Assembly: GCF_900102885.1 (NCBI RefSeq)
Contig: NZ_FNGE01000009.1
Location: forward strand, 62,001-126,000
Direction of reading: 5' to 3'
DNA length: 64,000 nucleotides
Source: Paracoccus chinensis
Lineage (GTDB): Bacteria; Pseudomonadota; Alphaproteobacteria; Rhodobacterales; Rhodobacteraceae
Part shown: in pieces, positions 1 through 64,000 of the stretch
How positions within the stretch are numbered: position 1 is the stretch's first letter
Layout: every line of letters begins with the position of its first letter
The notes under the pieces: generated by a model
Told to the model about the DNA's origin: nothing
What the model saw: the letters and a program-made list of their open reading frames with translations, nothing else
Database searches by the model: none
Translations under genes and position numbers: made by a program

Positions 1-1060
1 GGTCGTCGCGGGCGAGGTTCGACATGATCTGCTGAAGCGCGGGCCCCCCCAGCCCGGCGATGGCGGCCAGGGGTGTCAGGGCCAGGGCCCACAGCGGGCT
101 GGTGACGAAGCCGTAGAAGACGAAGGCCGCGATCTCGAGCACGAAGCCCAGGACCACCGTGCGGCCCGGTCCGAAGCGCCGGATCGCGGGGCCGACCAGC
201 ACGCCCTGCACGAAGGCGATGGCGATGCCGAAGGCCGCCAGCGACAGGCCGATATGCAGCGGGTCCCAGCCGAAGCGGGCCTTGCCAAAGAAGCTCCAGA
301 CCGCCGGATAGACATAGCCGGCAAGGTTGAAGAGCGCGAAGACCGCCAGAAGCGGCGCGATCCCCGGCAGCTTGCCCACGGCCGAGAACGAGGAAAGCGG
401 GTTGGCGCGCCGCCAGCTGAAGGGGCGGCGGATCGACCGCGTGACGGTTTCCGGCAGGACGAAATAGCCGAAAACCATGTTGGCAAAGGCAAGCCCGCCC
501 GCGATCCAGAAGGGTGCCCTCAGGTCGATGGTCGAGGCTAGGCTGCCCAGCACCGGCCCCAGCACGAAGCCCACCCCGAAGGCCGCCCCGATCAGGCCGA
601 AGTTGCGGCCCTTTTCCTCGGGCGTCGAGATGTCGGCCATGTAGGCGGCTGCCGTCGCGTGGGTCGCGGCCATGATGCCGCCGATGATGCGGCCGATCAG
701 GATCAGCGTAACGGTATGGGCGACCGCCAGCAGCACATAGTCCAGCGTCATCACGAATAGCGCTGTCAGCATGACCGGGCGGCGGCCATAGGCGTCCGAC
801 AGGTTCCCCACGACGGGGCCGAACAGGAACTGCATCGCCGCATAGGCCGTGCCGAGGATGCCGCCCCAGACGGCGGCGCCAGACAGGTTCTGGCCGGTCA
901 GTTCCTCGAGCAGGTCGGGCATGACAGGAAAGATCAGCCCCATGCCGGTCGCGTCGATCAGCACCGTCAGCAGCACGAAGATGCGCGCCGCCCGTCCGGC
1001 CTTGCGGCGGAAGGCCGCGCGGCGCCGGTCTGCGCGGGTTCTGACGGAAATCTGGGACAT
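1..1060 (-). CDS. MFS drug-efflux-type transporter (C-terminus beyond window edge)
   Basis: About 353 codons are visible and the gene runs off the left edge, so the C-terminal part is missing. The N-terminus has a basic cytoplasmic tail (Arg-rich, residues 5-25) followed by a first membrane helix containing the sequence DATGMGLIFPVMPDL. The signature loop between helices 2 and 3 is GNLSDAYGRRPVML, which is the MFS motif A as seen in TetA-class and related multidrug exporters. It should exchange protons for a small hydrophobic drug across the inner membrane, but the substrate cannot be read from sequence. The start is the ATG whose complement is at 1058-1060. No dedicated TetR-type regulator is seen on the visible side. 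Confidence 0.85.
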   Translation of the reverse strand, partial: MSQISVRTRADRRRAAFRRKAGRAARIFVLLTVLIDATGMGLIFPVMPDLLEELTGQNLSGAAVWGGILGTAYAAMQFLFGPVVGNLSDAYGRRPVMLTALFVMTLDYVLLAVAHTVTLILIGRIIGGIMAATHATAAAYMADISTPEEKGRNFGLIGAAFGVGFVLGPVLGSLASTIDLRAPFWIAGGLAFANMVFGYFVLPETVTRSIRRPFSWRRANPLSSFSAVGKLPGIAPLLAVFALFNLAGYVYPAVWSFFGKARFGWDPLHIGLSLAAFGIAIAFVQGVLVGPAIRRFGPGRTVVLGFVLEIAAFVFYGFVTSPLWALALTPLAAIAGLGGPALQQIMSNLARDD

Positions 1061-1127
1061 CTGGCACTCGCAGGGACGCTGGCGCCTCTCTGCCATGAAC
1101 GGGGTGCGAGCGAAAGCGGCCCCGCCC

Positions 1128-1640
1128 TCAGGGGTGCAGGCGGCTTTCTGCGGGGCGCACCAGATCGGACAGGGCGGCGGCGAGGTCGGCGCGCAGGCTG
1201 CGCCGCTCCTCGGGGCTGAGGAAGGCGCCAAGCTCGATCTCGCGCCGGCCGTCGGACAGGGTCAGGTAATCCTCGACCGGCCCGTCGCGCCGCAGGGTCA
1301 GCCGCACCCAGTAGGGATTGCCCTGCCAGCGGCGGGCCGGACGGCCGGGGTCGTGGCGGGTGACCGACATCTCGGCCGGGTTCAGCGCGACTTCCTCGAA
1401 CGCGCCGCCGCCTTTCCAGCCCCGCTGGACCGCCCACCACAGTCCCGCCAGCGCCGCCAGGGCGAAGGGCAGCAGCCCCCACATGACGGCCGAGCCGATG
1501 ACTGCCAGCAGGGGCAGCGCCAGCGTTGCCGCCGAAATCCCGATCACCCAGGCGAAGCCCTCGGGCGTCAGCGAGCGGTGGCGCCAGATCAGCAGGCGGC
1601 GGGTGCCGTCGGGGTCGTCGGGCTGCCAGGCGTAGGGCAT
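1128..1640 (-). CDS. DUF2244 family membrane protein
   Basis: This 170-residue protein has two adjacent hydrophobic helices (about residues 30-70) flanked by soluble segments. The opening WRHRSLTPEGF and the later HDPGRPARRWQGNPYWVRL stretch are typical of DUF2244, an uncharacterised inner-membrane family that is often found next to cytochrome oxidase genes in alphaproteobacteria. Here it follows ctaD on the same strand after a terminator. A role in oxidase biogenesis is only suggested by position. The biochemical function is unknown. Confidence 0.85.
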   Translation of the reverse strand: MPYAWQPDDPDGTRRLLIWRHRSLTPEGFAWVIGISAATLALPLLAVIGSAVMWGLLPFALAALAGLWWAVQRGWKGGGAFEEVALNPAEMSVTRHDPGRPARRWQGNPYWVRLTLRRDGPVEDYLTLSDGRREIELGAFLSPEERRSLRADLAAALSDLVRPAESRLHP

Positions 1641-1666
1641 GGGGTCCGCATCCAGGGTCTTCCACG

Positions 1667-1695
1667 GAAAACGGCCCCGGATCGCTCCGGGGCCG
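1667..1695 (-). terminator. Rho-independent terminator after ctaD
   Basis: A perfect 10-bp stem (1672-1681 with 1686-1695, loop tcgc) is followed on the minus strand by a short U-run (complement of 1668-1671). It lies 20 bases past the ctaD stop and separates it from the DUF2244 gene. Confidence 0.8.
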
Positions 1696-1715
1696 CAGGG
1701 TTCAGGTCGAAGGGA

Positions 1716-3407
<1,692 letters not shown>

Positions 3408-3510
3408 TCAGAATCGTGCCGTCGCGGCGGCTGGCCGGGCGGACTGGCTGAGGCTCGTTCTAGAACAGGATTCCCCTTGCGGCAATGCGTCGCGCGGGGG
3501 CCGGTGCGAC

Positions 3511-3544
3511 AAAAAAGTCCCCCGCCCGCAGGCGCGGACGGGGG
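3511..3544 (-). terminator. Rho-independent terminator after cycA
   Basis: The minus strand carries an 11-bp GC stem (3519-3529 with 3534-3544, one G-T wobble), a 4-base loop and a run of six U (complement of 3511-3516). It lies 41 bases after the cycA stop and insulates ctaD from cycA transcription. Confidence 0.85.
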
Positions 3545-3584
3545 CCGATTCAGGTGCCGTTCCCGTTGCGGGAAGACAGGTGCG

Positions 3585-4106
3585 TCAGTTCGTGGCCGCA
3601 GGCGCCGCCGCTGCCGCGTCGCCCCCGGCCGCAGGCGCCGCTGCGGCCGCCGCATCGCCGTCCGCCGCCGCGCCGGCATCGGGCGAGTGCTGCGCCAGGA
3701 AGGCGACCACGTCGGCCTGGTTCTTGGCCAGCTTGAAGGTCATCTTCGACTTCGCGGCGGTGTCCCCGGTGTATTCCTTCACATAGGCGGTCGGGTCGGT
3801 GATGTACTCGATCAGGTGGGCCGCGTCCCAGACCTGGTCGGGGTTCTTCTCGGCCAGCTCGATCAGACCCTCGCCGTACTTGTAGCCCTCCTCGGCGGCA
3901 TAGGGACGGCCGACCACGCCATACAGGTTGGGGCCGGTCTTGCCGCCCTTCACGATGTCCGTGCCGTCCGGCGCCTGGATCATGTGGCAGGCCTTGCATT
4001 TCTTGAACTCTGCCTCGCCCTTGGCCGGGTCGCCGGCCGCATCCTGGGCCAGGGCGGGCATGGCAAGGGCGAAGGTCGCGAGAGTGGCAAACAGGCTGGT
4101 CTTCAT
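3585..4106 (-). CDS. cycA: Cytochrome c550, periplasmic electron carrier
   Basis: This 173-residue precursor has a Sec signal peptide with predicted cleavage after ALA at residue 20. The mature protein is a class I cytochrome c with the heme site CKACH (C37, C40, H41) and the methionine ligand M122 in KSKMTF. It shuttles electrons in the periplasm, for example from the bc1 complex to aa3 oxidase or denitrification enzymes. The long Ala/Asp-rich C-terminal tail is a hallmark of Paracoccus c550. The start chosen is the ATG at 4106, because AGGAAGGA lies just upstream; an ATG six codons earlier would precede that site. Proximity to ctaD matches its role as electron donor. Confidence 0.95.
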   Translation of the reverse strand: MKTSLFATLATFALAMPALAQDAAGDPAKGEAEFKKCKACHMIQAPDGTDIVKGGKTGPNLYGVVGRPYAAEEGYKYGEGLIELAEKNPDQVWDAAHLIEYITDPTAYVKEYTGDTAAKSKMTFKLAKNQADVVAFLAQHSPDAGAAADGDAAAAAAPAAGGDAAAAAPAATN

Positions 4107-4201
4107 CGGATCGTCCTTCCTCAACGGATCATTCGTGACGAGAGCGGTCTCTCTCGGGCACAGGGCATATCATCGCGCGCGCTTTCGCAAGAGAACAAAG
4201 G

Positions 4202-4918
4202 TCATAGACCCGCATTTGGTTCACCAAGAACCTTGCAAAAGCTGGTCATCAGCGCGTGATCCAGATCGGCCATCGTCACCGGAAGGCCGAGATCGACCAG
4301 GCTGGTGACGCCGTGGCCGCTGATCCCGCAGGGAACGATGCCGCCATAATGCGACAGGTCGGGTTCCACGTTGATCGAGATGCCATGGAAGCTGACCCAG
4401 CGACGCAGCTTGATGCCGATGGCGGCGATCTTGTCCTCGCGCATGATGCCGTCCGCCAGCGGGGCCTTGTCGGGCCGGGCGATCCAGACGCCCACGCGGC
4501 CTTCGCGGATCTCGCCGCGCAGCCCGAACTCGGCCAAGGCGGCGATCACCCATGCCTCCAGCGACTGGACAAAGGCGCGGATGTCGCGGCCGCGGCGGTT
4601 GAGGTCCAGCATGACATAGGCCACGCGCTGTCCGGGGCCGTGATAGGTGTATTGGCCGCCGCGCCCGGTGGGGAAGACCGGAAAGCGGCCGGGATCGGTC
4701 AGGTCCTCGGGCCGGGCCGAGGTGCCCGCCGTGTAAAGCGGCGGATGCTCGACAAGCCAGATGGCCTCCGGCGCCTCGCCCGCATGGATGGCGGCGACGC
4801 GCGCCTCCATCCATGCCACCGCCTCGGGGTGGGGGAACAGGCCGGGGGTCAGCAGCCACTCGGGGCCGGGTGGGGCCGAGGGCAGTCGCTGCGTGTCGGA
4901 AGTGGGAAGTTCGGTCAT
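4202..4918 (-). CDS. lipB: Octanoyl-[ACP]:protein N-octanoyltransferase
   Basis: LipB moves octanoate from acyl carrier protein onto the lipoyl domains of the 2-oxoacid dehydrogenases and the glycine cleavage H protein, the first step of lipoate formation. The protein is 238 residues. It shows the substrate loop [13 protein letters not shown] (residues 86-97), the conserved lysine of DKIAAIGIK (K163) and the catalytic cysteine in [12 protein letters not shown] (C197). The ATG at 4918 starts the conserved protein; the reading frame stays open further upstream only because of high GC. LipA is not in the window. Confidence 0.95.
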
Positions 4919-5025
4919 GACGCGCCACAGATGACGCCAGCCATGCCGATAAGCAAGCGCAGCCTCCCCGGGCTGCCGCAGCCTTTTCCTCCTTGCCCAT
5001 ATATCCCCAGTCTTCCGAGCCCCGG

Positions 5026-5048
5026 AAAACAGTCCGGTGGACTGTTTT
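5026..5048 (-). terminator. Perfect hairpin with T-tract on both strands
   Basis: A 10-bp perfect stem (5026-5035 with 5039-5048, loop ggt) ends in TTTT on either strand. It lies between the lipB start and the stop of the acyltransferase gene, so it probably ends the leftward transcript of the latter. The surrounding bases 4990-5090 also resemble the repeated gene-3'-end element described at 44519-44580. Confidence 0.6.
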
Positions 5049-5112
5049 GGGCGAGGAAGGGGCGGAGCCCGATCGGGCAGCGCCCCGGTCCGGAGGTCAG
5101 GCAAACGAAAGA

Positions 5113-6060
5113 CTAGAGCTTTTCGCCCATCGGCTGCCGGATCTGCGCCCGGCGCCGACGCACCTCGCGCAGGTGCGACATGTGCGCGGCGTTGGGGCCG
5201 GGCGGGGGCAGGTCCAGGACGGCGCGGCGCAGCGCCTCGATTCCTTCCTCGGACTTCGCGGGCAGGCTCGCCGGGTCGATCGGCTTTCCGACCGTGATGC
5301 GGTAGGTGTGGCCCGCCTTGTTCAGCACCTCGTTGAACAGCGTCACGTCCCGCAGAGTCGGGTGGATCGCGTCCAGCAGGTAGAACAGGGCCGAGTTCCT
5401 CGCCCGGATGTGCAGTGGGATGACGGGCGCGCCGAACTTGCGCGCGATCATCACGGCGCTGGCCATCCAGGGCCGCTCGTGCAGCTTCAGCCCGTGCCGC
5501 TTGGCCAGCCGCCCCGAGGGGAAGATCAGCCCGATCCGCCCCTGGCCCAGCGCGGCGCGGGTGTAGTCCATCGTGTATTTCGTCTTGGCGTGGCTGCGCT
5601 TCTCCATCCGCCATTCGACCGGGGCGATCAGCTCCTCGGTCTGGGGCAGGACGCGGATCATGTCGTGGTTGGCGTAGATGAACAGGTCGTCGCGCACGGC
5701 CGAGACGACCGCGTGCAGAACGATCCCGTCCGCGATCCCCGTCGGATGGTTTGCCACGATCAGCGCGGGGCCGGTCGCGGGGATGTTCTCCAGCCCGTCC
5801 ACCCGCAGGTCGCGCACGATCAGCGCCGAGATGCGGCGCATGATCTCCTCGGTCGGCAGGTCGCGGAACTCGGCCGCGAGATCGATGGAACGGGGATAGC
5901 GCAAGAGCCGCATCATCAGCCGCTTGGCCAGCGTGTGATGCGGCTTGCCGGAATAGAGCCAGGGCGCCCGTTCGGCGATCAGCGGGTCCAGCCGTTCCTG
6001 CATCTCGACCCGGGCGGGCAGGCGGCCCGGATCAGGCGTGTTCGTGGGCGCGTGGCTCAT
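5113..6060 (-). CDS. Lysophospholipid acyltransferase family protein (PlsC/OlsA-like)
   Basis: The protein has 315 residues. The acyltransferase block I is NHPTGIADG (N104, H105, D111), a variant with five residues between His and Asp as in the OlsA/hemolysin-like branch of the LPLAT family. Block III is IFPSGRLAK. It probably transfers an acyl chain to a lysophospholipid or lyso-ornithine lipid at the inner membrane. The acceptor cannot be told from sequence, and no OlsB partner is adjacent. The start is placed at 6060, three codons inside the longest frame; an ATG at 6069 is the alternative. Confidence 0.8.
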
Positions 6061-6102
6061 GACGTGCACCTATCCCCTGAGACTTGACGCTCGCAAGCGT
6101 CA

Positions 6103-8664
6103 TCAGGTTCCCGCGGCAAGAATGCGCCGCACCATTTCGCCGGTGTTGCCCGACAGCGACGGCAGGGCGGCCAGCCGTTCCAGCGCCGCCCGCGCCTTTG
6201 CCCGGCGATCCGCGTCATAGCGCGGCCAAGTCTCGAAGACCGTGGTCATGCGCGCCGCCGTCTGCGGGTTCACCGGGTCCAGCCGCATCAGCCAGTCCGC
6301 AACAAAATCATAGCCGGATCCGTCGCCTGCATGGAAAGCCGCATGGTTCGCCGCAAGCCCGCCAATCAGCGAGCGGAAGCGGTTCGGGTTCTTCCAGTCG
6401 AAGTCGGGACGCTCTGCCAGCTCACTCGCCACGGGCACCGCACGGGCAGGCGGGGCGGCCATGGGCTGGACGCTGAAGAACTTGTCCATCACCAGCCGGT
6501 TGCCGCCGAAGCGCGCCTCCATCTCGGCAAGGGCGGGGCCGGCGCGGTCCAGACGGACCAGCGCCGCCAGCGCGCCCATCTTCTCGGTCATGTTCAAGGC
6601 CGAGTCCCACAGCGACTGCGCCCGCGCGCCGCCGTCGAGCCGCGACAGCAGCCCCAGCGCCGCCAGCCGCAGCGAGCGCCGTCCCGCAGGCCCGGCCTCG
6701 GGCGAATAGGGGCCGGGCACTTCCATCCGGTCGTAAAGGGCGGACAGGCCGCGCTCGTGCTCGGCCGCGAGTTCGGCCGCCAGCGCATCGCGTGCCTGGT
6801 GAATGGCGTCAGGGTCGGGGGTTGCCCCGCGCGTGGCGATCTCGGCCGCGATCTCGTCCTCGCCGGGCAGGCGCAGGACCAGTGCCACAAAGGCCGGGTC
6901 GAGGCTTTCATCGTCCAGCACGCCGCCCAGCGCATGGGTGAAGACCGGATCGACGCTGCCGCCCCGCGCCATCGCGACCAGCGAGTCCATCGCCAGATCG
7001 TGCCCCGCCTGCCAGCGGGCGAAGGAATCCGTGTCATGCGCCAGCAGAATCGCACGCTCGACCGTGGTCATCTTCCGGTCCACCGTCACGGGGGCGGAAA
7101 AGCCTCGCAGCAGCGACACCACGGGGCGCGAGCCGAGGCCATCGAAGCCGAAGTCCTGCGCAGTTTCCGTCATCTCCAGCACGCGGGTTGGCAGTACCTC
7201 GTCGCCGTTCTGCGAGATCAGGCCAACCGCAATGGGGATCACGCGCGCCGGCTTGTCGGGCTGGCCCGGTGTGGGTGCGGTCGCCTGCGAAAAGCGCAGG
7301 GTCAGGCGGCCCGCCTCGTCATCCCAGTTCTCGGCCAGCGTCAGCTTCGGCGTGCCCGCGTCGGTGTACCAGCGCTTGAACTGCGCAAGGTCGCGGCCGG
7401 TGGCGTCCTCGAAGACCTTCAGCCAGTCCTCGATGGTGCAGGCCTGCCCGTCATGGCGGTCAAAATACAGGTCCAGCGACTTGCGGTAGCCCTCATCCCC
7501 TACCAGCCGCTTGAGCATCCCGATGACCTCGGCGCCCTTTTCGTAAACGGTGGCGGTGTAGAAGTTGTTGATCTCTTCATAACGGTCGGGCCGGGGCGGA
7601 TGCGCCAGCGGCCCCGCGTCCTCGCGGAACTGGCGCCCGCGCAGCGTCACCACGTCCTCGATCCGCTTCACCGCGGCCGAGCGCACGTCCGCCGTGAACT
7701 GCTGGTCGCGGAAGACCGTCAGCCCTTCCTTGAGGCAGAGCTGGAACCAGTCGCGGCAGGTGATCCTGTTGCCGGTCCAGTTGTGGAAATACTCATGCGC
7801 GATCACTGCCTCGATGCGCTCATAGTCGGCGTCGGTCGCGGTCTCGGGAGAGGCCAGCACCAGTTTCGAGTTGAAGATGTTCAACCCCTTGTTTTCCATG
7901 GCCCCCATGTTGAAGTCGTCGACGGCGACGATGTTGAACACATCGAGGTCATATTCGCGCCCGTAGGCCGTCTCGTCCCAGCGCATGGACGTTTTCAGCG
8001 CCTCCATGGCGAAGCCGGCGCGGTCCAGATCCGCCGGCCGCACCCAGACATTCAGCGCGACGTTGCGCCCCGACATGGTGGTAAAGCTGTCGCTGACCGC
8101 CTTCAGGTCGCCCGCGACCAGCGCAAAGAGATAGGCGGGCTTGGGCCAGGGGTCGTGCCATTCGGCCCAGCCCTCGCCCTGTGCCACGGGGTTGCCGTTG
8201 GACAGTAGCACCGGCAGGTCGGACCGGACCGTCACCCGGAAGGCCGCCATCACGTCGGGCCGGTCGGGATACCAAGTGATGTGGCGGAAGCCTTCGGCCT
8301 CGCACTGGGTGCAGAAGATGCCGCCCGACAGATACAGCCCCTCCAGCGCTGTGTTCGCCTCGGGGTCGATCTCGACCTGCGCGGCGAAGGTGAACGGGCG
8401 GTCGGGCAGGGCGGCCTCGGCGACCGTCAGCGTCTCGCCCGTCATCGCCAGATGCGCGGCGTCCACGGGGGCGCCGTCGATAGTCACGGACCGCGTCCGC
8501 AGCCCCGTGCCGCCGTCCAGCACCAGGGGACCCGCGCCGGTCCGCTCGAACTCGATCCGGGATGAGACAACCGTGCCTTGTGGCGCCAATGTCACATCGA
8601 GACGGGTTTCCCGGACCCGGAACGGATAGGGGCTGTAATCGCGAAGAAAGCGGGTTTCCGCCAT
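6103..8664 (-). CDS. pepN: Aminopeptidase N (M1 zinc peptidase)
   Basis: PepN removes N-terminal residues from peptides in the cytoplasm. At 853 residues it is a normal bacterial PepN length. The exopeptidase motif GAMEN is at residues 254-258. The zinc site HEYFH (290-294) and the third ligand E313 in KEGLT are intact. The C-terminal half is the helical M1 DUF3458 region. It is monocistronic, with no gene overlap on either side. Confidence 0.97.
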   Translation of the reverse strand: MAETRFLRDYSPYPFRVRETRLDVTLAPQGTVVSSRIEFERTGAGPLVLDGGTGLRTRSVTIDGAPVDAAHLAMTGETLTVAEAALPDRPFTFAAQVEIDPEANTALEGLYLSGGIFCTQCEAEGFRHITWYPDRPDVMAAFRVTVRSDLPVLLSNGNPVAQGEGWAEWHDPWPKPAYLFALVAGDLKAVSDSFTTMSGRNVALNVWVRPADLDRAGFAMEALKTSMRWDETAYGREYDLDVFNIVAVDDFNMGAMENKGLNIFNSKLVLASPETATDADYERIEAVIAHEYFHNWTGNRITCRDWFQLCLKEGLTVFRDQQFTADVRSAAVKRIEDVVTLRGRQFREDAGPLAHPPRPDRYEEINNFYTATVYEKGAEVIGMLKRLVGDEGYRKSLDLYFDRHDGQACTIEDWLKVFEDATGRDLAQFKRWYTDAGTPKLTLAENWDDEAGRLTLRFSQATAPTPGQPDKPARVIPIAVGLISQNGDEVLPTRVLEMTETAQDFGFDGLGSRPVVSLLRGFSAPVTVDRKMTTVERAILLAHDTDSFARWQAGHDLAMDSLVAMARGGSVDPVFTHALGGVLDDESLDPAFVALVLRLPGEDEIAAEIATRGATPDPDAIHQARDALAAELAAEHERGLSALYDRMEVPGPYSPEAGPAGRRSLRLAALGLLSRLDGGARAQSLWDSALNMTEKMGALAALVRLDRAGPALAEMEARFGGNRLVMDKFFSVQPMAAPPARAVPVASELAERPDFDWKNPNRFRSLIGGLAANHAAFHAGDGSGYDFVADWLMRLDPVNPQTAARMTTVFETWPRYDADRRAKARAALERLAALPSLSGNTGEMVRRILAAGT

Positions 8665-8827
8665 GATATCCCTCGTTCCAGAAAAAGTCCTGCACGCGCG
8701 GAACTTGTGTCAAAGCCGAGTGTTAAGCGCCTGATTACCGGGTCGCAAGCCAAGGCCTCAGTTGCGCGTGCAGAGGATTGAGGGCAAGGCGAACCCGCCA
8801 GATCATGCAGCTTCAAGGAGACCAGTC

Positions 8828-9430
8828 ATGGCCAACTACGACCCGAACGATCCGCGCCGCACCGACGCCACCGATCCGCATCGCCCCGTCGATCCCAGCG
8901 GTCGCAACACCGTCGTGACCGAGACCTACGTCGAGCCGGTCGAGAAGAAGGCCTCGCCGCTGCCGCTGATCATCGGTATCCTGCTGGCCCTGGCGCTTGC
9001 CTGGTGGCTGCTGTCCAGCTTCATGGGCAATGACGAGGCGGTCGATACCGAAACCGCGACCACCACGACCACGGCGCCTGTTGCCGATACGGCGACCACC
9101 ACGACGACGGACACGGCGACCACGACCGCTCCGGCTGCGACGACGGGCACCGACACCGCGACGACCGACACCGCCACGACCGGCACCGCGACCGACACCG
9201 CCACCACCGGCACGGCCACGACTGGCGCCGCGACCACCGGGGCCGATGCCGCCACCGCCGCGGGTGAAGCTGCCGAAGCTGCCGGCGAGGCTGCCCAGGA
9301 CGCCGCCACGGCGACCGGCGCCGCGGCTGACGCTGCCGCCGACACGGCCGCCGAGGCTGCCAGCGACGCGGCCGATGCCGCCGCCTCGACCACGACAACG
9401 GTTCCGGTCACCACGCCTTCGACCAACTGA
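8828..9430 (+). CDS. Single-pass membrane protein with long Thr/Ala repeat tail
   Basis: The 200-residue protein has three parts. Residues 1-45 are a polar N-terminus. Next comes one membrane helix (LPLIIGILLALALAWWLL), and then about 125 residues made almost only of Thr, Ala, Asp and Gly in imperfect runs such as TATTTT, DTATT and GTATT. The start at 8828 is preceded by AAGGAG. The low-complexity tail resembles cell-envelope spacer domains but matches no family I can name. The repeated codons (acc, acg, gcg) make the DNA itself repetitive. The gene stands alone and ends in a strong terminator. Confidence 0.75.
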   Translation: MANYDPNDPRRTDATDPHRPVDPSGRNTVVTETYVEPVEKKASPLPLIIGILLALALAWWLLSSFMGNDEAVDTETATTTTTAPVADTATTTTTDTATTTAPAATTGTDTATTDTATTGTATDTATTGTATTGAATTGADAATAAGEAAEAAGEAAQDAATATGAAADAAADTAAEAASDAADAAASTTTTVPVTTPSTN

Positions 9431-9463
9431 TCTTCCCTCGCCGGCCTTCCCGGCCGGAAAATG

Positions 9464-9498
9464 GAACCGCCGCGCCTTTGCGCGGCGGTTCTTTTTTT
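9464..9498 (+). terminator. Rho-independent terminator
   Basis: A perfect 11-bp stem (9464-9474 with 9481-9491, loop cctttg) is followed by seven T. It lies 33 bases after the Thr/Ala-repeat gene. Confidence 0.9.
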
Positions 9499-9610
9499 CT
9501 CGTGCGGACCCCTTCCGTTTGCCGACCTTGTCCTGCGCCTCACCCGCTTGTGAAAGATTGTTGCGCAATGATAATGCGGTTGCAGCACAAGACGAGAGGG
9601 GGCCGGCTCG

Positions 9611-11185
9611 GTGAGAATTGGCGCGTTGAAGGAAACTTTCGACGGTGAGGCGCGGGTCGCCGTCACACCGTCCTCGGCCGGGCATCTGCAGAAGCTCGGG
9701 CATGAGGTTCACGTCGAATCGGGCGCGGGCGCCCGCGCGGGCTTTTCGGATGCGGCCTATGAAGGGGCCGGGGTGACCGTTCATCCGAACGCCGCCGCGC
9801 TGACCGAGGCGGTGGATGTCGTCGTCAAGGTCCGCCCGCCGACCGACGAGGAACTGGGCCGGATGCGGGAAGGGCAGACGCTCATCTCGTTCTTCTATCC
9901 CGGCCAGAATGCCGAGCTGCTGGAACGCGCGCGCGACTTGGGCGTGAACGCCATCGCGATGGACATGGTCCCGCGGATCAGCCGCGCGCAGAAGATGGAC
10001 GCGCTGTCGTCCATGGCCAACATCGCCGGCTACCGCGCGGTGATCGAGGCCGCCAACAACTTCGGCCGCTTCTTCACGGGCCAGGTGACGGCGGCGGGCA
10101 AGGTGCCCCCGGCCAAGGTGCTGGTCGTGGGCGCGGGCGTCGCGGGCCTTGCCGCCATCGGCGCCGCGACCTCGCTGGGCGCGCAGGTCTATGCTTTCGA
10201 CGTCCGCCCCGAGGTCGCCGAGCAGATCGAGTCGATGGGCGCCGAGTTCGTCTTCCTCGACTTCGCCGACCAAGTGCAGGACGGCGCCGCGACCGGCGGT
10301 TATGCCGCGCCCTCGTCCCCCGAGTTCCTGGCCAAGCAGCTGGAAAAGTTCCGCGAGCTTGCGCCGGACATGGACATCGTCATCACCACGGCGCTGATCC
10401 CCGGCCGTCCCGCGCCCAAGCTGTGGACCGAGGACATGGTCCGCATGATGAAGCCGGGCTCGGTCATCGTGGACCTGGCCGCCGAGCGCGGCGGCAACTG
10501 CGATCTGACCGTGCCCGACGCCAAGATCGTGACTGAGAACGGCGTCACGATCATCGGCTACACCGACTTCCCCTCGCGCATGGGGGCGCAGTCCTCCGAG
10601 CTTTACGGCAACAACATCCGCCACATGCTGGCCGACCTGACGCCTGCCAAGGACGGCACGCTGGTTCACAACATGGAGGATGACGTGATCCGCGGCGCGA
10701 CCGTCACGCGCGACCACGACGTCACCTGGCCGCCGCCGCCACCCAAGGTGCAGGCGATTGCCGCGCAGAAACCCAAGCCCAAGGTCAAGGAACCCACGCC
10801 CGAAGAACGCCGCGCTGCCGAGGCGCTGGCCTTCCGCCGCCAGACCCGCAGCCAGGTCGGCATGCTGGTCACGGGCGGCGTGCTGATGCTGCTGGTCGGG
10901 CTCTTCGCCCCGGCCTCGTTCCTGCAGCATTTCATCGTCTTCGTGCTGTCGGTCTTCATCGGCTTCCAGGTGATCTGGAACGTCAGCCATTCGCTGCATA
11001 CGCCGCTGATGGCGATCACCAACGCGATCTCGTCGATCGTGATCCTGGGCGCGCTGCTGCAGATCGGCTCGGGTTCGGCGCTGATCGTCATCCTGGGCGC
11101 GCTGGCCGTGCTGATGACGGCCGTCAACATCTTCGGCGGCTTCCTGGTCACGCGCCGGATGCTTGCCATGTTCCAGAAGTCGTAA
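9611..11185 (+). CDS. pntA: NAD(P)+ transhydrogenase subunit alpha
   Basis: This is the alpha subunit of the proton-translocating transhydrogenase, which uses the proton motive force to make NADPH from NADH. Residues 1-380 form the NAD(H)-binding domain I, with the Rossmann loop GAGVAGLAAIGAA near residue 177. A Pro/Lys linker follows, and residues 410-524 hold four membrane helices. In some alphaproteobacteria these are two genes (pntAA and pntAB); here they are fused as in E. coli. The start codon is GTG at 9611, with a G-rich ribosome site (gagaggggg) upstream. pntB follows after 9 bases. Confidence 0.95.
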   Translation: MRIGALKETFDGEARVAVTPSSAGHLQKLGHEVHVESGAGARAGFSDAAYEGAGVTVHPNAAALTEAVDVVVKVRPPTDEELGRMREGQTLISFFYPGQNAELLERARDLGVNAIAMDMVPRISRAQKMDALSSMANIAGYRAVIEAANNFGRFFTGQVTAAGKVPPAKVLVVGAGVAGLAAIGAATSLGAQVYAFDVRPEVAEQIESMGAEFVFLDFADQVQDGAATGGYAAPSSPEFLAKQLEKFRELAPDMDIVITTALIPGRPAPKLWTEDMVRMMKPGSVIVDLAAERGGNCDLTVPDAKIVTENGVTIIGYTDFPSRMGAQSSELYGNNIRHMLADLTPAKDGTLVHNMEDDVIRGATVTRDHDVTWPPPPPKVQAIAAQKPKPKVKEPTPEERRAAEALAFRRQTRSQVGMLVTGGVLMLLVGLFAPASFLQHFIVFVLSVFIGFQVIWNVSHSLHTPLMAITNAISSIVILGALLQIGSGSALIVILGALAVLMTAVNIFGGFLVTRRMLAMFQKS

Positions 11186-11194
11186 GGGGCGTCG

Positions 11195-12715
11195 ATGGAG
11201 ACCACCGTAATCACCACCCCGCCCGCCGGCATGGACCCGGTCGTGGCACCCGCCTCGATGGTCGAGGCATTGCCGGCCTATGGCTTCACCAGCGCGGTCT
11301 ATGTCGTGGCCGCCGTCCTGTTCATCCTGTCGCTGGGCGGCCTTTCGGGCCAGGAAAGCGCCAAGCGCGCCATCTGGTACGGCATCGTCGGCATGGCGCT
11401 GGCGGTTCTGGCGACCCTGTTCGGCCCCGGATGGGGCAACTGGTGGCTGTCGATCCTGATGATCGCGCTGGGCGGCGTCGGCGGCTGGCTGCTGGCCACC
11501 CGCGTCCAGATGACCGAGATGCCGCAGCTCGTCGCGGCGATGCACAGCCTTGTGGGCCTTGCCGCCGTCTTCATCGGCCTGAACGCGCAGATCGAGCTGG
11601 GCCGCGTGATCCGCGCCCGCCTGAACGAGGCGACCGACCTGTTCCAAGGCTTTGCCGCCGTTCTGGCGCACAAGTCCCCGGCCGAGATCGCCATGCTCAA
11701 GGTCGAGGTCGGTCTGGGCATCTTCATCGGCGCCGTGACCTTCACCGGATCGGTCGTGGCCTACGGCAAGCTGGCCGGAAAGATCGACGGCAAGCCGAGG
11801 AAGCTGCCCGGCGGGCACATGCTGAACCTCGGCGCGGCGATCCTGTCGCTGCTGCTGGTCATCCTTTACGTCGCGGGCTGGGGCCCGGCGATGCTGTGGC
11901 TGATCCTGCTGACGCTGGTCGCCGGCTTCATCGGCTGGCACCTCATCATGGGGATCGGCGGCGCGGACATGCCGGTCGTGGTCTCGATGCTGAACAGCTA
12001 CTCGGGCTGGGCCGCGGCGATGATCGGCTTCACGCTGTCGAACGACCTGCTGATCGTGGTGGGCGCGCTGGTGGGTTCCTCGGGTGCGATCCTCAGCTAC
12101 ATCATGTGCAAGGCGATGAACCGTTCGTTCGTCTCGGTCATTCTCGGCGGCTTCGGCGGCGAGACGGGCCCGGCGATGGAGATCGAGGGCGAACAGATCG
12201 CCATCGACGCCGAAAGCGTGGCGGCGGCCCTGAACGAGGCCGACAGCGTCATCATCGTCCCCGGCTACGGCATGGCCGTGGCGCAGGCGCAGCAGTCGGT
12301 GTCGGAACTGACCCGCAAGCTGCGTGCCGCCGGAAAAGAGGTGCGCTTCGCCATCCACCCCGTCGCCGGCCGCCTTCCGGGCCACATGAACGTGCTGCTG
12401 GCCGAGGCCAAGGTCCCCTATGACATCGTCCTCGAGATGGACGAGATCAACGAGGACTTCCCCTCGACCGACGTGGTGATCGTCATCGGCTCGAACGATA
12501 TCGTGAACCCGGCCGCGCAGGACGATCCCAACAGCCCCATCGCCGGGATGCCGGTGCTGGAGGTCTGGAAGGCCAAGCATGTCTTTGTCAGCAAGCGCGG
12601 GCAGGGGACCGGATACTCGGGCATCGAGAACCCGCTGTTCTACAAGGAGAACACGCGGATGTTCTATGGCGACGCAAAGAAGTCCATCGACGCCCTGCTG
12701 CCGATGATCGACTGA
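11195..12715 (+). CDS. pntB: NAD(P)+ transhydrogenase subunit beta
   Basis: This is the 506-residue partner of PntA. The first 300 residues contain the membrane domain helices. The C-terminal domain III binds NADP(H), with the conserved segment [15 protein letters not shown] and the later [13 protein letters not shown] loop. It forms the inner-membrane transhydrogenase complex with PntA. The ATG is preceded by AAGGGG, and the two genes form an operon closed by the terminator at 12737. Confidence 0.97.
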
Positions 12716-12736
12716 GGCAGGCACTCGAGACGAAAG

Positions 12737-12766
12737 GAACCCCCGCCATCGTGCGGGGGTTCTTCA
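12737..12766 (+). terminator. Terminator after pntAB
   Basis: A 10-bp perfect stem (12737-12746 with 12753-12762) is followed by a short, interrupted T-run. It sits 21 bases after the pntB stop. Confidence 0.75.
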
Positions 12767-12790
12767 ATTGCGGGCCTTGGCCCTGAAACC

Positions 12791-13300
12791 TCAGGGATTG
12801 ATCAGGATCGGTGTGCCGTCGCGGACCATGGCATAGATGTCCTCCATCTCGTCGTCCGACACGGCGATGCAGCCCACCGTCCAGTCCCGCTTCATGGGGG
12901 CCAGGACGCGCCCCTCGGGACCCTGGCCATGAATGAAGATGTCGTTGCCGGGATGCTTGCCCTGCGCCAGCGCGAAGGACACGTCCTGCGGGTTCGGGTA
13001 CGAGATCCCCAGCGACAGGTGATAGCGGCTGTTGGGGTTCCGCCGGTCGATGTAGTACAGCCCCTCCGGCGTCTTGCCGTCGCCCGAGAACTGCTTGTGT
13101 CCGATGGGCTCGTTCCCCAGGCCGATGTTGTAGGCGCCGATGATGCTCGACCCGCTGAGGAACAGCATCTGCCGGGCCGACTTGTTGACCACGATCTGCG
13201 TGACCGGCGGGCCGTTGTAGCTCTTGAACTTGCTGGGCGCGCAAGAGGCTGCCAGCGCCACCAGAGCCGCGGCTATCGTCAGTTTCAGGCTGCGTTTCAT
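12791..13300 (-). CDS. L,D-transpeptidase (YkuD/ErfK family) lipoprotein
   Basis: The 169-residue protein begins with a lipoprotein signal ending in ALAASC, so it should be anchored to the periplasmic face of a membrane. The YkuD catalytic site is present near the C-terminus: IHGQGPEG, then the nucleophile cysteine in TVGCIAVSDDEM. Such enzymes make 3-3 cross-links in peptidoglycan or attach proteins to it. The start at 13300 gives a proper signal peptide; upstream in-frame codons do not. It converges with pntB. Confidence 0.88.
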   Translation of the reverse strand: MKRSLKLTIAAALVALAASCAPSKFKSYNGPPVTQIVVNKSARQMLFLSGSSIIGAYNIGLGNEPIGHKQFSGDGKTPEGLYYIDRRNPNSRYHLSLGISYPNPQDVSFALAQGKHPGNDIFIHGQGPEGRVLAPMKRDWTVGCIAVSDDEMEDIYAMVRDGTPILINP

Positions 13301-13431
13301 TATCCTGTCCCGCCGTTTTTCGGCTGACTCTGCCGAAACCGTTCCTGCCACGCAACGGCGGTGCCGATCACGAACGCCTCATCGGAAGGGACGGCTTGCG
13401 CGCAGCCCCCGTTTGCGGCTTTCGTCGCGCC

Positions 13432-14802
13432 ATGACCCAGCCGCTTTCCCATCCTCCGCAGCCCCGTCACCAGCCGGACCTCGCGCCGACACCGCTGGAC
13501 CACCCGCTGCGCTACGAGATGGTGAACGAACTTCACGCCCGGCCCTCGCCCCGGCTGGCTGCGCCCTGCACGGCCGTCTACATCGCCTTCAAGGAGCCGC
13601 GCGACGCCGCGAACCGCGACCGCAGCCTGGACCTCGCTCATCTGGCCGAGCTGGTCACGCGCCACGGGGCACCCGCGCCGCCGGCGGGCGCGGGGCATTA
13701 TGCCGCGCAACTGGGGCGGCACGAGCTGCGCTGGGAAAGCCATACCGAGTTCGTCAGCTACGCGGGCTTCACGCCCGGCCAGCCCGACCGGCCCTTCGAC
13801 CCCGCGCTGGCCGAGGTTTTCCCCGCCCACTGGCAGGCGCGCGCGCCGGGCCGAAGGGTGGCCGCGGCGATGGTCCATCTTGTCCCCATGCCTGACGACC
13901 CCGCGGTGATCGCGCCGCTCCTCGCCTCGTGGTTTGCTGCCGACGGGCTGGTTGCGGTGCAGGTGCTGGACGGCGCGGCGGTGGTCGCCACCGACTTCCG
14001 CATCGATTCCTCGGGCTGGATGCGCTTTGCCGTCTTTGCCGCGCCGGACACTGGTCCGGGCCGGCTGGGCCGCATCGTCCAGCGCCTGCTGGAACTGGAA
14101 ACCTACCGCGCCATGTCCATGCTGGGCCTGCCCCGCGTCCGGGCGCTGAATGCCGCCATGAACGCACTGGAAACCCGCCTGACCGCCCTGGTCGAGCGTC
14201 TGGGAGACGAGAAAGGTCCGGCCGAGCCGATGCTGGACGAGCTTCTCAGCCTGTCGCTGCGGCTCGAATCCGAAGCCACGCAGCACGGCTTCCGCTTCGG
14301 TGCCACCCGCGCCTACGAGGCGATCGTCCACGACCGCATCGCCTCGCTGCGCGAGACGCGGTTCGAAGGCCGCCAGACCCTGACCGAGTTCATGGTCCGC
14401 CGCTTCCAGCCTGCCATGCGCACCGTCCAGTCGGCCGAGCGGCGGCTGGACGCGATGGTGGACCGCGCCGCCCGTGCGGGCGAATTGCTGCGCACCCGCG
14501 TCGATGTCCAGCGCAAGGGCCAGAACCAGGCGCTGCTGGAACGCATGGACCGCCGCGCCGACCTGCAACTGCGCCTGCAGCACACGGTCGAGGGGCTGTC
14601 GGTCGTGGCGATCAGCTATTACGCCGTGGGTCTTCTGGGTTATGCTGTCTATCCCTTGGCTGAGGCGGCGGGGATCGAGCGCGGCATCGTGATCGCGGCC
14701 TTGACCCCCTTGGTTATTCTGTTCGTGTGGCTGGCGATGCGCCGGGTGCGCGCGCGGTTGCATGATGCCGCAGGCAGCCACGCCGGCCACGGCGACCTTT
14801 GA
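13432..14802 (+). CDS. DUF3422 family membrane-anchored protein
   Basis: The 456-residue protein shows the family signature NELHARPSPRL near its N-terminus. Its middle is long and helical, with coiled-coil-like LERMDRRADLQLRLQ stretches, and two membrane helices sit at about residues 385-440. The topology resembles CorA-like proteins (cytoplasmic helical domain plus a C-terminal helix pair). However, the GMN motif of CorA is absent, and DUF3422 has no proven function. The start at 13432 is the ATG just before MTQPLSHPP. Confidence 0.85.
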   Translation: MTQPLSHPPQPRHQPDLAPTPLDHPLRYEMVNELHARPSPRLAAPCTAVYIAFKEPRDAANRDRSLDLAHLAELVTRHGAPAPPAGAGHYAAQLGRHELRWESHTEFVSYAGFTPGQPDRPFDPALAEVFPAHWQARAPGRRVAAAMVHLVPMPDDPAVIAPLLASWFAADGLVAVQVLDGAAVVATDFRIDSSGWMRFAVFAAPDTGPGRLGRIVQRLLELETYRAMSMLGLPRVRALNAAMNALETRLTALVERLGDEKGPAEPMLDELLSLSLRLESEATQHGFRFGATRAYEAIVHDRIASLRETRFEGRQTLTEFMVRRFQPAMRTVQSAERRLDAMVDRAARAGELLRTRVDVQRKGQNQALLERMDRRADLQLRLQHTVEGLSVVAISYYAVGLLGYAVYPLAEAAGIERGIVIAALTPLVILFVWLAMRRVRARLHDAAGSHAGHGDL

Positions 14803-14817
14803 AACGGAGAAACGACA

Positions 14818-14892
14818 ATGAAGACCCTGCTTGCCCTGTCCGCCCTGCTTGCACTTGCCGCCTGCAACGTTCCCTTCGTGCCGGTGATCTGA
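14818..14892 (+). CDS. 24-residue lipoprotein peptide
   Basis: This tiny reading frame encodes a complete lipoprotein signal (LLALSALLALAAC, lipid-carrying Cys16) and only eight residues after it, NVPFVPVI. A ribosome site (acggagaaacgaca) precedes the ATG. Its TGA overlaps the ATG of the next gene in a TGATG junction, which implies translational coupling. The organisation recalls entericidin-like micro-lipoproteins, but the sequence after the cysteine matches nothing I know. It could also act as a leader peptide for the ArsC-like gene. Confidence 0.6.
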   Translation: MKTLLALSALLALAACNVPFVPVI

Positions 14893-15245
14893 TGGCAGGG
14901 CAGGACCGGCGGCTCGCCATGTACGGCCTTTCGCATTGCTCGACCTGCCAGAAGGCGCAGGTTGCGCTGGAAGACGCTGGCTGGACGGTGGAGTTCCGCG
15001 ACGTCAAGGACGCACCCCTCTCGCAAGCCGAGCGCGAGACCCTGCTGGCCGATTTCGGTGACAAGCTGATCAACCGGGCAAGCCTGACCTGGCGCGCCAT
15101 GTCAGAGGCCGAGCGTGCCGAGGATCCCGTGGCGATGATGGGTGCGCGCCCTTCGGTGATGAAGCGCCCGGCCATTGTCGCGGGGGACCAGCGGCTGCTG
15201 GGATGGACGGCCAACGTCAAGCGGGGGCTGGGCCTGCCCGCCTGA
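14892..15245 (+). CDS. ArsC/Spx-like thioredoxin-fold reductase
   Basis: The 117-residue protein has the ArsC/Spx family opening MYGLSHCSTCQKAQVALE, with a CxxC-type pair, and the typical MMGARPSVMKRPAIV segment. Family members include glutaredoxin-linked arsenate reductases and redox regulators. No arsenic genes lie nearby, so the arsenate role is doubtful and a general redox function is as likely. Translation is coupled to the upstream micro-lipoprotein. Confidence 0.8.
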   Translation: MAGQDRRLAMYGLSHCSTCQKAQVALEDAGWTVEFRDVKDAPLSQAERETLLADFGDKLINRASLTWRAMSEAERAEDPVAMMGARPSVMKRPAIVAGDQRLLGWTANVKRGLGLPA

Positions 15246-15247
15246 GG

Positions 15248-15856
15248 TCAGACGATATAGCGGTCGCGGCGGTGGTTAATGGCAATCACGAGGTTCAGCA
15301 CCGCCGCCCCCAGGGCCGACCACAGCACCCGGTCCAGCGGAAGGACCGCCAGCGCGGCCGCGAACAGCACGGCGTCGAAGCCCATCTGGACCCAGCCCGC
15401 CTTGAGGCCCAGCCGGTCCTGAAGGTCCAGCGCGACCGCGCCGATCCCGCCCAGGCTGGTGCGGTGACGGAACAGCGCCAGCAGCCCCGCGCCCGAGACG
15501 AAGCCCGCCAGCACAGCCGCCGCGCCCGGATGCAGCGCGTCGAAGGCGACTAGCTGCGGCAGCAGCATCGAGGTCGCGACCATCAGCAGCACCGCCGCGA
15601 CGGTGCGGCGCAGGAAGCCCAGTCCCATGCGCCGGTAGCCGAAGCCGTAGAAGGGCAGGCTGAGGACGAGGTAGACCGGCCCGAAGCCGTATCCCGTCGC
15701 CTGCGCGACCAGCAGCGCAAGTCCGGCCAGCTGCCCGGTGATCAGTCCCGCGCTGCCCAGCAGCATCGCCCCGAAAGCCGCCATGACCGAGCCGAACAGG
15801 ACGCCCTGCGCATCCTCGAGCCGGCTGTGGGGGTGGATGCCCGACGAGGTCTGCAT
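15248..15856 (-). CDS. YitT/YczE-type integral membrane protein
   Basis: The 202-residue protein has five or six hydrophobic helices and a short Arg-rich C-terminus (NHRRDRYIV). The GLITGQLAGLALLVAQATG segment and the loop RHRTSLGGIGAVAL match the YitT family. Function in this family is unknown; some members are proposed transporters. It converges on the ArsC-like gene with 2 bases between stops. Confidence 0.8.
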   Translation of the reverse strand: MQTSSGIHPHSRLEDAQGVLFGSVMAAFGAMLLGSAGLITGQLAGLALLVAQATGYGFGPVYLVLSLPFYGFGYRRMGLGFLRRTVAAVLLMVATSMLLPQLVAFDALHPGAAAVLAGFVSGAGLLALFRHRTSLGGIGAVALDLQDRLGLKAGWVQMGFDAVLFAAALAVLPLDRVLWSALGAAVLNLVIAINHRRDRYIV

Positions 15857-16179
15857 GTCATCTCGGCTTGCTGAAAACAGGAGTGGCGCGGATGGCGCCC
15901 GGGGGACATGCCCAAGGGCGGGGGCGCTGTCCAGAGGAAGCGTTTGTGCGCAACGAATCCGTGGGCGGTCGAATCACGCCATGCGGTGGCGAGGTCCAAG
16001 CACAGGGCGGAAGTTATCGAGCGGCCCGCTACAACCAGTTACAAGGCTGAGCTCGGCGTGCAGAAATGACTCTCCGGGGCGGCGTGTGCACACCAAGAAC
16101 CGCCTGTCCCATCAGGATTGCACCTAGGAACTCCTTGCCACGCGATACGCCGAAGCCGAAGCCAGACTGTTGGTAGCGC
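15857..16179. other. Gene-free stretch, 323 bases
   Basis: I see no convincing reading frame, hairpin terminator or repeat here. It lies upstream of the YitT-like gene and downstream of the nucleoside hydrolase, both leftward, so it should contain the promoter of the former. Confidence 0.5.
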
Positions 16180-17145
16180 TTAGGTCATCAACTTGCTGGC
16201 AGCGGCTTGTCCTTGTCTGTCCAGCCGACCGATCCGGTCCGTCATCAGCCGGAACAGCGCGTCCCGGTCCAGGTCGCGGATGAACAGCGCGTTCGGCGCG
16301 CGATCCAGCGCCCCCCACCAGTCCGCGACGGTCATGCCGCGAGTCCAGCGTCCCTCGGTCTCGATCTCGACATTGACGCGGCGGCCCGAAAAGATCCCGG
16401 GCTCGATCATCCAGGCCACGGCGCAGGGGTCGTGCAGCGGGGCGCCCTGGGCACCGTATTTCTCGCGGTCGAAGCGTTCGTAGGAGGAGGTCCAGCCCGC
16501 GACGGCCTGCCCGACAGGGCCGCTTGCACGCATCGTCTCGATCCAGTCGGGGCTGGTCAGCGCCTTGTGCGTCGCGTCGAGCGGCAAGACGACGATATCC
16601 GCGCCCGAGGCGAAGACCTCGGCGGCGGCGATCGGATCTACATGGATGTTGAACTCGGCCGCAGGGGTGACGTTGCCGAAGGTGCCGCCGCCCATCAGCA
16701 CGATCCGCCCGACGCGTTGCACGATGTCCGGGGCGCGGCGGAAAGCCTCGGCGATGTTTGTCAGCGGTCCGATCGGCACCAGCGTCACGCTGCCCTCGGG
16801 CTCGCGCCGGAGCGTGTTGACGATGAAATCTGCGGCATGGCCGGGGGCGACTTGCATCGTGGGCTCGGGCAGGTCCACGCCGTCGAGGCCCGAGGCGCCA
16901 TGAACATGCTCGGCCGTGACCAGCTCGCCTTCAAGCGGACCCCCGCAGCCCGCATGGACGGGAAGATCGGTCCGGCCCGCCAGCTCGCAGATGCGCAGGG
17001 CGTTGCGCAGGGTAAGGTCCAGGGGCACGTTCCCTGCCACCACGGTGAGGCCCAGAACCTTCAGCTCGGGCGCGCCCAGAGCCAGCAGGATCGCCACGGC
17101 ATCGTCCTGTCCCGGGTCCGTGTCGATGATGATCTTCTGCGGCAT
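16180..17145 (-). CDS. Nucleoside hydrolase (IunH family)
   Basis: The protein has 321 residues. The diagnostic N-terminal calcium/ribose site DTDPGQDDAVAILLAL is intact. Also present are the conserved VLMGGG, AEFNIHVDP and a C-terminal DPCAVAW segment carrying the final metal-binding Asp. It cleaves the N-glycosidic bond of ribonucleosides for salvage. Whether it prefers inosine/uridine or another base cannot be read with confidence. No transporter is adjacent. Confidence 0.92.
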   Translation of the reverse strand: MPQKIIIDTDPGQDDAVAILLALGAPELKVLGLTVVAGNVPLDLTLRNALRICELAGRTDLPVHAGCGGPLEGELVTAEHVHGASGLDGVDLPEPTMQVAPGHAADFIVNTLRREPEGSVTLVPIGPLTNIAEAFRRAPDIVQRVGRIVLMGGGTFGNVTPAAEFNIHVDPIAAAEVFASGADIVVLPLDATHKALTSPDWIETMRASGPVGQAVAGWTSSYERFDREKYGAQGAPLHDPCAVAWMIEPGIFSGRRVNVEIETEGRWTRGMTVADWWGALDRAPNALFIRDLDRDALFRLMTDRIGRLDRQGQAAASKLMT

Positions 17146-17342
17146 CGTGCGGCCTTTCGTCCTTGGTCCTGCCCCCGCACGCCTGGCAATCGCACGGGCA
17201 AGGGGCGCATCTCACGCCAGCCACCCTGACCCATGTGGCGGCGGCAGGAAAGGGGCAGGGGACCTGTAGTCAGCAAGGCTGCACCGCTCGCCGCCCTGAA
17301 CGGCGCTAGCCGCCCTAGGCCGCTGCGGCGAGGATCGGGAGC

Positions 17343-18056
<714 letters not shown>

Positions 18057-18109
18057 GGCTTGATCTCCCTATTCGCCGCCCGTGATGCTCTACGAATGGG
18101 ACATATAAG

Positions 18110-18124
18110 TTAACATCAGGTTAG
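18110..18124. promoter_or_regulatory. Predicted CtrA-binding site upstream of ctrA
   Basis: The sequence TTAACATCAGGTTAG reads on the ctrA strand as CTAA-N7-TTAAC, one base from the CtrA consensus TTAA-N7-TTAAC. Its centre is about 60 bases before the ctrA ATG, and it overlaps the last codons of sciP. The position is right for autoregulation of ctrA. Confidence 0.65.
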
Positions 18125-18427
18125 CGGGCCATGGCTTAATCCACTTGCAGTTGCCTCAAGGCGATTTTTTTTGATCGCCTTGATCTTCAGCCCTGCCAAG
18201 CCCAAACGCGAGGCGCTTGAAATCCAGCCGTCCAGCTCCTCCTCGGTCAGGCGGTAGCGTTCGATCGCCTCGTCGCGGGACAGCAATCCGTGGCCGATCG
18301 CCTCGACCACGATGGCCTTGCGGCGCGCGACCCAGCGTTCCGTCCCCGAGGGCAGGTCGGCCAGCGTCAGCACCGAGCCGTCCTCCAGCATCACGGTGCG
18401 CGGGCGCGCGGACTTTCGGACAAACAT
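18116..18427 (-). CDS. sciP: CtrA inhibitor SciP (DUF1153 family)
   Basis: The 103-residue protein carries the DUF1153 helix-turn-helix block: GSVLTLADLPSG, then RWVARRKAIVVEAIGHGLLS, then YRLTEEELDGW. This is the family of SciP, the small protein that binds CtrA and blocks its activation of transcription in Caulobacter. The C-terminal tail is longer and more basic (KIKAIKKNRLEA) than in Caulobacter. Being directly upstream of ctrA on the same strand would let the inhibitor and its target share transcription, unlike the unlinked arrangement in Caulobacter. Confidence 0.88.
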   Translation of the reverse strand: MFVRKSARPRTVMLEDGSVLTLADLPSGTERWVARRKAIVVEAIGHGLLSRDEAIERYRLTEEELDGWISSASRLGLAGLKIKAIKKNRLEATASGLSHGPLT

Positions 18428-18577
18428 GTCGGATCCCCCTGGACGTTCATGACCTGCCTTGCTTGCCATGACCTGCCTTAAGGCGCGGTGAACGGCCGGG
18501 TTGAAACATTTCGGATTTTCATTATGTTCCGCACGTCTTTCCCACTGCTCCGCCCCGGACGGTTTTCTCCCGTGACA

Positions 18578-19738
18578 ATGCACGATCCGCGCCCTGCCAC
18601 GCGCGCCCTGAACAGCCTTGGCTTTGCCCGCGCCCCCGCCGACACGCGGGTAGTCGTCGCCATGTCGGGCGGCGTGGACAGTTCGGCGGTCGCCGCGCTG
18701 CTGAAGGCCGAGGGTTATGACGTGATCGGCGTCACCCTGCAGCTTTACGACCATGGCGCGGCGCTGAAGAAGAAGGGCGCCTGCTGCGCGGGCCAGGATA
18801 TCCACGACGCCCGCCGCGTGGCCGAACGCATCGGCATCCCGCATTACGTGCTGGATTACGAGAACAGGTTCCGCGAGTCGGTTATCGAGGAATTCGCGGA
18901 CGCCTATCTCGCCGGTGCGACTCCGGTTCCCTGCATCCGCTGCAACGAGCGGGTGAAGTTCCGCGACCTGCTGGAAACCGCGCGGGAACTCGACGCCGAC
19001 TGCATGGCGACGGGGCACTATATCCGCCGGATGGAAGGGCCGAACGGGGCCGAGCTGCACATGGCCGCCGACCCGAACCGCGATCAGAGCTATTTCCTGT
19101 TCTCGACCACCTCCGAGCAGCTCGAGTTCCTGCGCTTCCCGCTGGGCGGGTTGGCCAGCAAGGCCGAAACGCGTGCGCTGGCCGCGCAGCACGGGCTGGT
19201 CGTGGCCGACAAGCCCGACAGCCAGGACATCTGTTTCGTCCCCGAGGGCAACTATGCCGCCGTGATCGAGAAGCTGCGCCCCGGCGCCGCCGATCCGGGC
19301 GACATCGTGGACCTGCAGGGCAACGTGCTGGGCCGCCACCGCGGCGTGATCCACTACACCATCGGCCAGCGCCGCGGCTTGGGCATCGGCGGCCTGGGCG
19401 ACCCGCTGTATGTCGTGCGGCTGGATCCCGAGGCGCGTCACGTCGTCGTGGGCCCGCGCGAGGCGCTGGCAACCCAGATCGTGCCCGTGGCCGAGGTCAA
19501 CTGGCTGGGCGACGGCCGTTTCACCGACATGGCCGAGCGTGAGATCGCCGTCCGCATCCGTTCGACCCGTCCGCCCGCGCCCGCGATCCTGCGTCCGACC
19601 GGGCCGACCACGGCCGAGGTTGTCCTGGCCCAAGCCGAGGAGGGCGTCAGCCCCGGCCAGGCCTGCGTCTTCTACGAGGCCGGCTCGACCCGCGTTCTGG
19701 GCGGCGGCTGGATCACCAAAAGGGAAACCCGCCGATGA
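18578..19738 (+). CDS. mnmA: tRNA-specific 2-thiouridylase
   Basis: MnmA puts sulfur on the wobble uridine of tRNA Lys, Glu and Gln. The 386-residue protein has the PP-loop SGGVDSS (30-36). It also has the first catalytic cysteine in PVPCIRC (C119) and the second in [10 protein letters not shown]. The start at 18578 was chosen because it places the PP-loop at the usual distance; the open frame extends 30 codons further upstream without family resemblance. Its stop overlaps the start of the next gene (ATGA), so the two are coupled. It diverges from sciP. Confidence 0.95.
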
Positions 19739-20283
19739 CCGAGCTTGCAGACATCGAGATCAGGATGAACGACGGCGGCCCGGCGCGCCTTGCCGACTGG
19801 CGCGGCAAGGTCGTGCTGGTCGTTAACGTCGCTTCGAAATGCGGGCTGACGGGGCAGTACGAAGGGCTCGAGGCGCTGTACCGCGCCCGCAAGGACGAGG
19901 GGCTGGTGGTCGTGGGCGTCCCCGCCAACGACTTCAAGCAGCAGGAGCCCGGCACCGACGCCGAGATCCTGGACTTCTGCCAGACGCGCTATGATGTGAG
20001 CTTCCCGCTGGCCTCGAAGACCTCGGTCGTGGGCGCCGAGAAGCACGCGCTTTACGCCCGCCTGATCGCCGATGCGCCGCAGGCTGACGGTGACGGCCCT
20101 TGGCGGACGCGGCTGGAAGGCTTCGGAATCGCGCTGAACCCGGCACCCGAGGTCCAGTGGAACTTCGAGAAGTTCCTGATCGGCCGCGACGGGACCGTGG
20201 TGGGCCGCTTCGCGCCCGACGTGGCGGCGGACGACCCGCGGCTGGTCGCGGCCATCGATCGGGCCCTGGCGCAGCCGGCCTGA
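19735..20283 (+). CDS. Glutathione peroxidase family protein
   Basis: The protein has 182 residues. The catalytic region [13 protein letters not shown] has a cysteine (C36) in place of selenocysteine, followed by the conserved FLIGRDG and the WNFEKF motif. Cysteine-type members in bacteria often use thioredoxin rather than glutathione to reduce lipid or hydrogen peroxides. It is translated from an ATGA overlap with mnmA. Confidence 0.92.
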
Positions 20284-20287
20284 AGGC

Positions 20288-20698
20288 TCAGGCCGCCGCT
20301 TCCGCGGTGTCGCGGATGCGCTTGATCATCGCGCGCAAGCCGTTCGAGCGCTGCGCCGACAGATGCGCGTCCAGCCCCAGGCGCCCCAGTTCGGCGGGGG
20401 CGTCCACCTTGGGCACCTCGCCGACCGGCAGGCCGGAATAAAGCGCATGCAGCACCGCGATCAGCCCGCGCACGATCAGCGCGTCGCTGTCGCCCTGGAA
20501 ATCGAAGCGCCCGTTCTCGATCTGCGGCATGATCCAGACCTGGCTGGCGCAGCCCTCGACCTTGGTCGCGGGCACCTGCAGCGCCGGGTCCATCGGCGGC
20601 ATGGCGCGGCCCAGTTCGATCACGTGGCGATAGCGGTCCTCCCAGTTGTCGAGGAAGTCGAAGGTCTCGGCGATGTCTTCGAAGGCGGGCGTTGCCAT
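20288..20698 (-). CDS. sufE: Cysteine desulfuration protein SufE
   Basis: SufE accepts persulfide sulfur from the cysteine desulfurase SufS and passes it to the SufBCD scaffold for Fe-S cluster assembly. The acceptor cysteine is C50 in KVEGCASQVWIM, and the length (136) is typical. The rest of the suf operon is not in the window. It converges with the peroxidase gene, 4 bases between stops. Confidence 0.95.
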   Translation of the reverse strand: MATPAFEDIAETFDFLDNWEDRYRHVIELGRAMPPMDPALQVPATKVEGCASQVWIMPQIENGRFDFQGDSDALIVRGLIAVLHALYSGLPVGEVPKVDAPAELGRLGLDAHLSAQRSNGLRAMIKRIRDTAEAAA

Positions 20699-20829
20699 GG
20701 CGGAAGGTCCTGCGGGCTGGTGCGGCGGGTCTGGATAGCGCCTTGGCGCGCGCAGGTCAAAGCGCCCCCTTCCGGGACCGCGGGCGATGGCCTATCAAGT
20801 GCCCGACGCAAGCTTGGGAAGGGCGATCA

Positions 20830-21324
20830 ATGAACCGTGCACTCTGGCCGATCGCCGCCTGTCTGGTCCTGTCGGCCTGCGGCGACAGCCGCTTCAACCC
20901 GACCCGCTGGTTCGGGGGCGAGCGCGCGCCGCGCGTCGAGACCCTTGCGCCGCCCAAGGGCTACCAGGAAAAACCCGACACCCGCCTGCCCGTCGCGCAG
21001 GTGCTTTCGGCCAAGTGGGAGCAGACGGTAGAGGGCAGGTTGCTGGTCGTGACCGCCATCGCGCCGACCAAGGGGTGGTGGGACATCGCCCTTGTGCCGG
21101 AAACCCCGCAGCCCGCCGACCGGATCCGTCCGGATGCCGACGGGGTGCTGCGGCTGCGGCTGGTGGGCGCGCCGCCGCCGGCCGACAGCACCACCGCGCG
21201 GATGCCCGCCCAGCCGGGCGCGGACACGCTGACGGTGGCCTTCCCGCTCAGCTCGACCGCGCTGCGTGACATCGGCACGGTGGTCGTCACCGGCGGCACG
21301 AACGCGGTCTCGCTGGGCGTCTGA
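20830..21324 (+). CDS. Putative lipoprotein
   Basis: The 164-residue protein begins with a lipoprotein signal ending in LSAC (Cys17). The mature part starts GDSRFNPTRWFGG and has a beta-rich body (VLSAKWEQTVEGRLLVVTAIAPTKG). Similar short lipoproteins are common in Rhodobacteraceae, but no function is known to me. It is a single-gene unit, diverging from sufE. Confidence 0.75.
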   Translation: MNRALWPIAACLVLSACGDSRFNPTRWFGGERAPRVETLAPPKGYQEKPDTRLPVAQVLSAKWEQTVEGRLLVVTAIAPTKGWWDIALVPETPQPADRIRPDADGVLRLRLVGAPPPADSTTARMPAQPGADTLTVAFPLSSTALRDIGTVVVTGGTNAVSLGV

Positions 21325-21327
21325 CCC

Positions 21328-21918
21328 TCAGGTCATCTTGCGCAGGTAGGTCCAGGTCGGCACACGCGCGTCGCGGGCCACCGACCAGCTTTCCGCGTCG
21401 CCAAGGTAGGCAAAACCCGCGTTCGTCAGCACCTTGGCCGAGCCGGGGTTGTCCTGGAACGCTTCGGCGAACAGCGTGCGCGAGTTGTGCGGGTTGGCCT
21501 TGACCAGCGCCTGCACGGCCTCGGTCGCAAAGCCCGTGTTCCAGAAGCCAGAGCCGATCCAGAAGCCCAGTTCCGACTGCTCGGGCTCGATCCGGGTCAG
21601 CGAGACCACGCCCAGCAGTTCTCCAAGCCCCGAGCCGCTGGCGTCGATGGCCCAGACGTCCTCGGTCCGGTTCGCGGCCATGGCGCGCGCCACATACTGC
21701 TCGGCCGCGCCGGGGGGCAGGGGGTGGGGAATGGCCCGTGTTCCCTCGGCCACGCGGCGGTCCGAGGTGTAGTGCCGGATCAGCCCCGCATCCGACGCGC
21801 GCAGGGGTCGCAGCACGAAGCGCCCGGCAGGGATCGGGGCGTCGATGTCGAACTGGGTGGCGCCCCCGGCCCGGAGCGCCTCGGTCTTGTCGTCAGCCAG
21901 AAGATTGGACTGGTCCAT
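21328..21918 (-). CDS. GNAT family N-acetyltransferase (RimJ/RimL type)
   Basis: The 196-residue protein has a RimJ/RimL-like fold: [18 protein letters not shown] at the start, [15 protein letters not shown] for the acetyl-CoA loop, and [13 protein letters not shown] near the end. It is likely to acetylate a protein N-terminus or a small amine; the substrate is unknown. It lies just after rpmA in the same direction, past a hairpin. The start at 21918 gives the conserved N-terminus. Confidence 0.82.
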
Positions 21919-21969
21919 CAGTGCTTCCCTGTGGCCGCCGCGTTCCCGGGCGGCGGCATTCCGAAACGA

Positions 21970-22000
21970 CAACGGGGACCGGCTGCGCCGATCCCCGTTG
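21970..22000 (-). terminator. Hairpin after rplU-rpmA
   Basis: A 9-bp perfect stem (21970-21978 with 21992-22000) plus an inner GC pair block lies 23 bases past the rpmA stop. The U-run is weak, so it may act as an attenuator before the acetyltransferase gene. Confidence 0.55.
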
Positions 22001-22022
22001 CGATGCTTGTGCGCCGGTCGGC

Positions 22023-22292
22023 TTACTCGGCCGCGGCGGCCGTGGGCTCGATCGAAATAAAGGTTCGGCCTTTCAGACCCTTGCGGAAGGTCACGGTGCC
22101 TTCGGTCAGGGCGAACAGGGTATGGTCGCGGCCCATGCCGACGTTCTGGCCCGGCCACCACTGGGTGCCGCGCTGGCGAACGATGATGTTGCCGGCCAGA
22201 GCCGACTGGCCGCCGAACAGCTTGACGCCAAGGCGGCGACCAGCGGAGTCGCGGCCGTTCCGGGACGAGCCGCCTGCTTTCTTGTGTGCCAT
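22023..22292 (-). CDS. rpmA: 50S ribosomal protein L27
   Basis: This is an 89-residue L27 with the diagnostic [19 protein letters not shown]-terminus, which reaches the peptidyl transferase centre, followed by LGVKLFGG. No N-terminal extension needing proteolytic removal (as in Firmicutes) is present. It is co-transcribed with rplU, 3 bases apart. Confidence 0.98.
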
Positions 22293-22295
22293 GGA

Positions 22296-22682
22296 TCAGA
22301 TCTCCTGAGCGGTGGTGGCGGCAGTCCTGCGGCTGACGCGTGCGCCGGTCGCGGGCTTGACGTCCGAAGCGTCGGCGCCGGTTTCCAGCAGCTCGGTCAC
22401 GCGCAGCAGGGTCAGCTGCTGGCGGTGGCCACGGGTGCGCTGCGACGAGTGCTTGCGGCGGCGCTTGTGGAAGGTGATGACCTTGTCGGCCTTGATGGTG
22501 TCGATGACTTCGGCCACCACGCCCGCGCCGCTGACCAGGGGCGCGCCGATGGTCGAGCCGATCATCAGGATTTCGTTGAACTGGACCTTGTCGCCGGCTT
22601 CGGCGGCCAGTTTCTCGACGCGCAGCACGTCACCAGGCTGGACCCGGTACTGCTTGCCGCCCGTCTTCAGGACTGCGAACAT
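22296..22682 (-). CDS. rplU: 50S ribosomal protein L21
   Basis: This is a 128-residue L21. The core (residues 1-102) begins [14 protein letters not shown] and includes [20 protein letters not shown] 25-residue Ala/Thr-rich C-terminal extension is added, common in alphaproteobacteria but longer than the E. coli protein. The start at 22682 is fixed by the conserved N-terminus. Confidence 0.97.
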
Positions 22683-22882
22683 CGTCTCGTCTCTTTCGTC
22701 TGCCGCGCCCTGTGGCCCCGGTTTCCCGGCGTTCGTCGGACCCTGCGGCCCCAGCCTTCGGACAGCGCACCCTTGCGGGGTGGTGTTAAAATGAACAGCC
22801 GGCCAAGGGCGCAAGCCCGGCCGGTCGCAGGTATATGGCAAATCGGGGCGCCCGAGTCAACGCGGATGCGGCGGAGGCCTCA

Positions 22883-22942
22883 TCTTCTTCGCGCAAATAT
22901 CCGCGGGATCGTCGTATACGGCGATGGGGCGCAAAGCCCCCA
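22883..22942 (-). repeat. Repeated gene-3'-end element, copy 1
   Basis: Directly after the ABC-F gene stop (reading left) come a GGGGGCTTTGCGCCCC hairpin, the block CGTATACGACGATC and an ATATTTGCGC block with an AAGAAG tail. The same three blocks in the same order follow trpE at 44519-44580. It probably ends transcription of the ABC-F gene. Confidence 0.7.
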
Positions 22943-22951
22943 ATCGACGCC

Positions 22952-30482
<7,531 letters not shown>

Positions 30483-30529
30483 GGGTCCTTGGCCTCTGCA
30501 GGCAGAGGGTGCCGCTTGGGTCTGGCTAA

Positions 30530-31372
30530 GAGCATCTGACAAAACCTTCTGATCTGGTTGAGGCAGATGAGGGCGCAGCCGAGGATCACGAAAGCCTCGT
30601 GGATGTCGGCACATCGCTCGTAACGGATGGCGAGGCGGCGAAAGCGGTTGAGCCGTGCCAGCGTTCGCTAGACGACCCAGCGGCGTCGGCCCCGCCTCTC
30701 GCTGCTGTCCATGCCTCGCCGGCAATGCGGGGCTTGATGGCACGCTTCCGGCATTCGATCCAGCGGCGGCGGTGGTCTTAGGCTTTGTCAGCATGAAGCT
30801 TGTCGGTCGCTTGCGGGGACGGCTGCGGCCGTGGCGCACGCTTGGCACGGCGTCGAGGGTCGGCGTCAGCATCTGGCTGTCGTGCCGGTTGGCCGGGCTC
30901 AGCCGCACCCCGAAGGTGCCCTGCCGATCGACCACAAGGTGGCGCTTCGTGCCCGGTTTGGTTTGCGATCCGCCGGGTTCGGGCCTGTTATGCCACCCAC
31001 CCTTTTCGTGGCAACGGCGGCGCTGTCAAGGGAGGTCCGGCTCTAGTCCAGGTGCCCGGCCTTCGACAACTGCTCGAGCAGCACGCGATGGAGCTTGGCC
31101 TAAACGCCCACTGCCTGCCAGCCATGCAGCCTGCGCCAGTAGGTCATGCCTGAGCAGCCAAACTCGCCCGGGCCACATCTCCCGGGGAATGCCGGATCGC
31201 AGAACGAAGATGATGCCGGCTAAGGCCAGAGGTCAGCGCATCAAGGTAGGCAACCCTTGGGCTTCGGCCGCTCCCCTGGCAGGACGGGCGCAATCGCCTC
31301 CCACAGGTCATCGGATACAAGGAGCCTGCTCACGGCCTGTCAACGCATGAGCAGCGGTTTTGTCAGGTGCTC
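30530..31372 (-). mobile_element. Decayed IS5-family insertion sequence (IS427-like)
   Basis: The 843-bp element is bounded by 17-bp inverted repeats, GAGCATCTGACAAAACC at 30530-30546 and its complement at 31356-31372, with one mismatch. Between them, read leftward, are recognisable pieces of an IS5-type DDE transposase in different frames. The flanks show no clear target duplication, as expected for an old insertion. It lies 47 bases after recG. Confidence 0.8.
30546..31333 (-). pseudogene. Broken IS5-family transposase
   Basis: Reading leftward from a GTG at 31333, the product starts LVSDDLWEAIAPVLPGERPKPKG, a typical IS5/IS427 opening, then meets an in-frame stop after about 30 codons. 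Later fragments in other frames include WSRTSLDSAAV-like and VDRQGTFGVRLSPANRHDSQML pieces around the catalytic region and a terminal AFVILGCALICLNQIRRF. Several frameshifts are therefore present and no active transposase can be made. Confidence 0.8.
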
Positions 31373-31373
31373 C

Positions 31374-32006
31374 AAGAACCTACATGGCGAGATGCAACCG
31401 GGACTCAGCTAACTGTGCCGGCGAGCAGCAGGCAAAGGCAGCTTTCCGCGTCTTGTGGCCATGCGCTTTCGGCCCGACCCGTCTGGGACAAGGTGAGCTT
31501 GCCCAACAGGCCTCGCGCGAGGTAGTTCCAGCAATCCACTCATGGTTGGGCACCATTGCTTAGCGGGGCAAAGGCAACGCCGCGTGAGGCTGTTCAGACG
31601 GAAACGGACAAGCGCGTCCGTTTCCGTCTGAACAGGACCGATCTGGGGCTTGAGCAGCATTGCGACCAAGGCAGCAGGTGCCAATGCCTTTGTCAGGCCA
31701 CGAGAAGTTGGTCGCCCTCGCCAGGGCTGCATGAGCTCGCCAGTCGCCTGCGAAGGAATGCAGCCTCGTGACAAGCCAAAGGAGAGCGCCGCGTGATCCT
31801 TGCCGCCGTCCGGCTTGGTGAATGCGGGCTGTAAACCGGTCCTTCGGCTGCCCCGAGCCCGGGCATGCACGTGCAGCACCGTCCTTCCTGCCCGAGGAAG
31901 GCCGAGGGCACCTGACAATCTGATCAGAGAGGCACATGCCGAAAGGCGCAGCGGACTGCCTTCCGTGGCCGTGAGGTGAAGGAGAGCAAGCAACAAGCCC
32001 ACTGAT
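31374..32006. other. Gene-free stretch with a long perfect inverted repeat
   Basis: I find no credible coding frame in these 633 bases. Composition is less GC-rich than the flanking core genes. The only clear structure is the inverted repeat at 31590-31635. The stretch lies between the dead IS and the SOS-controlled peptide gene, and may be remains of older insertions. Confidence 0.5.
31590..31635. repeat. Perfect 20-bp inverted repeat
   Basis: The arm CTGTTCAGACGGAAACGGAC (31590-31609) is repeated in exact complement at 31616-31635, with a 6-base spacer aagcgc. There is no T-tract on either side, so it is not a standard terminator. The shape is what two abutting insertion-sequence ends would leave, but no transposase is attached. 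Confidence 0.85.
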
Positions 32007-32021
32007 GTTCACTAAAAGTTC
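32007..32021 (+). promoter_or_regulatory. Predicted LexA (SOS) box before the 34-residue peptide gene
   Basis: GTTC-ACTAAAA-GTTC is a perfect match to the alphaproteobacterial LexA operator GTTC-N7-GTTC, the same pattern found in front of lexA in this window. It ends 55 bases before the peptide start. A TTTACA -35-like hexamer follows directly at 32022. Confidence 0.7.
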
Positions 32022-32076
32022 TTTACAGACTCGCTCCAAAATGAGAACAAAGCGTTAACATCAATGGAGGCTTCCT

Positions 32077-32181
32077 ATGAAACGCATGTTTGATCTGCCT
32101 GATGTTCTTGCCGACATGATCGGGGCAGCAGCCATTTCGGTCGCAATTATCGCCGTGTTGTGGCTACCCGCTCTGGCCTGA
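32077..32181 (+). CDS. 34-residue single-pass membrane peptide, predicted SOS-inducible
   Basis: The peptide begins MKRMFDLPDVLADMIG and ends in one hydrophobic helix (AAAISVAIIAVLWLPALA). TGGAGG lies 7 bases before the ATG, a strong ribosome site. The LexA box at 32007-32021 predicts induction by DNA damage. In size, topology and control it resembles SidA of Caulobacter, a short inner-membrane SOS peptide that blocks division, but the sequences are not obviously related. It converges with lexA across a 537-base gap. Being short, it could be chance, but ribosome site, operator and helix together argue for a gene. Confidence 0.6.
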   Translation: MKRMFDLPDVLADMIGAAAISVAIIAVLWLPALA

Positions 32182-32718
32182 TTGCTCCCGGGGTCGTCCT
32201 TCAGAACACCGCTTTTGATACGGTTCTGTGCCTTTATGAATCGGGTAGGGGAGCAATGCAGGGGCATCAAGGCGCACAGGGAAGCGCACTGCGAACATCT
32301 GAAAAGGTAGAACTTGCCGAACTGGAACAGTGAGTCCTAAAGGTGAGATCTGTTCAATCCATGAAGCGTGGCAGCGCCAAGCAGGGACTGTTCGTTAGAT
32401 GGAGCACTCGGCAGCTTTCCAGGCATGCGAGCGAAAGATGCCGTCACGCCGGTAGGAAAGGCTTGGGCGAAGGACGACTGCGCCCTTTGCCATGATGTGC
32501 ACGTAGGTGCAGCTTGCAGCACGTCAGTCTGCCAGCAGATGCAGGGGTAGTCGGATGAGCACTTGGACAAGGCAAGAGCCCGTGGTTCACGCACTTGGGC
32601 ACTATGCTGTCAGATCGGCATGCGGCTCGCAGCAGTGAGCCGGACCCTTGTTCTTCTGACAAGGATGCTTGCCACCTGTCGCCCCGCTGACGGGTAGTCA
32701 GATCAACGGCAAAGGGCC
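32182..32718. other. Gene-free stretch, 537 bases
   Basis: No reading frame here has a ribosome site or a plausible protein. A 9-bp inverted repeat (attgctccc near 32181 with its complement near 32247) is the only structure seen. It lies between the convergent peptide gene and lexA. Confidence 0.45.
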
Positions 32719-33429
32719 TTAGTAGCTGCGGATCAGCCCGACCAGACGCCCCTGGATGCGAACCTTGTCCTCAGGCAGGACGCGCGTCTCGTAAGCCGAG
32801 TTCGCGGCCTCAAGCGCGATCATGCCGCCCCGGCGGCGGTAGCGCTTCAGCGTCGCTTCGGCCCCCTCGACCAGCGCCACGATGATGTCGCCGTTCTCGG
32901 CCGTGTCTTGTTCGCGGATCACCACCACGTCGCCGTCGTTGATCCCCGCCTCGATCATCGAGTCGCCCTTGACCTCGAGCGCATAGTGATGCTCGCGCCC
33001 CGACAGCATCGAGCCGGGCACCCCGATGTGGTGCGACACTTCGGAGATCGCCTCGATCGGCACGCCCGCAGCGATGCGACCCATCACCGGAAGCTCGACC
33101 GCCGGGCTGTCCACGATCGGCATCGCGCCACGCGGACGCGGTGCGGGCAGGGGACGGTCGTTCGAGATCACCCGAGGCCTGAAGGCCCCTTCCTCGCCCT
33201 CGCCCCGCATCAACGCGTCGGGCAGGCGCAGGATTTCCAGGGCACGCGCGCGATGGGGCAGGCGGCGGATGAAGCCGCGTTCCTCGAGGGCCGTCACCAG
33301 CCGGTGAATTCCCGACTTCGAGCGCAGGTCCAGCGCCATCTTCATCTCGTCGAAGGACGGCGGAACGCCATCTCGGGCCATGCGGGCCTGGATGAATTCC
33401 AGCAACTGGATCTGCTTCTTGGTCAGCAC
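32719..33429 (-). CDS. lexA: SOS repressor LexA
   Basis: This is a 236-residue LexA. The N-terminal winged helix starts [17 protein letters not shown]. The self-cleavage bond is A121-G122. The catalytic dyad is S157 (KGDSMIEAG) and K195 (ATLKRYRR). On DNA damage RecA filaments trigger cleavage and free the SOS genes. Three GTTC half-sites, giving two overlapping operators, lie 31-56 bases upstream, so the gene is autoregulated. Unlike E. coli LexA, the linker (75-105) is long and Pro/Arg-rich, as is usual in alphaproteobacteria. Confidence 0.97.
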
Positions 33430-33459
33430 GGCGTGTCGTCCCCTCGAATGACGGGCCTA

Positions 33460-33485
33460 GTTCATTGATTGTTCTAGACACGTTC
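33460..33485 (-). promoter_or_regulatory. Double LexA operator upstream of lexA
   Basis: Three GTTC half-sites spaced by seven bases each (33460-33463, 33471-33474, 33482-33485) make two overlapping GTTC-N7-GTTC boxes. They allow cooperative or graded autorepression of lexA. Confidence 0.85.
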
Positions 33486-33528
33486 ACCTTTCAGGTCAAC
33501 GACTAACCTGATTCGGGTGAAGATTCGG

Positions 33529-34716
33529 TTAACGGCTCAGGGGAATGTAGCATACTCGGCTGCCGATCTCGCGCGCGGGATCGCCCGCGGGGCGGACCAG
33601 CAGGGCGTCGGCCTCGGCCATCAGCTTCAGCCGGGCGGAGTCCTGGTCCTCGAAAGGCTCGACCACCGTTCCACGCTCGTCCTCGCCTAGCCGCGCGCGC
33701 AGGTAATGCTGCCGGTCGCCTTCGGGCGGAAGGCTGCGGCCCAGAATGCCGTGCCCCAGGGGCGCCGCCGCCTCGGCCTGTCCCTGCATCCGCCGGATCA
33801 GCGGCTGCATGAACAGCACCGCCGTCACGATGGCCGAGACAGGATTGCCGGGCAGTCCCAGTATGGCCGAGTCCCCGAGCCGCCCCGCCATCAGCGGCTT
33901 GCCCGGACGCATGGCGATGCGGTGGAAGGCGCGATCCATCCCCAGCCCTGCGGCGACACGGCCGATCAGGTCGTGGTCGCCGACCGAGGCTCCGCCGATC
34001 GTCACGACCAGATCCGCGCCCCGGGCTTCGTCAAAGGCGGCGCGCAGGCTTTCCTCGCTGTCGCGAGCGAGCGGCAGGATATGCGCTTCGGCCCCCGCGG
34101 CGCGCGCCAAGGCTGCCACGGCGATGTCGTTCGAGCTGATGATCTGGCCGGGCCCCGGAACCTCGCCCGGACGCACCAGTTCGTCCCCGCCTGCCAGCAC
34201 GGCCACGCGCGGCGCCCGTGCCACGGTCACGCGCGGCACGTTCATCGCCGCCAGCAACGCGAGATCGACGGCCGAGAGCTTGCGCCCGGCCGGCACCGCC
34301 TCGCCTTCGGCGAAGTCGTTGCCGCGAGGCCGGATGTGGGTGCGCCCGACCTTTCCTGTCACCGTGACGCTGTTGCCGTCGCGGGCGGTGTCCTCCTGCA
34401 TCACGACGCGGTCGGCGCCTGCGGGCACCGGGGCGCCGGTGAAGATGCGCAGCGCCTCGCCCGGGCCGAGGGTTCCCGGCCAGGGGCGGCCCGCAGCAGC
34501 TTCTCCCACGATGCGCAGGGGTCCGGGCAGGTCCGCACTGCGAAGCGCATAGCCGTCCATCGCCGCCGCGTCGAAGGGCGGCTGCGTGAGCGTGGACAGC
34601 GCGTCCCGCATCAGAACCCGGCCCAGCGCATCATGGATGTCCACGTCCTCGGCGCGGGGTGGGTGCGCGAGGCCGAGGACCATCTGCAGCGCCTGATCGA
34701 CGGACAGAAGGCTCAT
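33529..34716 (-). CDS. moeA: Molybdopterin molybdenumtransferase
   Basis: MoeA inserts molybdate into adenylylated molybdopterin to finish the molybdenum cofactor. The 395-residue protein has the usual segments: [11 protein letters not shown] near residue 50, [20 protein letters not shown], then [11 protein letters not shown] and LPGNPVSA. It overlaps moaC by 4 bases (ATGA). This frame continues upstream inside moaC without meaning. Confidence 0.95.
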
Positions 34717-35186
34717 GGCGCGGCCTCGAAGGTGCCGGACTTGCCGCCGGTCTTCTTCAGCAGGCGCACGCCTTCGATCCGCATGTCCTTCTGCGCGGCC
34801 TTGAGCATGTCGTAGACGGTCAGCGCGGCGACTGTGGCGGCTGTCAGCGCCTCCATCTCGACGCCCGTCCGGCCGGTGGTGCGGGCGGTTGCCGTGATGC
34901 GGATGCCGGGCAGGGCCGGATCGACCACCAGGTCCAGCGCCACCTTGTCCAGCGGCAGAGGGTGGCAGAGCGGGATCAGGTCCGCCGTCCGCTTGGCCCC
35001 CATGATTCCGGCCAACCGCGCCACGCCCAGCGCGTCGCCCTTGGCCGCGCCACCCTGGGCCAGCGCCAGCGTCTCGGGGGACATGAGCACCAGTGCCTCG
35101 GCCACGGCTTCGCGCGCGGTGGGCTCCTTGCCGGACACATCCACCATATGCGCCTGACCGGCGGCGTCGAAATGGGTCAGCGTCAT
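34713..35186 (-). CDS. moaC: Cyclic pyranopterin monophosphate synthase
   Basis: MoaC completes the first stage of molybdenum cofactor synthesis together with MoaA. The 157-residue protein shows [17 protein letters not shown], the active-site IPLCHPLPL and the VEMEALTAA block. It overlaps trpC and moeA by 4 bases each, so the three genes are coupled. moaA is not in the window. Confidence 0.96.
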
Positions 35187-35971
35187 ACGGCCCCCAGGAT
35201 CTGACGGGTGGCGGCGGTGACATCCGCCTGCCGCATCAGGCTTTCGCCGATCAGGAAGCGGCGCACGCCTGCCTTCATCATCCGGCCGAGGTCGTCGGCG
35301 GTGAACAGCCCGCTTTCGCAGACAACGTCCCGGCCCGCCGGAATGCGCGGTGCGAGCTTCAGCGTCGTCTCAAGATCGACGTCGAAGGTCTTGAGGTTGC
35401 GGTTGTTGATCCCGATCAGCGGCGATTTCAGACGCAGGGCGCGGTCGAGTTCATCCGCGTCATGCACCTCGAGCAGCGCGTCCATGCCCCAGTGGAGCGC
35501 CGCGTCCTCAAGCTCGGCGGCTAGAGTGTCGTCCACCGAGGCCATGATGATCAGGATGCAGTCGGCCCCCCAGGCGCGGGCCTCGGCGACCTGATAGGGG
35601 TCGTGCAGGAAGTCCTTGCGCAGCACCGGCAACTCGCAGGCCTCGCGCGCCGCCATCAGGAACTCGGGCGCGCCTTGGAAGGAGGGCGCATCGGTCAGCA
35701 CCGACAGGCAGGCCGCGCCGCCCTGTTGATAGGCGCGGGCCAGCGCAGGCGGGTCGAAGTCGGGCCGGATCAGGCCCTTCGAAGGGCTGGCCTTCTTGAT
35801 CTCGGCGATCAGTGCGGGACCGGTGGCGGCTTTGTCGGTCAGGGCGCGGGCGAAGCCCCGGACGGGCGGGGCGCTGCGCGCCGTGGTCTCGACGTCCGAA
35901 AGGGGACGGGCGGCCTTGGCGGCGGCGATTTCCTCGAGCTTGTAGCTCTTGATGCGTTCCAGAATGTCCAT
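35183..35971 (-). CDS. trpC: Indole-3-glycerol phosphate synthase
   Basis: TrpC closes the indole ring in tryptophan synthesis. The 262-residue TIM barrel has the conserved [34 protein letters not shown] and CESGL motifs. It is a stand-alone TrpC, not fused to TrpF. It belongs to the leftward trpG-trpD-ung-trpC-moaC-moeA set and is separated from ung by 123 bases that contain a degenerate copy of the 3'-end element. Confidence 0.97.
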
Positions 35972-36036
35972 GCGGGCAGTTAGCCCCTGACAGGCCGTGG
36001 AGGCAACGGGCCAACCTCAAGGCCCGGGCGAATGGA

Positions 36037-36094
36037 CGTTCTCTTTGCTTGATTATCTGCGGTGGTGCGAGGGCGCGAGACCCCACGCTGCGGC
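36037..36094 (-). repeat. Degenerate copy of the gene-3'-end element after ung
   Basis: Just past the ung stop (reading left) a GTGGGG...CCCTCGCACC hairpin is followed by GATAATCAAGCAAAGAGAAC, which resembles the ATATTTGCGCAAAGAAGAAC block seen after trpE. The match is partial, so this may be convergence rather than common descent. Confidence 0.35.
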
Positions 36095-36748
36095 TCAGGC
36101 CGTTTCGCCTGACCAGTCGATCGGGGGCTCGCCCCGTTCCTCCAGCCAGCCATTCACCCGGCTGAAGGGGCGCGAGCCGAAGAACCCCCGCTTGGCCGAA
36201 AGGGGCGAGGGATGGGCGCTTTGCACCACAAGGTCCTCGGGCCGGGGCAGTCCTTCGGCGACCTTCGCCGCATGGGCGCCCCAGAGGACGAAGGCCAGCG
36301 GGTGGTGGCGCTGCGCTTCGGCGATGGCTTGGCGGGCCAGCCGCTCCCACCCCCAACGGGCGTGCGCGCCGGCCTGGCCGGGCTCGACCGACAGCGCGGT
36401 GTTCAGCAGCAGTACGCCCTGCCGCGCCCAGGGGGTCAGGTCGCCAGAAGAGGGGCGCGCGCCGGTGTCGGCCTGGAGTTCCTTGAAGATGTTGGCCAGG
36501 GATCGCGGCAGCGGCACGCTGGGGTTGACCGAGAAGGCGAGTCCGTTGGCATGGCCCGGCGTCGGATAGGGGTCCTGGCCCAGGATCACGACGCGCACCT
36601 CGGGCGGTGCCAGCGCTTCGAGCGCGGCGAAGACCCGCTGAGGCCCGGGCAGCCAGTCGCGGTCCCGCAGGCGGTCGCGGATGGCGGGCCAGGCTTCGGC
36701 GAAGAAGGGCAGACGCGCCCAGGCTTGCGGAGGGACCGGGTCCGTCAC
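36095..36748 (-). CDS. ung: Uracil-DNA glycosylase, family 1
   Basis: Ung removes uracil from DNA. The 217-residue protein has the water-activating motif GQDPYPTPGHANGLAFS (D59) and the DNA-intercalation motif HPSPLSAKRGFF (H179). No LexA box is seen in front of it. Its place between trpD and trpC breaks the usual trpGDC run. Confidence 0.96.
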   Translation of the reverse strand: MTDPVPPQAWARLPFFAEAWPAIRDRLRDRDWLPGPQRVFAALEALAPPEVRVVILGQDPYPTPGHANGLAFSVNPSVPLPRSLANIFKELQADTGARPSSGDLTPWARQGVLLLNTALSVEPGQAGAHARWGWERLARQAIAEAQRHHPLAFVLWGAHAAKVAEGLPRPEDLVVQSAHPSPLSAKRGFFGSRPFSRVNGWLEERGEPPIDWSGETA

Positions 36749-36796
36749 GGCCGGAGCCTCCGCCGGGGAGAGTTGGGGACAGAAGAGGACATGCGC

Positions 36797-37825
36797 TTAC
36801 GCCGGAGGTGCGCCGGTGATGGCGGCCAGGCGCGCCAAGCGTTCCCTGGCCTTGCCCGAGTCGATCGACTCGCGCGCGATCTCGACACCCTCGCGCAGGT
36901 CGGCGGCGCGGCCCGCCACCACCAGAGCGCCCGCCGCGTTCAGCAGGACGGCGTCGCGATAGGCCCCCGCCGCTCCGTCCAGCAGCGCGCGCAGGGCGGC
37001 GGCGTTCTGGGCAGGCTCGCCGCCCACGATCTCGTCGAAGGGGTGGACCGGCAGGCCCGCGTCCTCGGGCGAGACCTCGAACTCGGTCACCTCGCCGTCC
37101 TTCAGCTGCGCCACGCGGCTGGGCTCGGCGATGGACAACTCGTCCGTGCCGTCGCCGCCGTGGACCAGCCAGGCCGAGGTGGACCCGAGTTCCCGCAGCG
37201 TTTCCGCCATGGGACGCAGCCAGTCGGCGGAATAGGCGCCGGTCAGTTGTGCCCTGACGCCTGCCGGGTTCGTCATCGGTCCCAGCAGGTTGAAGATCGT
37301 GCGCGTCCCCAGTTCATGCCGGGCCGGGCCGACGTGGCGCATCGCCGGGTGGTAGGTCGGCGCCATCATGAAGCAGATGCCGCAGTCGTCCAGCGAGCGC
37401 TGCGCCAGCGCCGGTCCGCCCATCACGTCCAGCCCCAGATGCGTCAGCGCGTCGGCCGAGCCCGATTTCGACGACAGGTTGCGGTTGCCGTGCTTGGCGA
37501 CCGGCACGCCCGCGCCTGCCACCACGAAGGCCGTCGCGGTCGAGATGTTCAGCGTGCCCTTGCCGTCGCCCCCGGTGCCGACGATGTCGATGGCCCCGTC
37601 CGGCGCGGTGATGCGGTTCATGCGGGCGCGCATGGCGCGGACGGCGGCGGCGATCTCGTCCACCGTCTCGCCGCGCACGCGCATCGCCATCAAGAGCCCG
37701 CCGATCTGCGCGGGCGTGGCCTTGCCATCAAACAGCGCGCCAAAGGCGGCCTCGGCCTCCTCGCCGGTGAGGGGGCGGGCGGCGGCCACGCCGATCAGCG
37801 GGCGGATGTCGGTGGCCGCGCTCAT
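36797..37825 (-). CDS. trpD: Anthranilate phosphoribosyltransferase
   Basis: TrpD joins anthranilate to PRPP. The 342-residue protein has the PRPP loop [29 protein letters not shown] and the acidic metal site in the DGTDELS segment. It overlaps trpG by 4 bases (ATGA), so the two are co-translated. Confidence 0.97.
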
Positions 37826-38472
37826 GCCGCCACCCCCGCCGCGTTCGAGCAGCGGCGCAGGAAGTTGCCGATCATTTCGTGCCCATGTTCCGAGCGGATG
37901 CTTTCCGGATGGAACTGCACGCCCTCGATGGGCAGGCTGCGATGCGCCAGTCCCATGATCGTCCCGTCGGCGGCGGTCGCCGTGACACGCAGGCTGTCGG
38001 GCAGGCTCTCGGGTTCAACCGTCAGCGAATGATAGCGGGTGGCGCGCAGGGGCGAGGGCAGGCCCGCGAAGACGCCGGTGCCGTCATGCGCGATCTCGTC
38101 GGTCTTGCCGTGGACGATGCGGGTTGCGCGGACGACGCGGCCGCCAAAGGCCTCGCCGATCGCCTGGTGGCCCAGGCACACGCCCATCAGCGGCACGCCC
38201 GCCTCGGCCGCGGCGCGGATCAGGGGCACGATGATCCCCGCCTGCGCCGGCGCGCAGGGGCCGGGCGACACGAGGATGCCGGCCGGGCGGCGGGCCAGTG
38301 CCTCGTCCACCGTCAGGGCGTCGTTGCGGATGACCTCGACCTCGGCCCCGGCCTCGCCCAGGTAATGGACGAGGTTCCAGGTGAAGCTGTCGTAGTTGTC
38401 GATCATCAGGATCGAAGGCCGGACGCCCGGGGACGGCGGAAGATGGGGCCGGACAATAGCCGTGGGGGTCAT
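37822..38472 (-). CDS. trpG: Anthranilate synthase glutamine amidotransferase subunit
   Basis: TrpG supplies ammonia from glutamine to TrpE; the same protein may also serve aminodeoxychorismate synthase. The class I triad is C99 ([10 protein letters not shown]), H188 and E190 (VQFHPES). The conserved core starts at [13 protein letters not shown] (residue 21), so an ATG at residue 23 could be the true start and the 22 residues before it spurious. Confidence 0.95.
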
Positions 38473-38654
38473 CGGCGCCTCGCAGGAAAAGGGGGCAGGA
38501 ACGGGATCGCCGGCCGGCGCCGGAAGGGGCTGGCCCGCCGGCGGCGGTAGGCTATAGATGCTCCCAAGCCGCGCGGAGGGTCAAGCCCGCCGGGCGTGCC
38601 GCACGGTCACGAGGCCGCGCAACAGGACCACAGGGCAAGGCAGAGGGCAGGGCG

Positions 38655-39851
38655 ATGGCGGGTTTCTGGACCGGGCTGGTTCACGGCACGCTGGTATGCG
38701 GCGCGACGCTGGCCGTGCTGTCGCTGGCCTTTCCCCGCAGTGGGGAGGAGCAGGACGCGACTGTGCCACAGGGGCAGGCCTCCGCGCCCCAGCCAAGGGA
38801 ACAGGCGTCTTTGCCTGCGGCGCAACCGCAGGCCCCGGCACCGGAGGCCGCTCTGACGCCCGCACCGTCATCTGCAGTTACAGCGGCGGTGCCCTCGCGT
38901 GGTCCGGCGCTGGACGGGGCCGCTGCTGGCCCGGAAGTGGACGACGCTCCTGCCGCTGCCGAGACTGAGCGCCCCGCGCTGCAACCGCTGCCCGATCCCA
39001 TCGGCTCGGATTTCCGCCGGGGCTCGGATGACCCGCCACGCGCCCCGGCCGCCTCTCCCGCGCCCCCGCCGGGCGAGGCCCCGCGCAGCCTTGCCGCCGG
39101 GCCGGAGCCCGCGCCCGCGCCTGCCGCGATCCCCGCCGAGAACCCGCGCGTGCTGGTCGCGCCCGCCGCCCCCGCCGGGATCGGCCTTCCCGCCGAGCCC
39201 GAGCCGCTCGACCGGCCGCAGATGGAAACGCCCGTGACGCCCGCCCAGCCTGGCCGCGTCGCCGATGCCGCGCAGGATGCGCTGCCCCGGCCCAGCCGGC
39301 CCGAGCCGGTGGCGGCCATGGAGGCTGCGCCCGTGCTTGGTGGCGCCGATGCCGGGGCGGACGAGGCCACGCGCACTGAAGAGCCGGCCCCCGAAACGGC
39401 CCTTGCCGCACAGGATCAGGAGCCCGCAGCCGATGCCCCCCGCGACGCGGTCAGCACGGTGACGGCGGACCCGCAGCGCCCCGAGGCGCCGGAAGCGCCA
39501 TCTGACCTTGCGGCCTTCACGCAGCCCGACAGCGCAGCCGCAACCGCGCCCCTTAACACCGAGGCGCCGCAACAGCCCTCCGGCCCCTCCGAGGACCGCT
39601 CGGCCGCGATTGACAGCCTCCAGCGCCGGGATGACGCGTCCGCCGCGAACCGCCCCGCCGCAACCGAAGCCCGCGTTTCGGCTGCCACGCCTTCCGCGAA
39701 CCGCGCGCCCCGGCCCGCGCCCGACCTTTCGATTCCGCAGGCCTTCGTCGCGCCCGGCGCCTCGCGCATGGCCCCTGCCTTGCCCCAGCCCGCCGGCGGG
39801 ACCCCGCCCGCACCCGACCTGTCCGACCTGAAACCCGGAGCTTCCCGCTGA
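38655..39851 (+). CDS. Anchored Pro/Ala-rich protein, possible truncated YibQ relative
   Basis: The 398-residue protein has one N-terminal membrane helix (residues 5-25) and is otherwise Pro, Ala and Glu-rich with no folded domain. It therefore looks like a periplasmic or spacer protein. In Rhodobacter sphaeroides the gene between trpE and trpG is yibQ, an anchored divergent polysaccharide deacetylase that begins with a helix and a similar Pro/Ala tract. Here the helix and tract remain, but no deacetylase domain follows; the stop overlaps the aminotransferase start (TGATG). Loss of the enzyme domain is my inference. Confidence 0.65.
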   Translation: MAGFWTGLVHGTLVCGATLAVLSLAFPRSGEEQDATVPQGQASAPQPREQASLPAAQPQAPAPEAALTPAPSSAVTAAVPSRGPALDGAAAGPEVDDAPAAAETERPALQPLPDPIGSDFRRGSDDPPRAPAASPAPPPGEAPRSLAAGPEPAPAPAAIPAENPRVLVAPAAPAGIGLPAEPEPLDRPQMETPVTPAQPGRVADAAQDALPRPSRPEPVAAMEAAPVLGGADAGADEATRTEEPAPETALAAQDQEPAADAPRDAVSTVTADPQRPEAPEAPSDLAAFTQPDSAAATAPLNTEAPQQPSGPSEDRSAAIDSLQRRDDASAANRPAATEARVSAATPSANRAPRPAPDLSIPQAFVAPGASRMAPALPQPAGGTPPAPDLSDLKPGASR

Positions 39852-41026
39852 TGCTGCCCCTGAACCCCGACCTCGCCGCTACCTTCCGTCCCCCGGTGAT
39901 GGAGGCGCGGCGATGGCTGCAGGGGCTTGCGCCCGACCCGCAGCGCCCGCTGATCAACGTCAGCCAGGCCGCGCCCATCGATCCGCCGCCCGAAGGGCTG
40001 CGCCGCGCCATCGCCGAGGCCGCGCTGACCCAGGCCGAGGCACATCTGTATGGTCCTGTCCTGGGCAACGGCGAGCTGCGCGAGGCAGTCGCCGTCGAAT
40101 GGAACCGTGCTTACGGCGCGGGCCTGACGGCCGGCAACGTCGCCATCACCCAAGGCTGCAACCAGGCCTTCTGCGCGGCCATTGCCTCGGTCGCGCGGGC
40201 TGGGGACGAGGTCATCATCCCTGTGCCGTGGTACTTCAATCACAAGATGTGGCTGGACATGCAGGGCATCCGGGCGGTGCCGCTGTCCTGCGGGCCGGGG
40301 ATGGTGCCCGACCCGCAGGCTGCAGCCGCGCTTGTCACGCCGCGCACCCGCGCGCTGGTGCTGGTCAGCCCCAACAACCCTTCGGGCGCGGAATATCCGG
40401 CCGAGGTGGTGCGCGGCTTCTTCGACATCGCCCGCGCGCGCGGCCTGGCCCTGATCCTCGACGAAACCTACCGCGACTTCGATTCGCGGGAGGGCGCGCC
40501 GCATGACCTGTTTGCCGACCCCGAGTGGGGCGACACGCTGATCCAGCTTTATTCCTTTTCCAAGGCCTATCGCCTGACGGGGCACCGGGTCGGCGCGCTT
40601 GTCGCCGGGGCCGAGCGGCAGGCAGAGGTGGAGAAGGTGCTGGACACGCTGGCCATCTGCGCCTCGCAACTCGGGCAGATCGGCGCCTTGTGGGGGATGC
40701 GGAACCTGGGGGACTGGCTTGCGGGCGAACGCGCCGAGATCCTGCGCCGCCGCGATGCAATGGCCCGCGCGATGGCCGGGCTGGACGGCTGGCGGCTGAA
40801 GGGTTGCGGCGCCTATTTCGCCTGGGCCGAACATCCCTTCGCAGAAAGCTCGGCCACGCTGGCGCCGAGGCTCGTGCGCGAGGCGGGCGTCCTTCTGCTG
40901 CCGGGCACCATGTTCATGCCCGAGGGCGACACGGACGGTCCGCGCCATGTCCGCATCGCTTTTGCCAACGTGGACGGGGGCGGCATCGCCTCGCTGGCGG
41001 ACCGGCTGGCCGCCTTTCGGGGGTAA
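39851..41026 (+). CDS. PLP-dependent aminotransferase, class I/II
   Basis: The protein has 391 residues. The PLP lysine is K238 in YSFSKAYRLTGHRVG, with D204 in LILDETYRDF and the conserved SPNNPSGAEYP. The family covers aspartate, aromatic and other amino acid transaminases, and substrate cannot be assigned. Its place next to trp genes might hint at aromatic substrates, but that is weak. It is coupled to the gene upstream by TGATG. Confidence 0.9.
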   Translation: MLPLNPDLAATFRPPVMEARRWLQGLAPDPQRPLINVSQAAPIDPPPEGLRRAIAEAALTQAEAHLYGPVLGNGELREAVAVEWNRAYGAGLTAGNVAITQGCNQAFCAAIASVARAGDEVIIPVPWYFNHKMWLDMQGIRAVPLSCGPGMVPDPQAAAALVTPRTRALVLVSPNNPSGAEYPAEVVRGFFDIARARGLALILDETYRDFDSREGAPHDLFADPEWGDTLIQLYSFSKAYRLTGHRVGALVAGAERQAEVEKVLDTLAICASQLGQIGALWGMRNLGDWLAGERAEILRRRDAMARAMAGLDGWRLKGCGAYFAWAEHPFAESSATLAPRLVREAGVLLLPGTMFMPEGDTDGPRHVRIAFANVDGGGIASLADRLAAFRG

Positions 41027-41106
41027 GGCCCGCTGCGGCCTTGCCGGATGGCAGGCCCGGCCCTAAACACGCCGGGCCGAGACTGCACCAGACAAAGGAA
41101 CAGCAG

Positions 41107-42993
41107 ATGACCAGCTTGCGGACCAAGGGCAAATCCACGGTGGTCTGGCTGCTGATGGGGATGCTGCTCCTGGGCCTGGGCGGCTTCGGGATCACCAATT
41201 TCTCCGGCACCGGCACGGCCTCGATCGGCGCCGTCGGCGACACCGAGATCAGCGCCGACGACTACCTGCGCGGCATCCGCTCCGAGATCCAAGGCTTTGC
41301 CGCGCAGACCGGCCAGAATCTGACCCCCGAGCAGGCCCGCACCTTCGGGATCCCCCAGACCGTGCAGGCGCGCCTGTTCACTGCCGCCGCGCTGGAGGAG
41401 GAAGCCCGCCGCATCGGCCTGTCCGTGGGCGACGAAACCGTGCTGCGCGACCTGACGGCGGCCCCCGGCTTCCAGACCACGGGGGGCCAGTTCGACCCCG
41501 CCCGCTACCAGGATGTGCTGCGCCAGGAAGGCCTGCGCCCGGCCGAGTTCGAGGAGGACGTCCGCATGGACGCTGCTCGCCTGATCCTGCAGCGCGCCGT
41601 GATCGGCGGCGTGACCGCGCCCCCGACGTTGCTCGAGAGCACTGCCGCCTGGATTCTCGAAAAACGCGACTTTTCCTGGGACGAGCTGACCGCCGAGGAC
41701 TTGGCTGCCCCCGTCACCGCCCCGGACGACGAGACGCTGACGGCCTGGCACAAGGCCAACGCCGACCGCTTCACCGCGCCCGAGGTGCGGCGCATCACCT
41801 ATGCCTGGCTGACGCCCGAGATGCTGGAAGCGTCCGTCGAACTGGACGAAACCGCGCTGCGTAACCTGTATCAGGAGCGCATCGCCGAGTTCCAGCAGCC
41901 CGAGCGCCGCATGGTGGAGAGGCTAGTTTATGAAAGCGAGGAGGCTGCCGCCGCCGCCAAGGCCCGGCTCGACGCGGGGCAGGCGACGTTCGAGCAGCTT
42001 GCCGCCGAGCGCGGGCTGACGCTGTCCGATATCGACCTAGGCGAGGTGTCCGAGGCCGAGCTGGGCGCAGCGGGCGCCGCCGTCTTCGCGCTGGACCAGC
42101 CCGGCGTCGTGGGTCCGGTGCAGACCAATCTCGGACCCGCGCTGATCTCGATGAACGCGATCCTCGAACCCGTGAACATCCCCTTCGAGCAGGCCGTCGT
42201 GGACCTGCGCGCCGAGGCCGCCGCCGACCGCGCCCGCCGCGTGATCGAGGAACAGGCCGCCGACCTTGAGGACCGCATCGCGGGCGGCGCCACGCTGGAG
42301 GAACTGGCCGAGGCCACCGACATGGAGCTGGGCAGCATCGAGTTCTCGGCCGAGACGCCGTCCGAGGGCATCGCCGCCTACCAGGCCTTCCGTGAACGCG
42401 CCCGCGCCGTGACGCCCACCGACTTCCCGCAGGTCTTCCAGCTCGACGATGGCGGGGTCTTCGCCCTGCGGCTGGACGAGGTCGTGGCCCCCGCGCTGAT
42501 CCCCTTCGAGGAGGTCCGCGACGAGGTGCTGGCCGACTGGACCGCCGCCGAGACCCGGCGCGAGCTGAAGGCCCGCGCCGAGGACCGCAAGCTGCTGGTG
42601 GAATCCGCCGCGAACGGCGATCTTCCCGCCCCCGCCGAGGGCACCGAGCCCGCGCCCGCCACGACCTTCCAGGCCGCGACGGACGTCGAGCGCGACACCG
42701 GCATCGAAGGTGTGCCGCAGGCCGTCGTCGCCCAGGGCTTCCGCCTGGCCGAGCCGGGCGAGGTCGCCGTGGTCGAGGCCGAGGGTCGCGTCTTCATGAT
42801 CCGGCTGGACCACATCACGTCCGCCGACCTGACCACCGAGGAAGCCGCGCCGGTCATGACCGGCGTGACCCAGCGCCTGACGGACTCGCTGCAATCCGAC
42901 CTGTTCCAGGCCTATGCCCGCGCGCTTCAGGCCAGGCACGGGATCACGCTGAACGACGGGGCGCTGGCCGCCGCCGACGCGCGGATCCAGTGA
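41107..42993 (+). CDS. PpiD-like peptidyl-prolyl isomerase, periplasmic foldase
   Basis: The 628-residue protein is anchored by one N-terminal helix (VVWLLMGMLLLGLGGFGI). SurA-N-like helical segments follow (residues 40-200), then parvulin-like repeats. It resembles PpiD, which helps outer-membrane and secreted proteins fold near the Sec translocon. The parvulin active-site residues are not clearly conserved, so it may be chiefly a chaperone. Its TGA overlaps the trpE ATG, linking the two genes as in other Rhodobacteraceae. Confidence 0.88.
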   Translation: MTSLRTKGKSTVVWLLMGMLLLGLGGFGITNFSGTGTASIGAVGDTEISADDYLRGIRSEIQGFAAQTGQNLTPEQARTFGIPQTVQARLFTAAALEEEARRIGLSVGDETVLRDLTAAPGFQTTGGQFDPARYQDVLRQEGLRPAEFEEDVRMDAARLILQRAVIGGVTAPPTLLESTAAWILEKRDFSWDELTAEDLAAPVTAPDDETLTAWHKANADRFTAPEVRRITYAWLTPEMLEASVELDETALRNLYQERIAEFQQPERRMVERLVYESEEAAAAAKARLDAGQATFEQLAAERGLTLSDIDLGEVSEAELGAAGAAVFALDQPGVVGPVQTNLGPALISMNAILEPVNIPFEQAVVDLRAEAAADRARRVIEEQAADLEDRIAGGATLEELAEATDMELGSIEFSAETPSEGIAAYQAFRERARAVTPTDFPQVFQLDDGGVFALRLDEVVAPALIPFEEVRDEVLADWTAAETRRELKARAEDRKLLVESAANGDLPAPAEGTEPAPATTFQAATDVERDTGIEGVPQAVVAQGFRLAEPGEVAVVEAEGRVFMIRLDHITSADLTTEEAAPVMTGVTQRLTDSLQSDLFQAYARALQARHGITLNDGALAAADARIQ

Positions 42994-44495
42994 TGGAGCT
43001 GACGCCCGACTTCGCGGCCTTCGAGCGCGCCTGGGCCGAGGGCCGCAACCAGCTTGTAACCATCCGGCTGGCCGCCGATCTCGATACGCCCGTCAGTCTG
43101 ATGCTGAAGCTGGCCGAGGCTGCGCCCTTGTCCTTCATGCTGGAAAGCGTGACCGGGGGCGAAGTGCGGGGCCGCTATTCCATTGTCGGCATGAAGCCCG
43201 ACCTGATCTGGGAATGCCGGGGCACGCGGGCCCGCATCAACCGGCAGGCGCGTTATTCCGACACCTTCGAGGACGACCCGCGCCCGCCGCTGGAATCCCT
43301 GCGCGCGCTGATCGCGGAAAGCCGCATCGAGATGCCCGAAGGGGTGCCAGCCAGCGGCGCGGGGCTGTTCGGCTATCTCGGTTACGACATGATCCGGCTG
43401 GTCGAGCATCTGCCGCATGTGAACCCCGATCCCATCGGCGTGCCCGACGCCATGCTGCTGCGCCCTTCGGTCGTGGCCGTGCTGGACGGGGTGAAGGGCG
43501 AGGTGCTGCTTTGCGCCCCCGCCTGGCACGACGCGGGCGTCCCCGCGCGCGCGGCCTATGCCCAGGCCGCCGAGCGGGTGATGGAGGCGCTGCGTTCGCT
43601 CGACCGCCAGCCGGCCGAGCCCCGCGCGCTGGGCGACACCGGCACCATCGGCGAGCCCCGGTCGAACTTCACCCGCGACGGCTATGTCGCGGCGGTGGAA
43701 AGGGCCAAGGATTACATCCGTGCGGGCGACATCTTCCAATGCGTGCCCTCGCAGCGCTGGGCCATCGACTTCCCGCTGCCGCCCTTTGCGCTCTACCGCA
43801 GCCTGCGGCGGACGAATCCTTCTCCCTTCATGTTCTTCCTGAACATGGGCGGCTTCCAGATCGTGGGCGCCAGCCCCGAGATCCTCGTCCGCGTCCGCGA
43901 TGGCGAGGTGACGATCCGACCCATCGCGGGCACCCGGCCGCGCGGCGCGACTCCCGACGAGGACCGCGCCAACGAGGCGAGCCTGCTGGCCGACGAAAAG
44001 GAACTGGCCGAGCACCTGATGCTGCTGGACCTCGGCCGCAACGACGTGGGCCGGGTGGCCAAACTCGGCACCGTGCGCCCGACCGAGGAGTTCATCATCG
44101 AGCGCTATTCCCACGTCATGCACATCGTCTCGAACGTAGTGGGAGAACTGCGCGAGGACGAGGACGCCCTTTCCGCGCTGCTGGCGGGTCTGCCCGCGGG
44201 CACCGTCAGCGGCGCCCCCAAGGTCCGCGCGATGGAGATCATAGACGAGCTGGAGCCCGAGAAGCGCGGCATCTACGGCGGCGCTATCGGCTATTTCGCG
44301 GCTAACGGCGAGATGGACATGTGCATCGCCCTGCGGACCGGCGTGGTCAAGGACGGCACGCTTTACGTCCAATCGGGCGGCGGCGTCGTCTATGACAGCG
44401 ACCCCGAAGCCGAGTTCATGGAATGCGTCCACAAGTCGCGCGCCATGGTCCGCGCGGCCGAGGGCGCGGGCCGCTTCGTTCGCGGGAACGGATAG
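42993..44495 (+). CDS. trpE: Anthranilate synthase component I
   Basis: TrpE makes anthranilate from chorismate with TrpG. The 500-residue protein has the chorismate-binding core: IFQCVPSQRW, GASPEILVRV, PIAGTRPRGAT, LGRNDVGRVA, HIVSNVVGEL and SGAPKVRAMEIIDELE. Feedback by tryptophan is expected from the N-terminal LESV segment. ATG at 42993 is preferred over a GTG three bases earlier. Unlike trpG and trpD it is on the plus strand. Confidence 0.97.
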   Translation: MELTPDFAAFERAWAEGRNQLVTIRLAADLDTPVSLMLKLAEAAPLSFMLESVTGGEVRGRYSIVGMKPDLIWECRGTRARINRQARYSDTFEDDPRPPLESLRALIAESRIEMPEGVPASGAGLFGYLGYDMIRLVEHLPHVNPDPIGVPDAMLLRPSVVAVLDGVKGEVLLCAPAWHDAGVPARAAYAQAAERVMEALRSLDRQPAEPRALGDTGTIGEPRSNFTRDGYVAAVERAKDYIRAGDIFQCVPSQRWAIDFPLPPFALYRSLRRTNPSPFMFFLNMGGFQIVGASPEILVRVRDGEVTIRPIAGTRPRGATPDEDRANEASLLADEKELAEHLMLLDLGRNDVGRVAKLGTVRPTEEFIIERYSHVMHIVSNVVGELREDEDALSALLAGLPAGTVSGAPKVRAMEIIDELEPEKRGIYGGAIGYFAANGEMDMCIALRTGVVKDGTLYVQSGGGVVYDSDPEAEFMECVHKSRAMVRAAEGAGRFVRGNG

Positions 44496-44518
44496 CGCGG
44501 CGCTGGGTCGAGGCACCG

Positions 44519-44580
44519 GACCGGGGGCTGGCCCCCATCATCGTATACGACGATCTCGGTATATTTGCGCAAAGAAGAAC
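44519..44580 (+). repeat. Repeated gene-3'-end element, copy 2
   Basis: Beginning 23 bases after the trpE stop are a CCGGGGGCTGGCCCCC hairpin, the near-palindrome ATCGTATACGACGATC and ATATTTGCGCAAAGAAGAAC. The order and orientation relative to the gene match the copy after the ABC-F gene (22883-22942). It probably works as a terminator or mRNA 3' end. Confidence 0.75.
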
Positions 44581-44682
44581 GGGGCTGCTCTCTGGAGAGC
44601 AGGCCATGCGTGGCAAACGGTAGACGCGCTGCGCCGGGATTCGGCGCAGCGGCAATGCTGATCTGCGCTTCCGCCCTGACGA

Positions 44683-44853
44683 TCAGCCTGCGCGGGCGGT
44701 TCGGGTCGCGCTGATCTTCGGGGAGGGCGCCGCCTCCTCCTGCTCGCGGCGGATGCGCTGGGCCTCCTCGACCCGCATCCGCGCCTTCATCAGGCCAGCC
44801 TCCTCCTCGTCGGTGTCCAGCGCCAGTTCGTAGCGGCGGATTTCCTTGGCCAT
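44683..44853 (-). CDS. Small charged protein, 56 residues
   Basis: The peptide starts MAKEIRRYELALDTDEEE and is a single predicted helix rich in Glu and Arg, ending TRTARAG. A GGGAGG ribosome site lies 6 bases upstream of the ATG at 44853. Its function is unknown. It diverges from the two small genes on the other side of 44.9 kb. Confidence 0.6.
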   Translation of the reverse strand: MAKEIRRYELALDTDEEEAGLMKARMRVEEAQRIRREQEEAAPSPKISATRTARAG

Positions 44854-44961
44854 GCTTTCCTCCCTGCATGGTGGATCAGACGAACGTCCGGGGTGTTTCG
44901 CGGTTCCGGGGAACCACCCCCACGTTGTGCCGGTTCTGTCCCCATGACAACGGAGACGATC

Positions 44962-45147
44962 ATGCCCCATCCCGAAAATCCGACCGAGCCGCGCCACGCG
45001 AACAGCGACGTCAAGCGGGGCGAGTCCGCCGATGAGCCGGCGCCGTCGCTGCAGAACGAATACACGGGCGACTCGGTGCGCGACGGCATCCCCGCGAACG
45101 GCACCCAGCCGACCGAAGCACGCGGCCCCGACGATGTCGGCGCCTGA
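44962..45147 (+). CDS. Small hydrophilic protein, 61 residues
   Basis: The protein is unusually polar (Pro, Glu, Asn, Asp), with LQNEYTGDSVRDGIPANG in the middle. The start at 44962 follows CGGAG by 6 bases; an earlier ATG at 44944 lacks a ribosome site. It looks intrinsically disordered, like small stress or hydrophilin-type proteins. The function is unknown. Confidence 0.6.
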   Translation: MPHPENPTEPRHANSDVKRGESADEPAPSLQNEYTGDSVRDGIPANGTQPTEARGPDDVGA

Positions 45148-45165
45148 ACCGAGAAGGAAAGTCAC

Positions 45166-45336
45166 ATGGGAAACCTTGACGCCGAAAACGTCCGCTATCA
45201 GCGCACCGAGGACGTGAGCCGCGACAATGCCGAGCGCATGAAGCGCCAGCAGACCGAGCAGGAGGCGGCGATCCGCGATCCCCAGACCAAGGAAGGCAAC
45301 GTGCCCCCAGCCGACGCGGGCAAGGCCGCGGGATGA
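45166..45336 (+). CDS. Small hydrophilic protein, 56 residues
   Basis: It starts MGNLDAENVRYQRTEDVSRD and is almost all charged or polar, with no hydrophobic core. AAGGAAAG lies upstream of the ATG. It follows the 61-residue gene by 18 bases and precedes a terminator, so the two form a mini-operon. The function is unknown; the composition suggests a disordered stress-type protein. Confidence 0.6.
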   Translation: MGNLDAENVRYQRTEDVSRDNAERMKRQQTEQEAAIRDPQTKEGNVPPADAGKAAG

Positions 45337-45343
45337 CGAAGAA

Positions 45344-45366
45344 GGCCGGGGAGATCCCCGGCCTTT
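45344..45366. terminator. Terminator shared by convergent genes
   Basis: An 8-bp perfect GC stem (45344-45351 with 45356-45363, loop agat) ends in ttt. It lies 7 bases after the small protein gene and 3 bases past the gpt stop on the other strand. Confidence 0.7.
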
Positions 45367-45369
45367 CGC

Positions 45370-45894
45370 CTAGTCGCTGCCGCGGTAGGGCTCGACATAT
45401 TGCAGCGCGAGGTCCCAGGGGAAGAAGATCCAGGTGTCCTGGCTAACCTCGGTGATGTAGGTCTGGACCATCGGCTGGCCCTTGGGCTTGGCATAGACCG
45501 TCGCGAAATGCGCCTTGGGATACATCTGGCGCACGAGTTCCAGCGTGCGGCCGCTGTCCACGAGATCGTCCACGACCAGCACGCCCTCGCCGTCGCCCAT
45601 CATCGCGGGGTCGGGGGCCTTCAGCACTTGCAACTCACCCTGTTCGCCCTTGCGATAGGATTTCACGCTGATCGTGTCGATGGTGCGGATGTCGAGTTCC
45701 CGGGCGACGATCATCGCCGGGACCATGCCGCCCCGCGTGATCGCCACCACCGCGCGCCAGTCGCCGCCGCCCTGCGGGGCCTTGTCCTGCAAGCGCCAGG
45801 CCAGCGCCCGCGCGTCGCGGTGCATCTGGTCCCAGCTGACATGGAAGCCGCGTTCATGCGGCAGGCGTTCCGGGCGGCCCTCGGGGCGGGACAT
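45370..45894 (-). CDS. gpt: Xanthine phosphoribosyltransferase
   Basis: This is a 174-residue type I PRTase with the PRPP-binding motif [15 protein letters not shown] (near residue 106) and the guanine/xanthine-specific C-terminal [17 protein letters not shown] of Gpt. It salvages xanthine or guanine to the nucleotide. The start is the ATG at 45894; the large open frame above it is noise. Confidence 0.92.
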
Positions 45895-45908
45895 GGGCGA
45901 ACTCCTTT

Positions 45909-46520
45909 TCAGTGGCGGAGGATCAGCGTCAGGCCAAGCGCTCCGATCAGGGTGCCGGCGATGCGGTCGATCGCCGTCTTGGCGGCACGATAGCCGCGCC
46001 GCATGGGGCCTGTCGCCATCAGAACCGTCACGGCGGCGTAAAAGCAGACCTCGACGGACAGCGCCACCAGATAAATGACGGCCGCGCCCGCCGTCGAAAG
46101 GGCAGGGAAGATCGTCATGATGACGCCCGCGTAGAACAGCGCGGGCTTGGGGTTGGACAGGTTCAGCGCCAGCCCCTGCCGGAAGCCTGGACCCGCGACC
46201 GACTCGCCCTCCATCGCCAGCGGGTCGGCGGCGTGGCGCCACATCTGGATGGCGATCCAGAGGAGGTAAGCGCCGCCTAGGAAGCGCAGGACCGTGTAGG
46301 ACTGCGGCAGGACCCGGAACAGCACCGTCAGGCCGAAAAGCGCAAACAGGCACCAGAAGGACGCCCCGATCGCCAGCCCCATCGCATAAGGCATCGACGC
46401 CTGCCGCCCGCGCGCGGCGGCCGAGCGGCTGGCGGCAATGATCGCAGGGCCGGGCGACAGGATCGCCACGCCCAGGGTCGTGACGAACAGTCCCAGCGCG
46501 GGCAGGGTGATCGCGGCCAT
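45909..46520 (-). CDS. LysE family amino acid exporter
   Basis: The 203-residue protein has six hydrophobic helices and the LysE signature [22 protein letters not shown]. The later [15 protein letters not shown] is also conserved. It should export an amino acid or a related metabolite from the cytoplasm; the substrate is unknown. The start chosen at 46520 leads straight into the first helix. It lies 10 bases after fabI, likely the same transcript. Confidence 0.88.
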
Positions 46521-46530
46521 CAGCGGCGCA

Positions 46531-47373
46531 TCATTCGGCGGCCTTGCGCCCCGTGACCGCGTCGATGTCGGGCGCATCCACCGCCTTCATGCCGACGACG
46601 TGGTAACCCGCGTCAACGTGATGCGTCTCTCCCGTGACACCCGACCCCAAATCCGACAGCAGGTACAGCGCCGACTTGCCCACGTCCTCGGTGGTGACGT
46701 TCCGGCGCAGGGGCGAGTTCAGCTCGTTCCACTTGAGGATGTAGCGGAAGTCCCCGATCCCCGAGGCCGCCAGCGTCTTGATCGGACCCGCCGAGATCGC
46801 GTTCACCCGGATGCCGTCCTTGCCCAGGTCCTCGGCCAGGTAGCGGACCGAGGCCTCGAGCGCGGCCTTCGCCACGCCCATGACGTTGTAATGCGGCATC
46901 ACCCGCTCGGCCCCGTAATAGGTCATCGTCAGGACGGACCCGCCGCGCGGCATCATCGCCACCGCCCGCTGCGTCACGGCCGTGAAGGAATAGACCGAGA
47001 TGTCCATCGTCATCAGGAAGTTGTCGCGCGTCGTGTCCACATAGCGGCCGCGCAGCTCTTCCTTGTCGGAAAAGCCGATGGCGTGGACGAGGAAGTCCAA
47101 CTGCCCCCAGCGGTCCTTCAGCGACGCGAACAGCGCATCCACCGAGTCCATGTCCGCAACGTCGCAGGGCAGCACGATGTCCGAGCCCAGCTGCGCGGCC
47201 AGCGGCTCGACCCGCTTCTTCAGCGCCTCGCCCTGATAGGAAAAGGCGAGTTCCGCGCCTTGGTCCGCCAGCGCGCGGGCGATGCCCCACGCGATCGACT
47301 TGTCGTTGGCCAGCCCCATGATGAGGCCCCGCTTTCCCGCCATCAGACCCGCTGCCGGGGCTTCGCTTGACAT
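46531..47373 (-). CDS. fabI: Enoyl-[ACP] reductase (NADH) FabI
   Basis: FabI carries out the last reduction of each fatty acid elongation cycle. The 280-residue SDR has the nucleotide-binding RGLIMGLANDKSIAWGIA and the catalytic pair Y162 and K169 in HYNVMGVAKAAL. This is the triclosan-sensitive class. It diverges from pdxH. Confidence 0.96.
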   Translation of the reverse strand: MSSEAPAAGLMAGKRGLIMGLANDKSIAWGIARALADQGAELAFSYQGEALKKRVEPLAAQLGSDIVLPCDVADMDSVDALFASLKDRWGQLDFLVHAIGFSDKEELRGRYVDTTRDNFLMTMDISVYSFTAVTQRAVAMMPRGGSVLTMTYYGAERVMPHYNVMGVAKAALEASVRYLAEDLGKDGIRVNAISAGPIKTLAASGIGDFRYILKWNELNSPLRRNVTTEDVGKSALYLLSDLGSGVTGETHHVDAGYHVVGMKAVDAPDIDAVTGRKAAE

Positions 47374-47435
47374 GGGTCGTCCCTCGCGATTTCAACCTTT
47401 GGTGAGGATTAGGGCAAAGCCAGAGGGGCATCAAG

Positions 47436-48047
47436 ATGAGCGACCGCACCGGCATCTTCGAAGGCGACGATCCCTTTGCCATCGCCCGCCGCTGGCTGGA
47501 CGAGGCCACCCGGACCGAGCCCAACGACCCCAACGCCATCGCGCTGGCCACCGTGGATGCCGAGGGCCTGCCCGACGTCCGCATGGTCCTGCTGAAGGAA
47601 ATCGAGCCCGGGCCGCGGGGCGCCTTCGTCTTCTACACGAATTATGACAGCGCCAAGGGCCGCCAGATCTCGGAAACCGGCAAGGCCGCCTTTGTCATGC
47701 ACTGGAAGTCGCTGCGCCGGCAGGTCCGGGTCCGCGGCACCGTCACCCGCGAGGAGGGGCCTCAGGCCGACGCCTATTACGCCAGCCGCGCGCTCGAATC
47801 CCGCATCGGCGCCTGGTCCAGCCGGCAGAGCCAGCCGCTGGACAGCCGGGGCACGCTGATGGCCGAGGTCGCGCGTCAAGGGTTGCGTCACGGGCTGAAC
47901 CCGAAGCGGCCCCCCTTCTGGGGCGGTTTCCGCATCACGCCCGTCCAGATCGAGTTCTGGGCCGACGGTGCCTTCCGCCTGCATGACCGGTTCCGCTGGA
48001 CACGGCACACGGATGAAGGTTGGGATATAGTTCGCCTGCAACCCTGA
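47436..48047 (+). CDS. pdxH: Pyridoxamine 5'-phosphate oxidase
   Basis: PdxH makes pyridoxal phosphate from PNP or PMP using FMN and oxygen. The 203-residue protein has the substrate/FMN sites [33 protein letters not shown] and the C-terminal [16 protein letters not shown]. It is a complete family member with its own promoter region. Confidence 0.96.
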
Positions 48048-48210
48048 GATGCGACTGTTTTGAAACAATTTGGAAAGATTCTACTGAACTGACGCGGGAG
48101 CAGGGGTTTCCTCGCGGGACGGTTGTGTTACCTTGGCCGCTGCGCTCGCTCGGCGGCGCCAATCTACAACTTGGACGTGATGCCTGGCCGGGACAAACCT
48201 CGGGGCACAC

Positions 48211-48900
48211 ATGAGGCTGGTCGGGATGAACGGCGAAGACCCCACGCTGGGACAATATGTAAAGGGGCAGATCAAGTGGTTCGATCCCGCGAAGGGGTTC
48301 GGCTTCCTGGCTGACATAACCGGCGGGCCGGATGTCCTGCTGCATGGGAATGTCCTGCGGAACTTCGGGCAAAGCTCGGTGGTGGAAGGCGCCCTGGTCG
48401 AGGTGCGGGCGATCCAGACCGCGCGCGGCCGTCAGGCGACCGAGGTGCTGTCGATCGCGCCCGCGCCCTCCGAATCTGGTGCGCCCATCGCGGAGCTTGA
48501 GGAACTGGGCGAGGATGAGCTGCGCGCGCTGCCGCTGCTGCCCGCGCGGGTCAAGTGGTTCGACCGCAACAAGGGCTTCGGCTTCGCCAATCTTTTCGGC
48601 CGCAAGGGCGACGTCTTCCTGCATCTCGAGGTCTTGCGCCGCGGCGGCTTTGCCGATCTCGTACCCGGAGAGGCGGTGGGCCTGCGCGTCTTCACGGCCG
48701 CGCGCGGCATGATCGCCGCCCAGATCGTCGCGTGGGAGAAGGCGGTGTCGGAAAACGAGCTTGGCACGAGAGGAGAACCCCCCAAGGGCGGCGCTTGCTC
48801 CACTGAGGGGAAGGGCGAAACCAGGATCGTGGAGCGGATGCGGACGCTGTCGACCTCCACCCGGCCCAAGCTGACGCTGAACAGCAAGGCCCCACAATGA
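48211..48900 (+). CDS. Two-domain cold-shock protein
   Basis: The 229-residue protein has two cold-shock domains in tandem. The RNP1-like motifs are KWFDPAKGFGFLAD (residues 22-35) and KWFDRNKGFGFANL. The charged tail is Lys/Thr-rich. It should bind single-stranded RNA or DNA. A 163-base leader precedes it, which may hold temperature-sensitive structure. ATG at 48226 is an alternative start. It overlaps the DUF192 gene by 4 bases. Confidence 0.9.
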   Translation: MRLVGMNGEDPTLGQYVKGQIKWFDPAKGFGFLADITGGPDVLLHGNVLRNFGQSSVVEGALVEVRAIQTARGRQATEVLSIAPAPSESGAPIAELEELGEDELRALPLLPARVKWFDRNKGFGFANLFGRKGDVFLHLEVLRRGGFADLVPGEAVGLRVFTAARGMIAAQIVAWEKAVSENELGTRGEPPKGGACSTEGKGETRIVERMRTLSTSTRPKLTLNSKAPQ

Positions 48901-49391
48901 AACGGGCCGCCGCCTTGGCCGCTCTGGCGCTGGTCGTGACCGGCAGCGTGGCACAGGCAGCGAGTTGCGCGCCGGATGCGGCGATCCTGCTGACCCCCGA
49001 CGGCCGGGAACAGCGCGTCACGGTCGAGATCGCCGACGACGCGGCGGAACGCGCCCAGGGGCTGATGTATCGCAAGTCGCTGCCCCCGGACCACGGGATG
49101 CTGTTCGTTTATCAAAGCCCGCAGCCCACGAGCTTCTGGATGAAGAACACGCTGATCCCTCTGGACATCCTGTTCTTCGACGCGCGCGGCGTGCTGCGCC
49201 ATGTCCATTCCCAGGCCCGGCCGCTGGACCTGACCTCGCTGCCCGGCGCCTTGCCCGGCGATCCCGACCCGAACCGCATGTTCGTCCTGGAACTCGCCGG
49301 AGGAGAGGCCGCGCGCAAGGGCCTGGTCCCCGGTACAGCGCTGGGCCATCCGGCCGTTCCGCAGGACGATGCCGCCCGGCCCTGCGACTGA
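48897..49391 (+). CDS. DUF192 family secreted protein
   Basis: The 164-residue protein has a Sec signal peptide (cleavage near AQA, residue 21). Its core includes [21 protein letters not shown] and [16 protein letters not shown], typical of DUF192. The family fold is known, but its role is not. It is translated from an ATGA overlap with the cold-shock gene. Confidence 0.88.
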
Positions 49392-49441
49392 ACGCTTTCG
49401 GCTTTCCCCGGCCGCGCGGCCGGTCTAGAAGGACCTCGGTC

Positions 49442-49518
49442 CGGGGCGTGGCGCAGCCTGGTAGCGCGACGGTTTTGGGTACCGTAGGCCGGAGGTTCGA
49501 ATCCTCTCGCCCCGACCA
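49442..49518 (+). tRNA. tRNA-Pro (anticodon UGG)
   Basis: The 77-base gene folds as a normal cloverleaf. The acceptor stem CGGGGCG pairs with CGCCCCG, the anticodon stem ACGGT/ACCGT has loop TTTGGGT giving anticodon TGG, the T-loop is GTTCGAATC, and CCA is encoded. It is the presumed attachment site of the adjacent integrase; the shared att core should lie in its 3' half. Confidence 0.95.
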
Positions 49519-49703
49519 GCACTTAGGCCCTTCCGGGGTGGTCCGTTTTACAGGTCATTTTACACTTTGATGCGCAGTCGGCCCGATAAGGGGAACTTTA
49601 ACTAGTTTCACTTATTTCTCTTGTTACAGATGCTGCAGTTATGGCATCCCTAGCCTCACAAGAGCGAGTCGGGCCAACCCGACCTATATTTAGGAGCGCA
49701 TCA

Positions 49704-50156
49704 ATGACTGATGACCTGATGGAGCATCTGGGCCTGTCTCAGCGCCTGCCGACCACTGACGAGATTCAAAGCGCGGCTGAGGCAGCTGTCGCGCTGGCCA
49801 ACGCGATCGAAGTGGATGGTTGCCTAAAGATCGGTGACCATGGTTCCGTCAAGATCGCTCCTGCTATCGGCGAACTGATCAGCGACCTGCTAGGGCATGT
49901 CTCTCGTGGGGAGATGGTCACGATCGTGCCGACCTCAACGATGCTGTCGACTCAACAAGCGGCAGATATGTTGAATGTGTCTCGTCCTTTCCTCAGCCGC
50001 CTTCTCAAGGAAGGAAAGATCGGCTTTGTTCAGGTTGGAACCCATCGTCGGGTACCTCTGGAAAAGCTGCTGGCTTATCGCGCCGAGCGCGAGAGGGAGC
50101 AGGATGCGGCATTGTCTGAGCTGGCGCGTCTCGGTCAGGAGTGCGATCGGGCTTGA
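49704..50156 (+). CDS. HTH antitoxin-like protein (excisionase-type helix)
   Basis: The 150-residue protein has a MerR/excisionase-like helix-turn-helix at residues 80-130 (LSTQQAADMLNVSRPFLSRLLKEG). TAGGAG lies upstream of the ATG. The next gene is a PIN-domain protein that starts inside its stop codon, which is the layout of a VapBC-like toxin-antitoxin pair. The HTH would both bind the operon promoter and neutralise the toxin. It could also act as an excisionase, but its partner argues against that. Confidence 0.75.
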   Translation: MTDDLMEHLGLSQRLPTTDEIQSAAEAAVALANAIEVDGCLKIGDHGSVKIAPAIGELISDLLGHVSRGEMVTIVPTSTMLSTQQAADMLNVSRPFLSRLLKEGKIGFVQVGTHRRVPLEKLLAYRAEREREQDAALSELARLGQECDRA

Positions 50157-50731
50157 GCTTCCACGCTAACCCATTCTGCGTAGTTCTCGATGCGAACGTC
50201 CTTTATCCCTTCAGGGTAAGGGACATTCTGCTCCAGTTTGCTATGGATGGCCTTTTCCGGGCCCGCTGGACTGATACCATTCTCGAGGAGTGGCAACGCA
50301 CCCTCATCAACAATCGCCCGGAGTTTGAGGCAAGCGTAAGGCAGCAGCTCGAAATCCTGCACTCCCGCTTCCCTGAATCGTTCGTCATAGGTTATGAGCC
50401 TCTGATTGGGGCGCTTGAACTCCCTGACGCTGACGACCGGCACGTGCTGGCAGCAGCGATCAAGTGTGGCGCGCAGCATATTGTCACTGAGAACTTACGT
50501 GACTTTCCTGCGGATGTTCTAGAGCAGTACGACGTCGAGCCGGTGTCAGCTGACGACTTCTTGCATTCCACCTTCGAACTGTTCCCCTTTGCCGCTCTGC
50601 GGTCGCTTCGGACTGTTCGGCTTCGTTACAAAAACCCGTCGTACTCCGCGAGCGCGTTCATCACTGATCTCACCGCCAAGGGAATGCCAAAGCTCGCTGC
50701 CACGCTCCGTGACCATATCGAGTTCATCTAG
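50153..50731 (+). CDS. PIN-domain protein, probable toxin
   Basis: The protein has 192 residues from a TTG that overlaps the upstream TGA; a GTG at 50141 is an alternative. The PIN acidic residues are in CVVLDANVLYPF and LPDADDRHVLAAAIKCGA, followed by NLRDFP. PIN toxins are RNases that cut tRNA, rRNA or mRNA. It converges with the integrase, and both stop within the same CTAG. Lower GC than the phage genes suggests a separate origin. Confidence 0.78.
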   Translation: MSFHANPFCVVLDANVLYPFRVRDILLQFAMDGLFRARWTDTILEEWQRTLINNRPEFEASVRQQLEILHSRFPESFVIGYEPLIGALELPDADDRHVLAAAIKCGAQHIVTENLRDFPADVLEQYDVEPVSADDFLHSTFELFPFAALRSLRTVRLRYKNPSYSASAFITDLTAKGMPKLAATLRDHIEFI

Positions 50732-51804
50732 CCAGGCTTTGGGTGAGTTTGGCCTCGTGTTAGTTTCTTGGCCAATCCGTCTGTCATCGCCGGTGACAAT
50801 GCGACGTAGCGCTCGATCACCTCGGCGGCATGTTTCAGCGACCAGCCCATGTGAGTCGCGATCTCCTTGAGTTCGGCCCCTGCCTCCAGCAGGCGAGTGG
50901 CCGCGGTGCCCCGCGCGTCGTAAAGGCGCAGCTCGGGCCTCAGCTTCAAGGTATCCCGCCAGCTGCTGACGGCATCGCCCAGATAGTTCTCGTGCTGGTA
51001 GGCGTGACCGCCCTTGTTGACCAGAAACGTGGCCTGACCTGCCGGCGTGTCGGCGATCAATCGCGCCATGCGGGGGGTCACAGGGATGGACGCAAGCCGC
51101 CGTCGCTTTCTGGTCCAGACCACGAGGCGCTGGCCGCCCGGTGTCGGATGAAGGTGTGCGGGCCCGAGCTCGACCAGGTCGCCGGGACGCAGGCCTGTTT
51201 CGCAGGCGGCAACGAGAATGCGGGAGACGTGGGGCGGTGCACCCTTTTCGAATGCCTCGATCTCTCCCGGCAGCCAGAAGACCTCGGCGCGATTCGATTT
51301 GTAGGTGGCCTTCACCTGGCGCAGGTGGTGCTGGCGCAGCATGGCGCGGTCGAGGCCGTAGCCGACGATTCGCTGCAGATGGCGGATGCGGTCATCGCCA
51401 ACCTTGCCCCCGATCTTGTCGCGCCAGTCCAGCGCCTGCTTGCGGATGCGCGGGTCGTCGAAAGCTGCCACCGGGGCGCCGCCGAACTTGGCGTCGATCC
51501 CGTTGGTGGGGTGATAGATCGAGGTGCGCAGGTCTGCCTGGGTGCGGGGCGCCAGCCCTTGGAAGTCGCTGCTGTCCAGGAAAGCCAAGATCACGGCTCG
51601 GAACTTGCCCTGCGCAGCTGTGCCGCGCGGGCTCGCGGCCGAGAAGGCCGCGATGTAATCCGGCGAGCCGATGCGAATGCCGCTGTCGCTGCTCCAGAAC
51701 CTGACTGCGCCCTTGCCGCGTCCGACATAGTGGTATTCGCGGATGCTGCCGTCGGCCAGCCGACTCCGCACTTTGTGGATGCCCTGAAGGTTAACCCGCG
51801 TCAT
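50728..51804 (-). CDS. Tyrosine-type site-specific integrase
   Basis: The protein has 358 residues. The catalytic set is R206 (ETGLRPGDLVEL), K233 or K near RKRRRL, R298 in DARGTAATRLL, H318 (HMGW) and the nucleophile Y333 (ERYVAL). The box II histidine is replaced by Asp/Tyr context (LYDARGT), which is common in alphaproteobacterial phage integrases. It should recombine the element into the tRNA-Pro gene. It is the last gene of the leftward operon. Confidence 0.92.
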   Translation of the reverse strand: MTRVNLQGIHKVRSRLADGSIREYHYVGRGKGAVRFWSSDSGIRIGSPDYIAAFSAASPRGTAAQGKFRAVILAFLDSSDFQGLAPRTQADLRTSIYHPTNGIDAKFGGAPVAAFDDPRIRKQALDWRDKIGGKVGDDRIRHLQRIVGYGLDRAMLRQHHLRQVKATYKSNRAEVFWLPGEIEAFEKGAPPHVSRILVAACETGLRPGDLVELGPAHLHPTPGGQRLVVWTRKRRRLASIPVTPRMARLIADTPAGQATFLVNKGGHAYQHENYLGDAVSSWRDTLKLRPELRLYDARGTAATRLLEAGAELKEIATHMGWSLKHAAEVIERYVALSPAMTDGLAKKLTRGQTHPKPG

Positions 51805-51979
51805 CGTCGAACCACCTGTCTACCGCTGACCGGGCCTTTTCGTCCGGAACCGCCTTGGCCGGAAGTATGCGGATCGTGCCCTCGGCTGTCACCTCGATCA
51901 CGGCAGCCGGATCCACGGCCCGCGCAGCCGAGATGACGCGCTTGATGCGGGCCTCGGTCATGCGGGGGTGAGAACCCAT
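51791..51979 (-). CDS. Small phage protein, 62 residues
   Basis: The protein contains MTEARIKRVISAARAV and an acidic end (DRWFDDDAG). It is coupled at both ends: TGATG with the methyltransferase and a 14-base overlap with the integrase. Its place beside int suits an excision or integration helper, but no helix-turn-helix is evident. Its function is unknown. Confidence 0.65.
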   Translation of the reverse strand: MGSHPRMTEARIKRVISAARAVDPAAVIEVTAEGTIRILPAKAVPDEKARSAVDRWFDDDAG

Positions 51980-52554
51980 CAGGCTGCCTCCTCAAACTTC
52001 CCGGTCTGGTCGCCCCAGGTGGACCAGCCTGCGCGCTGCTTGCGGCTGAACAGCTCCAGCCGCCGCGCCTCGGGCATCAGCTGCTCGGCCGCGGCGAAGG
52101 CCTCGTCCGGCTTGCGGCTGTGTTCGCGGACCTTGCCCTCGATCACCGACCGGACGCTGCGGGTGGTGCGGGGATTGCCGCGCGCGCCGATCAGGAAGGG
52201 CTCGCCCGCGCAGCGCAGGATGTAGCCGGTGCCGAAGGCGAGCTTGCCCTTGCGGGTGCGCTTGGCCCAATGGCCAGCCGTCTTGAAGGTGAAGCCCCAG
52301 GCGTCCAGCACGGCGAAGGCCTGCGGCAGCATCGGGTTCGTGGCCCAGAGCCACAGCAGGCAGTCGTCGGCTGCCAGCACGCTGACCGGCAGCGACGCCA
52401 CCCAGCCGAGCGGCTGGCAGCTGTACTGCCCGCCGGCGCCCTTGGCCGTGACGCCCTTGTCGCTGCGGACCGCAAAGGACCAGGGCGGGTCCGCCATGAT
52501 CAGCCCGAAGCCGCCGGCCGGGCGCAGGTCGAAGAACTGCTGCAGGATGGTCAT
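51979..52554 (-). CDS. MT-A70 family adenine methyltransferase
   Basis: The 191-residue protein has the catalytic DPPW (D22-W25), SAM-binding hydrophobic segments and the conserved LLWLWATNPMLPQAF. MT-A70 enzymes methylate N6 of adenine in DNA or RNA. In phages they can protect DNA from host restriction or alter host control. No restriction partner is present. It overlaps its neighbours by 4 bases. Confidence 0.85.
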   Translation of the reverse strand: MTILQQFFDLRPAGGFGLIMADPPWSFAVRSDKGVTAKGAGGQYSCQPLGWVASLPVSVLAADDCLLWLWATNPMLPQAFAVLDAWGFTFKTAGHWAKRTRKGKLAFGTGYILRCAGEPFLIGARGNPRTTRSVRSVIEGKVREHSRKPDEAFAAAEQLMPEARRLELFSRKQRAGWSTWGDQTGKFEEAA

Positions 52555-52913
52555 CCGTCCACCTCAAGCGGTAGGCGTTCGGTCCGCATCATCTGCAGCG
52601 CGCTGGTCGGGGTTACGGCGAAAGCACGGCGGCTGCCGATCTCGACATCCTCGTCATCCCAGTCGCTGATCAGGTCCTGCGCCTTGATGTCGGCCGCATG
52701 GTCGATCGCCGCAGCCTCATCCTCGGCGGCGATGATCAGGGTGGCGGTGCCACTGCGCGTAACAGTGACATCGACCGTCACGCGGAACAGCTTGTAGTCC
52801 TCGGGCACGTCCAGCGGCAGGCGCAGCCCTGCGGCCGCCAGCGCCTCGGCCGCACGTCCGAAGCCGGGTAGGTTGGCAAGGGCGTGAAGGTCGACCTGAG
52901 CGGCAGGGGTCAT
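52551..52913 (-). CDS. Hypothetical phage protein, 120 residues
   Basis: An alpha/beta protein with DVTVTRSGTATLIIAAEDEAAAI and an acidic DWDDEDVEIG stretch. It overlaps the genes on both sides by 4 bases, so it belongs to the leftward operon. I do not recognise it. Confidence 0.65.
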   Translation of the reverse strand: MTPAAQVDLHALANLPGFGRAAEALAAAGLRLPLDVPEDYKLFRVTVDVTVTRSGTATLIIAAEDEAAAIDHAADIKAQDLISDWDDEDVEIGSRRAFAVTPTSALQMMRTERLPLEVDG

Positions 52914-53161
52914 TGCCAGCCCCCTTGCCCAGGCGGCGGGTCCTGCGGCTCGTTCCAGCGATCGAGCGTTTCCTGCATAGCGACCTTCACCTCGGCGCGG
53001 GCAGTGTTGCTGATGTACTGTGAGCGGTTCCCGCCCCAAGTGTAGAGGGAGAACGGCACCCGCTGGCCCGCCGCCGCCGTCAGTTCCTTGTCGATCAGAC
53101 GGGCAATCTTCTGAAGGCGCCGTGCGATGGCAACCTGCTGTTCATAGGTAAGGCTGGTCAT
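52910..53161 (-). CDS. Hypothetical phage protein, 83 residues
   Basis: It begins MTSLTYEQQVAIARRLQKIA, a helical segment, and has a Trp/Asn-rich middle (LYTWGGNRSQYI). It is translationally coupled to both neighbours. No function can be given. Confidence 0.65.
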   Translation of the reverse strand: MTSLTYEQQVAIARRLQKIARLIDKELTAAAGQRVPFSLYTWGGNRSQYISNTARAEVKVAMQETLDRWNEPQDPPPGQGGWQ

Positions 53162-53355
53162 GGCGTGGCCTCTCCGATCCGGATCGTTACGGGCGCGACA
53201 CGCTCGCCTTCCTCGGGCAAGGCGTGGTCCACCGCATCCTGCTGGTCAGCGAAGGCCATCAGGTAGGCCGAGAACTCGGCGATCTTGCCGTCGGCGCCGA
53301 GCACGGCCCAAGCCTGAACCTCGGTCGCGGGTGCGTCGGGGGCTGGGCTGGTCAT
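53158..53355 (-). CDS. Hypothetical phage protein, 65 residues
   Basis: A small acidic protein (VQAWAVLGADGKIAEFSAY, then EEGERVAPVTIRI). The start at 53355 is taken from the 4-base overlap with the upstream gene; the open frame above it is noise. Function is unknown. Confidence 0.6.
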   Translation of the reverse strand: MTSPAPDAPATEVQAWAVLGADGKIAEFSAYLMAFADQQDAVDHALPEEGERVAPVTIRIGEATP

Positions 53356-53537
53356 GATGCCCCCCGTGCCGTTGCGGCCATGCGGCGCAGTTCGGTCACT
53401 GCGTCCTCGATGGCAAGGCCCGCCTTCAGGCTTTCGGCGACTTGGTCCACGCGGGACAGCAGGGTCAGGTGATCCGCCGTCAGCCGCGCGACCTGCGCAT
53501 AGACGAAAGGCACCCCGAGATCGGGCACGACCGTCAT
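53352..53537 (-). CDS. Hypothetical phage protein, 61 residues
   Basis: A helical small protein (LTADHLTLLSRVDQVAESL). Both ends overlap neighbouring genes by 4 bases. Not recognised. Confidence 0.6.
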   Translation of the reverse strand: MTVVPDLGVPFVYAQVARLTADHLTLLSRVDQVAESLKAGLAIEDAVTELRRMAATARGAS

Positions 53538-53872
53538 GGCGCATCCTCCATCTGGCTCAGCGCCGTGCGGGCCTTGTGCAGCCAGGCCGAGATCATGTTG
53601 GCCACGCCGCTGGTGCAGCTGACCGAGATCCCGTGCAGCCGCATCCGTTCGGGCGTGGCGCCCAGGGTGACGCGTGCCCCATGTTCGCGGCGCAGGTAGC
53701 CGACCAGCTCCTCGGCCGCGGTCTGGCGCGCCTGGTGCCGGGCGTACCAGCCATGCCCGCTGGTCGGGGCGGTGGCGGGCGGCAGCTTGGCCAAGCGGGC
53801 GGCAATCTCGTCGATCGCGGCGCGCAGGACGTCGGCGGCGGGCGGGGGTGAAATCCTTTTCTGGCGCGTCAT
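53534..53872 (-). CDS. Hypothetical phage protein, 112 residues
   Basis: The protein is basic at the start (MTRQKRISPPPAADVL) and has an Arg-rich middle (ARHQARQTAAEELVGYLRREHG). The start is the ATG in TGATG at 53872; an ATG four codons earlier lies inside the next gene. Function is unknown. Confidence 0.6.
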   Translation of the reverse strand: MTRQKRISPPPAADVLRAAIDEIAARLAKLPPATAPTSGHGWYARHQARQTAAEELVGYLRREHGARVTLGATPERMRLHGISVSCTSGVANMISAWLHKARTALSQMEDAP

Positions 53873-54096
53873 CACAGCCCCCATGCCAAGGCGGCTGCGA
53901 CAACGATCGCCAGCCCGACGATAGCGCCCAGCACATAGGCGATCACCACATAGGCATCGTCGTCGTCGTGCATCCCGTATATCGGCCTACGCAGCGCGTG
54001 GCGGTCGAAGTCGTCCCGCGCCTCGTTGTCGCCCACGGCATGGACCGGAATGCCCGGGTCGTCAGGTTGGCGGGGGTGATCGTGACGGTAGGTCAT
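53872..54096 (-). CDS. Small phage membrane protein, 74 residues
   Basis: It has a polar, His/Asp-rich N-terminus (MTYRHDHPRQPDDPG) and one C-terminal membrane helix (VLGAIVGLAIVVAAALAWGL). Such small anchored proteins occur in phage early operons, but nothing more can be said. It overlaps both neighbours. Confidence 0.65.
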   Translation of the reverse strand: MTYRHDHPRQPDDPGIPVHAVGDNEARDDFDRHALRRPIYGMHDDDDAYVVIAYVLGAIVGLAIVVAAALAWGL

Positions 54097-54680
54097 GCCG
54101 CGATCCTTTCCGACCAAGCGCCCCGGCGTTCCGAGCCCTCGAACCGGGCTGTAGGCGGTGCGGCTGGCTCATCGGCACAGATGCCACATTCCGCAGCCTT
54201 CAACCGATCGAAATTATGATCCAGTTTGTCTGCGTCGAGGCGCGTGGAGTAAGCGAAATGCGGAGCTGCCCATAAAGGCAGATAGTAGAAGGGGTTAAGA
54301 GTATGGGCGAGGTGACGGGTGCGGTGGAAGAGAGGCTGCAGCAGATTGAGCGGCGGCTCGATTGCCTCGAAAAGATGCTTCGCACCACGCCCCTTGCTGA
54401 GCCGAGCCGGCATGACGCCGTCAGGCTTGCTGACGCTCTTTCGCGTTTGATGCTGAGCTTTCAGGACGCATTGCAGGCGAGCCATTGTCATCCTGAAGGG
54501 GGGCAGGGATCTGACGAGCTTGCCCGCAGCTTCGCAGAACTGGACGAGATCATGATGCGGATCTTCAATCGAGACGCAGGTCGCGTCCACTGACGCTGCC
54601 CCGTCGCTGACCTGTCCGGCAGCCAGCGGGCGCATTTGAGGCGACTTGGAGCTTAGCTCCTGAAGGGCGGTCATGATCAT
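54093..54680 (-). CDS. Operon-coupled frame of doubtful middle, 195 codons
   Basis: The frame fits the operon perfectly: its ATG overlaps the stop of the upstream gene (ATGA-type) and its stop overlaps the next ATG. Yet the middle (about 54240-54600) is the antisense of a plus-strand gene with a strong ribosome site. The N-terminal 30 residues (MTALQELSSKSPQMRPLAAG) and C-terminal 50 (LDHNFDRLKAAECGICADEPA) look like a real small protein. Likely reading: a shorter phage gene was split by insertion of the plus-strand gene and stayed open by chance. Confidence 0.4.
   Translation of the reverse strand: MIMTALQELSSKSPQMRPLAAGQVSDGAASVDATCVSIEDPHHDLVQFCEAAGKLVRSLPPFRMTMARLQCVLKAQHQTRKSVSKPDGVMPARLSKGRGAKHLFEAIEPPLNLLQPLFHRTRHLAHTLNPFYYLPLWAAPHFAYSTRLDADKLDHNFDRLKAAECGICADEPAAPPTARFEGSERRGAWSERIAA
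54303..54593 (+). CDS. Coiled-coil protein nested antisense in the leftward operon
   Basis: The 96-residue protein starts MGEVTGAVEERLQQIERRLD, a clear heptad-repeat coiled coil, followed by an amphipathic helical tail. AGAAGGGG precedes the ATG by 9 bases. It is transcribed against the surrounding operon and has lower GC than its flanks, like a late-acquired moron gene. Function is unknown. Confidence 0.6.
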   Translation: MGEVTGAVEERLQQIERRLDCLEKMLRTTPLAEPSRHDAVRLADALSRLMLSFQDALQASHCHPEGGQGSDELARSFAELDEIMMRIFNRDAGRVH

Positions 54681-55096
54681 GCCACCGTCCTCCCGCCCGT
54701 GGCCGCACTGGCGCGGCGGTGGCGCAGGTCGGCGCCGGCGACAAGCCAGGCGACGTGGCGGTGCAGCTCGGGCGCGTCCAGCGCGGCGCGCGGGTCGCGG
54801 ATCAGGTCGCGTGCTTCGGCGACTGTGGCGGGTTCGGCCTTGGCGGTGCGGTCCGCTTCGGCCACCAGCGCTGCCGGGTAGAGGACGTCATACAGCTCCG
54901 GTTGCGGTTCGATCTGGAAGACGCCGGCGTTGGCCGACGGCTGAGTGGGTTCGCTCGCCAGCACATCCGGGGGAAGATCAAGGAGGCTGCGCACCCGAAC
55001 GATGCGGGAGTACAGCGGACGCAGGATCATGGCGATGTGGCGCGGGGCGGGGTGAACGGCAGGCGCCCGGGGCGGGGTCGTCGTGGGGGTGTCCAT
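54677..55096 (-). CDS. First gene of the leftward operon, unknown function
   Basis: The 139-residue protein has a Pro/Thr-rich start (MDTPTTTPPRAPAVHPAP) and a helical, Ala-rich rest. GGAGG lies 5 bases before the ATG at 55096; another ATG at 55108 is less well placed. It begins 96 bases downstream of the predicted leftward promoter. Not recognised. Confidence 0.65.
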   Translation of the reverse strand: MDTPTTTPPRAPAVHPAPRHIAMILRPLYSRIVRVRSLLDLPPDVLASEPTQPSANAGVFQIEPQPELYDVLYPAALVAEADRTAKAEPATVAEARDLIRDPRAALDAPELHRHVAWLVAGADLRHRRASAATGGRTVA

Positions 55097-55191
55097 CTGG
55101 ACCTCCATCGAGTTGCAGGGGCCGGAGAGTCAGCGAGGGCTGCGCCTCCGGGATACTACCGGAGGCGGCATGTCGCTCCGGAGTAAGAAGG

Positions 55192-55220
55192 ACTATCTGC
55201 GGTAAATATACCGTAGTCAA
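55192..55220 (-). promoter_or_regulatory. Predicted leftward early promoter (PL-like)
   Basis: Read on the minus strand, TTGACT (complement of 55215-55220) is followed after exactly 17 bases by GATAGT (complement of 55192-55197). Operator 1 fills the spacer, so bound repressor would block RNA polymerase. It would drive the operon that ends in the integrase. Confidence 0.7.
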
Positions 55221-55243
55221 TAGAGAAGCGGTTTAATTACCGC
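55199..55243. promoter_or_regulatory. Left operator: two repressor sites
   Basis: GCGGTAAATATACCGT (55199-55214) and GCGGTTTAATTACCGC (55228-55243) are copies of the palindrome GCGGT-N6-ACCGC, 29 bases apart centre to centre. Three more copies lie beside the repressor gene. The spacing, close to three helical turns, permits cooperative binding. Confidence 0.78.
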
Positions 55244-55336
55244 GAAAGCTGTTGCCCGCTGATTCGGACGTGCTACAAGGGCAGGGCGGGCGACAGCAAA
55301 AAGCCCGCCAGTGAGGGCGGGCGAAGGGATGAAGCC

Positions 55337-55453
55337 GTGGATACTCGTCAGCGTGATCTGAAGCTTGCGTTGTTCTTCAGCGGCCTCTCATTGGTTCTGG
55401 CTGTGACCTCCCTAGCGCTGGCGATGCGGTCGATCTGGGGTCAGTGCTTCTGA
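55337..55453 (+). CDS. 38-residue membrane peptide
   Basis: From a GTG at 55337 the peptide has a polar start and one membrane helix (LALFFSGLSLVLAVTSLAL). AAGGGATGAAGCC precedes it. It overlaps the end of the convergent 169-residue gene by 13 bases. Its position inside the immunity region would suit a superinfection-exclusion or lysogeny gene, which is speculation. Confidence 0.45.
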   Translation: MDTRQRDLKLALFFSGLSLVLAVTSLALAMRSIWGQCF

Positions 55454-55950
55454 CCGTCGGCCCATTCCCAGATGAACTCCACGTCAGACACGCGCGTCAC
55501 GCCCTTCGTCAGCAGGGTAACCATGTTGCTGTCGCCAGGAGTAAAGCCATGCGCACTCCTTTGAGATCCTGCTGGCCCGAGTGCCCGGAGAAAGTTGGTT
55601 TCGCGGGCTTCAGGAAGGTGTGCTTTCAACTTGGATTCTCCCCAAGCACTACTTTCCTCATAAGCGTCTTCTAATACGAGGACGGCCCGATGTTTCTTGC
55701 TGACGCGGGCGCCGGTCACCCTGGCCGCGACTGGCTCAAGGTTGCGAAAGATGAAAGTTTGGGCGTCCCACCCTGCGGGCCCTTCTCCTATCCGGTAATG
55801 CGAGAGTTCAACAACGAGGTCCTTGCGCTTCATGCGCTTGCTGTCGTTCTGCGCTAGGCGCCACGTAAACGCCGCGCTTACCGCGGCACCAATAGCACTG
55901 GCTGCGGACACAACTAGCGCCAAACGCGCTTCAGTCCACCATTCACTCAT
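55441..55950 (-). CDS. Anchored protein of the immunity region, 169 residues
   Basis: It has one N-terminal membrane helix (residues 9-28, LALVVSAASAIGAAVSAAF) and a beta-rich soluble domain (VVELSHYRIGEG, FIFRNLEPVAARVTGA). Genes placed next to a prophage repressor are often expressed in the lysogen and change host susceptibility. I do not recognise the family, so an exclusion role is only possible. Confidence 0.6.
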   Translation of the reverse strand: MSEWWTEARLALVVSAASAIGAAVSAAFTWRLAQNDSKRMKRKDLVVELSHYRIGEGPAGWDAQTFIFRNLEPVAARVTGARVSKKHRAVLVLEDAYEESSAWGESKLKAHLPEARETNFLRALGPAGSQRSAHGFTPGDSNMVTLLTKGVTRVSDVEFIWEWADGQKH

Positions 55951-56158
55951 TGTCCTCAGCCTGCACCGCCAGCGCGTCCAGCATCTGCGCCGCGACTACG
56001 TCGCCCTTCTGCTCACGCTCCGCCGCAGTCTTGCGCAGCCACTGTCCTAGCTCGCTCACGCTGATCTTGCCCGGGTTCTCCGCTGCCACGCACAGCACGG
56101 CGAACACCTCGTCCAGCGCCGCCTCCAACTGATCGGGGTCTCGGATGGTGGAGGTCAT
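55943..56158 (-). CDS. Hypothetical protein of the immunity region, 71 residues
   Basis: An acidic helical protein (DQLEAALDEVFAVLCVAAEN, then LGQWLRKTAAEREQKGD). It overlaps the 169-residue gene by 8 bases and lies 166 bases after the repressor stop, so the three probably share the repressor transcript. Function is unknown. Confidence 0.55.
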   Translation of the reverse strand: MTSTIRDPDQLEAALDEVFAVLCVAAENPGKISVSELGQWLRKTAAEREQKGDVVAAQMLDALAVQAEDNE

Positions 56159-56257
56159 GTGTGATCGACGTTGTACAGCAACCTGTCTTTCCGGTCAGGT
56201 AGACATGCGGTTGAAGGTTCTGGTCTTGTTCTCGTATTGCGCGAGGGAGGATTCGAG

Positions 56258-56452
56258 ATGACAGATGATGAAACGGCTGCCGCATTTGCCATGCTGGACT
56301 GCAACGGGAAGGCGGCCGTCCGCTTCATTGTTCTGCGTCTCGCTGGCTGTCCAGCAACCCTTGGATCAGCGCCTGAACGGCGGCCTTATGCGCCGGCGAA
56401 AGAAGGTGATACTGAGGAGGTAGGCTGTCTGCCTGGTCGCCCTCACCTGTAA
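56258..56452 (+). CDS. Possible small protein antisense to the repressor 3' end
   Basis: The 64-codon frame starts MTDDETAAAFAMLDCNGKAA and has GGGAGGA 7 bases upstream of its ATG. Its last 128 bases are antisense to the repressor gene. The ribosome site argues for a gene, the overlap against it. Confidence 0.33.
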   Translation: MTDDETAAAFAMLDCNGKAAVRFIVLRLAGCPATLGSAPERRPYAPAKEGDTEEVGCLPGRPHL

Positions 56453-56675
56453 GGAGCCAACTCGGGCTAACCCCTAAGGCGTTAGCGACAGCATATATCT
56501 TTGGGGTGGTCGCGCCCCCATTCTTTCCTGCCTCGACCGCCCGCCGCCAGTTTCGGATAGTGTCGGTTGACCCGGTAGCCGTCATGGAGACGCTACGATC
56601 TGACAGCTTCCCACCCGCGGCATTGTCCGCAGCTATCACAGCATCGATCCGTTCAACTACATCAGCAAGTTTCAT
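56325..56675 (-). CDS. Phage repressor (CI-like, XRE-type HTH, no protease domain)
   Basis: The 116-residue protein has an HTH of the XRE type (residues 20-80, including TDTIRNWRRAVEAG and KIYAVANALGVSPSWLLTG). There is no LexA-like peptidase domain, so RecA-triggered self-cleavage is not expected and induction must work another way. It sits between two operator clusters and diverges from a Cro-like gene. Operator 3 lies right against its start codon, which predicts autorepression. Confidence 0.8.
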   Translation of the reverse strand: MKLADVVERIDAVIAADNAAGGKLSDRSVSMTATGSTDTIRNWRRAVEAGKNGGATTPKIYAVANALGVSPSWLLTGEGDQADSLPPQYHLLSPAHKAAVQALIQGLLDSQRDAEQ

Positions 56676-56676
56676 A

Positions 56677-56750
56677 GCGGGGAAAATACCGCACAAGAGA
56701 CTGGCGGGGCAGCGGTAAACGAACCGTTGACAATGCGGTAATGTAACCGC
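56677..56750. promoter_or_regulatory. Right operator: three repressor sites
   Basis: Copies of GCGGT-N6-ACCGC lie at 56677-56692, 56712-56727 and 56735-56750. The outer one abuts the repressor start; the two inner ones flank the -35 of the rightward promoter. Three sites between divergent repressor and Cro-like genes mirror OR1-OR3 of lambda. Confidence 0.8.
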
Positions 56751-56757
56751 ATATAGG
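56727..56757 (+). promoter_or_regulatory. Predicted rightward early promoter (PR-like)
   Basis: A perfect TTGACA -35 (56727-56732) is followed by an ATATAG-type -10 (56751-56756, spacing 17-19). Operator 5 occupies the spacer. The Cro-like ATG starts at 56762, so the message would be almost leaderless. Confidence 0.72.
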
Positions 56758-56761
56758 GCGC

Positions 56762-56968
56762 ATGGACATTCATGCACTTCTTGAACGCGCCGACGCCTAC
56801 AAGGCTGCAGCTGGGATCGCTGACGACACGACGGTCTCTTATCGCGTGTTCTCCGACACCAAGAAGCTGGCAGCTTTGCGTCAAGGCGCGGACATAACTG
56901 TTCGCCGCTTCAACGCAGCCATGGCCTGGTTCGATGAGAATTGGCCCGCCCGGTCGGAAGGATCGTAG
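56762..56968 (+). CDS. Cro-like regulator, first gene of the rightward operon
   Basis: The 68-residue protein starts MDIHALLERADAYKAAAGIA and contains a helix-turn-helix-like VSYRVFSDTKKLAALRQG. Proteins of this size and ending (FNAAMAWFDENWPA) stand opposite the repressor in many Rhodobacteraceae prophages. It probably represses the repressor promoter. The transcript is predicted to be leaderless. Confidence 0.7.
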   Translation: MDIHALLERADAYKAAAGIADDTTVSYRVFSDTKKLAALRQGADITVRRFNAAMAWFDENWPARSEGS

Positions 56969-57066
56969 CGATGATTGCGGCTGCGTCGACCAGTGCGACT
57001 TGCGTTGATGTCCTTCCGTCACCTCAGCCTCTCTTTTCCTTCAACCACCAACCTCTGAGCCCCAAC

Positions 57067-57405
57067 ATGACCCCGCTTCCTCTGACCCCGCGTGACCGGG
57101 TTAGCCCCGCGCGTCCGCAAATGTCCTTTCCTCCCTCTGGCGGCCGTGGCCGTTCCCGTGCTGCGGCCCGCCGGGCCCATGCCTGGGTGGGCATGCCCGC
57201 CCGCCGCCGCGACGAGTTCCTGACCAGCTGGTCGCGGTTGATGATCGCCAGCTTCGGATCGGTGAGTGAGTGCGCCGAATGGGCGGGCGTCAGTGAGCCC
57301 TGCGTTCGCAACTGGCTTGAAGGCTTTCACCGTCCCTGTGGCGACATCGTGGCTCAGGCCGCGCTGACGTTGCCCGACTTCGCCCGGATCATCGGGGAAG
57401 GGTGA
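57067..57405 (+). CDS. HTH phage regulatory protein
   Basis: The 112-residue protein has an Arg/Ser/Pro-rich start and a C-terminal HTH-like segment (SVSECAEWAGVSEPCVRNWLEG). The start at 57067 is a choice; an upstream ATG at 56971 is open. It may be a CII-like or replication-control protein. The exact role is unknown. Confidence 0.55.
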   Translation: MTPLPLTPRDRVSPARPQMSFPPSGGRGRSRAAARRAHAWVGMPARRRDEFLTSWSRLMIASFGSVSECAEWAGVSEPCVRNWLEGFHRPCGDIVAQAALTLPDFARIIGEG

Positions 57406-57608
57406 TGCGAGATCAGGTCGCCTCGGGGCGCGGGAAGGGTGGGGGCGCAGTCCCTGGCCGAAACCCCGCCACGGTTTCGGAGCGCCCCGAGGTGGGTCGA
57501 AGCGAAGCCGAGACCGTGGAACCTGCGGCTGGCCCGGCCGAGAGCTGCCTTTCGGCGGCGGGGCACCCCTGCAATCCAACGGAGGACCGCGCTGATGGCC
57601 ACCCGTGA
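57405..57608 (+). CDS. Possible small phage protein, 67 codons
   Basis: It starts in a TGATG overlap with the HTH gene and is rich in Gly, Pro, Glu and Ser, with no recognisable domain. It ends inside the start region of the next frame. The coupling supports it, the composition does not. Confidence 0.35.
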   Translation: MRDQVASGRGKGGGAVPGRNPATVSERPEVGRSEAETVEPAAGPAESCLSAAGHPCNPTEDRADGHP

Positions 57609-57696
57609 ACTGATTCCGCTGCTCGGGGTGCGATGCGTTCGCCGGTTCGAGCCGGATACCGAGGGCATTCTTGCCCGCCTAATCAAGGAGAGCACG

Positions 57697-57897
57697 ATGG
57701 ACGAAGGCACTGCAAAATTCATGTTCAGCATGGGCGACCGTGTACAGATGGCGGAGAGCACCGAGGTCGGCACCGTCGTCGGCAGGGCTGAGTATCAGGC
57801 CAGCGAGAACCACTATTTCGTCCGCTACCGCGCCGGCGACGGCCGCCAGACCGAGTGCTGGTGGGGCGAGTCCGCGCTGGCCGCCGCCGAAGACTGA
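57697..57897 (+). CDS. Small beta-rich phage protein, 66 residues
   Basis: It reads FMFSMGDRVQMAESTEVGTVVGRAEYQ, then YRAGDGRQTECWWGESAL, which looks like a small SH3- or KOW-like barrel. AAGGAG lies 6 bases upstream. The same frame is open back to an ATG at 57595, also with a GGAGGA, so a 100-residue form is possible. Function is unknown. Confidence 0.6.
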   Translation: MDEGTAKFMFSMGDRVQMAESTEVGTVVGRAEYQASENHYFVRYRAGDGRQTECWWGESALAAAED

Positions 57898-58056
57898 TCC
57901 TGCCTGCGCCGGGCGCGGGGCAGCTGCCGCCCCGCCGCGCATCTTCCACCCCCATCCGTCCCGGTTCGCCGGTGCGGGTCCAGCCGCGGGGGCGGTGCCG
58001 TCTCCTCCTCCCTCCCCCGGATCGCCCCCGCGGCACAGGCCAGAAGGTTTTCGCCC

Positions 58057-58365
58057 ATGACGACCCCCGCCAAGCTGTCCCTGCACGACCACGCGCTGAT
58101 CCACGCGCTGCACGTCCTGGCGCTGGCGCCGTGGGACATGGCCGAGGGCGAACAGCAGATGGTGCGGTCGATCCTGCGCGACGTCCTGGACGGCGCGGAC
58201 CGGCGCAACCCGCTGCTGGCGCCGCTGGCCGATCAGGCCGACCGCATCCTGCGTACCCGCGGGCCGATCGTGTCACTGCAGCACGAGTGCCGCGCGGCCT
58301 GCCACCAGTTCAACCGCCTGCGGCTGGCCGCCGCTTGGGCGAACATCAACGGAGAAGGCCGATGA
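58057..58365 (+). CDS. Hypothetical phage protein, 102 residues
   Basis: An all-helical protein (LHDHALIHALHVLALAPWD, then VLDGADRRNPLLAPLADQ). It overlaps the next gene by 4 bases. Not recognised. Confidence 0.6.
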   Translation: MTTPAKLSLHDHALIHALHVLALAPWDMAEGEQQMVRSILRDVLDGADRRNPLLAPLADQADRILRTRGPIVSLQHECRAACHQFNRLRLAAAWANINGEGR

Positions 58366-59387
58366 CCGACCTGACCATCCGCCTGGACCAGCTGGACGCG
58401 CTGGCAGGCCTGCTGCCCGACGCCACGCCGCCGCGCACGGTGGCCGATATCGCCCGCTGGGGCGTCGAGATGCGGCCTGCGGTGTCCGAAGGGCCCGTAG
58501 CTGTCACCCTCTCGTCCGAGATGGACGACAGCAAGCTGGCCGAGCATCTGGCATGGCTGACCGAGCGCGCGGTCCATGGTCCGGCGGGCAGACCGGCCAT
58601 GCTCGCCGAAGACGCTGCCCCGCTAGCTGATGCAGAGGCACCGTCGCCAGCAGCTGAGGGGGCTCGTCTGTCGTCCGAGCGTTCGAAGGCGGAAGAAGGC
58701 AGCGCGCCCCGCGCTCGCCATCTTCCGGGTGACGTCACGGAATGGACCGACGACGAAAAGCAGCTGCTCGAGCGCATGTGGACCGAGGGCGCCTCGCTTG
58801 CCGAGATATCGTCCGCGCTGCCGGGCCGCACTGTGCGCAGCGTCGGAGAAAAGCGCCGGAAGATCGGCCTGCCCGCGCGCGCAACGTCGGCGGTGGCGCG
58901 GCGAGAGGCGGCAGCTGCTCCGGCCGCCGACGCGCTTTTGCCGCCGGAAGCCGCCTCGCATGAGATGTCGGAGGAGGCGGCGCCTGCCGCCACCGTGGCC
59001 GCACCGGCTGCAGCCTCCCCGGCAGCCACCTTGCCTGCCGCGCCCATGGTTAAAGAGCCGGTTGCCCTGACGTCGGCAATGCCCACGGCGCGCCCGAAGG
59101 CAGCGAAGCCGGTCTCCGGAGTGGACGCGATCCTGGAAGCCTTGGCCGAGCTGGACGACAGCTTCGAGGCCGACGATGACAAGCTGCTGGTCGAGCAGCG
59201 CTATGTCGGTGCTGGGTTCCCCGGGATCGCCGAAGAACTGGGATGTGACGAAGAAACGGCCAAGGCCCGCTGGCGCGCGATCCTCAAGTGCCGCGTGCAG
59301 AACAAGGGCGGCATCCTGACCCAGAAAGGCTGGGCCGACCTGCGCGCCGCGGTCACCCGCCGCGCCGCAGACGCGGTGGGGGGCTGA
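58362..59387 (+). CDS. Phage protein with a GcrA-like DNA-binding domain
   Basis: The 341-residue protein has three parts. The N-terminus (1-110) is helical. Residues 126-173 (EWTDDEKQLLERMWTEGASL...AEISSALPGRTVRSVGEKRRKIGL) follow the pattern of GcrA, the alphaproteobacterial cell-cycle regulator that recognises methylated promoters and sigma-70. The C-terminus (270-341) has another helix-turn-helix-like segment (FPGIAEELGCDEETAKARWRAIL). An Ala/Pro linker joins them. The same element encodes an adenine methyltransferase, so methylation-linked control is conceivable, but this is inference. Confidence 0.65.
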   Translation: MTDLTIRLDQLDALAGLLPDATPPRTVADIARWGVEMRPAVSEGPVAVTLSSEMDDSKLAEHLAWLTERAVHGPAGRPAMLAEDAAPLADAEAPSPAAEGARLSSERSKAEEGSAPRARHLPGDVTEWTDDEKQLLERMWTEGASLAEISSALPGRTVRSVGEKRRKIGLPARATSAVARREAAAAPAADALLPPEAASHEMSEEAAPAATVAAPAAASPAATLPAAPMVKEPVALTSAMPTARPKAAKPVSGVDAILEALAELDDSFEADDDKLLVEQRYVGAGFPGIAEELGCDEETAKARWRAILKCRVQNKGGILTQKGWADLRAAVTRRAADAVGG

Positions 59388-59390
59388 GCC

Positions 59391-59579
59391 GTGGCATCAA
59401 GCACCAGATGTGAGGATGAAGGGCGCACTCCTCTCGAAAACCATCTTAGTCGTGAAAATGCGATGCTGCGCCGTCGCCTTGATATTCTCGATGCCGACGT
59501 CCGATTGCTCGCCCGTTCGTTGCACCGGGTGAGAAAGCGGCTCGAAGATCTGTCGCAAGCAGAGGGGATCAGTCGGTGA
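59391..59579 (+). CDS. Small coiled-coil phage protein, 62 residues
   Basis: From a GTG just after the previous stop, it encodes a coiled coil (ENAMLRRRLDILDADVRLLARSLHRVRKRLEDL). It converges with the minus-strand gene, overlapping by 11 bases. Function is unknown. Confidence 0.5.
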   Translation: MASSTRCEDEGRTPLENHLSRENAMLRRRLDILDADVRLLARSLHRVRKRLEDLSQAEGISR

Positions 59580-59898
59580 TCATCCGCCTCTCAAGCTTGA
59601 AGATAAGATCTTCCAGCGGTTCCATTTCGTCTTCTATGTCGTCGTCGGTGATGTTGGCCGCGGGATCCGCCTCGCGCCGCATGCGCATGAAAGCTCGTTC
59701 CTTCTCTGCGGCTTCGCGCATGTCTGCGATGACGATTTGGCGCATGCCCGGGAACTTGTCGTCGATTGTGTCCAGAACGGCGAGAAGGGCTACCTGCAGT
59801 GCGGCGGTGACGCGCCTGTGGTCTTGGTGCAGTCCGTACATATTTTCGATATCGTCGGCTATTTCGCTCGTCGCGTCTTCGCTTGGTTTGGTTTCCAT
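59569..59898 (-). CDS. Acidic helical protein against the replication operon
   Basis: The 109-residue protein starts METKPSEDATSEIADDIENM and has long helices (VTAALQVALLAVLDTIDD, then MREAAEKERAFMRMRREAD). AAAGGA lies before its ATG at 59898. It is the only leftward gene inside the rightward operon. Function is unknown. Confidence 0.55.
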   Translation of the reverse strand: METKPSEDATSEIADDIENMYGLHQDHRRVTAALQVALLAVLDTIDDKFPGMRQIVIADMREAAEKERAFMRMRREADPAANITDDDIEDEMEPLEDLIFKLERRMITD

Positions 59899-60015
59899 CC
59901 CGCTTGGTCCTTTTCGTCGTGGGGTGGTTATGGGCACCGGGGCGCAATCCCGGTGCCCAGCATTAAACGGTTTCTTCAGAACAGCGGTAGGCAGCCGTGG
60001 AACGGGCGGCCGGCC

Positions 60016-61152
60016 ATGATGCGCGAAGACGCCCGTGTTGCCGAGGCCCATGCGCTTCCCATCGCCGAGGTGGTAGACCGCCTCGGGCTGCAGGGCCTGA
60101 ACCGTACCGGCGGCGAGCTGGTCGGCCCGTGCCCCCAGTGCGGCGGCACAGACCGCTTCGGCGTCAACCTGCAGCGCGGCGTGTTCCAGTGCCGCAAGGA
60201 CTGCGGCGCGAACTGCAAGGGCGACCAGATCGCCCTGGTTCAGTTCGTCCTGAACAAGAGCTTCCCAGAGGCGCTGGAATGGCTGGTCGGCCCGCGGGAG
60301 GAACTGTCCTCGGCCGAGCGCCGCGAGATCGAGCGCAAGGCCGAGGCGAACCGCCGCGCCCGTGCCGAGGCCGAGGCCCGCATGCGCCGCGAGTCGATCG
60401 CGGCCGCCCGGGACATCTGGTCACGCTCGACCGATGCCGAGGGCTCGCTGGTGCGCGACTACCTGGCGCACCGGGCCATCACCGGGCAGCTGCTACCCGC
60501 GATGCCCCGCTGCCTGCGGTTCATGGCCGACTGCCCCTATACGGTGCCCGATGAAGACCAGCGCGGCCGCTGGCGCATCGTCCATCGCGGTCCTGCGATG
60601 ATCGCGGCCGTGCAGGGACCTCAGGGCGACCTGACGGCGGTCCATCGCACGTGGATCGATCTCGGCCAGCCGTCCGGCAAGGCGGTGATCGTGGACCCGC
60701 TGGGGCGGCGCGCCGACCTGCCCGCGAAGAAGGTGCTTGGGTCAAAGAAGGGCGGCGCGATCCGCCTGAGCAGCCCGATGAACGCCACCACGCTGGTAAT
60801 GGGCGAGGGGATCGAGACGACGCTGTCGGGGCGGATCTCCGAGCATCACCGGTCCGTCTCGGCCTTCTGGGCAGGGGTGGACCTCGGCAACATGGCCGGC
60901 CGGCGGAAGCTCGGCGAGGGCCTGAAATACGCCGGCATCCCTGATCTCGACGATGACGAGGCCTTCGTGCCCCCGGTGCAGATCACCCGGCTGATCTTCA
61001 TCCAGGACGGGGACAGCGATCCGAAGCTGACCCGCGCCAAGCTCGAGGCCGGGCTGCGCCGGGCCATGATCAAGCGCCCCGGCCTGACCAGCGAGATCGT
61101 CTATGCCGGCAGCGGCCGCGACCTGAACGACGTGCTGCGGGGCGGCCGATGA
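60016..61152 (+). CDS. Phage primase with zinc finger and Toprim domain
   Basis: The 378-residue protein has a zinc-binding domain of CHC2 type near the N-terminus (GPCPQCGGTDRFGV, FQCRKDCGANCKGD), a charged linker and a Toprim domain (GEGIETTLSG, later FIQDGDSDPK). It should make primers for replication of the element, working with the helicase that follows. The start at 60016 is one of two adjacent ATGs. It overlaps the helicase by 4 bases. Confidence 0.85.
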   Translation: MMREDARVAEAHALPIAEVVDRLGLQGLNRTGGELVGPCPQCGGTDRFGVNLQRGVFQCRKDCGANCKGDQIALVQFVLNKSFPEALEWLVGPREELSSAERREIERKAEANRRARAEAEARMRRESIAAARDIWSRSTDAEGSLVRDYLAHRAITGQLLPAMPRCLRFMADCPYTVPDEDQRGRWRIVHRGPAMIAAVQGPQGDLTAVHRTWIDLGQPSGKAVIVDPLGRRADLPAKKVLGSKKGGAIRLSSPMNATTLVMGEGIETTLSGRISEHHRSVSAFWAGVDLGNMAGRRKLGEGLKYAGIPDLDDDEAFVPPVQITRLIFIQDGDSDPKLTRAKLEAGLRRAMIKRPGLTSEIVYAGSGRDLNDVLRGGR

Positions 61153-63044
61153 GCGAATACGAAGACCTTGGTCCGAACCGCGCCAGCGAAATCATGGCGC
61201 AAGGCGAGCCGGTCGATCTGCCGGAGGGCCTTGCTCCGGCCGAGCCAACCGCGCCTCAGGATGCAGACGAAAAATCGGCATGGGGCGGCGATGATGCTTT
61301 CCCCGGGGACGATCTTCCACCCCCTGCACCCCCTGCAGAGGGTGAGCCTGACGATCCTGCGAGGGACTGCGCGGCCTATCCGCTGAACGATATGGGCAAT
61401 GGCAAGCGCTACGTCTGCCACTTCGGCGAGGACGTGAAGCTTGTTCCGCGGATCGGATGGCACGTGTGGAACGGCGCGATCTGGCAGCATGACCCCGACG
61501 AGATCGAAGTCAGGCGACGTGCCCAGGAACTCGGAGGGCTGATCGAGCGCGAGATCCCGCATGTCGTGCTCGAGGACTGGCAGATGAAGACCCTCGCGGA
61601 CGGTCAGGCGCTCAAGCGCCGCGCCCGCGAGTTGGAACGCGCCCTGGAGGCGGGCGGCCCCGCGGCCGATGCGGCCCGAGATGAGCTGGCGCGGATCGAT
61701 GGTCCGCTGAGCCGGCTGCGCGGGGTGGAAAAGATCCTGAACTCGGTCCGGAAGGATCACCATGGCTGGGCCAAGACCAGCGGCAACTCCGGCCGGATCG
61801 ACGCGGCTCTGAAGGAAGCGACCGTCAGCCTTGCGATCAAGCACGACGCGCTGGATGCCTCACCCCTCGACATATGCTGTCAGAACGGCGTCCTGCGGTT
61901 CGGGGTCGACAAGGGCAATCCGGCCGAAGGCGACTTCGGCGCCGGCGCGTCGGTGGAGCTGGTGGCGCATGATCGCGGCCAGCTGATGACCAAGCAGATG
62001 CCGGTGGTCTATGACCCGGATGCCCGTGCGCCGAAGTTCGAGGCCTTCCTGAGGCGCATCCTGCCTGATCCCGAGATCCGCGGCTTCATCCAACGCTGGT
62101 TCGGCCTGTCCATGACGGGCCTGACGGGCGAGCAGAAGCTGGTCTTCCTTTACGGCCTTGGTGCCAACGGCAAGTCCGTCCTGGTGGACCTGATCGCCAA
62201 GATCCTCGGCGACTACTCGGCCACTGCCAAGATCGAGACCCTGACAGGGCAGGGCAAGCGCGATGGCGCGGCGCCCACGCCGGACCTGATCCCGCTGATG
62301 CGAGCCCGCCTGGTGCGGGCGTCCGAGCCCGAAGAAGGCGAGCGCTTCCGCGAGGCGTTGATCAAGGAATTGACCGGGGGCGAGCCGATCAACGTGCGGC
62401 CGAACTACGGCGAGTTCATCGCGGTGCTGCCGGTCTTCAAGCTGACGATCCAGGGCAACCACAAGCCCGAGATCCGGGGGCGAGACGACGGCATCTGGCG
62501 GCGTTTCCTGCTGGTGCCCTTCGACGTGACGATTCCTGCGTCCGAGCGAGATCCCGATCTGGGTGCCAAGCTCTTCGAGGAGCGCTCCGGCATCCTGAAC
62601 TGGCTGGTCGACGGGCTTCTGGCCTACCTGGAAGGGGGCTTGCGCGAGCCGGCGGCCGTGATGTCGGCCACGCAGGAGTACCGCGAGGAGAGTGACCCCC
62701 TCGGCCACTTCCTCGAGAGTGCCTGCGTCGTCAGCGGACAGCCCGAGGACAGCGAGTTCGTGCGGGATCTGGTTCAGGCCTTCCAGTTCTGGCAGGACGA
62801 GCAGGGCGGGGCTGTCTGGCAGCCTGGGACTGTCCAGCGGCAGTTGAAGGACAAGATGCGCCGCTGGGTGAGCCCGACGACGGGCAAGAAGTTCACCGAG
62901 CGCAAGTCGAATGGCGTCATGCGCTACGACGGCATCCGCTTCACCGACGTCTTCGGACCGCGCTTCCGCGCTGCGCCGCGCGACAGCCAGGGACGTCCGA
63001 TCGCCGGCAAGACGAGCGAGGGAGGTGGCTTCGGTGGTTACTGA
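61149..63044 (+). CDS. P4/D5-type primase-helicase (SF3)
   Basis: The 631-residue protein has the D5_N region (residues 150-260) and a superfamily 3 helicase core with Walker A GLGANGKSVL near residue 340. A conserved RxxF-type arginine and the NHKPEIRGRDDGIWRRFLLVPF block follow. Such proteins melt the origin of P4-like phages and plasmids and then act as the replicative helicase. Candidate binding repeats lie directly downstream (63105-63368). It is coupled to the primase by ATGA. Confidence 0.9.
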   Translation: MSEYEDLGPNRASEIMAQGEPVDLPEGLAPAEPTAPQDADEKSAWGGDDAFPGDDLPPPAPPAEGEPDDPARDCAAYPLNDMGNGKRYVCHFGEDVKLVPRIGWHVWNGAIWQHDPDEIEVRRRAQELGGLIEREIPHVVLEDWQMKTLADGQALKRRARELERALEAGGPAADAARDELARIDGPLSRLRGVEKILNSVRKDHHGWAKTSGNSGRIDAALKEATVSLAIKHDALDASPLDICCQNGVLRFGVDKGNPAEGDFGAGASVELVAHDRGQLMTKQMPVVYDPDARAPKFEAFLRRILPDPEIRGFIQRWFGLSMTGLTGEQKLVFLYGLGANGKSVLVDLIAKILGDYSATAKIETLTGQGKRDGAAPTPDLIPLMRARLVRASEPEEGERFREALIKELTGGEPINVRPNYGEFIAVLPVFKLTIQGNHKPEIRGRDDGIWRRFLLVPFDVTIPASERDPDLGAKLFEERSGILNWLVDGLLAYLEGGLREPAAVMSATQEYREESDPLGHFLESACVVSGQPEDSEFVRDLVQAFQFWQDEQGGAVWQPGTVQRQLKDKMRRWVSPTTGKKFTERKSNGVMRYDGIRFTDVFGPRFRAAPRDSQGRPIAGKTSEGGGFGGY

Positions 63045-63243
63045 ACCCCGCACCCCTGTCTCTGATCTGCGATCAGGGATGATCCTGCCTCCCTCCGGGG
63101 AGAACAGGGAGCCTGAACTTCCCCCGCTTTCTGCCACAAAAACAAGGGGCGCGGGGCCGCAGGGAGTGCAGGGAGTCAAATCCGCCCCTTCGCATACGCG
63201 CGATATGAAGGGGCTTGGGGCTGACGGGTTCTCTTATGCGTAA
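63034..63243 (+). CDS. Possible small protein overlapping the candidate origin
   Basis: A GTG-start frame of 69 codons inside the helicase end, with GGGAGG 8 bases upstream. The product is Pro/Gly-rich without a fold. Three of the CAGGGAG repeats lie inside it, so the frame may be an accident of repeats. Confidence 0.35.
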   Translation: MVTEPRTPVSDLRSGMILPPSGENREPELPPLSATKTRGAGPQGVQGVKSAPSHTRDMKGLGADGFSYA

Positions 63244-63368
63244 GGGGACGTTTTGCCTCCCTGTACTCCCCGCCTTCACCTTCCTCATTGATATGCCTCA
63301 ACAATCCACCTCTTACAGCCCTCCCTGTTACCTCCCTAACCTTCCCCCCTTTCCTCCCTTCCTCCCTG
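63105..63368. repeat. Six CAGGGAG repeats, candidate replication origin
   Basis: Exact CAGGGAG occurs at 63105, 63160 and 63169 on the plus strand and as CTCCCTG at 63257, 63321 and 63362. That is three forward copies, then three reverse, around a centre near 63215. Near-copies occur at 63088, 63332 and 63354. The right half is strikingly pyrimidine-rich. P4-type helicases bind short repeats of this kind at origins. Confidence 0.5.
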
Positions 63369-63403
63369 AAAAGAACAGCGAAAAGACAACAGGTGGTGTA
63401 CTC

Positions 63404-64000
63404 GTGAAGCAGGAACGCAATATCTTGAGCATGAGGGTTGAGGATCAGCGGCCGCGCCACGCCGAGTTCCTGGAAGCCGAACGGCAGCGGATGGCCCGGG
63501 TCGCCGCTGCTGCCCGTCTGGTCTCGGGCGCGACGGTTCCTGCCCAGTGCGGCGGCCGGATCATCCCCGCGCCGGGGCGCGGCCCCTTCCGGGTCGAGCC
63601 GCAGGCCGAGATGGTGCCGAACGGTACGGACGCGCGCGGGCAGGACAAGTGGGCCGAGAAGGAAGGCGGCTTCGCCGGCTGGAACCCCGTCCGTCAGATG
63701 GACGTGTTCGACCTGATGGAAGCGTCGGCGCGCCGGCGGGATGAGGATGTGCCCTTCACGCCGGCGCAGGTCGCTGTCGCCCGGCACTACCGCGCCCTGG
63801 TCGAGCGGCATGACGCCGGAGGCATCAAGTGCTCGGCGCTGGACGGGCGGACGTCGGGCGGCACCGGCCGGGACTTCATGGACGCCTACCTGTCGGAAGG
63901 GCGCGAGATCGACGCCATCCGGCGCCGCATCGGCACGGGTGCTGCCATGGTAGTCCGGCGCATCCGTCCCTCGGCCCGGGGCGAGGCCGCCCGGGCCACG
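63404..64000 (+). CDS. Hypothetical phage protein (runs off right edge)
   Basis: From a GTG at 63404 (AGGTGG upstream), 199 codons are visible and the frame is still open at the edge. The N-terminus is charged (QRPRHAEFLEAERQRMARVA), and a Trp-rich segment (DKWAEKEGGFAGWNPVRQ) follows. The later part (VAVARHYRALVERHD...EIDAIRRRIG) looks like a DNA-binding helical domain. Not recognised. Confidence 0.65.
   Translation, partial: MKQERNILSMRVEDQRPRHAEFLEAERQRMARVAAAARLVSGATVPAQCGGRIIPAPGRGPFRVEPQAEMVPNGTDARGQDKWAEKEGGFAGWNPVRQMDVFDLMEASARRRDEDVPFTPAQVAVARHYRALVERHDAGGIKCSALDGRTSGGTGRDFMDAYLSEGREIDAIRRRIGTGAAMVVRRIRPSARGEAARAT

Follow-up and report, generated by a model that had tools for sequence, protein, structure and literature searches.

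In the 64,000-nt stretch of the Paracoccus chinensis genome analyzed here (hereafter, the window), a perfect LexA-type box stands directly ahead of a frame of just 34 codons. The question this locus raises is whether so short a frame is a gene at all and, if so, what a small membrane peptide placed under such a box might do in the SOS response. The elements on which the answer depends are as follows:

28167-30482, + strand: recG (NF008164 RecG, 1083 bits against a cut-off of 785)
30526-31367, + strand: what is left of a transposase gene of the IS5 family (82% identical to the copy annotated in Paracoccus sp. MC1862)
32007-32021, + strand: LexA box 1, GTTCACTAAAAGTTC, an exact match to GTTC-N7-GTTC that abuts the -35-like hexamer
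32022-32027, + strand: -35-like hexamer TTTACA as read in the window (TT(T/G)AC is the majority form among 170 promoter rows)
32042-32051, + strand: TGAGAACAAA block at -10 distance, a possible extended -10 element overlapping operator 2
32045-32059, - strand: candidate LexA box 2 in reverse orientation, here GAAC-N7-TAAC, matching at 7 of 8 positions
32057, + strand: predicted transcription start, an A after a pyrimidine with a leader of ~20 nt, placed by spacing
32065-32070, + strand: ribosome-binding site TGGAGG, 6 nt before the ATG, read from the sequence
32077-32181, + strand: peptide gene, 34 aa, single-helix membrane peptide (ATG at 32077, TGA at 32179-32181)
32719-33429, - strand: lexA (TIGR00498, 180.7 bits against a cut-off of 110.95)
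33460-33485, + strand: two overlapping GTTC-N7-GTTC boxes in front of lexA

A sequence-only reading of this DNA had described the box, the TTTACA hexamer, the TGGAGG ribosome site and a 34-codon frame ending in a membrane helix, and all of these are found where it placed them. Its statement that lexA carries the same operator type also holds, in the form of the two overlapping boxes. These provide three consecutive GTTC half-sites (33460-33485), suggesting that lexA may be under tight autoregulation. In the window lexA is the convergent downstream neighbor of the peptide gene, and both the operator and the peptide gene are intact despite the IS5 remnant upstream, whose Paracoccus sp. MC1862 relative is a plasmid copy. 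At 31591-31634 the decayed stretch also holds an inverted repeat (TGTTCAGACGGAAACGGAC ... GTCCGTTTCCGTCTGAACA) whose 19-bp arms match perfectly around a loop of 6 nt.

A GTTC-N7-GTTC operator at the promoter, the mark of membership in the LexA (SOS) regulon, is thus present at the peptide gene. A lone box of this kind is weak evidence: the window contains four matches, two of them those of lexA, against 1.17 expected (four or more were seen in 1 of 100 shuffles), and the whole genome contains 104 against 60 for a reversed control pattern. A further single match at 56217-56231 of the window is at chance level. The box becomes significant because it is conserved upstream of orthologues. Among 54 orthologous loci, found via protein similarity, 51 have a perfect box upstream; the exceptions are L025 and L027, with one mismatch each, and L069, with no good box. 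Broken down by subset, a perfect GTTC-N7-GTTC is present in 28 of the 30 Paracoccus loci (window included), the other two having one mismatch, and in 23 of 24 further loci from the wider family. Joint conservation of frame and box in relatives, which the sequence-only reading had proposed as one check on its idea, is therefore what these loci display.

We then traced the peptide itself. Matches to the 34-aa sequence at E ≤ 0.1 were obtained in 31 of 36 relatives of the same genus; two Paracoccus genomes (G009, G011), in which the peptide end has diverged, were recovered via the promoter pattern, and no clear peptide match was seen in G017 (71% complete), G026 and G032. A Paracoccus profile yielded the wider-family set, comprising 24 loci after removal of the own locus (L040) and of five false ones in which the match lay inside a frame of at least 320 aa (L042, L051, L061, L064, L065, all dropped before any counts); L141, which repeats L023, was likewise dropped. 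Profile A2, built from the Paracoccus and wider-family loci, matched at E 0.01 in 265 of 295 sampled Rhodobacteraceae genomes, corresponding to 264 of 294 genera, with about 245 of these genomes at 1e-4 or better. Most carry one match, seven of the 265 carry two, and the remaining 30 of the 295 have no peptide match at that threshold. The order-level genome sample consisted of Rhodobacteraceae only. In a class-wide profile search of 289 genomes, four family members scored E 1e-9 to 8e-16, and nothing significant was found in the 285 genomes outside the family (best E 0.003). Sub-significant matches occurred in 28 of these 285, 26 of them in frames of at least 80 aa; one of the two short ones, L216 (33 aa), has no box. 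A phage or plasmid origin was rejected, one 40-aa member having no match at E 1 in phage and plasmid collections. Judged by this distribution, the peptide gene is a core gene of Rhodobacteraceae, and the earlier description of it as lineage-specific falls.

The family members evolve as proteins. Across 26 non-overlapping close pairs, dN/dS is 0.155, indicating purifying selection, with 131, 55 and 327 differences at codon positions 1, 2 and 3, respectively. On these comparisons, the frame at 32077-32181 is a real, conserved protein-coding gene. Members are 31-50 aa long and consist of a short N-tail followed by one hydrophobic helix, with almost no tail after it. All of 149 members have an Asp before the helix; 144 have a Gly three residues later, and 146 have the Pro of the closing Leu-x-Leu-Pro. 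The best 17-residue mean hydropathy is at least 1.78 in every one of the 149. No Lys, Arg, Asp or Glu follows the conserved Asp in 82% of members, and before it there are on average 2.1 Lys/Arg against 1.0 Asp/Glu. The positive-inside rule ties such a charge balance to membrane topology, so the Lys/Arg excess weakly suggests an N-in, C-out orientation. A structure model of the peptide alone consists of one helix at residues 7-33 (mean pLDDT 88.9, pTM 0.48).

The genomic context is equally constant. In 52 of 54 distinct profile loci recG lies within 1.5 kb upstream, at ~0.5 kb in L008 and ~1.1 kb in L019; L002 is one of the two exceptions, and the other is the window, whose recG is 1.5 kb off behind the IS5 remnant. 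In all 116 of the promoter loci listed that have at least 400 nt of upstream sequence, recG is just upstream and reads in the same direction, 9-545 nt away. The sequence-only reading had the peptide placed in a decayed stretch; it is rather a core gene normally found behind recG, with an IS5 remnant here between recG and the operator. lexA also adjoins the peptide gene in L002 and L008. In a crude test, which took the longest frame downstream in each of 121 loci, this frame ran against the peptide gene in 96, and no partner gene conserved on that side was seen. From this arrangement, the peptide gene looks monocistronic.

Upstream of the frame, nearly all loci share the order GTTC-N7-GTTC, TTTACA and then GAGAACAAA at 21 nt from the box. 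GAGAACA lies 21 nt from the box in 47 of the 51 loci measured, three further loci being without the block as written. The exceptions are L022, in which the box is nearer the block (10 nt), and L055 (22 nt); in L009 and L011 a first copy lies at 13 nt and a second GAGAACAAA at 21 nt. We treat TTTACA as a putative -35 element only, because a consensus scan of 31950-32350 for sigma-70 promoters and terminators found none. Leader length downstream of the promoter block ranges between 14 and 86 nt, the peptide itself being preserved.

A second recurrent signal became apparent in a set of 170 promoter rows, from which L022 and others without the exact pattern were left out. The TG of the TGAGAACAAA block is present in 166 of 169 distinct rows, and an AAC occurs at one fixed offset after GAAC in 169 of 170 rows (168 of 169 distinct), a position outside the search patterns used to collect them; offsets 1-10 and 12-14 give 0-3. 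The base preceding the AAC is C in 147, T in 9, A in 9 and G in 4. Since GAAC-N7-GAAC is the LexA box read in reverse, this amounts to a second site, mostly a 7-of-8 box, which faces box 1 and spans the -10/start region. The reverse half-pair GAAC-N7-(N)AAC thus looks like a second LexA operator, and it is a full match in L003, L006, L010, L013 and L027, the last being a locus whose box 1 is imperfect by one base. The second half-site has C, T or A in place of G in 164 of the 168 AAC-bearing rows, so box 2 may partly be a start-site signal, and the usual C may owe its retention to its place directly ahead of the start. In 126 of 169 rows, though not in the window, an extra GTTC precedes box 1 at a distance of 10 nt.

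Of 25 Paracoccus genomes, 23 contain the extended pattern GTTC-N7-GTTC-N23-GAACAA at a single site, always ahead of the peptide frame; the two genomes without it are G003, with one mismatch in box 1, and G017, which is 71% complete. Among the 295 Rhodobacteraceae genomes it is found in 216, and the reversed control is found in 2. It is not confined to this one promoter: for at least three of the 216 (G153, G222, G259) the sole match has a different layout, and a second layout is shared by seven of the genomes listed. Of 285 genomes outside the family, 4 have the pattern, in no case with the TTTAC...TGAGAACAA arrangement. From the loci analyzed up to this point we built a stricter DNA pattern; scanned against named genomes, it retrieved at least 119 loci, a route that uses no protein sequence. 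As far as recognized, the 80 titles among the matches listed are Rhodobacteraceae/Rhodobacterales or unplaced alphaproteobacterial MAGs. Of the 119 promoter loci listed, 114 have the strict peptide motif downstream, and L148 and L158 are cut by the locus end. The frame picker favors the peptide motif and a decoy control was therefore added: none of 2130 decoys has the strict motif, and the picker's own looser rule is passed by 100 of the 119 loci against 30 of the 2130 decoys. Taken with the conserved operator pattern, the designation of a LexA-controlled membrane peptide is close to certain.

The presence of LexA was also compared between 20 peptide-bearing Rhodobacteraceae genomes, from the upper part of the list, and 20 peptide-lacking ones, those listed of 30. 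A match to the LexA DNA-binding domain is missing in none of the former and in seven of the latter (Fisher P 0.008, or 0.036 without three genomes less than 90% complete, with shared ancestry uncorrected), the domain being present in the other 13 of the 20 peptide-lacking genomes checked. This co-absence is suggestive of LexA control. The seven genomes without both are G068, G089, G093, G119, G182, G227 and G255, four of them at least 93% complete.

Known domain families offer little to place the peptide. Scans of 30 and 37 members (sets A1 and A2) gave a best E of 0.02 in Pfam and of 0.0043, to a transporter subunit, in NCBIfam, and no toxin model matched in either collection. Hits were weak and scattered throughout, PHROGs included, the best being the unnamed phrog_34852 at E 0.0015 for 2 of 37 members. 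The family is thus uncovered by Pfam, NCBIfam or a named PHROG, and the unannotated one-helix membrane peptide proposed by the sequence-only reading is a real gene under a LexA-type operator that no curated protein family covers. A full-text search of a licence-limited collection found no description of the gene. The in silico LexA sites named for Dinoroseobacter shibae in the available part of PMC6473078 do not include it, nor does recG appear in that text. The gene is probably novel.

What, then, might it do? SidA of Caulobacter crescentus is described as an inner-membrane protein of 29 aa, SOS-induced and interacting with FtsW (PMC4211646), and the filamentation of a Caulobacter lexA deletion is attributed to sidA (PMC12700426). 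The Rhodobacteraceae peptide resembles this description in its size of ~30 aa, in its presumed SOS induction and in being a predicted inner-membrane protein of an alphaproteobacterium; like a SidA-type inhibitor, it is a small single-helix membrane protein under a LexA-type operator. Unlike SidA as described, it is widespread in its family, linked to recG and preceded by two operator-like sites. The class-wide profile, with its best outside match at E 0.003, is a search that may miss a 29-aa SidA relative. DidA, also of C. crescentus, is presented in the same paper as a 71-aa one-helix division inhibitor that is induced by DNA damage independently of SOS, driven by DriD, interacts with FtsN and has a short periplasmic domain (PMC4211646). 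Our peptide shares with it the small size and single helix and differs in having almost no tail after the helix. SulA, which would fill the same role in Escherichia coli, acts on FtsZ according to that text (PMC4211646). No Pfam SulA match over the cut-off was found in 37 genomes (23 of them Paracoccus), with the E. coli control positive; matches below the cut-off (E 8.6e-4) turned up in two Paracoccus genomes, in frames 275-299 aa long, and the Pfam scans of the A1 and A2 members did not bring up the SulA domain. Two proteins described as SOS-induced division inhibitors, YneA (Bacillus) and SosA (Staphylococcus), are longer and have extracellular domains, and no Pfam match links the peptide to either.

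Division inhibition is the best functional reading of these data, and we give a probability of roughly 0.5 to the explanation that the locus encodes a core SOS membrane peptide that delays division in the manner of SidA. Under this proposal, LexA would sit on the two operators, one at the -35 region and the other over the -10/start region, keeping the gene silent until RecA-driven cleavage of LexA released it. The product would be an inner-membrane protein of 31-50 aa with a short cytoplasmic N-tail, one helix and almost no periplasmic part. Its Asp-x-x-Gly-x-x-Ala/Ser face and Leu-His/Trp-Leu-Pro helix end could form a surface docking on a membrane partner in the septal machinery (of the FtsW/FtsI/FtsN type), and division would be delayed as by SidA. 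A widespread, syntenic gene with mostly one match per genome is as expected of a checkpoint, and a recG-linked SOS membrane peptide with no SulA nearby is arguably what a division checkpoint should look like. Slightly more tentatively, we suggest a missed SOS division checkpoint of hundreds of genera, overlooked because it has only ~40 codons: one copy behind recG, two face-to-face LexA operators 23 bp apart and new helix-only peptides that would stop septal wall synthesis, with an origin independent of SidA and SulA.

Other explanations account for parts of the evidence. That the product is a small membrane regulator acting elsewhere than in division, on a transporter or a membrane protease, in DNA uptake or the release of gene transfer agents, or on RecG and the replication machinery at the membrane, is unlikely. 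The recG linkage in almost every locus favors it, as do LexA sites placed in silico at dprA, recA and the gene transfer agent cluster of Dinoroseobacter (PMC6473078); the recG linkage may only be inherited position, and the peptide gene has its own promoter and, by the crude longest-frame test, no conserved downstream partner. Hydrophobic SOS peptides can also be depolarizing toxins, which speaks against the division reading. TisB of E. coli is described as depolarizing the inner membrane and DinQ as a toxic single-transmembrane peptide under antisense RNA control, both SOS-induced. TisB, too, is under antisense RNA control. A peptide of this kind would be SOS-induced, insert into the inner membrane, lower the proton motive force and cause slowed growth or persistence, and the double operator would silence a harmful product. 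The size of the Rhodobacteraceae peptide, its hydrophobic helix and its LexA-type promoter with two operator-like sites suit this idea, which we consider more doubtful still. The peptide is unlike these toxins in its lack of family-model matches (nothing better than E 0.02 in Pfam, no toxin model) and in its phylogenetic pattern, for type I toxins tend to be patchy in distribution and this gene is inherited beside recG over 264 genera. Furthermore, the absence of charge after the conserved Asp in 82% of members leaves no charged pore face.

An SOS-induced small RNA with an incidental frame is far less probable than either. A terminator-like hairpin within 200 nt downstream in 82 of 145 loci (12% in shuffles) could be taken to speak for it; by the same rule the window has none. 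So could a 3' stretch common to some Paracoccus loci, seen by eye. Against it stand the dN/dS of 0.155 with its third-position bias, the leader that varies while the peptide is kept, and Rfam, which matched neither the peptide region of the window nor L005, L015, L021 or L028, the only hit across these sequences being a tRNA at 49442-49515 of the window. The common stretch (CTGCCCCGCGTTGC ... GCGCAAC) lies 0-100 nt past the stop and before the terminator in loci such as L026, L028 and L030; it recurs in many Paracoccus species, is absent by eye from the window and is possibly a structured 3' RNA. The last possibility is that box and frame came together in decayed DNA by accident, and single boxes are indeed common in this genome; the conserved frame and promoter pattern, the dN/dS and the decoy control refute it, leaving it a negligible probability.

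On the preferred reading, a peptide that delays division, the gene could show how these bacteria link DNA damage to division; this applies at least to Paracoccus, for which no SulA match exceeded the cut-off. More generally, it is a candidate core SOS-response gene, with no description found, in a large and ecologically important alphaproteobacterial family, and if it is a toxin instead, it is an unusually well-conserved one. The rigid promoter with its two facing operator-like sites is also a clean system for studying how LexA works on direct-repeat operators.

Two further sequence features were observed. Inverted repeats of at least 5 bp surround the ribosome site in 19 of 34 Paracoccus loci and in 20 of 114 outside the genus (shuffles 12% in both cases), and repeats of at least 6 bp in 12 of the 34 Paracoccus loci against 2% in shuffles. 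They lie just before the ATG with compensating variants (GGCAAC/GTTGCC, GAGCAAC/GTTGCTC, ATCAGC/GCTGAT) in loci including L005, L009, L011, L016, L024-L026, L028, L030 and L132. A hairpin that silences read-through from recG was considered and is unsupported by the folds, the repeat in the window being only 4 bp. Finally, a second recurrent layout, GTTC-N7-GTTC ... ATG(A/C)G(A/G)(T/A/C)CA(A/T)AAC/A...(A/G)GAACAA, is present, among the matches listed, in G116, G151, G153, G164, G231, G257 and G259, and is perhaps another SOS promoter with facing operators in other Rhodobacteraceae.
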